A DNA stretch of 38,114 bases from Pseudomonadota bacterium (lineage in GTDB: Bacteria; Pseudomonadota; Gammaproteobacteria; Burkholderiales; Burkholderiaceae_C), in assembly GCA_021808405.1 (NCBI GenBank), contig JAKBBQ010000005.1, positions 1-38,114 on the forward strand. Reading direction: 5' to 3'. Under the pieces are notes generated by a model, which made no database searches, had not been told where the DNA came from, and saw nothing but the letters and a program-made list of their open reading frames with translations. This document shows positions 1 to 38,114 of this stretch, piece by piece. A program made the position numbers and the translations under genes. How positions within the stretch are numbered: position 1 is the first letter of the stretch; each line of letters begins with the position of its first letter.

Positions 1-232
1 CGGCAGCGGTAGCCGCCACAGCCGCCGACGCGCGCGCTGCCGCCGCCGGCGCCACGCCCGCCGCAACACGTGCCGCCACAGCGGGTGCAACCGCATCCGG
101 GCGCAGGCCCGCAGCCCGGCCAGGCGCAGCGCCAGGGCCCCGGTCCGCGCGAAGGGCGCGGGCCGGCGCGGCGCGACGGCGACAACCCCGGGCGCTGACT
201 TGGGCGCCGCGGCCGGCGGCGGCGCGCGCTGC

Positions 233-1537
233 TCACGCCGGCTGCGCCGCCTCGGCCAGGCCCAGCCTGCGGCGGTCGGACTCGGGATGCATCAGCCAGG
301 CGCCGAGCAGGCCGCAGACCAGCACGAACACTCCGGCCATCACGAAGCCGCTGCGAAAGCCCGCGGCCGGGTTCGCCCCCAGATCGACCAGCCGTCCCAT
401 GATGATCGGCGCCAGCAGCCCGGCCACGGTCTGCACCGAATTCATGATCCCGAGCATCGCGCCGCGCTGCGGCATGGGCGTGATCTCGCCGATCAGCGTC
501 GCGCCGAGCGGGAAGATGATGCCGCAGATCGAGAACGCCAGGGTCACCATCGCGATCTCCGCCGCGGCCGACGAGAGCATCGGCATCAGCACCAGCGCGA
601 CGCCGCTGATCACCACGCACAGCCCGCCGAGACCTCCCCTGGCCAGCCGATTGGGAACTCCCAGCAGGGTCAGCTTCTGCGAAGCCAGGCTGATCGCCGG
701 ACCGAGCAGGATCTGCGCCAGAGCCGGCAGCGCGACGATCCAGCCGACCTGGGCCTGCTTGAACCCGGCTGCCTGGATCAGGTAGCCCGCCAGCCAGATG
801 ACGTTGAGGGTGAGCACCCAGTAGGCGGCGAAGCCCGCCAGGAAGACCCCGAGCGCGGTGCGGCTGAAAATCAGCCGCCGGTACGCGATCGATGCCGCGG
901 CGGCGCGTGCCGGCTGCGCCGCCACGGCCGCCGAGGCCTGGCCGGCCGCCCCCTCGCGGCCGATCGCCAGCCATGCGACGGTCCACGCCAGGCTGGCCAC
1001 GCCCAGCACCGCGAAGGCCGTGTGCCAGGTGTAGTGGACGATGATCAGCACGATCAGCGGGGCGATCACCCCGGCCCCGAAGGGCGCGCCGGTGATCACG
1101 ATGCTGGTCGGCCAGGCGCGGCGCTTGTCGTCGAACCACTTGTACACCGCGTGCAACGCGATCGGCAGCGCCGGCCCCTCGCCGAGCCCGAGCACGATGC
1201 GGCTGGCCAGCAAGGTCTGCAGCCCGACCATCCCGGCCATCGGCAGTTGCGCCAGCGCCCAGAGCACCGCCATCGCGGCCAGCACGGGCTTGGAGCGCAT
1301 GCGGTTGACCAGGAAGCCGCCGATGACCCCGGAGATCGGGAACAGCAGGAAGAAGGCGCTTCCCACGAGGCCGAACTGGGTGTGCGTCAGGTGCAGTTCA
1401 CGGATGATCGGCACCGCCGACAGCCCGATCACGGCCTTGTCGGCCCAGTTGATCAACATGAACGCGAACAGCAGCGCCACCACGGCCCAGCCGCGCCGGC
1501 GCCCGGCGTCTGCGATGCAATCCTGGATGTCTTTCAT
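233..1537 (-). CDS. MFS transporter (ACS/anion:cation-symporter-like)
   Basis: Minus ORF 233..1882; likely start MKDIQDCIADAGRRRGWAVVALLFAFMLINWADKAVIG at 1537. 12-TM-like hydrophobic protein. Start overlaps the stop of the upstream gene (ATGA at 1534-1537). Confidence 0.85.
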   Translation of the reverse strand: MKDIQDCIADAGRRRGWAVVALLFAFMLINWADKAVIGLSAVPIIRELHLTHTQFGLVGSAFFLLFPISGVIGGFLVNRMRSKPVLAAMAVLWALAQLPMAGMVGLQTLLASRIVLGLGEGPALPIALHAVYKWFDDKRRAWPTSIVITGAPFGAGVIAPLIVLIIVHYTWHTAFAVLGVASLAWTVAWLAIGREGAAGQASAAVAAQPARAAAASIAYRRLIFSRTALGVFLAGFAAYWVLTLNVIWLAGYLIQAAGFKQAQVGWIVALPALAQILLGPAISLASQKLTLLGVPNRLARGGLGGLCVVISGVALVLMPMLSSAAAEIAMVTLAFSICGIIFPLGATLIGEITPMPQRGAMLGIMNSVQTVAGLLAPIIMGRLVDLGANPAAGFRSGFVMAGVFVLVCGLLGAWLMHPESDRRRLGLAEAAQPA

Positions 1538-2538
1538 GCGAACCTCAAGGTTTGACCGATGCCCAGCTTCGCCGCCTTTTCCAGCATCGCGTGGCCGAGC
1601 GCGATGTCGCTCGAGCTGAGGCCACGGTGCCAGAACAGGATGGTTTCGTCGTCGCTCTCGCGGCCGCGCTTGCGGCCGGCGACGATCTGGCCGAGCTCGG
1701 CGTGCAGGTTGTGCTCGGTCAGCTTGCCCTCGTCGACATGGCGCCGCAGCGCGCCGAAGGGCAGGCCCTTGCGGCACTGGCTCCAGTCGTCGACGACGAC
1801 CTTGCTCATGATGTCGGTCAGCGACAGCTCCACCGCGCTCATGGTTCCGTAGGGGATCACCAGCGCGCCCTTGTCGATCCACGCGGTGCGCAGCAGCGGT
1901 TGCGGCTCGGGCAGTCGCGAGGCCTCGACCACGATGTCGCAGCCCCTGACGCAGCTCTCCCAGTCCTCGGTCACCTTCACCGGTTTGCCCAGGTCCCGCG
2001 AAAGCCGCCGGGCGAAGGCTTCGCGGCTTTCCTTCCTGCGGGAATGCACGCGGATCTCGTCGAAGTCGAACAGGTGGTCGAGCAGGCGCACGTTCCAGTA
2101 GGAGGTGCCGCGCGCTCCGATGTGCCCGAGCACCTTGCTGCGGCTCCTCGCCAGGTGCTTGGCGCCCAGCGCAGTCATCGCGCCGGTTCGCATGTCGGTG
2201 ATCGAGGTCGCGTCGAGGAAGGCCCTGGGCGCTCCGGTCTGCGGGTCGAGCAGCACCAGGGTCGCGAGCTCCGAGGGCAGGCCGTGCCGGTAGTTGTCGA
2301 CGAAGTCGCCCACCACCTTGACCCCCGCCAGGCCCAGGGGCTTGACGTAGCCGCGCAGGATGTTGAAGTGCCCCTTGCTGGAGTCCTCCGGAACCAGGTG
2401 GACGCGCGGCTCGATCACCGTCTCGCCCTGGCCCTGGGCCTGCAGGGCCTGCTCGACGGCGCCCAGGATCTCCCCGTCGTCCAGCGCCAGGCGCTCGACG
2501 TCGGGACCGTTCAGGTACGTGAAGTGGATGGGGTTCAT
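1534..2538 (-). CDS. Ornithine cyclodeaminase / mu-crystallin family protein
   Basis: MNPIHFTYLNGPDVERL...; conserved ATSITDMRTGAMTALGAKHLARSRSKVLGHIGARG segment typical of the OCD/mu-crystallin family. Confidence 0.85.
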   Translation of the reverse strand: MNPIHFTYLNGPDVERLALDDGEILGAVEQALQAQGQGETVIEPRVHLVPEDSSKGHFNILRGYVKPLGLAGVKVVGDFVDNYRHGLPSELATLVLLDPQTGAPRAFLDATSITDMRTGAMTALGAKHLARSRSKVLGHIGARGTSYWNVRLLDHLFDFDEIRVHSRRKESREAFARRLSRDLGKPVKVTEDWESCVRGCDIVVEASRLPEPQPLLRTAWIDKGALVIPYGTMSAVELSLTDIMSKVVVDDWSQCRKGLPFGALRRHVDEGKLTEHNLHAELGQIVAGRKRGRESDDETILFWHRGLSSSDIALGHAMLEKAAKLGIGQTLRFA

Positions 2539-2629
2539 CGTCGGCGACTCTCCTGGTCGATGCGCGGGCCTGGGCCCCGGGGGTACTGCCGGAGCCGGCG
2601 ACCGGCGCGGCCGTCTTGCGCGGCGGGGC

Positions 2630-4336
2630 TCATGCCGGTCCCGCCATCGGAAGGTGCAATGCGCATTCGCGCGCGCAGGCCAGCGCGTCGGCATAGCCCG
2701 CGTCGGCGTGGCGCATCACCCCGGTGCCGGGGTCGTTCCACAACACCCGTTCGATGCGCCTGGCCGCCGCGTCGGTTCCGTCGCACACGATGACCACCCC
2801 GGCGTGCTGGGAATAGCCCATTCCGACCCCGCCACCGTGATGCAACGACACCCAGGTGGCGCCGCCGGCGGTGTTGAGCAGCGCATTGAGCAACGGCCAG
2901 TCCGACACCGCGTCGCTGCCGTCGCGCATCGCCTCGGTCTCGCGATTGGGCGACGCCACCGAACCGCTGTCCAGGTGGTCGCGACCGATGACCACCGGCG
3001 CCTGCAGCTCGCCCGACCGGACCATCTCGTTGAAGGCCAGGCCGGCCCGGTGCCGCTCGCCCAGGCCGAGCCAGCAGATGCGGGCGGGAAGTCCCTGGAA
3101 GGCGATGCGCTGGCGCGCCAGGTCCAGCCAGCGATGCAACCGCAAGTCCTCGGGGAACAGCTCCTTGAGCTTGGCGTCGGTCTTGTGGATGTCCTGCGGG
3201 TCGCCGGATAGAGCGACCCAGCGGAACGGCCCCTTGCCGCGGCAGAACAGCGGCCGGATGTAGGCCGGGACGAAGCCGGGGAACGCGAAGGCGTTGTCGA
3301 CTCCGCGGTCGAAGGCCACCTGGCGGATGTTGTTGCCGTAGTCGAAGGTCGGCACTCCCATGGCCTGGAAGTCGAGCATCGCCCGCACGTGGGCCGCGCA
3401 GCTGTCGGCGGCCGCAGCGCTCAATCGTGCCTGCCCTTCGACATCGGCCTGCGCCGCCTTCCAGCGCTCGACCGACCAGCCGACCGGCAGATAGCCGTGG
3501 ACCAGGTCGTGCGCCGAGGTCTGGTCGGTCAACAGGTGGGGCTTGAGTCCTCCGGCGCGGGCGCGTCGCACCAGTTCGGGAAGGACCTCGGCGGCGTTTC
3601 CCAGCAAGCCCACCGACACGGCCCGGCCGTCTCCGGTGTAGCGGGCGATGCGCGCCAGCGCATCGTCGAGGTCGCGCGCCTGCTCGTCGAGGTAGCGCGA
3701 GCGCAGGCGGAAGTCGATGCGGCTTTGCTGGCACTCGATGTTCAGCGATGCCGCGCCGGCGAAACTCGCGGCCAGCGGCTGCGCCCCGCCCATGCCGCCC
3801 AGGCCGGCGGTGAGGATCCAGCGACCGGCCAGATCGCCCGCGTAGTGCTGGCGAGCGGCCTCGACGAAGGTTTCGTAGGTACCCTGGACGATTCCCTGGC
3901 TGGCGATGTAGATCCATGAGCCGGCCGTCATCTGCCCGAACATCATCAGGCCTTTGCGGTCGAGTTCCTGGAAGTGCTCCCAGGTGGCCCATTTCGGCAC
4001 CAGGTTGGAGTTGGCGATGAGCACCCGCGGCGCGTCGACATGGGTGCGAAACACCCCCACGGGCTTGCCCGACTGGACCAGCAGGGTCTCGTCGTCGTGG
4101 AGCGCGCGCAATTCGCGCAGGATGGCATCGAAGCACTGCCAGTCGCGGGCGGCCTTGCCTATGCCCCCGTACACGACCAGGGACTGCGGATCCTCGGCGA
4201 CCTCGGGATCCAGGTTGTTCTGGATCATGCGGTAGGCCGCCTCGATCAGCCAGTTGCGGCAGGACAGCCGGGTGCCGCGGGGCGCGCGCACCACGCGCGG
4301 CTGGCTCGGCGAGGGGGTGGAAGACTTCTCGGACAC
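2630..4336 (-). CDS. hutU: Urocanate hydratase
   Basis: MSEKSST...[49 protein letters not shown]; urocanase NAD-binding [12 protein letters not shown] and C-terminal [16 protein letters not shown]. Confidence 0.96.
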
Positions 4337-4370
4337 GGCATGCCTTCGGCAGATGATCGAACCCGAACTC

Positions 4371-4388
4371 TACTTGTCTAGTCATGCC
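4371..4388. promoter_or_regulatory. Putative HutC operator 1 (TACTTGTCTAGTCATGCC), hutU side
   Basis: Resembles the remembered HutC consensus (CTTGTnTAGACAAG-like), lies in the hutU-hutC intergenic region, and a near-match copy lies 72 bp away. Confidence 0.65.
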
Positions 4389-4442
4389 TACGCAACCCGT
4401 TCGACACCCGGGATTACCCGTGTTTTCGCAGGCTTCGCCCGC

Positions 4443-4460
4443 TACTTGGCTAGACAGGCG
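4443..4460. promoter_or_regulatory. Putative HutC operator 2 (TACTTGGCTAGACAGGCG), hutC side
   Basis: Shares TACTTGnCTAGnCA with operator 1; overlaps a -35-like TTGGCT (4446-4451) with TAGCAT at 4469-4474. Confidence 0.65.
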
Positions 4461-4480
4461 AATACCAGTAGCATCGCCGC

Positions 4481-5221
4481 ATGACAAACCCAGCGAACAC
4501 GCCTGCCGCGCGCCCCCCCGCGGCCATGGCTCCCTACCAACGGGTCAAGCAGTACCTGAAGTCCGGCTTGGAGCACGGGCGCTGGAAGCCCGGCTCGCTG
4601 ATGCCCTCCGAATCCGACCTCGTCGCCCAGTTCGGGATCAGTCGCATGACGGTCAGCCGCGCGCTGCGCGAGCTGCAGAACGAAGGCCTGGTCGAGCGGG
4701 TGCAGGGCGTCGGCACCTTCGCAGCGCAACTGCACAAGCTGTCGGCGACCCTTTCCATACGCGACATGCGCGAGCATGTCGAGTCGCGCGGCCTGCGCTA
4801 CCGCATGGACATGCAGCTGCTGCGCGAGGAGACTGCGCCGCCGCTGGTGGCGCAGCGCTTCGGGATCGAGCCGGGCTCCCGGGTGTTCCATTCGCTGGCG
4901 GTGCACTTCGAGGACGGCGTGCCGCTGCAATGCGAGGACCGCTGGGTCCATCCCGCCGCTGCGCCGCAGTACCTGTCGGCCGACTTCTCGGTGGCGACCC
5001 CGACCCAGTACCTGCTCGAGGTGGCGCCGACCTGGGAGGCCTCCTACACGATCGAGGCCGCGATGCCCAGCCGCCAGGAAGCCAGGCTGCTGAAGATCGA
5101 CGCCTCCGAGCCTTGCCTGGTGATCACCCGCTCCACGGTCAGCCGCGGCATTGCGGTGACCCTGGTGCGCCTGGTGCATCCGGGCAGCCGCTACCTGCTC
5201 GAAGGGCGCTTCTCGCCTTGA
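4481..5221 (+). CDS. hutC: Histidine utilization repressor, GntR/HutC family
   Basis: MAPYQRVKQYLKSGLEHGRWKPGSLMPSESDLVAQFGISRMTVSRALRELQNEGLVERVQGVGTFAA: GntR wHTH plus UTRA domain; divergent from hutU. Confidence 0.94.
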   Translation: MTNPANTPAARPPAAMAPYQRVKQYLKSGLEHGRWKPGSLMPSESDLVAQFGISRMTVSRALRELQNEGLVERVQGVGTFAAQLHKLSATLSIRDMREHVESRGLRYRMDMQLLREETAPPLVAQRFGIEPGSRVFHSLAVHFEDGVPLQCEDRWVHPAAAPQYLSADFSVATPTQYLLEVAPTWEASYTIEAAMPSRQEARLLKIDASEPCLVITRSTVSRGIAVTLVRLVHPGSRYLLEGRFSP

Positions 5222-5802
5222 ATCCGTTGCTCGTCGAATGCGATGGCGTCGCCCCCCAGCGCTGGCGCAACGCCGGCGGGCTGACCCGCGAACTGCTGGC
5301 CTGGCCGTCCGGCGCGGCGTGGCGATACCGCGTCAGCGTCGCCGACATCGAGCGCGACGCGGCGTTCTCCACCTATCCCGGAGTCACCCGCTGGTTCGCG
5401 GTGATCGAGGGCAGCGGCGTCGAGCTGGATATCGATGGAGCCCGGCGGCGGGTGTCGGCCGCCTGCGCGCCCTTGCGCTTCGCGGGCGACGCGCCGGTGT
5501 CGTGCCGGCTGCTCGACGGACCCACGCGCGACCTGAACCTCATGCTGCGCGACAGCGGCGGCATGATGCGGGCCGCGCGCGACGGCAGCGCGTGGGTGCC
5601 GCCCGCCGGCGGCTGCGGCCTGTTCGCCACCCGCGCGGGGCGCTGCCGGTGGAGCAGCGGGCCAACCGGCGGCGACGCATTCGCCGACCTGCCGCGACTG
5701 GCCCTGCTGTGGTTCGAGCGCGCGCCGCGCCAGCTGCGCTTCGAATGCGCGGCCCCCCCGGCCGATGTGGTCGGCTGGTGGCTGGCGGCCCATCCCCGAT
5801 GA
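5218..5802 (+). CDS. hutD: HutD family protein
   Basis: TTG start at 5218 overlapping the hutC stop; [30 protein letters not shown]...[36 protein letters not shown] is HutD-like; position in hut operon. Confidence 0.85.
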
Positions 5803-5809
5803 CCCCGCC

Positions 5810-7009
5810 ATGTTGACTCTGTACCGCGACGCCCGCCTGTGCACCCTCGCCGGCCCGACGGGCTGGGGACTCGTCGAGGACGGCGCGATGCTGGTCGACG
5901 GCGGCACGCTGCGCTGGCTGGGACCGGCGGCGGCGCTTCCCGCCGGGCTGGCGGTGGAGCGCGAACACCGCCTGGGCGGTGCGCTGGTCACCCCGGGCCT
6001 GGTCGACTGCCACACCCACCTGGTCTACGCCGGCCAGCGCGCCGACGAGTTCGAGCAGCGCCTGCAGGGCGCCAGCTACGCGGCGATCGCCGGCGCCGGC
6101 GGCGGCATCGCGGCGACGGTGCGCGCCACCCGCGCGGCCAGCGAGAACGACCTGCTCGCCGCCGCCCGCCTGCGCGCCCTCGCGCTGCTGCGGCGCGGAG
6201 TCACCACGCTGGAGATCAAGTCGGGCTACGGGCTGGACCTCGAGCACGAGGCGCGCTGCCTGCGCGTGGCGCGGCGCATCGGCGAGCTGCTGCCGCTGAG
6301 CGTGCGCTGCACCTGCCTGTCGGCGCATACCCTGCCGCCCGAATACTCCGGCCGCGCCGACGACTACATCGCGGCCGTCTGCTCGTGGCTGCCGCAGCTG
6401 GCCGGCGAAGGGCTGGTCGACGCGGTCGATGCCTTTTGCGAACACATCGCCTTCGATGCGGCACAGGTCGGCCGGGTGTTCGACGCGGCGCGCGCCGCCG
6501 GACTGCCGGTGAAGCTGCACGCCGAGCAGCTCAGCGACCAGGGCGGCGCGCAGCTGGCGGCGCGCCATGGCGCGCTGTCCTGCGACCACCTGGAGCATCT
6601 CGGCCCTCGAGGCGTCGCGGCGATGGCGGCCGCCGGCAGCGTCGCGGTGCTGCTGCCCGGGGCCTTCTACTTCCTGCGCGAGACGCGGCTGCCGCCGGTG
6701 CGGGCGCTGCGCGAGGCCGGCGTGGCCATCGCGCTGGCCACCGACCACAACCCTGGCACGTCGCCGACCCTCGACCCCCTGCTGATGCTCAACATGGGGT
6801 GCACGCTGTTTCGCCTGACCCCCGAGGAGGCGGTGCGGGGCATGACCGTGCACGGCGCCGCCGCGCTGGGCCTGCGCGACCGCGGGCGCCTGTGCGCCGG
6901 CCAGCGCGCCGACTTCGTCGCCTGGCCGCTGGGTCATCCGAACGAACTGTGCTACTGGATCGGCCAGCAACCCGCCTGCCGGGTGTACGTGGCCGGCGAG
7001 GAGGTGTGA
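5810..7009 (+). CDS. hutI: Imidazolonepropionase
   Basis: Amidohydrolase: [73 protein letters not shown]. Confidence 0.96.
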
Positions 7010-7011
7010 GC

Positions 7012-7824
7012 ATGCAGGACGATTCACCGTACAGGCTGCAGCGCGGCAGCGCCCCGCTGCTGGTCAGCGTGCCCCACGCGGGCACGCGGATCCCCGACGA
7101 CCTGCGGCAGCGCCTGCGGCCGCAGGCGCTGCAGGTCGAGGACACCGACTGGCACCTCGAGGCCATCTACGGCTTCGTGCTGGAGGCCGGCTGCAGCCTG
7201 CTCGTCCCGCGGCTGTCGCGCTATGTCGTCGACCTCAACCGGCCGCCGCAGGACACCCCGATGTACCCGGGCGCCAACAACACCGGCGTGTGCCCGACCC
7301 GCGCCTTCAGCGGCGAGGCGCTGTACCGCGACGGCCAGGAGCCCGACGCCGCCGAGGTCGCGCAGCGCCTGGCGCGCTACTGGCAGCCCTACCACGACGC
7401 TCTCGAGGGCGAGCTCCGGCGCCTGCAGGCCTTGCACGGATACGCGCTGCTGTGGGATGGCCACAGCATCCGCTCGCGGCTGCCATGGCTGTTCGACGGC
7501 GTGCTGCCCGACCTCAACCTGGGCACCGCGGACACCGGCAGCTGTGCCCCGGAGCTGCGGCGGAGGCTGGCCTCCGAACTGGCGGCGCACAGCGGATTCA
7601 CCCACGCGGTCGACGGACGCTTCAAGGGCGGCTACATCACCCGCCACTACGGGCGCCCTCGACAGGGCTGGCATGCCGTGCAGCTGGAAATGTGCTTTTC
7701 CACCTACATGCGGGAGACCGCGCCGTGGCGCATCGACGATGCGCGCCGCGACAGGCTGCTGCCGCTGCTGCGCCGGCTCATCGGCACCATGCTCGACTGG
7801 AGACCCGATGGCAGCGCCGCCTGA
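7012..7824 (+). CDS. hutG: N-formylglutamate deformylase
   Basis: LLVSVPHAGTRIPDDL, YVVDLNRPPQDTPMYPGANNTGVCPTRAFSGEALYRDG, LLWDGHSIRSRLPWLFDG, FKGGYITRHYG. Confidence 0.95.
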   Translation: MQDDSPYRLQRGSAPLLVSVPHAGTRIPDDLRQRLRPQALQVEDTDWHLEAIYGFVLEAGCSLLVPRLSRYVVDLNRPPQDTPMYPGANNTGVCPTRAFSGEALYRDGQEPDAAEVAQRLARYWQPYHDALEGELRRLQALHGYALLWDGHSIRSRLPWLFDGVLPDLNLGTADTGSCAPELRRRLASELAAHSGFTHAVDGRFKGGYITRHYGRPRQGWHAVQLEMCFSTYMRETAPWRIDDARRDRLLPLLRRLIGTMLDWRPDGSAA

Positions 7825-9208
7825 GGCCGATCGCCTGCTGTGGACGCCGCGCGCCTGGCTGCCCGAAGGCTGGCGCAGCGACGTGCTGCTGCGCATCGAC
7901 GAGCAGGGGCACTGGGCGCAGGTGACCCCGCAGGTCGCGACCCCGCCCGGCACCGTGCTGCGCCTGCCGGGCGCGCTGCTGCCCGGCCTGGTGGACGCCC
8001 ACAGCCATGCCTTCCAGCGCGCCTTCGCGGGCCTGGCCGAGCAGCGCAGCGCCGCGAGCGACACCTTCTGGTCCTGGCGCGACCGCATGTACCAGGCGGC
8101 GCTGCGCATCACCCCGGAGCAGTTGCGCGCGGTCGCCGCGATGCTGTTCGTCGAACTCCTGCAGGGGGGATACACCCATGTGTGCGAGTTCCACTACCTG
8201 CACCACGACCCGCAGGGGCGCCGCTACGCGGACTCGCTGGAGATGAGCCTGGCGCTGGCCGACGCGGCGCAGGAGGTGGGTATCGGCCTGACCATCCTGC
8301 CCGCGCTGTATCAGCGCGCCGGCTTTGCCCAGCCCGCCTTGCGCGACGACCAGCGGCGCTTCGCCGGCAGCGCGGCCAGCGTGTGGGACGCGGCGCAGGC
8401 CCTGCGGGCGCGGGGCCACCCGCTGCTGCGGGCCGGCCTGGCCATCCATTCGCTGCGCGCGGCGACCTCCGAGGCCATCGTCGCGCTGGCGCGGGCGGCC
8501 CGCTCGTTCGACGGGCCGATCCACATCCACGTCAGCGAGCAGACCGCGGAGGTCGACGAATGCGTCGGCGCGACCGGCCTGCGCCCGATCGCCTGGCTGG
8601 CGCGGCAAGGCCTGCTCGATAGGCGCTGGCAGCTCGTGCACGCCACCCATGCCGCGCCCGACGAAATCGACGCGGTCGCGGCCAGCGGCGCCGGAATCGT
8701 GCTGTGTCCGACCACCGAAGCCAATCTCGGCGACGGCCTGCCCGATCTGCCGCGCATGCTGGAGCGCGACATTCCCCTGACCATCGGCTCGGACAGCCAG
8801 GTCAACCGCGACTGGCGCGAGGAACTGCGCTGGCTGGACTATGGCCAGCGTCTGCTGCGCCGCGAACGCAACACCAGCGCCGACCCCCTGCGCCGGCAGT
8901 ACTCCACCGCGGCGCGCCTGTGGTCGCGCGTGCAGGCCGGCGGCGCGCGCAGCGCCGGGCTGCCGCACTGGGGACTGTGCGCCGGCGCCCGGGCCGACGC
9001 GCTGGTGCTCGACGAGCAGGCGACGCACCTGCTCGGAATCGCCCCGTCCGACACCCTCGACGCCCTGGTGTTCTCCAGCCCCGGGGCCGCCTGGCGCGAC
9101 GTGCTGGTCGGCGGGCGCTGGGCGCTGCGCGACGGCAGCCACCGGCGATCCGCGGAGATCGCCCGGCGCTTCGAGGAGACCATGCGCGCGCTCTGGCAAC
9201 CAGCCTGA
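7808..9208 (+). CDS. hutF: Formimidoylglutamate deiminase
   Basis: LPGLVDAHSHAFQRAFAGLAEQR, HVCEFHYLHHDPQG, HIHVSEQTAEVDEC, GSDSQVNRDWREELRWLDYGQRL. Confidence 0.94.
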   Translation: MAAPPEADRLLWTPRAWLPEGWRSDVLLRIDEQGHWAQVTPQVATPPGTVLRLPGALLPGLVDAHSHAFQRAFAGLAEQRSAASDTFWSWRDRMYQAALRITPEQLRAVAAMLFVELLQGGYTHVCEFHYLHHDPQGRRYADSLEMSLALADAAQEVGIGLTILPALYQRAGFAQPALRDDQRRFAGSAASVWDAAQALRARGHPLLRAGLAIHSLRAATSEAIVALARAARSFDGPIHIHVSEQTAEVDECVGATGLRPIAWLARQGLLDRRWQLVHATHAAPDEIDAVAASGAGIVLCPTTEANLGDGLPDLPRMLERDIPLTIGSDSQVNRDWREELRWLDYGQRLLRRERNTSADPLRRQYSTAARLWSRVQAGGARSAGLPHWGLCAGARADALVLDEQATHLLGIAPSDTLDALVFSSPGAAWRDVLVGGRWALRDGSHRRSAEIARRFEETMRALWQPA

Positions 9209-9251
9209 GCGCAGCCTCCCGGGCGGCGCGGCAGCCGTGCCCGGTCGCCCG

Positions 9252-9281
9252 CTTTACAAGCAAACGACTGCTTGCTAAAGT
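9252..9281. promoter_or_regulatory. TetR-type operator inside a core promoter
   Basis: CTTTA-CAAGCA-AACGAC-TGCTTG-C-TAAAG; 6-bp arms 9257-9262 / 9269-9274. TTTACA (9253-9258), N17, TAAAGT (9276-9281) reads as -35/-10. Confidence 0.65.
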
Positions 9282-9323
9282 GGCCTCGAACTCCCGCTCG
9301 GGAGCCCAGGCCCCGGAGGCAAC

Positions 9324-9911
9324 ATGCCCGGTCGCAGGACCACCCACTCCGACAGCCGCCTGCCCGCGACGCTCGACGCGGCAGCGCGACTGTTCCGCGC
9401 GCGCGGCTACGAGGGCGTTTCGATGCGCGACATCGCCCGTGAGGTCGGAATGGCTTCCGGGTCGCTGTACTGCCACTTCGAGACCAAGGATGAACTGCTC
9501 ACCGCGGTCTACCTGAAGGGCGTCGAACAGATCTCGGCTGCGGTGCGGTCCGCGCTCGGCGCCGGCAGCGACCCCTGGCGCAGGCTCGAGGCGGCCTGCG
9601 CCGCGCACCTCGAGTCGATCCTGCGCGACGACGACTACGCCCAGGTGGTGGTTCGCGTGCGCCCGGGCGACGCGGCATCGGTCGGTTCGCGGCTGGTCGA
9701 GTTGCGCAACAGCTACGAGGGGCTGTTCGCCGAGCTGGTCGATGCGCTGCCCGTGCCGCCCCGCACCGACCGGAGCCTGTTGCGGCTGATGCTCATCGGC
9801 GCGATGAACACCGCGCCGACCTGGTACCGCGAAGGCGGACGCGCGACCCCGCGGGTCATCGCGCGCCGCTTCGTCGGCCTGCTGCGCAACTCACTGGACG
9901 CCGGCGCATGA
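9324..9911 (+). CDS. TetR/AcrR family transcriptional regulator
   Basis: [47 protein letters not shown]: TetR HTH; GGAGG upstream; stop overlaps the next start (ATGA). Confidence 0.92.
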
Positions 9912-10351
9912 ACCAGATCATTCCCAAGGTGCTGGTCACCAAGATCGGCTTCGACGGCCACGATCGCGGCAGCCGCATCGTCGCGGCCGCGCTGCGCGAC
10001 GCCGGCATGGAGGTGATCTACACGCCGCCCTGGCAGGAGATCGCCGCGGTGGTCAAGATCGCGCTGGAGGAGGACGTCGACGTGATCGGGGTCTCCTCGC
10101 TCGCAACCGACCATCTGATCGTGCCCCAGTTGATGCGCGCGCTGCACCAGGCCGGCATGGACGACCTGGCGGTGGTCGTCGGCGGCATCGTCCCCGACGA
10201 GGACGAGGCGATGCTGCTCGAGGCCGGCGTCAGGCAGGTCTTCCACCCCGGCTGCTCGATGACCGAGGTCGTCGCATGCGTGCGCGGCCTGGCCGCCGAG
10301 GCGCGCGCGCGCCGCGCCGCCGAACGCTCCAGCAGCGAGGTGACGCGATGA
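9908..10351 (+). CDS. Stand-alone cobalamin-binding subunit of an acyl-CoA mutase
   Basis: [37 protein letters not shown] (DxHxxG B12 motif), [31 protein letters not shown]. Confidence 0.93.
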
Positions 10352-12021
10352 ACGACAAGCTTCCCGGCTCCGCCGGGCTCGAAGGCCGCGGCTACGCGGC
10401 CTGGCAGGACGAATACCGACGCGCCATGGGCGAGGAGGCGCCGCTGCGCAACCGCTCGGGTATCGCGATCCGGCCGCTGTACACCGAGCGCGACTGGAGC
10501 CCCGGCGCCGCGGCGCCGGGGCTGCCCGGACAGCCGCCCTACACGCGCGGCATCTACGCGACCATGCACCGCGGCCGCTCGTGGACCCAGCGACAGCTGA
10601 TCGGCCTGGGCACGCCCGCGCAATACAACGCCCGGCTGCAGGCGATCCTCGCCCAGGGGGCGACCGCGGTGTCGCTGCTGCCCTGCAACTCGGTGTTCCG
10701 CGGCTACGACATGGACGAGTCGCCGATCGAACTGCTCGGCACCTGCGGCACCGTGGTGAACACCGCCGAGCACATGGACCGCGCGCTGCAGGGAGTCGAA
10801 CTGGAGCGCATCTCCTGCGCGCTGAACGACCCGTCGCCCTTCACGCTGCTGGCCTTCCTGCTTTGCGTCGCGCGCCGGCGCGGCACCGACTGGCGCAGCG
10901 TGGCCGGAACCTCCAACCAGAGCGACTACCTGAGCCACTTCGTCGCCAACCACATGTTCTTCCGCATCGCCCTGCCGGGCGCGCGGCGCATTCTGGTCGA
11001 CCACATCGAGTTCTGCAGCCGCCACGTTCCGCGCTGGAATCCGATGTCCATCGTCGGCCAGCACATGCAGCAGGCCGGGGCGACCCCGGCCGAGGCGATG
11101 GCCTTCACGCTGTGTACCGCGCTGCAGAATGCGCGCGACTGCATCGCCCGCGGCCTCGATCCCGATGAGTTCCTGCCGCGATTCACCTTCTTCTTCGACG
11201 TGTCGATCAGCCTGTTCGAGGAAATCGCCAAGTTCCGCGCGGCGCGCCGCCTCTGGGCCCGCCTGACCCGCGAACGGCTGGGAGCGAAGGATCCGCGGTC
11301 GTGGCGCTTCAAGTTCCATGCCCAGACCTCGGGCGCCGACCTCACGCGGCAGCAGCCGCTGAACAACATCGCGCGCGTCACGGTACAGGCCATGGCCGGC
11401 ATCTTCGGCGGACTGCAGTCGCTGCACACCGACGCCTACGACGAGGCGCTGTCCTGCCCCAGTGAATTCGGCGCGCGCATCGCCGTGGCGACACAGAACA
11501 TCCTGCGGGAGGAGGCCGGGCTCACCGATGTCATCGACCCGCTCGGCGGCAGCTGGTACGTCGAGACCCTGACCGACCAGATGGAGGCCGAGATCGAGCG
11601 GGTGATGCGCCTGGTCGAGGACGCCGGCGGCATGTACGAGGCGGCGAGCCAGGGAGTGGTGCAGCGCATGGTCGGCGAGTCGGCACTTGCCGCGCAGCAT
11701 CGCATCGACGCAGGCGAGCAGACGGTCGTGGGCGTCAACGCCTATGTCGTCGACGAGGACGCCAGCGCGCGGCCGACCAACCCGCGTCCCGAGCGCGACG
11801 TGATGCAGGCCCACGTCGAGGATTTCGCCGCCTTCAAGCGTGCCCGCCCGCAGGCCGAGGTGCAGCGCGCCCTCGACTCGCTGGCACGCGCCGCGGCCAG
11901 CGCCGACGCCAATGTGTTCGAGCAGGTCGTCGAAGCCGCCGGTGCCGGCTGCACCCACGGCGAGATCTGCCGCACCCTCAGGCGCGAGATGGGCTTCGGA
12001 CAGGTCGAGGCGAGGGTATGA
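10348..12021 (+). CDS. Methylmalonyl-CoA mutase family large subunit, substrate specificity uncertain
   Basis: [92 protein letters not shown]; no B12 domain in this chain. Confidence 0.92.
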
Positions 12022-12250
12022 GCGCCTCGCACGGCCGCTCCGAAGAGGCGCTCACCCCCCTCGGGGGGGCGGCGCGCAGCGCCAGGGGGGCTCACCTGAG
12101 CGCCTCGCACGGCCGCTCCGAAGAGGCGCTCACCCCCCCGGGGGGCGGGCGCGTAGCGCCCAGGGGGCCCTTCATCCTCGCCTCGCACGGCCGCTCCGAA
12201 CAGTCGCTCACCCCCCCGGGGGGCGGGCGCGCAGCGCCCGGGGGGCGTCG

Positions 12251-12254
<4 letters not shown>
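12018..12254 (+). CDS. Hypothetical 78-aa tri-repeat ORF
   Basis: [27 protein letters not shown] / [27 protein letters not shown] / [28 protein letters not shown] overlap with the mutase stop and with the start of the MeaB fusion. May be a by-product of the DNA repeats. Confidence 0.3.
12024..12250. repeat. Three tandem copies of a 78-bp GC-rich palindromic (REP-like) unit
   Basis: GCCTCGCACGGCCGCTCCGAA starts at 12024, 12102 and 12180 (period 78 bp). Units contain TGAGCGCCTC-N16-GAGGCGCTCA (units 1-2), CCCCCC/GGGGGG, and GGGCGC-GYA-GCGCCC. Confidence 0.95.
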
Positions 12255-13447
<1,193 letters not shown>

Positions 13448-13564
13448 GGTGGCTTTGCCCGACGCGCCGGCGGCGGCCACGCCGGCCCACACGGGGCATG
13501 GGACGAGGCCCTCGTCCTGGCGCAGATGGCCGGCATGACGACCCAACACAGCCCGGAGACGACC

Positions 13565-14929
13565 ATGAGTGCGGACACACCCGACGGCAGGTACTGGAAC
13601 GCGGCCAAGGAAACACGCCCGCGCGCCGAGCGCGAGGCGGAGGTGCTCGGGCTGATGCAGCAGCAGCTCGCCTACGCCTACGAACACCTGCCGTTCTACC
13701 GGCGCCACTACGACGCCCACGGCTTCCACCCGCGCGACGTGCGGACGATCGAGGACTTCACGGCCAAGGTTCCGGTGATCACCAAGCAGATGCTGCGCGA
13801 CGACCAGGAGGCGCACCCGCCGTTCGGCAGCTATGTCGGCAGCGACCCCGATATCGCGCGCATCCACGGCTCCTCGGGCACCTCGGGCAAGCCCACGCTG
13901 TACGCGATCTCGCGCCGCGACTGGTCGTACATCGCCGACGTGATGGCGCAGGGCCTGTATACCTGCGGCGTGCGGCCCGACGACCGGGTCCAGCTGGCCA
14001 CGGTCTACAGCCTGTTCATGGGCGGCTGGGGCGCGCTGCTGGGCACCGAACGCCTGGGGGCGACCGCATTCCCGATCGGCGCCGGCGAGACCGAACGCCA
14101 GCTCGACCTGATGTATCGCATCGGCTCGACGGTGCTGATCACCACGCCGACCTATGCGCTGCACATGCTCGAGACCGCCGCCGCGCAGGGGCGCGACACG
14201 GTGAACTCGCCGCTGCGGCTGGGGATTTTCATCGGCGAGCCGGGAGCCTCGATCCCGGGAACGCGCCACGCGCTGGAGAAAGGCTGGGGCATCGTGGTGC
14301 GCGACATGGCCACGACCTCCGAGATGACCCCCTGGTCGACCAATGCCGAGTGCGAGGCCGGCAACGGCATGCACGTGATGCAGGACGAGGTCTGGACCGA
14401 GATCGTCGACAAGAACGATTCGACGCGCCTGCTGCCCGACGGCCAGAGCGGCGCCGTGGTCTACAGCCACCTGCGCAGGCGCTCGCAGCCGATGATCCGC
14501 TTCCATTCGGGCGACGAGTCGCACATGACCTACGAACCCTGCCGTTGCGGGCGCAGCTACCCGCGCCTGCCCGCGGGGGTCTACGGCCGCCTGGACGACA
14601 TGTTGATCATCAAGGGCGCCAACGTCTACCCGAGCCAGGTCCAGCGCGCGCTGCTGTCCATCCCGGGGGTCGGCGTCGAGTTCAGGATCATCCTGGAACG
14701 CGTCGGCGCGCTCGACCAGGCGCGGCTGCAGGTCGAGCATGCGCCGGACCTGCCGCGCGAGTCGCGCGAGGCGCGCATCGCCGAACTGGGCGAGCACATT
14801 GCGCGCCGGCTGAAGACCGACACCGCGATCAGCTTCCGGGTCGAGGTCGTCGAGCACGGGTCGATCGAGCGCTCGGTCTCCAAGGCCAAACGGGTGTTCG
14901 ACAATCGACCGAAGTACCGGCCGGGCTGA
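13565..14929 (+). CDS. PaaK-like (phenylacetate-CoA ligase family) acyl-CoA ligase
   Basis: AYEHLPFYRRHYDAHGFHPRDVRTIEDFTAKVPVITKQMLRD, IHGSSGTSGKPTLYAISRRDW, YGRLDDMLIIKGANVYPSQVQRALLSIPGVG. CGGAGAC 5' of ATG 13565; ORF open from 13526. Confidence 0.92.
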   Translation: MSADTPDGRYWNAAKETRPRAEREAEVLGLMQQQLAYAYEHLPFYRRHYDAHGFHPRDVRTIEDFTAKVPVITKQMLRDDQEAHPPFGSYVGSDPDIARIHGSSGTSGKPTLYAISRRDWSYIADVMAQGLYTCGVRPDDRVQLATVYSLFMGGWGALLGTERLGATAFPIGAGETERQLDLMYRIGSTVLITTPTYALHMLETAAAQGRDTVNSPLRLGIFIGEPGASIPGTRHALEKGWGIVVRDMATTSEMTPWSTNAECEAGNGMHVMQDEVWTEIVDKNDSTRLLPDGQSGAVVYSHLRRRSQPMIRFHSGDESHMTYEPCRCGRSYPRLPAGVYGRLDDMLIIKGANVYPSQVQRALLSIPGVGVEFRIILERVGALDQARLQVEHAPDLPRESREARIAELGEHIARRLKTDTAISFRVEVVEHGSIERSVSKAKRVFDNRPKYRPG

Positions 14930-14954
14930 ATCGGGCGCTGGCGCCGCAGCGGGG

Positions 14955-15605
14955 TCACACCCAGGGCCGCGGCAGTTGCTCGCGCGCGATGGCTCGTTGC
15001 ACGGCCGGCCGCGCGAGCATGCGCTCCAGGTAGGCCTGCAGCCGCGGCAGGCTGCGCGCCGGCCGCGCGAAGTGGCGAGTCCAGCGGCAAAGCACCAGCA
15101 GCAGCGGGTCGGCCGCGCTGTACCGGCTGCCGAGCAGCCAGGGGCCTGCGTGCCGCGCGAGCTGGGCCTCGACCTGGTCGAGCAGCGGCGCGATGCGCGC
15201 CTGCGCGCTGTCGCGCACCTGCGCGGCGCCGTCCTGGTTGCCCGCGTCGACCCAACGCTCCGGGTAGTAGTAGGCGATCAGCAGCGGCTGCAGGGTGTTG
15301 GTCAACCAGACGAGCCACTTGTAGAACTCGGCCCGTTCGCGCGTCCCGACCGCCGGCGCGAGGCCGGCCTGGGCATGGGTATCGGCCAGGTGCAGCAGGA
15401 TGGCCGCCGTCTCGTAGAGCACCAGGTCGCGGTCGACCAGCACCGGGATCAGGCCGTTGGGGTTGAGTTGCAGGTACTCGGGAGACTTGTGCGCGCCGCG
15501 GTCGCGGTCGACCCGGGAAAGCGCGAAGGGCACGCCCAGTTCCTCGAGCACGACGTGGGGGGCGAAGCTCGCATTGCCGGGGAAGTAGTGCAGGGTGAGG
15601 GTCAC
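14955..15605 (-). CDS. Glutathione S-transferase family protein
   Basis: GTG start at 15605: VTLTLHYFPGNASFAPHVVLEELGVPFALSRVD...LQLNPNGLIPVLVDRDLVLYETAAILLHLAD; GST thioredoxin-fold plus alpha domain. Confidence 0.9.
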   Translation of the reverse strand: MTLTLHYFPGNASFAPHVVLEELGVPFALSRVDRDRGAHKSPEYLQLNPNGLIPVLVDRDLVLYETAAILLHLADTHAQAGLAPAVGTRERAEFYKWLVWLTNTLQPLLIAYYYPERWVDAGNQDGAAQVRDSAQARIAPLLDQVEAQLARHAGPWLLGSRYSAADPLLLVLCRWTRHFARPARSLPRLQAYLERMLARPAVQRAIAREQLPRPWV

Positions 15606-15708
15606 GGCCGGGTCCTTGCGGTTGCGGGGTCGTGCCGCCGGCGGGCGCTCGCAGGCTGACACGGCCTGCGATTCGACCACGAACGGGCTCGCTGCCGCTG
15701 CGCGGCCC

Positions 15709-16038
15709 TCAGGCGTAGCTCGACGCCAGCTGCGCCGGGGTCGCGGCCCCGAGCGTGGCCGCCGGCAGCACGCGCACGCCGATCGGCCCCCAGGCGCTGG
15801 CCACGACCAGTCCGTCGCGGCGCAGCACATGCTGCTCCCCGGGATGCAGGAACACGTCGTCGAGTTCGCCCTCCTCGGTCAGCCACAGCAGCGGCGGCGG
15901 CCCCCCGTCGACAAGCCGCGGCGCCGAGGCGGCCACGGTGCAGCCCCGGGCACCCCGCAGCACCAGCAGGTCGCCGACTTCCAGCGCCGTCCACGCACGT
16001 TCGACCCGGGTCGCGCTTGCATTCGTCCATTGCATCAT
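15709..16038 (-). CDS. DUF2917-like protein
   Basis: MMQWTNASATRVERAWTALEVGDLLVLRGARGCTVAASAPRLVDGGPPPLLWLTEEGELDDVFLHPGEQHVL; short, cupin-like, divergent from a LysR gene. Confidence 0.65.
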   Translation of the reverse strand: MMQWTNASATRVERAWTALEVGDLLVLRGARGCTVAASAPRLVDGGPPPLLWLTEEGELDDVFLHPGEQHVLRRDGLVVASAWGPIGVRVLPAATLGAATPAQLASSYA

Positions 16039-16177
16039 CACGAGTCCTCCGCGGGGCCCATGGACCGGCTTGCCGAAACGCCTCCGGCTCGCCGCCCAGC
16101 CCCGCATGGGTGGGATTTCCAACGCAACCAGCGTAGCGGTTCCGGAGGTCTTTCCAAAACGGTCTTTGCGCATCTGT

Positions 16178-16198
16178 ATCATGCGTGGATTGCATGAT
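16178..16198. promoter_or_regulatory. Inverted repeat ATCATGC-N7-GCATGAT, probable LysR box
   Basis: Perfect 7-bp arms between divergent DUF2917-like and LysR genes. Confidence 0.6.
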
Positions 16199-16207
16199 GG
16201 AACCGCG

Positions 16208-17197
16208 ATGGCCGATCGTTCCGAAGCTACCCGCCGCCTGCCCTCGCGGCGCATCGACACCGGATTCCTGCGCGCCTTCGAGGCCGCCGCTCGACTGGGC
16301 AGCTTCACCGCGGCGGCACGCGAACTCGCGCTCACCCAGTCGGCACTGAGTCGCCAGATCCAGTCCGTCGAGGGCGAGGTCGGGGTGGCGCTGTTCGAGC
16401 GCTCCGGGCCGCGCGTGCGCCTGTCGGCGGCCGGCCGCCAGCTCTGCTCGGCGCTGGCCCCGGCGCTGGCGACACTCGATGCCACGGTCGACGCGTTGCG
16501 GCGCACCACCCTGCGCCCGCGAGTGCGCATCACCACCTTCGCCTCGTTCGCCAGCCTGTGGCTGATGCCGCGCCTGCCGATGTTCCAGGCCGAGCACCCC
16601 GAAGTGGACATCGCGGTCGAGGCCTCCGATCGCCTGGCCGATCTCGAACTCAGCGGCGACGACGTGGCGCTGCGGCTGCTCCGCCCGGACAACCCGCTGG
16701 CGCTAGCCCCCGGTTGCCACCCGTTGTTCGAGGAACATTTCGCTCCGGTCTGCAGTCCGCGGCTGCTGGCCGACCTGGGCCTGCCCGGCGGCATGCGCAG
16801 CCCCTCGGACCTGGCGCGCACCACCCTCATCGCCGATGTCGGCAGCAACAGCGCCACTCCCCAGCTGACCCGCCATGTCGACGATCTGTCGTGGGAGGGC
16901 TGGTTCGCAGCGGTCGGGCACGCGTCGGTCGAGCCGCTGAGCTGGCTGCACCTGAACTACACCCACCAGGGGGTGCAGGCGGCGCTTGCCGGAATGGGCG
17001 TGGCGATGGGACAGATGGCGCTGGTGCACCACCTCGTCGCCGACGGCAGCCTCGTGCTGCCGCTCGGGCCGCCGCAACCCAGCGGCTACCGCTATTGCCT
17101 GGCGCAGCGCGTGGGCGAGCCCGCGCGGGCCGAAGTCGCCGCGCTGATGCAGTGGCTGGAGGCGCAGCTGCTCGGCGGCCGCCCAACGCGCGCCTGA
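16208..17197 (+). CDS. LysR family transcriptional regulator (GcvA-like)
   Basis: RRIDTGFLRAFEAAARLGSFTAAARELALTQSALSRQIQSVEGEVGVALFERSGPRVRLSAAGRQL. Confidence 0.94.
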   Translation: MADRSEATRRLPSRRIDTGFLRAFEAAARLGSFTAAARELALTQSALSRQIQSVEGEVGVALFERSGPRVRLSAAGRQLCSALAPALATLDATVDALRRTTLRPRVRITTFASFASLWLMPRLPMFQAEHPEVDIAVEASDRLADLELSGDDVALRLLRPDNPLALAPGCHPLFEEHFAPVCSPRLLADLGLPGGMRSPSDLARTTLIADVGSNSATPQLTRHVDDLSWEGWFAAVGHASVEPLSWLHLNYTHQGVQAALAGMGVAMGQMALVHHLVADGSLVLPLGPPQPSGYRYCLAQRVGEPARAEVAALMQWLEAQLLGGRPTRA

Positions 17198-17227
17198 GCC
17201 GGCCGGGCGCCGCGGCTGGCCATGCCG

Positions 17228-18088
17228 CTACTCGCCCAGCCACGATCCGCGCAGATCGCTGTCGTAGAGCAGTTGCAGCAGGGTGCCCGCGGGGCGGCTC
17301 AGGCGCCTGGCGGCCACCGCGATGAACTCGATGTCGGGGAGCTGCGGCAGGCTGGCGGAATTCAGTGGAGGCGCCAGGCCGCGCGCCGACAGGTACTGCG
17401 CCCGCACCGTGATGCCCAGGCCGCCGCGCGCCGCGGCGACGCAGCCGGCGTGGCTGCTGCTGGTGCACACCAGTTGCCAGCGGAAGTCGCTCTGCGCCAG
17501 GGTGTCGAGCACGGCCGCGCGCGAGACGCTGGGCTCGCCGATGAGGATCAGCGGCAGCGGCTGCTGCAGGTCGACCAGGGTGCCGGTGCGTGCCAGCCAT
17601 TCGAGGCGGGCGCTGAACAGTCGGGTACCGCGCTTGTCGCCGAGCCTGCGTTTGCCCACGAGCAGATCGATGTCACCGGCGTCCAGCCATTCGTACAGCT
17701 TGCCGGTCATGCCGATGGTGATCTGCAACTCGACGTCGGGATGCGCGTTGCGGAACGCGGCCAGCACGGTCGGCAGCGGACCCAGCGCGATGTCGTCGGA
17801 ACATCCCAGGCGCACGCGGCCCTTCAGGCTCGGGGAGCGGAACTGCGTCTCGGCGCGCCGTATGGCCTGCAGGATCTGCCCGGCATGGGCCAGCATGGCC
17901 TCGCCGTCGGCGGTCAGCCGCACCGAGTGGGTGTCGCGCACGAACAGCCGGCGCCCGACCTCCCGCTCGAGCCTGCCAACGTGGTCGCTGACACTCGATT
18001 GCGTCAGGCCCAGCTGGCGCGCCGCCTCGCTGAAGCCGCGGCAGGCCGCGACCGTGGCGAAGGTCCTGAGCCAGACGGGGTTGAGCAT
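17228..18088 (-). CDS. LysR family transcriptional regulator
   Basis: MLNPVWLRTFATVAACRGFSEAARQLGLTQSSVSDHVGRLEREVGRRLFVRDTHSVRLTADGEAML. Confidence 0.94.
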   Translation of the reverse strand: MLNPVWLRTFATVAACRGFSEAARQLGLTQSSVSDHVGRLEREVGRRLFVRDTHSVRLTADGEAMLAHAGQILQAIRRAETQFRSPSLKGRVRLGCSDDIALGPLPTVLAAFRNAHPDVELQITIGMTGKLYEWLDAGDIDLLVGKRRLGDKRGTRLFSARLEWLARTGTLVDLQQPLPLILIGEPSVSRAAVLDTLAQSDFRWQLVCTSSSHAGCVAAARGGLGITVRAQYLSARGLAPPLNSASLPQLPDIEFIAVAARRLSRPAGTLLQLLYDSDLRGSWLGE

Positions 18089-18233
18089 GGGCCATTGTCA
18101 TCGGCTTTCCCGATCACAGTCAACGCCGTTAGCGGCATTCCCGATTCATGGGGAAAACCCTAATATATCGGTCGAGGGCCTGGGCCCCGGGGCGCCGCCC
18201 GGCGCCGCTGCCGGGCCCCGTCGGGAAGTCGCA

Positions 18234-19634
18234 GTGCGCAGCCAATCATCCAGTCATACCGCGTTGTTGTGGATCGTCGCCGCAGGTTTTTTCATGCAGG
18301 CGCTGGACACGACCATTGTCAATACCGCGCTGCCGTCGATCGCGCGCAGCCTGGGCGTGCAGCCACTGGTGACCGAGTGGGCCATCGTGTCCTACATCCT
18401 CACGATGGCGCTGCTGACCCCGGCGTCGGGCTGGCTCGCCGACCGCTTCGGCACCCGCCGCGTCTACCAGGCGGCGATCACCCTGTTCGTCGTCGGCTCG
18501 CTGAGCTGTGCCGGCGCGCATACCCTGCCGCAGCTGGTGGCCGCGCGGGTCGTGCAGGGCCTGGGCGGCTCGATGCTGCTGCCCATCGGCCGTCTGGCGG
18601 TGCTGCGCCGGGTCGGCGGCGAGCAGTTCGTCGCTGCGCTGGCGCTGATCTCGGTGGCCGGGCAGGTCGGGCCGATCGTCGGCCCGACGCTCGGCGGCTG
18701 GTTCGTCGAGGCCATGTCGTGGCACTGGATCTTCCTGATCAACGTGCCGATCGGCGTCGCCGGCCTGCTGGCCGTGCAGCGCTACCTGCCCCGCGACAGC
18801 GCCAACGCGGCGCCGCCCTTCGACATCGTCGGCTGCACGCTGCTGTCGCTGGCGATGATCGCGCTGTCGCTGGCGGTCGACGCGCCGGTGCAGTCGCATC
18901 GCGCCGCCTGGTCGGCCGCGCTGTTCGGCGTCGGCGCGGCCGCCGCGCTGGCCTACCTTCCCTACGCCCGGCACCACCGGCACCCGCTGTTCCGGCTCGG
19001 GCTGTTCGGCGAACCCAACTTCGGTGCCGGGCTGCTGGGCAACCTGGTCTGCCGCGTCGGCTCCAGCGCGGTGCCCTTCCTGCTGCCGCTGCTGCTGCAA
19101 CTCGAACTGGGCTACAGCCCGCTGCAATCGGGACTGATGATGCTGCCGGCGGCGCTGGCCGGGATCGTGGCCAAGCGCTGGATCGCCCCGCTGGTGCAGC
19201 GCCACGGCTACGACGCCTTCCTGCGGGTCAACACCACGGTGGTCGGCGGCTCGATCGTCGGCTTCGCACTCATCGGTCCGCACACTCCGCTGTGGCTGGA
19301 AGTCGGGCTCCTCGCCGCGTTCGGCGCGTCGAACTCCATGCAGTTCGCGGCGATGAACAGCGTCACCCTGAAAGGCCTGTCGCACGACGACGCGGGCAGC
19401 GGCAACAGCCTGTTCTCGATGGTGCAGATGCTGGCGATGAGCCTGGGGGTGTCGATCGGCGGCGCGCTGGTCAAGCTGTTCTCCGGGCCCTCCGGGCCCG
19501 AGCTGCTGGGCTTTCGCATGAGCTTTGCCTGCGTCGGCGCGATCGCGCTGGCCGCGGTGCTGATCTTCCGCGGGATCGACCAGGAACCCGGCGCGACCCG
19601 CGCGCCCACCCCGGCAGCCGCGGCCGGCCGCTGA
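18234..19634 (+). CDS. MFS transporter, DHA2/MdtD-like drug efflux family
   Basis: GTG start with GGAAG upstream; LWIVAAGFFMQALDTTIVNTALPSIARSLGVQPLVTEWAIVSYILTMALLTPASGWLADRFGTRRVY (DHA2 motifs). Confidence 0.93.
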   Translation: MRSQSSSHTALLWIVAAGFFMQALDTTIVNTALPSIARSLGVQPLVTEWAIVSYILTMALLTPASGWLADRFGTRRVYQAAITLFVVGSLSCAGAHTLPQLVAARVVQGLGGSMLLPIGRLAVLRRVGGEQFVAALALISVAGQVGPIVGPTLGGWFVEAMSWHWIFLINVPIGVAGLLAVQRYLPRDSANAAPPFDIVGCTLLSLAMIALSLAVDAPVQSHRAAWSAALFGVGAAAALAYLPYARHHRHPLFRLGLFGEPNFGAGLLGNLVCRVGSSAVPFLLPLLLQLELGYSPLQSGLMMLPAALAGIVAKRWIAPLVQRHGYDAFLRVNTTVVGGSIVGFALIGPHTPLWLEVGLLAAFGASNSMQFAAMNSVTLKGLSHDDAGSGNSLFSMVQMLAMSLGVSIGGALVKLFSGPSGPELLGFRMSFACVGAIALAAVLIFRGIDQEPGATRAPTPAAAAGR

Positions 19635-19704
19635 GCACCTGGGTACCATGGGGCCAGCCGCGCGCCGCCCCGGGCGCGCGCACCGCTAGGCGCAGACCCG
19701 TCCC

Positions 19705-21318
19705 ATGAGCGTGCCCTTCGACTGGAGCAACCCCTACCCGACCATTCGCAGCCCGCTGATGGCGCGCAACGTCGTCGCGACCTCGCAACCGCTGGGCGCG
19801 CAGGCCGGGCTGCGCATGCTGCTGGCCGGCGGCAATGCGGTCGATGCGGCGATCGCGGCCGCGGCCGCGATGGCCATCGTCGAGCCGGTGTCCAACGGGC
19901 TGGGCAGCGACCTGTACGCCCTCGTCTGGGACGGCGAGCAACTGCTGGGGCTGAACGCCTCGGGAGTCGCGCCGGCGGCGTGGAGCCCCGAGTACTTCGC
20001 GCGCCGCCACGGCGGCACGCTTCCGGTGCGCGGCTGGGACAGCGTGACCGTGCCGGGCGCGGTCGCCGGCTGGGTCGCGCTGTCGCGCCGCCTGGGTCGG
20101 CTGCCCTTCGAGGACCTGCTCGAGCCCGCCATCGAGCTGGCCGAGCGCGGCCACGGCGTGGGCTGCATCGTCGCCCGCAAATGGGCGGCACTGGTACCGC
20201 TGCTGCAGGACCAGCCCGGCTTCGCCGAGGCCTTCATGCCGCGCGGACGCGCTCCGCTGCCCGGCGAGCGCTTCGTGTTCGGCGACGCCGCGACCACGCT
20301 GCGGCGCATCGCCCGCAGCGTGGGCGAGGACTTCTATCGCGGCGAACTCGCCGAGCGCATGGCCGCGCATTCCCGCGAGCACGGCGGCGGCATGGCGTTG
20401 CAGGACCTCTGCGGCTACCAACCCGAGTGGGTGGAGCCGATCCGCAAGGACTACGCCGGCTACACCGTGCACGAAATCCCGCCCAACGGACAAGGCATCG
20501 CGGCGCTGATGGCGCTGGGCATGCTGGACCACCTCGATCTCGGGCGCCGTCCGGTCGACAGCGTGGAGTCGCAGCACCTGCAGATCGAGGCGATGAAGCT
20601 GGCCTTCGCCGATACCTACCGCTGGGTCGCCGATTCGCGCGCGATGACCGAGGTGCGCCCCGCCGACCTGCTCGATGACGCCTACCTGGCCGAGCGCGCC
20701 GCGCGCATCGATCCCCGGCGCGCAGGCGACTTCGGCCCCGGCACGCCGCCGCGCGGCGGCACCATCTACCTCAGCGCGGCCGACGAGCGAGGCATGATGG
20801 TCAGCCTGATCCAGTCCAACTACATGGGTTTCGGCAGCGGCGTGGTCGTGCCCGGAACCGGGATCAGCCTGCAGAACCGCGGCCAGGGCTTCACGCTGCA
20901 ACCCGGGCATCCGAACCTGGTGCGTGGGGGGCAGCGGCCGTTCCACACCATCATCCCCGGCTTTGTCACCCGCCAGGGCAAGCCCTGCATGAGCTTCGGA
21001 GTGATGGGAGGCCACATGCAGCCGCAGGGGCACCTGCAGACCCTGGTGCGCATCCTCGCCTGCGCGCAACAGCCCCAGGCCGCCTGCGACGCGCCGCGCT
21101 GGAAACTGGGCAAGGGCATGGCGCTGGACTGCGAGTCGACCATGGATGCCGAACTGCTCGACGGCCTGCGCGCGCTGGGCCACCCGATCGCCCCGCAGCC
21201 CGACCCGTACATGGACTTCGGATCCGGTCAGTTCATCTGGAAGCTGTCGGACGACCCGCAGGACGGCTATGTCGCGGCCAGCGACTCGCGGCGCGACGGC
21301 CAGGCCGTGGGCTTCTGA
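19705..21318 (+). CDS. Gamma-glutamyltransferase family protein (YwrD-like)
   Basis: ATSQPLGAQAGLRMLLAGGNAVDAAIAAAAAMAIVEPVSNGLGSDLYALVWDG; candidate nucleophile region GGTIYLSAADERGMMVSLIQSNYMGFGSGVVVPGTGISLQNRGQGF. Confidence 0.93.
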   Translation: MSVPFDWSNPYPTIRSPLMARNVVATSQPLGAQAGLRMLLAGGNAVDAAIAAAAAMAIVEPVSNGLGSDLYALVWDGEQLLGLNASGVAPAAWSPEYFARRHGGTLPVRGWDSVTVPGAVAGWVALSRRLGRLPFEDLLEPAIELAERGHGVGCIVARKWAALVPLLQDQPGFAEAFMPRGRAPLPGERFVFGDAATTLRRIARSVGEDFYRGELAERMAAHSREHGGGMALQDLCGYQPEWVEPIRKDYAGYTVHEIPPNGQGIAALMALGMLDHLDLGRRPVDSVESQHLQIEAMKLAFADTYRWVADSRAMTEVRPADLLDDAYLAERAARIDPRRAGDFGPGTPPRGGTIYLSAADERGMMVSLIQSNYMGFGSGVVVPGTGISLQNRGQGFTLQPGHPNLVRGGQRPFHTIIPGFVTRQGKPCMSFGVMGGHMQPQGHLQTLVRILACAQQPQAACDAPRWKLGKGMALDCESTMDAELLDGLRALGHPIAPQPDPYMDFGSGQFIWKLSDDPQDGYVAASDSRRDGQAVGF

Positions 21319-21358
21319 TGCGAACCGACCGCGCCGCGAGCGCGAGGAGAGCGCCCCG

Positions 21359-22330
21359 ATGAACCCGCTGCCCGACCTTCGGTCCCTGCAGGCGGCCGCC
21401 GAGCTGGTCTACCGGGCGATGCCCGCGACCCCGCAATACGCCTGGCCGCTGCTGCAGGGCCGGGTCGGCGCCGAGCTGTGGGTCAAGCACGAGAACCACA
21501 CCCCGACCGGGGCCTTCAAGGTGCGCGGCGGCCTGACCTACTTCGACGCCCTGCGCCGGCGCGAGCCCGGATGCGCCGGGGTGATCTCGGCGACCCGCGG
21601 CAATCACGGCCAGAGCGTGGGCTTCGCGGCGCGCCGCCATGGCCTGCGCGCGACCATCGTCGTGCCCCGCGGCAACAGCCGCGAGAAGAACGCCGCGATG
21701 CGCGCCTACGGGGTCGACCTGGTCGAGCACGGCGAGGATTTCCAGGAGGCGCGCGAACACGCCGAGCGGCTGGCGCGCAGCGAAGGCCTGCACATGATCC
21801 CGTCGTTCCACGAGGACCTGGTGCGCGGGGTCGCCAGCTACTGGCTGGAACTGCTGCGCGCGGTGCCCGGGCTGGACGTCGTGGTCGTTCCGGTGGGCCA
21901 GGGCTCGGGGATCTGCGCGGCGGTCGTGGCGCGCGAGGCGCTGGGGCTGCGCACGCGGGTCGTCGGCGTCGTCTCGGCGCATGCCGACGCCTATGCGCGC
22001 GCCTTCGAGAGCCGGCGCATCGAGGCCGTTCCGGCGCGCACCCGCATCGCCGACGGCATGGCGTGTCGCCTGCCCGACGAGCAGGCGATGGACATCATCT
22101 GGCGCCACGTCGAGGACATCGTGCGGGTCGACGACGACGCGGTTCGGCACGCGATGCGCCTGTACTACACCGCCACCCACAACCTGGCCGAGGGGGCCGG
22201 AGCCGCCGGGCTCGCCGGCGCGCTGGCGCTGCGCGAGCGCCTGCGCGGCCTGCGCGTGGGGGTGGTGCTCAGCGGCGCCAACGTCGACCTCGATCTGTTC
22301 GGCCAGGCCGTGCCGGCGGCGGCGGGCTGA
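21359..22330 (+). CDS. Threonine dehydratase-like PLP enzyme (fold type II)
   Basis: LWVKHENHTPTGAFKVRGGLTYFDAL (PLP lysine motif), SATRGNHGQSVGFAARRHGLRATIVVP, VPVGQGSGICA. Confidence 0.9.
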   Translation: MNPLPDLRSLQAAAELVYRAMPATPQYAWPLLQGRVGAELWVKHENHTPTGAFKVRGGLTYFDALRRREPGCAGVISATRGNHGQSVGFAARRHGLRATIVVPRGNSREKNAAMRAYGVDLVEHGEDFQEAREHAERLARSEGLHMIPSFHEDLVRGVASYWLELLRAVPGLDVVVVPVGQGSGICAAVVAREALGLRTRVVGVVSAHADAYARAFESRRIEAVPARTRIADGMACRLPDEQAMDIIWRHVEDIVRVDDDAVRHAMRLYYTATHNLAEGAGAAGLAGALALRERLRGLRVGVVLSGANVDLDLFGQAVPAAAG

Positions 22331-22399
22331 ACGACCAAGTCGCGGCGGCCGCCGCCGCCCGGCCCGCCTGCGGGGTCCCGCGCGATGTCGCGCCCGCCG

Positions 22400-23521
22400 T
22401 CATGCGCCGACTCCGCGCAGCGCGGCGTCGAGGTCCTTCCACAGGTCCTCCACGTCCTCGATGCCCACGCTCAGCCGCAGCAGCGAGGGCGGCAGGTGCT
22501 GCTGCCCGGACAGCGCCGCGCGGCGCTCGATGGTGGACTCGACGGCTCCCAGGCTGGTGGCGTGGCGGATCAGCGCGAGGCTGCGGCAGACGGCTTCGGC
22601 CGCGGCGGCATCTCCCCGCACGTCGAAGGAGATGATCGTGCCGTAACCCTTGAGCACCCGCCTGGCCGTGGCGTGCGTCGGGTGCGATGGCAGCCCCGGG
22701 TAGCGCGTCAGCTGCACGCCGGGGTGGGCCTGCAGCCGCTGCGCCAGCACCATCGCCGACTCCTGCGCGCGCTGCAGCCGCAGCGCCATGGTCCTGGCGC
22801 CCCGCACGGCCAGGAAGGCCTCCAGCGCGCCCGGCGTGGCTCCGTGGATCTCGCGGGACCTCCTCAATGCGTGCCAGAAGGCCTCGTCCCGGGTCGTCGC
22901 GACTCCGGCAAGCAGGTCGGAATGCCCGCCGATGAACTTGGTCGCCGATTGCAGCGACACCGTCGCGCCGAAGTCCAGCGGGCGCTGGTTCAGCGGCGTC
23001 GCGAAGGTGTTGTCGACGGCCACGATGGTGCCGGCCCTGCGCGGCGCGGCGACGATCGCCTCCAGGTCCGCCACGCCCAGCAAGGGGTTCGACGGCGACT
23101 CGACCCACACCAGGTCGGCCGTCCCGCAGGCGTCGATCCAGCCCGCGGTGTCGGACAGCGCCAGCCTACGCACCGACCAGCGCCCGCGCTGCGCGCCGGC
23201 TTCGACCAGGCCGCCAACCCCTTGATAGCAGTCGTCGGGCAGCACCACCGCGGCGCCGGCCGCCAGCTGGTCGAACACCGCGGCGATGGCTGCCATCCCC
23301 GATCCGAAAGCCACTGCACGCCCCGACTCCAGGCCGCCGACCACTTCCTCCAGCGCTTCCCAGGTCGGCGTCCCGTCGTCGCGCGAATAGTGGCGTCCCT
23401 GCCCGATGAGGAAGTTCGAAGCCGAAACCAGGGGCACGTTCAGCGGGGCGCCGGGCCGAGAGGGGCGGCCTGCGGTGACCAGCCACGATTCGAGCTGGAG
23501 GTCGGTGGGTCGGGTCGTCAT
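22400..23521 (-). CDS. Cystathionine gamma-synthase / beta-lyase family PLP enzyme
   Basis: YSRDDGTPTWEALEEVVGGLESGRAVAFGSGMAAI, VWVESPSNPLLGVADLEAI, VSLQSATKFIGGHSDLLAGV (PLP Lys). Confidence 0.93.
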   Translation of the reverse strand: MTTRPTDLQLESWLVTAGRPSRPGAPLNVPLVSASNFLIGQGRHYSRDDGTPTWEALEEVVGGLESGRAVAFGSGMAAIAAVFDQLAAGAAVVLPDDCYQGVGGLVEAGAQRGRWSVRRLALSDTAGWIDACGTADLVWVESPSNPLLGVADLEAIVAAPRRAGTIVAVDNTFATPLNQRPLDFGATVSLQSATKFIGGHSDLLAGVATTRDEAFWHALRRSREIHGATPGALEAFLAVRGARTMALRLQRAQESAMVLAQRLQAHPGVQLTRYPGLPSHPTHATARRVLKGYGTIISFDVRGDAAAAEAVCRSLALIRHATSLGAVESTIERRAALSGQQHLPPSLLRLSVGIEDVEDLWKDLDAALRGVGA

Positions 23522-23630
23522 GTCGATGCCTTCGGGATGCGCCGCCACGGGAGCGAGCGGCCAACCGGGGCAATATAGTGCGCTGCCGACTCGATCGGCC
23601 CGCGCCGCGCCGGCCTGCGGGTGCGTCGGC

Positions 23631-24179
23631 TCAGCCGATCCAGCTCACCTGCGCGGCGCGCCGCGGCGGCGGGTGAGCCACCCCGCGCGGATGTCCGACG
23701 GCGATCGGCGCGACGACCACCTGGTCGTCGGGCAGCTGCAGCAGGCCCCTGCCCTCGGCGGTGTTGAGATAGGCCTGGGCCAGTCCGATCCAGCAACTCC
23801 CGAGGCCGACCCCGTAGGCCGCCAGCATCAGGTTCTGCGCGGCCAGCGCACAGTCCTCGACCATCCACGGCGTGTCGCGCCTGGCGGAGACCGCGATCAG
23901 CACCGCAGCGTGATAGAAGACGTGGAAGCCGGGATCGTCCAGCCGCTGCCGCAGCTCCATCACCGACTCGGTCTGCAATCTGTGCATCCTGGCTGCGCCC
24001 GAGATGCGATCGAGCAGCGAGCGGTCGCGCACCACCGCGAAATGCCAGGGTTGCCGATCGATCGCGCTGGGCGCCTGGATGGCCGCATCGATCAACGCCG
24101 TGATCGTGGCGTCGCCCACCGCCTCGGAGGTGTAGTCGCGCACCGCGCGCCGGCCCCTGATCGCGTCGAATAGTTCCAT
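23631..24179 (-). CDS. Nitroreductase family protein
   Basis: MELFDAIRGRRAVRDYTSEAVGDATITALIDAAIQAPSAIDRQPWHFAVVRD...AAQNLMLAAYGVGLGSCWIG. Confidence 0.92.
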   Translation of the reverse strand: MELFDAIRGRRAVRDYTSEAVGDATITALIDAAIQAPSAIDRQPWHFAVVRDRSLLDRISGAARMHRLQTESVMELRQRLDDPGFHVFYHAAVLIAVSARRDTPWMVEDCALAAQNLMLAAYGVGLGSCWIGLAQAYLNTAEGRGLLQLPDDQVVVAPIAVGHPRGVAHPPPRRAAQVSWIG

Positions 24180-24427
24180 GTCGCTGCCCTCCCCGCGTCG
24201 GGCCGGGCGCGCTGCTCGCGCCCGCCCCCGCATGCCGGCCGTCAGTATGCGGCGGCAAGCGGCGCGCGCAGCCGCGCCGCGCGACGTCCCCATGGGCTGG
24301 ATCAACCCGTTCGCGCGGCAGCCGCCGGCCAAGCCGCGGCGGGCGCGCCGGATAGTTGATCTTGGCGAAGGAAATGCCTCCCCCGGCTGCCTACGATGGG
24401 TCATCGGCAGCAACGGGAGAATCCGCC

Positions 24428-24991
24428 TTGCGAATCGCGCGCGTGATGCTGGCGCTCTGGGCGTCGAGCCTGATCGCCGCCTGCTCGTCGATGCTGCCTC
24501 ACGGGCAGGCCCACACCGACCGGCCGTGGGGCAGCTACGAGCAGGCCAGGCAGGCCTATGTGTCGATCGAGCCCGGCCGAACCACCTTCGCCGAGCTGCG
24601 TGCCGCCGGGCTCGACCCGACGGCGATTCCCAATGTCAAGCTGCTGAGCTACTCCGACCTGCTGCGCCGCCTGGTGCCTCCGACCAGCGACGTCAGGCTG
24701 GATCCGGGAATCCGCGAATGCCTGAACGCCCAGCGCGAGTGCGAGGGCTTCGAGGTCGCCGAGAACCATGTCACCCATCAGCGCGTCGGGAACTTCCTGA
24801 TGGACTTCCTCGACTTCCGCCGCGAGACCCACACCACCGGCTGGAACTTCGACATGGTCGTGCTGGTGGCTCGCGGCCGCGTGGTCTACAAGACCTGGAG
24901 CGGCGAGCCGACCGTGTCGCAGGATTCGTCGACCCGCAACCCGCTGGGCCCGCTGCAGGGATTGGGCGCCAGCGGGCTGGGTCGGTTCTAG
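24428..24991 (+). CDS. Putative lipoprotein, unknown function
   Basis: TTG start (LRIARVMLALWASSLIAACSSML) with lipobox LIAAC; ORF open from 24356. Convergent with the sigma-54 activator. Confidence 0.6.
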   Translation: MRIARVMLALWASSLIAACSSMLPHGQAHTDRPWGSYEQARQAYVSIEPGRTTFAELRAAGLDPTAIPNVKLLSYSDLLRRLVPPTSDVRLDPGIRECLNAQRECEGFEVAENHVTHQRVGNFLMDFLDFRRETHTTGWNFDMVVLVARGRVVYKTWSGEPTVSQDSSTRNPLGPLQGLGASGLGRF

Positions 24992-25027
24992 GCACCCCCC
25001 GGGGCCGGGCCGCGCCGCCGCAACGCG

Positions 25028-26428
25028 CTACCGCGGCGCCTCGGCGCCAGCGTCGTGGCGGGGCTGCGCGCCCGCCAGGCCGTGGCGCTCCATCATGCGG
25101 TACAGCGTGGCGCGCGACACCCCGAGGTCGCGCGCCGCCCGCGCCACGACATGGCCGTTGCGCTCCAGCGCCGCGTGGATGGCGTCGCTGGTGGCCCGAC
25201 CGAGCGCGGCGTCCAGCCCGCCGCGGGCAGGCTCGGCCCGGCCGTCCGCGGCCTCCAGGCCCAGGTCGGCGACTCCGATGCGGCCACTCTCGCACAGCAC
25301 GATGGCGCGCCGCACCCGGTTGATCAGCTCGCGGATGTTGCCGGGCCATTCGTGCGCCAGCAGGGCGTCGCGTACGCCCTCGTCGAAGCCTTCGATCGGG
25401 TGGCGCGCCTCGCCGCGGTAGCGCTGCAGCGCGTACTGCGCCAGCAGCAGCACGTCGTCGCCGCGCTCGCGCAGCGCCGGCACCTGCAGCTCGATGACGC
25501 ACAGCCGGTGGTACAGGTCGGTGCGGAAGCGTGCGGCCCGCTGGGCCTGCAGCAGGTCGACATGGGTGGCGGACAGGATGCGCACGTCCACTGCGATCGG
25601 GCTGTGTCCGCCCAGGCGCTCGACCTGCCCTTCCTGCAGGAAACGCAGCAGCCCGACCTGGGCATCGAGCGGCAGGTCGCCGATTTCGTCGAGCAGCAAG
25701 GTGCCGCCGCCGGCTGCCTCGATGCGCCCGATCCGCCGCTGCGCGGCTCCGGTGAAGGCGCCCTTTTCGTGGCCGAACAACTCGGACTGCAACAAGTGCG
25801 CGGGCACCGCGCCGCAATTGATCGCGACGAATGGCTTGTCGCGCCGCGCCGACAGCCGGTGGATCGCCTGGGCCACCAGTTCCTTGCCGACCCCGGTCTC
25901 GCCGGTGATCAGTACCGCGGCGTCGGTCGCCGCGACCCGCTCGAGTCGCGCCTCGAGGCGCTGCATCGCCGGGCTGGCTCCGATGAATGGGCCGGGCCCG
26001 GTCGCGCGGGGCACGGCCGGCTCGCCGCCCACTTGCTCGATCAGCCGCAGGCGGCGCCGCAGGCTGTCCAGGGACAGCCTCAGCACGGCCTCGGGGACGG
26101 GGTCGCGCAAGGTGTCGATGCAATAGCGCAGCGAGAGTTCGGCCAGTTCGCCGCGCTGCCCGGCCGCGCCGCCCTGCACGCACAGGCCGCGGATGCGAGG
26201 CTGCGCCAGCTCGGCGCCCAGCGCGCGCAGCAGCGCCGGGTCGTCGATGTCGCGCAGGTCCAGCAGCACGCCGCACACCCGCCCCGGCTGTTCGCGCAGC
26301 GCCTGCCGCAGCGCCGGCAGGTCCGGCACCTCCCGCAACGCGAAGCCCGCGTCGCCGATCGCGGCACGCCAGCACGGGCCGGCCGGCGCTCCAAACAACA
26401 GCAGGCGGATCGGATCGCCCTCGGACAT
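25028..26428 (-). CDS. Sigma-54-dependent transcriptional activator, VpsR-like, Fis-type HTH
   Basis: AAA+ core [53 protein letters not shown]-terminal [26 protein letters not shown]; atypical receiver-like N-terminus. Confidence 0.93.
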
Positions 26429-26535
26429 TGGCACGACTCCCGGGTATCCACGACAAACAGCGTGGCATGGCGGGGATTGTGATGGCGCAAGAGCTTCGAC
26501 TTCCCTGATCCATCGCAGCATCGCGGACCGCGGGC

Positions 26536-26590
26536 GGGTGTCGCAACGTCGACACAGCGTACGCCGAGGTGTCTCGGCGCTGCGACACCC
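26536..26590. promoter_or_regulatory. Paired upstream activator palindromes
   Basis: Site 1 GTGTCG-N6-CGACAC (26538-26555); site 2 GGTGTC-N10-GACACC (26568-26589); outer IR GGGTGTCGCA (26536-26545) / TGCGACACCC (26581-26590). Confidence 0.65.
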
Positions 26591-26663
26591 TGGCGCTACG
26601 CCCTGTTCGCCGCGGGTCGATAAAACGCAATCGTGACAAACAGTTACCAAACGAATCAAAAGG

Positions 26664-26679
26664 TGGCACGGATTTCGCA
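26664..26679 (+). promoter_or_regulatory. Sigma-54 (-24/-12) promoter
   Basis: TGGCACG-gatt-TCGCA versus consensus TGGCACG-N4-TTGCA: full -24 element, one mismatch at -12, GG-N10-GC spacing. Confidence 0.85.
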
Positions 26680-26718
26680 AGATTCCCGTTGCGAACCATG
26701 CCGATCCAGGGAACCGAA

Positions 26719-27333
26719 ATGCCAGCACTGCCCACGTCGATTGCACTGCGCACCGCCTTCGCCGCCTGCGCGGCCCTGGCCGGGCTGCTCGGCAACGCGC
26801 GCGCCGGGCAGACGGCGCTGGTCGAGCCCGGGGCCGGCGCGCACAGCGCCGGCCACGTCGCGCTCAATGTCGCCGCCGGGGTGGGCAACGTCCAGCTCAA
26901 CCAGGCCGCGCTGGCGCCCACCGGCACCGCCGGCGCGACCCTCGAACAAGCGGCCAGCGGCAGCGCAGCCGGCGCGAGCCTGCGCAGCAGCGTGGGAGCC
27001 GGCGCCTTCGCCGGCTCCAGCGGGCTGCTGGCCGTCAACGAGGCCAGCGGCGCGGCCAACCTTCAATCGAACATCGCGCTCTTCGGAGCGCACACCCACG
27101 TCGGGATCGCCAGTGACGGCCAACTGGCCACAGCGCTCCCACGTCCGGCGCCGGGCGCAGGCCCTGCCCCATCGACCGTCAGCAGGATCGTCTCGATCGA
27201 TCCCGGCGCCTTCCACGGCGCCACGGGCCTGGTGCAGGTCAACCAGACGGCCGGCTCCGGCAACTCCACCGGCAACGCCTTCATGTTGCAACTGCCGGGT
27301 TCTTCCTTGAGCAATTTCAGGAGCATTCCATGA
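26719..27333 (+). CDS. Secreted repeat protein, Fap-like amyloid subunit (minor/nucleator candidate)
   Basis: Signal peptide [29 protein letters not shown]; repeats [85 protein letters not shown] upstream of ATG 26719. Confidence 0.75.
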
Positions 27334-28148
27334 ACACTCGATTCACTGCCAGGATCGCCGCCGTCGCGGTCGCTGCACTGTTCGCCGGGGGCGCTGCGTA
27401 TGCGAGCGGCCCCGGGGACCACGACGGGCCAGGCCATGGCGACCAGGGTGGCGTCGTCGTCAAGGGGCTGATCACCGTCAACGCCGCCGCCGGCGCCAGC
27501 ACCAACAATGTGCAGAACACCGGCAACGCAGCGGTAGGGCCGTCGTCGATGGACATGGGTTCGGGCATGGGCTCGGGCATGGGCTCGGGCAACGGCCACA
27601 ACCCGCCGCCCAGCCAGGGTCCGAACATGAACTCCACCATCGGCAACAACGCCGGCCAGAACGCCAGCGGCAACATCGCGTTGAACTCGGCCGCCGGCAT
27701 GCAGAACCTGCAGGCCAATGACGCGTCGGTCGCCCGCATCGCGGCGCAAAGCGTGTTCGGCAGCGCCAGCGTCGCCAACCTGCAGGGCGCCTCCGGCAAC
27801 TCGATGGGTTCGGGCGGCCCGTTCGGCAGCTTCTCGACCAACGCCGCGCTGGGCGACAACGCGCTGCACGGCGCGTCGGGCAACATCGCGGTGAACGTCG
27901 CGGCAGGCGTGGGCAACGCCCAGTCGAACGGCATGGCGATCACCCAGAGCGCCAACCCGACGCTGGCGCTGGCCACCGCCACCAGCGTGCAGCAGGCCGG
28001 CGGCAACATCGAGCAGGGCAGCTTCACCAACACCGCGGCGATCGGCGGCAACGCGCTGATGGGCGCCTCGGGCAACATCGGCGTCAACGTGGCCTCGGGG
28101 GTCGGCAACCTGCAGCACAACGGGTTGTCGATGATCGTCGCGCCTTGA
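27330..28148 (+). CDS. Secreted repeat protein, Fap-like major amyloid subunit (FapB/FapC-type)
   Basis: Signal peptide; repeats [84 protein letters not shown] match the remembered Fap repeat style (GNIGVNVAAGxxNxQxN). Confidence 0.8.
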   Translation: MNTRFTARIAAVAVAALFAGGAAYASGPGDHDGPGHGDQGGVVVKGLITVNAAAGASTNNVQNTGNAAVGPSSMDMGSGMGSGMGSGNGHNPPPSQGPNMNSTIGNNAGQNASGNIALNSAAGMQNLQANDASVARIAAQSVFGSASVANLQGASGNSMGSGGPFGSFSTNAALGDNALHGASGNIAVNVAAGVGNAQSNGMAITQSANPTLALATATSVQQAGGNIEQGSFTNTAAIGGNALMGASGNIGVNVASGVGNLQHNGLSMIVAP

Positions 28149-28162
28149 GGCTCGGAGCGGCC

Positions 28163-28888
28163 ATGCGCGCAAGCCTCGCAGCGTTCCGGCCGAAGGCCGG
28201 GCGTCGCGCGCCGCGCGTCGCGTGGCTGGCCGCCGCGCTGCTCGCACTCGGCGTGCGGGCGGTCGCGGCGGCCCAGTTGCTCCCGGTACCGGGGCTGCTG
28301 GTCTCCAGCGACATGCAGGGTCTGCGCGCGCTGCGCTACGCCAACATGGTCGCGCAGCAGCGCGACTACAGCTGCGGAGCAGCGGCACTGGCCACGCTGC
28401 TCGACTACGGCTACGGCTATCGCCTCAGCGAGACCCAGGCCATCGAGGCCATGATGCGGCATGTCGCCCAGCCTGCCGAGGTGCTGCGCAACGGATTCTC
28501 GATGCTCGACATGAAGCGCTATGTCGAAAGCCTGGGCATGCATGCGGTCGGCTTCGACGTCAACCTGGCTGCGATGCGCCGCCTGCGCATCCCGGTGATC
28601 GCGCTGCTCGATGTCGACGGCTACAGCCACTTCGTGGTGGTCAAGAAGGTCGACCACGACCTGGTGTTCCTCAGCGATCCCGCGCTGGGCCAACGCGCGA
28701 TCGACGTCGACACCTTCGCGCGCGACTGGCACGGCCTGGTGCTGGCGGTGATCGGCAGGCCCTTCCTCGCCGACTCGCCGCTCTTGCGGGACAACGTCTC
28801 GCGGGCCCGCGCTGCCCGCGGCTCGCTGCTGCACCAGGCGGTCGCGCCGCGGCTGGACTTCGGCATCCCGCGCGTCGGGACCTTCTGA
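28163..28888 (+). CDS. C39-family peptidase, FapD-like
   Basis: QQRDYSCGAAALATLLDYGYGY (catalytic Cys), GYSHFVVVKKVDHDLVFLSDPALG (His/Asp); N-terminal hydrophobic signal. ORF open from TTG 28145. Confidence 0.85.
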   Translation: MRASLAAFRPKAGRRAPRVAWLAAALLALGVRAVAAAQLLPVPGLLVSSDMQGLRALRYANMVAQQRDYSCGAAALATLLDYGYGYRLSETQAIEAMMRHVAQPAEVLRNGFSMLDMKRYVESLGMHAVGFDVNLAAMRRLRIPVIALLDVDGYSHFVVVKKVDHDLVFLSDPALGQRAIDVDTFARDWHGLVLAVIGRPFLADSPLLRDNVSRARAARGSLLHQAVAPRLDFGIPRVGTF

Positions 28889-28935
28889 AATTCCGATCCG
28901 CATTTCCCTCTCCCTTCCTGCCATCGAGGTGTCCC

Positions 28936-29652
28936 ATGCGCCGATTCCTTCCTTGCGCGGCCCTGCTCGGACTGGGCCTGGCCTGCACCGCCCGCGCTGA
29001 GACGGCGGTCCCCCGCATCGTCGCGCTGGACGACGCCCAGCTGGCGCAGGCGCGCGGCCGCGGGCTTCCGGCGGGCCAGGCCATCACCGGCTTCCAGCTC
29101 CAGCTGGTTTCGACCTGGAGCGCCCCGCAAGGCGCTGTGGGCGCGGCCGGCACGGTGCAGGTCGAAGGCCTCGGCGGCGGCCAGCCCAGCGTGCGGGTAG
29201 CGGGCCAGGCCTCGGGCAGCGGAGCGCCGGGGGGCGGCGGGACGGGCAGCGCCGGCGGCACGCTGCAGGTGCAGGGGGTCGGCCAGCTGACCCAGGTCGC
29301 AGGCGACGCCAACCAGGGCTACAACCACTTCACCCTGCGACTGGTCGACGCCTCCGCGGGCCTGCCGGCGCTATCCGCCGGCCCGCCCAGCGCGTCGTAT
29401 GCCGGCCAGGGAACCAGCGCCAGCGTCGCAGGCGACGGCCATGGCGGCCTGGTCGTCGCCATCTCGACGCCGGCGGGCTCGGCGCTGCAATCGGTGGGCG
29501 GCCTGGGCTCCTTCACCCAGGCGCTGCGCATCGTCGGCAACGGGCAGAGGGTGGACAACAGCGCGATGCTCACCGTGCTCACCCGCAGCGCGCCGGGACT
29601 CGGCGCCGCCGGACTGCTGACCACCCTGCAGAACATGATTCCCCGCCACTGA
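28936..29652 (+). CDS. Secreted Gly/Ala-rich protein, FapE-like
   Basis: Signal peptide MRRFLPCAALLGLGLACTARA; position between C39 peptidase and outer-membrane channel, as fapE lies between fapD and fapF. Assignment mainly by synteny. Confidence 0.6.
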   Translation: MRRFLPCAALLGLGLACTARAETAVPRIVALDDAQLAQARGRGLPAGQAITGFQLQLVSTWSAPQGAVGAAGTVQVEGLGGGQPSVRVAGQASGSGAPGGGGTGSAGGTLQVQGVGQLTQVAGDANQGYNHFTLRLVDASAGLPALSAGPPSASYAGQGTSASVAGDGHGGLVVAISTPAGSALQSVGGLGSFTQALRIVGNGQRVDNSAMLTVLTRSAPGLGAAGLLTTLQNMIPRH

Positions 29653-29660
29653 GCCCACCG

Positions 29661-30926
29661 ATGAGACCCGCACGACTGGCCGCCAGCGCGGCACCGCTGT
29701 TCCTGTGCCTGCTCGGCAACGCGCTCGCCGATGCGCCGCCCGACGCCGATGCGCTGGCGCGCCTGCAGCAGCAGGTGCAGGAGCTCACGCGTCGCGTCGC
29801 GCAGCAGCAGCAGGAGATCGTCGACTTGCGCGCGCGCATGCCGGGGCAGCCCGAGCAGCAGGCCGCGGCACAGCCCGGCCCGCCCCCCGCGCCCGCCCCG
29901 CAGGCCCTTGCGGCAGCGCCCGCGCAAGCCGCGCCGCCGCTGGCCACCTCGCGCCAGGACGCCGCCTCCGAGGCGGCGCAAAGCCCCGCCGAGGTCGCCG
30001 CGCAGGGGCACGCGCCCCAGTTCCAGCACCGGCTGACCCTGACCGCCGGCTGGAACGACACCTACTACGACCGCCGGCAGCTCGCGCTCAGCGGCTTCCT
30101 GGCGCTCGACGCCATCTTCCTGGGCAACATCTCGGTGGCGCAGACCAAGGCGCATGTCGAGACCTTCGACCTGGCCGTGCAGTACGGCCTGAGCGACGAC
30201 CTCGCGCTCGACTTCGACCTGCCCTACGTCCTGCGCAACAGCCGCTTCCTCAGCGCCGGGCAGAACGCCTCGACGTCGGCGATCAGCGAGGCCTCGGTGA
30301 CCAACGCCGACGTCGGCGACATCAGCTTCGGTGCCGATTACCGGCTGATCCGCGAGCACGGCGACATCCCCGACGTGGTCGCATCGCTGAAGGTCACCGC
30401 GCCGACCGGCACTTCGCCCTTCGGCATCGCCGTGGTGCAGCCCGACCCGCAGAACACCAACCTGCAGGTCCCCCAGCGCCTGCCCACCGGCAACGGAGTG
30501 TGGACCGTCAACCCCAGCGTGTCGGTGCTCAAGAGCCGAGACCCGGTGGTGCTGTTCGGCAACATCGGCTATGTCTACAACCTGGCGCGCGACGTGGCGG
30601 TGATCAACCCGGCCTCGATCGACGGCCCGGGGCGGGTCAAGCTGGGCGACGGCATCCAGCTGGGTGGCGGCTTCGCGGTGGTGCTCAACGATCGCGCGTC
30701 GATCAGCACCAGCCTCGCCGCCCTGTTCTCCCGCGCCACCGAGGTGCGTCTGCCCGGCCAGGGCTGGCAGGCCGTCCACGGCAGCGCCAGCGCCAACGTC
30801 TCGCTGGGCTTCGGGCTGAACTACGCGCTCAGCCGCCACCTCACGCTCAGCGCCACGCTGCAGGCCGGGCTGACCCCGGATGCGCCCAACTACGCGCTGT
30901 CCATCCGCTTTCCCTACGTGTTCTGA
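29661..30926 (+). CDS. Outer-membrane beta-barrel transporter with N-terminal coiled coil, FapF-like
   Basis: Signal peptide, LARLQQQVQELTRRVAQQQQEIVDLRARM coiled coil, amphipathic strands, C-terminal ...YALSIRFPYVF (terminal aromatic). Confidence 0.82.
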   Translation: MRPARLAASAAPLFLCLLGNALADAPPDADALARLQQQVQELTRRVAQQQQEIVDLRARMPGQPEQQAAAQPGPPPAPAPQALAAAPAQAAPPLATSRQDAASEAAQSPAEVAAQGHAPQFQHRLTLTAGWNDTYYDRRQLALSGFLALDAIFLGNISVAQTKAHVETFDLAVQYGLSDDLALDFDLPYVLRNSRFLSAGQNASTSAISEASVTNADVGDISFGADYRLIREHGDIPDVVASLKVTAPTGTSPFGIAVVQPDPQNTNLQVPQRLPTGNGVWTVNPSVSVLKSRDPVVLFGNIGYVYNLARDVAVINPASIDGPGRVKLGDGIQLGGGFAVVLNDRASISTSLAALFSRATEVRLPGQGWQAVHGSASANVSLGFGLNYALSRHLTLSATLQAGLTPDAPNYALSIRFPYVF

Positions 30927-31045
30927 AGCCCGTTCAAGCCCCGCCAGGCGTGCGGCGCGGGGCCGGCCCACCGCGTCGCCGCGGCCCTGAACCCGCGGCC
31001 GGCGCCGCGTCGCCGCGATGCTCCGACCGGGCAGGGTACGCCGGC

Positions 31046-32713
31046 TCAGCGCGCGGCGCCGCCCTTGCGGCTGGCCGGCAAGGGCACCATGACGGCGCTG
31101 CCGGGGGTCGTGCAGCCGCTGTCGCAGCACTTGCCGGGCTGTCGATTGCCGGTGATCGCACGCTGGTCGTCGTGCAGCACGCCGCGCTCGAGCAGCCGCT
31201 CGACCAGTTCCACCTTGGATCCGACCGGGTAGTTGCGCCAGATCTCCTGTTTCATCGCCGCCGGCGAGCCGCCGCCATGCAGGCTGATCACCGAGTACCA
31301 GCCGCCCTGGTAGGACGCCGTCAGGTCCTCGATGAACCGCGCCGTCTGGATGCGCTTGTCGTAGGCAATGTCGGGCGCCGCCTGCAGCACCTCCGACAGC
31401 CTGGCCGCCGTGGCCGGGTTGTGGTCCTCGTCGGGCCCCGGCAAGGCGACGATCAGGCCGCCGGAGACCTCGTGCGCCAGGCGGTGCATGTCGTAGATCC
31501 TGGTCGCCAGCAGCAGCTTGCCGATGTTGCTGAACACCGGGTCGGGCATGAAGGTCCCGCTGTGCGGGTCGCGCTCGGCGTAGACGCTGGCCGCCACTCC
31601 GCAGGCGAAGAAGCCCTCGGTGATGGTGATCAGCTCGACCATGGGGTCGCGCAGGCTGCTCCTGGCGCCCGGATCCAGCCCGTTGGCCTCGCACATCAAC
31701 GCTCCGGCGCCGATCAGCAGGTCGCCGAAGCCGGCGCGTGCCGCGATGCAGCTGTGGCGATGGTGGGTGGCATAGCTGTAGGTCAGCACCTGGCTGTGCT
31801 CCCACTCGCCGGCGTAGAACACCCTCTCCCAGGGGACGAACACCCGGTCGAACATCACCACCGCGGTCGACTGGCCGTACTTGCGCGAGAACGGCGCGTC
31901 GCCGTGCTCGAGCGGCTCGCCGGGCCGCCCGGCGGGGCGCGCGACGATGACGATCCCCGGAGCATCGACGCGCACGGCGCAGCACACGGCGAAGTCGGCA
32001 TCGTCGGCTCCCATGCTGCGGCTGGGCATCACCAGGAATTCATGCACGTACGGGGCGCCGGTGACGATGGCCTTGGTCCCGCTGAGGACGATGCCCCGGG
32101 CGTTGCGCTCGACCACGTGCACGTAGCTGTCGGGATTCGCCTGCTGGTGCGGCCTGCGGCTGCGGTCGCCCTTGGCGTCGGTCATCGCGATGCCCAGCGC
32201 CAGGTCGTGATCCTGCACATGCGCCAGGTACGCCTCGAAGCGCGCGCGGTGCTCGGTCGTGCCCTTGGCATCGTCGATGCGCGCGGTGACCTGGGCGATG
32301 CCGTTGAGCGCGTCGTGGGCCAGGTAGCGCTGGGCGCAGCCGGTCTCCTGGCACAGCATTCGCACCGCCTCGAGCTTGTTCAGCAGGTCGCCTGCCGACT
32401 CGTCGACGTGGAGCATGCGGCTGACCACCCGATTGCGACTCGACTGCATGGCCAGCGCGATGGGCTCGAACTCGGCGCGCAGCGCGTAGTCGTAGGTGTA
32501 GGCCAGCGCCTGGATTCCCGGCCGCAGAGCCGGCTCGTCGGCCACGCTGGCCACCTCGCGGCCATCGACGAACACTTGGGGCCGGTAGCCGCGCAACGAC
32601 TCCCGATAGGCCTGGCCGGACATCAGATCGACCCGGGTCGCGGGCTCGACCGAGGGTGCAGGGGCGCCGGCGGAGCCTGGCAAGGTCGAATCGAGAGCAA
32701 CGGATGCGGACAT
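31046..32713 (-). CDS. 4-hydroxyphenylacetate 3-hydroxylase / 4-hydroxybutyryl-CoA dehydratase (HpaB/AbfD) family protein
   Basis: GIAMTDAKGDRSRRPHQQANPDSYVHVVERNARGIVLSGTKAIVTGAPYVHEFLVMP, VMFDRVFVPWERVFYAGEW, HHRHSCIAARAGFGDLLIGA. Confidence 0.85.
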   Translation of the reverse strand: MSASVALDSTLPGSAGAPAPSVEPATRVDLMSGQAYRESLRGYRPQVFVDGREVASVADEPALRPGIQALAYTYDYALRAEFEPIALAMQSSRNRVVSRMLHVDESAGDLLNKLEAVRMLCQETGCAQRYLAHDALNGIAQVTARIDDAKGTTEHRARFEAYLAHVQDHDLALGIAMTDAKGDRSRRPHQQANPDSYVHVVERNARGIVLSGTKAIVTGAPYVHEFLVMPSRSMGADDADFAVCCAVRVDAPGIVIVARPAGRPGEPLEHGDAPFSRKYGQSTAVVMFDRVFVPWERVFYAGEWEHSQVLTYSYATHHRHSCIAARAGFGDLLIGAGALMCEANGLDPGARSSLRDPMVELITITEGFFACGVAASVYAERDPHSGTFMPDPVFSNIGKLLLATRIYDMHRLAHEVSGGLIVALPGPDEDHNPATAARLSEVLQAAPDIAYDKRIQTARFIEDLTASYQGGWYSVISLHGGGSPAAMKQEIWRNYPVGSKVELVERLLERGVLHDDQRAITGNRQPGKCCDSGCTTPGSAVMVPLPASRKGGAAR

Positions 32714-32765
32714 GACGCGATGACGGGATGGAGGGATGACGGGGAATCGACCCGCGGGCCCTTCC

Positions 32766-32782
32766 ATTAAACACTGTTCAAT
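32766..32782. promoter_or_regulatory. TetR-type operator ATTAAACACTGTTCAAT overlapping the HpaB-family gene promoter
   Basis: Imperfect 17-bp palindrome between divergent genes. Minus strand TTGCCC-N17-TTTAAT reads as -35/-10. Confidence 0.6.
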
Positions 32783-32810
32783 TCTGCCGGGCAATGGTTA
32801 CACTGCACCG

Positions 32811-33497
32811 ATGGTCCCCCCGTCCACCGACCGCCGCAGCGACACTGCCGATCGGGCCGCCACCGAAGCGGCCACCGCCGATTCCCGCGCGCTGCGCAAC
32901 CAGGCGCTGGCCGGCATGCGGCGGCGCGCGGTGCTCGACGCGGCGCGCGCGGCGTTTTTCGAGCTGGGCATGGACAAGACGACCATGCGCGAGATCGCGC
33001 AACGCGCCGGCTATACCGTCGGCGCCCTCTATAGCTACTTCGCCAGCAAGCAGGAGGTCTACGGGGCGCTGCTGGCCGAGTCGCTGGAAAGGCTGAACGC
33101 CCGGGTTCGCCGCTCGCTGCAGGGCTGCACCGACCCGACGCAGCGGGCCCATCGCTCGGCCACGGCCTTTTTCGACTTCTACCGCGAGAACCCGCGCGAC
33201 CTCGACCTGGGCTTCTACCTGTTCCAGGGCATGAAGCCTCGCGGGCTGACTCCCGCGCTGAACGAAGCGCTCAACGCACGGCTGCGCGACGCGCTGCAAC
33301 CGACCCGGGACGCGCTGCAGGCGCTGGGACTGCCAGCCGGGCAGGCGCTGGCCGAGGTGACCGCGCTGTTCGCGCAGTCCGTGGGCCTGCTGGTGCTCAG
33401 CCACACCGGCCGCATCCGCATGTTCGAGCAGGCGTCGCAGGACCTGTTCGAGACCTATCTCGGGCAGTTGCTGGACCGCGCGAGGAACCGGCGATGA
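32811..33497 (+). CDS. TetR/AcrR family transcriptional regulator
   Basis: RRRAVLDAARAAFFELGMDKTTMREIAQRAGYTVGALYSYFASKQEVYGALLAESL. Confidence 0.93.
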   Translation: MVPPSTDRRSDTADRAATEAATADSRALRNQALAGMRRRAVLDAARAAFFELGMDKTTMREIAQRAGYTVGALYSYFASKQEVYGALLAESLERLNARVRRSLQGCTDPTQRAHRSATAFFDFYRENPRDLDLGFYLFQGMKPRGLTPALNEALNARLRDALQPTRDALQALGLPAGQALAEVTALFAQSVGLLVLSHTGRIRMFEQASQDLFETYLGQLLDRARNRR

Positions 33498-34063
33498 ACG
33501 CAACCCGCGCAGCGGACACGATCGATGCCCAGGCCGGCGTGCTGGTGCTGGTGGACTACCAGGCCCGCCTGATGCCAGCGATCCACGACGGCGCGCAGCG
33601 GGTCGCGCGCGCCGTGCTGCTCGCGCGAGCGGCCCGCGCGCTGGCCATCCCGGTCCTCGGCACCGAACAGAACCCCGCGGGACTGGGCCCGAACGTCGAG
33701 CCGATTCGCGCCGAATGCCAGCTCAGCCTGGCCAAGACGCACTTCGACGCCTGCGGCGACGGGCTGCTGCAGGCGCTGGACGCCGCCCGGCCGGGGTGCG
33801 AGCAGGTGGTGGTCGCCGGCTGCGAGGCCCACGTCTGCCTGCTGCAGACCGCGCTGGGCCTGCTGCGCGCCGGCAAGCGCGTCTGGGTGGTGGGCAACGC
33901 CAGCGGGTCGCGCCACCCGGCCGACCATGCGGCGGCGATGGCCCGGCTGTCGCGCGCCGGCGCCACGGTCGTGAGCCACGAGATGGTGCTGTTCGAGTGG
34001 CTGGCCGACTGCCGGCACCCGCGCTTTCGCGAGGTGCTGGCGCTGCTCAAGGCCGCCGGCTGA
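33494..34063 (+). CDS. Isochorismatase-like cysteine hydrolase
   Basis: AGVLVLVDYQARLMPAI, VLGTEQNPAGLG, VVVAGCEAHVCLLQTALGLL (catalytic Cys); ATGA overlap with the TetR stop. Confidence 0.9.
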   Translation: MNATRAADTIDAQAGVLVLVDYQARLMPAIHDGAQRVARAVLLARAARALAIPVLGTEQNPAGLGPNVEPIRAECQLSLAKTHFDACGDGLLQALDAARPGCEQVVVAGCEAHVCLLQTALGLLRAGKRVWVVGNASGSRHPADHAAAMARLSRAGATVVSHEMVLFEWLADCRHPRFREVLALLKAAG

Positions 34064-34079
34064 GCGCGGCCCTGCCGGT

Positions 34080-34769
34080 TCAGTCGATCGCCCGGCCGTC
34101 CTCGAACATGCCGCCCGAGGGTCCGTCGGCCGGCAGCTGCACGCCCCACAGCAGGCTTGCCGCGCCTTGTCGCACCGAGCGTGGGGCCGAGGCGCCCCCC
34201 ATGTCGGTGCGCACCCAGCCGGGGCTGATCGAATTGACCAGGATCCCGCGGTCCTTCCAGCGCCCGGCGAACACCCGCGCCATCGCGGTGACCGCCGCCT
34301 TGCTCGCGCCATAGCCCCCGGGCGCCTGCCGCGCCAGCGCCTCGATGTCCTGCAGCGACAACCCGGGGTCGCGCAGGCGCTTGGCGAGTTCGCGAGGCTG
34401 CGCCGACAGCCTGCCCAGTCCGCTGCTGACCATCACGACGCGCGCGCCCGCCACCAGCAGCGGCTCCAGCGCCAGCGTCAGGCGCAACGGCCCGAGCACG
34501 TTGACATCCCAGACGAGCCGCGCCGGCGCCTGGTAGACCCCGGCGTTGTTCACCAGCGCGTCCAGGTTCCGCCGCGCGGCGCGCAGCCGCCCGGCCAGCG
34601 CGTCGATGGAGTCCGGGTCGGCCATGTCGACCCGCTCGGCGCGCGTGCCGGCGGCGGCCGCGGCGGGGTCGCGAACCCCCGCCAGCACCTGCCAGCCCTC
34701 GGCTGCCAGGATGCAGGCGAGTTCGCGGCCGATTCCCCGGCCGGCTCCGGTGATCAGTACGGTCGGCAT
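34080..34769 (-). CDS. Short-chain dehydrogenase/reductase (SDR)
   Basis: MPTVLITGAGRGIGRELACILAAEGWQVLAGVRD, NLDALVNNAGVY, VMVSSGLG, YGASKAAV. Confidence 0.93.
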   Translation of the reverse strand: MPTVLITGAGRGIGRELACILAAEGWQVLAGVRDPAAAAAGTRAERVDMADPDSIDALAGRLRAARRNLDALVNNAGVYQAPARLVWDVNVLGPLRLTLALEPLLVAGARVVMVSSGLGRLSAQPRELAKRLRDPGLSLQDIEALARQAPGGYGASKAAVTAMARVFAGRWKDRGILVNSISPGWVRTDMGGASAPRSVRQGAASLLWGVQLPADGPSGGMFEDGRAID

Positions 34770-34904
34770 GGCGGCCCCGTGGTGTCGGATGGGCGATCGA
34801 TCGGTGCAGTGTAAGCGCCGCCGGCAGGTTTTCCCGCTGGCGTGCACCCGGGGCTTGCACTATGGTGCCTACATATCGCAAAAAATCGATATCGGACAGC
34901 GAAA

Positions 34905-35903
34905 ATGCCTCGAATCCCGGTAGGAAATCGCACAGGCCTTCGCGCCTGGGCTTGGGCCTTGCCCTGCGCGTTGTCGCCGTGGCTGGCCGGTTGCGGCGGC
35001 GGCGGCTCGGGCGTTGCGGCGACTCCACCCCCGACCACCCCGCCGACCGTCGCGTCGGCCACCCTGTCCGCCAGCGTGTCCTCGCTGGCGCTGTCGGTGA
35101 ACGACCCGGGGTCGAACCCGGCGCTGACCGGCAACCCGCGGATCATCACCGTCACCAACACCGGCAGCGTGACGGCCACGGATGTCACCGTCAGCGTGGC
35201 ACCCGCGCTGCCCTCGGGCACCACCGTCGCCAGCAACTGCACCAACCTGGCCGCCGCGGCGAGTTGCACCCTCACCGTCACCCCCGGCGCGACGCCCAGC
35301 GCGCCGTCCGGGGTGACGGCACCCGCGGTGCCGGTGGCGACCATCGCGGCGAGCAACGGCAACACGCTTGCGGTGCCGATCCAGGTGCTGGGCTACGGCA
35401 GCGTCTACCAGGACGGCTACGTGTTCGCGATCGACGACACGACCCCCGACACCGGCAGCGTCGGCGGCAAGGTCGCCGCACTCAGCGACGCGTCCGCGGC
35501 GCTGGCCTGGGGCGGCCTCGGAACGGCCACCGGGGCCAGCAGCCTGAGCGACGGCCAGACCAATACCAAGACCATCGTCGCCGTGCTGGGCACGGGAAAC
35601 TATGCGGCCTACGCCTGCACGCTGCCCGACCACGGCTACAACGACTGGTATCTGCCGGCGATCTGTGAAATGGACACCGCCCCGGGGTGCCCGGCGTCGG
35701 AGCAGACCATGCAGTCGAGTCTGGTGGACAACGGCAACGTCGGTGCACTGAGCGGCAACTACTGGAGTTCCTACGAGTTTCCCGGCAACCCCACCATCGG
35801 CGCCTGGGAGGAGTTTTTCGCGACCGCAGGCGGCAACACGCAATCCGCTGCCTACAAGGCGCTTGCGCTGCACGTTCGCTGTGTGCGCCAGCTGACGCCC
35901 TGA
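34905..35903 (+). CDS. Putative surface lipoprotein with C-terminal DUF1566-like domain
   Basis: Lipobox LSPWLAGC then GGGGSG linker; VTNTGSVTATDVTVSVAPALPSGTTVASNCTNLAAAASCTLTVTPG; DUF1566-like GYNDWYLPAICEM...NYWSSYEFPGN...ALHVRCVR. Confidence 0.75.
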   Translation: MPRIPVGNRTGLRAWAWALPCALSPWLAGCGGGGSGVAATPPPTTPPTVASATLSASVSSLALSVNDPGSNPALTGNPRIITVTNTGSVTATDVTVSVAPALPSGTTVASNCTNLAAAASCTLTVTPGATPSAPSGVTAPAVPVATIAASNGNTLAVPIQVLGYGSVYQDGYVFAIDDTTPDTGSVGGKVAALSDASAALAWGGLGTATGASSLSDGQTNTKTIVAVLGTGNYAAYACTLPDHGYNDWYLPAICEMDTAPGCPASEQTMQSSLVDNGNVGALSGNYWSSYEFPGNPTIGAWEEFFATAGGNTQSAAYKALALHVRCVRQLTP

Positions 35904-35987
35904 CGCGGGAATCGCCCCGCCCCCGCGCAGCGGCAGCCCAGGCCGCGCAGCCGAGCCCGCAAGGCGCCAACCCGGTCGCGGGGCGGT

Positions 35988-36683
35988 TCAGCGCGACGGC
36001 CGCAGCCTCGCTGCCGCGGACCGGATCGCCTCATCCCGCGCCGGGCGGACGCTGTCGATGCGCGAGCTGACCGCGGCCAGCACCGCCGGGTCGGCATCCT
36101 CCGGGCGTCCGCAGTCGAAGGCGGGTTGCGGCGCGTATTCGATCGCCAGCTGCACCTGCTGGGCGCAGGACGGCCCCGCCACCTCGGCGATCACGCGCAG
36201 CGCCAGGTCGATTCCGGCGGTCACTCCGCCTCCGGTGTACAGATGGCCGTCGCGCACCACGCGTGCCGCATCCGGCTGAGCGCCGAAGGCAGCGAGGCGG
36301 TCGCGCCAGGCCCAGTGGCAGGCCGCTCGCCGGCCCTGCAGCAGCCCCGCGGCGCCGAGCAGCAGCGAGCCGGTGCACACCGAGGTCAGGTAGCGCGCCG
36401 ACTCGGCCAGGCGGCGCAACTGCGCCAGGAACTCGGCGTCGCCCATCGCCTCGGCGGTGCCCGGGCCGCCCGGCACGCACAGCAAGTCGCAGTCGGCGAC
36501 GTCGCGCAGGCGAGCGAGGTCGGAAAACCTCAGCCCGCCCTCGGCGGTGATCGACCCGCCGCCCGTCGAGGCCACGATGCACCGCGCGCCGGGCAGCCTG
36601 GACAGCACCTCGTGGGGCCCGGTGAAATCGAGCTGGGTGACCCCCGGGTAGACGGCGAAGACGACGCGGAAGACTTGCGGCAT
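35988..36683 (-). CDS. DJ-1/PfpI family protein, isonitrile hydratase-like
   Basis: VFAVYPGVTQLDFTGPHEVLSRLPGARCIVAS, LLCVPGGPGT, LTSVCTGSLLLGAAGLLQGRRAACHW. Confidence 0.85.
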   Translation of the reverse strand: MPQVFRVVFAVYPGVTQLDFTGPHEVLSRLPGARCIVASTGGGSITAEGGLRFSDLARLRDVADCDLLCVPGGPGTAEAMGDAEFLAQLRRLAESARYLTSVCTGSLLLGAAGLLQGRRAACHWAWRDRLAAFGAQPDAARVVRDGHLYTGGGVTAGIDLALRVIAEVAGPSCAQQVQLAIEYAPQPAFDCGRPEDADPAVLAAVSSRIDSVRPARDEAIRSAAARLRPSR

Positions 36684-36764
36684 GGCGGACTCCTGGATCG
36701 GGATGGCGTCATGTTCGGCGCATAATCGCCTGGCGCAAAGGACAATGTTCCCACCTTTACTGCC

Positions 36765-37706
36765 ATGCGCCAAATCGCCCTGCTCATCTTCCCGGGCTTC
36801 CAGATCCTCGATGCCAGCGGGCCGATCGCCGCGTTCGAGATCGCCGAGCGCTACCTGCCGGGCAGCTATGCGCTGCAACTGGTCGCCGCCGCCGGCGGCG
36901 CGGTGCCCAGTTCGTCCGGGGTCTGCCTGCAGGCGCGCGGCCTGCGGGGCATGCGCTCGGTCGACACCCTGCTGATCGCCGGCGGCGACGGCGTGGACGC
37001 GGCCTGCGAGTGTGCGCGCACGCGCCGCTTCGTGCAGCGCATGGGCTGCTCGGCACGCCGCGTGGCCAGCGTGTGCTCCGGGGCCTACCTGCTGGCTCGC
37101 ACGGGCCTGCTCGACGGCCTGCGAGCGACCACCCACTGGGGCCGCACTCCCGACTTCGGGCGGAGGTTCCCTGCCGTGCGGCTCGAAGCCGACCGGATTT
37201 TCATTCGGGAGGGACGGATCTGGACCTCGGCCGGGATCAGCGCGGGGATCGACCTGGCGCTGGCGCTGATCGCCGAGGACCTGGGCGAAGCGCTGGCCCG
37301 CAGGACGGCCCGGCAACTCGTCGTGTACTACCGGCGCCCGGGCGGCCAGTCGCAGTTCTCCGCGCTGCTCGACATGGACGGGCCGAGCGGGCGCTTCAGC
37401 GCGTTGCTGGACTACGTCCGCGAGCACCTGCGCGAGCGCCTGAGCGTCGAGGACCTCGCCGAGCGCAGCCACCTCAGTCCACGGCAGTTCTCCCGGCTGT
37501 TCCATGCCGAGGTCGGGGTGTCGCCGGCCAGGGCCGTGGAGGCGCTGCGGGTCGAGGCGGCCAAGGCCCTGCTGGAAAGCGGCGCGCCGTCGATCCAGCG
37601 TACCGCCACCGACTGCGGCTTCGGCCATGCCGAACGCATGCGGCGCAGCTTCCTGCGCATCACCGGCGCGCCGCCGACCGCGGCCAGGCGGCGCGCGCGG
37701 CCCTGA
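36765..37706 (+). CDS. GlxA family transcriptional regulator (DJ-1-like domain plus AraC HTH)
   Basis: IALLIFPGFQILDASGPIAAFEIA, VASVCSGAYLLARTGLLDGLRATTHW, AraC HTH LSVEDLAERSHLSPRQFSRLFHAEVGVSPARAVEALRVEAAKALLE. Confidence 0.93.
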   Translation: MRQIALLIFPGFQILDASGPIAAFEIAERYLPGSYALQLVAAAGGAVPSSSGVCLQARGLRGMRSVDTLLIAGGDGVDAACECARTRRFVQRMGCSARRVASVCSGAYLLARTGLLDGLRATTHWGRTPDFGRRFPAVRLEADRIFIREGRIWTSAGISAGIDLALALIAEDLGEALARRTARQLVVYYRRPGGQSQFSALLDMDGPSGRFSALLDYVREHLRERLSVEDLAERSHLSPRQFSRLFHAEVGVSPARAVEALRVEAAKALLESGAPSIQRTATDCGFGHAERMRRSFLRITGAPPTAARRRARP

Positions 37707-37739
37707 GAGCGCGGCACGGGGCCGGCGCCGCCGCGGCGC

Positions 37740-38114
37740 TCAGCGGCCGTCCAGGCGCAGCAGCATGCGGCCTTGCTGCTGGACCATCTGCATGCGCGAC
37801 AGCACGTTCATTCCCAGCAGCGCGGTTCCGGGCAGCATGTCGGGCAGCACCGCGACCCGCACGTCGCTTGCGGTGAAGGGCCCGAATCGCAGTTCGCGGG
37901 CCAACGCCATGCAACCTGCCGTGCGCCCGTTGGCGGTCTGCGACGCGATGCCCTGGCACCCCACCAGGCCCATGCGGCGGGCCGCTGCCGCGGAAACGGA
38001 CACCGTCGACGCCCCGGTGTCGACCAGGAAGCGGATGGGCACGCCGTCGATCGATCCGGGCAGCGTGTAGTTTCCGGCGCGGTCCGGGCTCAGCAGCACC
38101 TCGCGGGCTTGCAC
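37740..38114 (-). CDS. Retropepsin-like aspartic protease (clan AA), probably 5'-truncated by the window edge
   Basis: GNYTLPGSIDGVPIRFLVDTGASTVSVSAAAARRMGL...LPGTALLGMNVLSRMQMVQQQGRMLLRL; catalytic DTGAS. Confidence 0.85.
   Translation of the reverse strand: MQAREVLLSPDRAGNYTLPGSIDGVPIRFLVDTGASTVSVSAAAARRMGLVGCQGIASQTANGRTAGCMALARELRFGPFTASDVRVAVLPDMLPGTALLGMNVLSRMQMVQQQGRMLLRLDGR

Follow-up and report, generated by a model that had tools for sequence, protein, structure and literature searches.

A Probable fapA-less Fap Functional-Amyloid Operon in a Metagenome-Assembled Burkholderiales Lineage and a Candidate FapD Recognition Leader in FapE

Layout and Identity of the Operon

Positions 26719-30926 of the window, the 38,114-nucleotide stretch of DNA here analyzed, contain five closely packed genes on the forward strand, in the fapB-C-D-E-F order of Pseudomonas. 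According to NCBIfam matches that all score below the equivalog cut-offs, which are tuned to Pseudomonas, they are predicted to encode a nucleator subunit (fapB, 26719-27333; FapB model, 1.1e-16), a major amyloid subunit lacking Cys (fapC, 27330-28148; FapC, 1.4e-17), a Sec-exported C39 cysteine peptidase (fapD, 28163-28888; FapD, 1.3e-52, and Pfam Peptidase_C39, 2.9e-23), a leader-bearing minor subunit (fapE, 28936-29652; FapE, 1.2e-17) and an outer-membrane export channel with a periplasmic coiled coil (fapF, 29661-30926; FapF, 3.9e-99). Sub-cut-off scores were likewise obtained in every non-Pseudomonadaceae genome searched with these models, and they are expected at such a distance from Pseudomonas. 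All five reading frames are intact, and the top matches of their products are FapB, FapC, FapD, FapE and FapF, in that order; a search at genome level likewise returned a FapE hit.

FapB and FapC were then inspected for signal peptides, which both carry, and for GX4NX3GX6N repeats, of which each contains exactly three. Those of FapB, of 17 residues each, lie at 26851-26901, 27022-27072 and 27226-27276, and those of FapC at 27669-27719 (GNIALNSAAGMQNLQAN), 27879-27929 (17 residues) and 28071-28121 (GNIGVNVASGVGNLQHN), all on the forward strand. A count of three was reached in none of 20,000 shuffles for FapB and in 3/20,000 for FapC. FapC also matches the FapC fibre structures 9u4u (E 3.4e-14) and 9nqd (E 1.6e-13), and FapF the solved FapF structures 5o65, 5o67 and 5o68 (E about 1e-68), its N-terminal coiled coil being seen in the sequence and its full length being covered by the FapF model. 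These results agree with a preliminary description of this DNA, which had proposed a Fap-like locus in the order B/C-D-E-F, with two secreted repeat proteins, a FapE-like protein and a coiled-coil beta-barrel channel.

Absence of fapA

Searches with the FapA-F families matched FapB to FapF, and the NCBIfam FapA model, insensitive outside Pseudomonas, gave no match in the whole assembly. This model was not accepted alone as proof of absence. A broader FapA profile (A4) was built because the NCBIfam one matched far fewer genomes of the class (3/369) than FapE did (16), and it gave no match in the whole assembly either. It comprises 13 sequences, and its controls G544 (2.9e-36) and G225 (7.0e-27), or near relatives of them, belong to those 13. 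Since the assembly consists of 396 contigs at 97.7% completeness, fapA may lie on a lost contig. The small "LWDE" protein was likewise not found.

The lack of a clear FapA stated in the preliminary description is thus confirmed by two profiles, but the novelty implied by calling the locus "reduced" was overstated, as operons of the fapBCDEF type, lacking fapA, are a standard form. The FapA chaperone is optional, being absent in 6/16 genera (PMC3792158), fapABCDEF or fapBCDEF account for >90% of 1602 clusters (PMC12822426), and the lack of fapA is the commonest published deviation. The locus is a new member of this already known type.

Promoter and Adjacent Activator

Divergent from fapB, a gene at 25028-26428 on the reverse strand encodes a BrfA-like sigma-54 activator with a degenerate VpsR-type N-terminal domain, an AAA+ domain with GAFTGA and a Fis-type HTH. 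The AAA+ and HTH domains are clear (Pfam Sigma54_activat, 1.5e-67; HTH_8, 2e-8), but the VpsR match (0.16) reaches 12.2 bits, under the Pfam cut-off of 23.7. This domain exceeds the cut-off in 7/8 of the relatives' activators tested, scoring 20.7 in a same-genus copy (L017) and 37 to 78 in seven other fap-linked activators, and the VpsR-like label is retained for the window copy because of these higher scores in its relatives. The VpsR-like label previously proposed for the activator stands by relatedness, and not by the score of the window copy itself. The protein is 39-42% identical to activators adjoining Pseudomonadaceae fap operons, and nearly all relatives whose contigs extend far enough have such an activator beside fap.

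Between both genes lie two palindromes, GTGTCGCAACGTCGACAC (26538-26555) and GTGTCTCGGCGCTGCGACAC (26569-26588), which are candidate activator-binding (enhancer) sites 1 and 2. No other GTGTC-N4-14-GACAC sites occur in the 38 kb of the window, and the second palindrome sits in a 21-nt inverted repeat that is 86% complementary. A sigma-54 (-24/-12) promoter, TGGCACGGATTTCGCA, is predicted at 26664-26679 on the forward strand, 40 bp upstream of fapB; its box is the sole match at ≤1 mismatch in the window, where about 0.46 would be expected by chance. Upstream of fap and on its coding strand, boxes of at least 11/12 occur in 69/115 related loci, and RpoN is present in the genome. The operon would thus be driven by this promoter together with the divergent BrfA/VpsR-type activator.

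The BrfA of P. fluorescens is a c-di-GMP sensor that turns on fap (PMC13101488, PMC9207406), and by analogy the operon here described is probably switched on by high c-di-GMP. It is rather unlikely that the activator answers some other signal, as the divergence of its VpsR domain might suggest: it belongs to the type of activator that flanks fap in Pseudomonadaceae, where BrfA itself is located in PF07 (PMC9207406), and diguanylate cyclase genes lie inside the fap operon of one relative (G044, L010) and, in another (G018, L013/L017), just ahead of fapB. FleQ-type c-di-GMP residues were not clearly conserved in the activator alignment, and no claim is based on them. The locus indicates that BrfA-type sigma-54 control of Fap extends well beyond Pseudomonas, with conserved promoters and with these cyclase genes in two relatives.

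FapD Peptidase and the FapE Leader

FapD displays the Cys/His/Asp set of a C39 peptidase noticed in the preliminary description, with codons at 28373-28375 (Cys), 28628-28630 (His) and 28676-28678 (Asp), and the three residues are invariant among 21 aligned FapD. By fold it comes closest to the double-glycine peptidases PCAT1, ComA and 6mpz. In Pseudomonas, FapD and FapE are both required for secretion, and the FapD Cys is essential and equally required (PMC5557850). In 2017 and again in 2018 its target was described as unclear, and in 2025 FapD was still no more than "thought to" process FapE and FapF.

Directly after its signal peptide, FapE carries a double-glycine-type leader, LDDAQLAQARGR|G (residues 31-42; 29026-29061, forward strand), corresponding in Pseudomonas to, e.g., LSDQELSQLRGR|F. 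This motif, a new observation of the present sequence analysis, occurs in 48/55 non-redundant FapE, against an expectation of 0.25, and is absent from FapB, FapC and FapD; a signal-like stretch precedes it in only 6/12,212 other ORFs, of which four encode fap or fap-cousin proteins. Relative to L-S-x-x-E-L-x-x-I-x-G-G, positions -12, -11, -8, -7, -4 and -2 of FapE fit, and position -1 is Arg/Lys in all 48 matches, under a search pattern that allowed G, R or K. At cousin loci with FapD-like enzymes, RG[GR] leaders appear in same-strand neighbours in 16/21 cases and in none on the opposite strand, and the proteins beside these FapD-like C39 peptidases mostly have G at -1, in the canonical RGG form. 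The AlphaFold2 model of FapE is beta-rich (mean pLDDT 72), with the leader as a short helix followed by a low-confidence linker, and its fold gave no match in the PDB better than E 0.2. In Pseudomonas sp. UK4, mass spectrometry on whole cells did not find N-terminal FapE peptides, the missing region being of about 70 residues and longer than the leader (PMC5557850).

Other candidates for recognition were also considered. The Pseudomonas FapD tail DAELMEFGF resembles the FapE leader, but a role of the FapD C-terminal tail as pseudosubstrate is not claimed, its pLDDT being below 50 in the AlphaFold2 model. Residues of FapD tracking GG versus GR leaders could not be singled out, because too many positions distinguish one enzyme group from the other. 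FapF was rejected as a general FapD substrate, with the strict motif in just 1/32 non-redundant FapF. A related LEMAQRGRG, spaced one residue shorter than the FapE leader, is near-universal at the coiled-coil end of Burkholderiaceae FapF and absent from FapF of Pseudomonas and of the window, making FapF a possible lineage-specific substrate as judged from these comparisons.

Considered together, these observations are best explained by FapD being a periplasmic leader peptidase that would act on FapE. More broadly, it appears rather likely that FapD-type enzymes are periplasmic, transporter-free double-glycine-type leader peptidases with FapE as conserved substrate, cleaved behind L-[SDT]-D-x-E-L-x-x-L-R-G-[RK], and with the LWDE protein, which carries LDDQxLxxQRGG, as a further one in many lineages; the Fap branch would have Arg/Lys at P1, and cousin operons would keep Gly. 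Characterized C39 peptidases cut at Gly-Gly/Ala, and an Arg/Lys P1 counts against cleavage by FapD. Inactive C39-like domains, in turn, bind RTX substrates. The motif might accordingly be a docking element for FapD or FapF, with any FapE processing occurring elsewhere. This alternative, to which we give a minor share of credence, would accommodate the basic position -1 and the related, shorter motif with which the coiled coil of most Burkholderiaceae FapF ends, FapF being a protein for which no processing has been directly shown (PMC6173800). The length of the FapE region missing in mass spectrometry, which exceeds the leader, is also in its favor and speaks against FapD-FapE cleavage (PMC5557850). 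On the contrary, docking hardly accounts for the requirement of the FapD Cys in secretion (PMC5557850), the invariant catalytic triad and the canonical RGG leaders kept in cousin operons.

Under the leader-peptidase reading, the five proteins, all with signal peptides seen in their sequences, would cross the inner membrane by Sec, and FapF, by homology to solved FapF, would form the export pore in the outer membrane. FapD would then recognize the leader behind the FapE signal peptide and cut after G-[R/K], in the window ...LDDAQLAQARGR|G. Mature FapE would next allow export of FapC and FapB through FapF, an order of events that we infer, and FapC would polymerize outside the cell as biofilm amyloid.

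Distribution of the Operon

FapF relatives were absent from the viral contigs searched, and a Pseudomonadaceae genome located through RsmY had FapE in its family and none in its own genus. A degenerate or non-functional remnant, as the presence of fapF in only 4/28 genomes of the same genus and the missing FapA and LWDE protein could suggest, is highly improbable, since the five frames, catalytic residues, three repeats and promoter are all intact or conserved and fap genes are retained, at about 53-71% protein identity, in three relatives of the same genus.

Thus, positions 26719-30926 very probably constitute a true functional-amyloid operon of the Fap system, in its fapA-less form, under predicted sigma-54/BrfA-VpsR-type control and with FapD as the proposed FapE leader peptidase. 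The locus itself is ordinary, one further fapBCDEF operon, and the comparative by-product could matter more: the nearly universal FapE leader gives a precise predicted cut site for FapD and, if true, identifies the site and consensus for a FapD substrate and places FapD among the relatives of bacteriocin leader peptidases, as a periplasmic one.

Comparison with Known Systems

With Pseudomonas fapABCDEF the window shares the B-C-D-E-F order, three repeats in FapB and FapC, a C39 FapD, the FapE leader, the FapF channel and an adjoining sigma-54 activator. It differs in lacking fapA, in a FapC without CxxC, and in the activator, which is divergent upstream in the window and convergent downstream in Pseudomonas. 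Regarding BrfA of P. fluorescens PF07 (PMC9207406, PMC13101488), an enhancer-binding protein by fap and a -24/-12 promoter are common to both; the window copy, about 40% identical to the Pseudomonadaceae fap-side activators with which it was aligned, has a diverged VpsR domain. PCAT1 and ComA share with FapD the C39 fold, the catalytic residues and a presumed substrate with the leader pattern L-S-x-x-E-L-x-x-L-x-G, but FapD is a free Sec-exported enzyme without ABC transporter fusion, and position -1 of FapE is basic. FilB and FilC of the putative Fil pilus system (NCBIfam NF050078, NF050079) are weaker homologues of FapD and FapF, and the window proteins score far higher with the FapD and FapF models. 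The published fapA-less fapBCDEF operons (PMC3792158, PMC12822426) have the same genes in the same order, with no essential difference found, and the window provides an instance of them in a metagenome-assembled Burkholderiales lineage.

The Fap operon, FapA and the LWDE protein

Five closely spaced genes on the + strand fill positions 26719-30926, namely fapB (26719-27333), fapC (27330-28148), fapD (28163-28888), fapE (28936-29652) and fapF (29661-30926), and the top NCBIfam matches of their products run FapB (1.1e-16), FapC (1.4e-17), FapD (1.3e-52), FapE (1.2e-17) and FapF (3.9e-99), which bears out the B-C-D-E-F order proposed in the preliminary description. None of the five matches reaches its Pseudomonas-tuned equivalog cut-off; that for FapE is attained by Pseudomonadaceae FapE and by 0 genomes in the wider class sample. 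Independent support for the Fap identity is provided by PDB matches of FapF (5o65, 5o67 and 5o68, about 1e-68, residues 103-421) and of FapC (fibre structures 9u4u, 3.4e-14, and 9nqd, 1.6e-13). The GX4NX3GX6N repeat occurs exactly three times in FapB and three times in FapC, a number achieved by 0/20,000 and 3/20,000 of their shuffles, respectively, three apiece being the published rule (PMC12822426). The region is almost certainly a Fap operon, and is itself a further example of an already known type, fapABCDEF or fapBCDEF making up >90% of 1602 catalogued clusters (PMC12822426). Of 28 genomes of the genus, just four have fapF. The RG[RK]G motif, present at the coiled-coil end of most Burkholderiaceae FapF, is lacking from FapF of the window (29751-29840) and of L018, a locus of the same genus.

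The reported absence of a FapA chaperone also held. The NCBIfam FapA model gave no match in the window assembly and, because it is insensitive outside Pseudomonas (matches in only 3/369 class genomes), profile A4 was built from 13 diverse FapA; it retrieved none from the window genome or from three same-genus genomes carrying fap, and detected its positive controls, genomes G544 and G225; the profile includes the FapA of these two or near relatives of them. A small secreted protein with a VxLWDE motif (LWDE protein) lies between activator and fapA in Burkholderiaceae and precedes fapB in two related genomes, G044 and G400; by profile search it was not found in the window genome or in one Pseudomonadaceae genome. 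This family (L064:3593-4204, L119:3864-4196, L010:3410-3754 and similar) occurs in Burkholderiaceae and other Gammaproteobacteria, its genes lying between that of the activator and either fapA or fapB; its members carry a leader-like LDDQxLxxQRGG or LSESHLAEVYGKG and then the C-terminal VxLWDE. Pandoraea loci (L021:10450-11004, L035:9861-10364 and others) show an extra small ORF 3' of fapF, on the opposite strand, weakly matching the LWDE profile.

Regulation

Divergent from fapB, positions 25028-26428 encode a sigma-54 activator (Sigma54_activat 1.5e-67, HTH_8 2e-8). VpsR-like control, as first suggested, is supported with a qualification: the activator adjoins fapB and its N-terminal domain is VpsR-like, but its VpsR score of 12.2 bits falls under the cut-off of 23.7, a same-genus copy scoring 20.7 and seven further fap-linked activators 37 to 78. 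Such an activator adjoins fap in nearly all relatives whose contigs extend far enough, namely Burkholderiaceae, Pseudomonadaceae (19/20 loci) and other Gammaproteobacteria, with a placement that varies from upstream to convergent downstream, the latter being that of brfA in P. fluorescens PF07 (PMC9207406). Both layouts occur in the window's genus, divergent upstream of fapB (window, L018) and convergent downstream of fapF (L017, L020). In P. fluorescens, fapA is driven by BrfA, a sensor of c-di-GMP (PMC13101488).

The -24/-12 box TGGCACGGATTTCGCA (26664-26679) is the only sequence in 38 kb to fit the consensus with no more than one mismatch, about 0.46 being expected by chance; its weight derives from conservation across loci, since a box of >=11/12 lies upstream of fap on the correct strand in 69/115 loci (related, not independent). 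The loci span 2.03 Mb, and a scan of both strands (4.05 Mb) gave just 81 such boxes. Two palindromes, the window's only GTGTC...GACAC sites, lie 76-126 bp before the box, and the genome contains an RpoN gene. In two relatives c-di-GMP synthesis is directly tied to fap by diguanylate cyclase genes, PAS-GGDEF between fapE and fapF in G044 (L010:6963-7889) and GGDEF directly upstream of fapB in G018, of the same genus (L017:4215-5366). On these grounds we infer that the window operon is likely under c-di-GMP control.

FapD and a leader motif in FapE

FapD is the C39 peptidase anticipated (domain match 2.9e-23), its Cys, His and Asp being invariant across 21 FapD, and the structures nearest to its model are the double-glycine peptidases PCAT1, ComA and 6mpz. 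At its C-terminus (28859-28888), about 100 loci share a [DE][FY/H]G tail ending in Phe, occasionally Leu; the Pseudomonas tail DAELMEFGFIQSDFF looks like a FapE leader.

C39 substrates carry the double-glycine leader pattern L-S-x-x-E-L-x-x-I-x-G-G. Aligned FapE N-termini share a segment directly after the signal peptide, PIELKDQELAQLRGRYVMPGR or VELSDQELSQLRGRFVMPGR in Pseudomonas, VDDDVLAHQTGKY in Burkholderiaceae, LSDEELGGLRGRY in other Gammaproteobacteria and LDDAQLAQARGRG in the window, which, as judged from sequence, reads as this pattern with the final Gly replaced by Arg or Lys. The motif occurs in 48/55 FapE (clustered at 70% identity) with 0.25 expected from shuffles; as the pattern was defined after inspecting these sequences, the contrast is a description of conservation rather than a blind test. 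At least 4 of the 7 misses had the leader trimmed off by script. Elsewhere it appears in FapB 0/56, FapC 0/41, FapD 0/28 and FapF 1/32, and behind a signal-like stretch in 6 of the 12,212 remaining ORFs at these loci, including two cousin leader proteins, the G044 LWDE protein and one duplicate FapE. In the FapE AlphaFold2 model (mean pLDDT 72) the leader forms a short helix, after which come a linker of low confidence and a beta domain. No description of the motif was found among the openly accessible journal papers searched, and priority is not certain.

Canonical leaders, e.g. VPDSTLAQMRGG followed by F, are carried by small secreted neighbours of FapD-like enzymes in 16/21 more distant cousin loci (L014-L016, L187-L204), or 14/19 distinct loci as two repeat a counted one, and by none on the opposite strand. 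Related segments are LDDQxLSRQRGG in Burkholderiaceae LWDE proteins and ELSDxDFAxVxSG in Pseudomonas FapA. In the cousin operons, secreted proteins with RGG leaders flank a C39 peptidase resembling FapD, and a FapF-like channel and a BrfA-like activator are also encoded; L014-L016 add a very long Gly/Asn-rich FapC-like protein. No NCBIfam model matched the RGG-leader proteins tested.

Proposed mechanism

Secretion requires FapD including its catalytic Cys, the target having been called unclear and Fap proteins said to be without canonical C39 sites (PMC5557850); in 2025 FapD was 'thought to' process FapE and FapF (PMC12822426). The gap in published FapE peptide coverage, about 70 residues, exceeds the leader length, and in UK4 peptides were detected all along FapA (PMC5557850), so that FapA may escape cleavage. 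From sequence and homology, Sec would export FapB, FapC, FapD, FapE and FapF; FapD would cut the FapE leader after G-[R/K], a site proposed by comparison, and mature FapE would then permit passage of FapC and FapB through FapF, a role assigned to FapF likewise from sequence and homology, the fibre presumably being made of FapC. The FapD-FapE step is considered reasonably probable; besides the width of the peptide gap, a caveat is the basic P1 residue that it implies, which would, to our knowledge, set FapD apart from the C39 peptidases studied so far.
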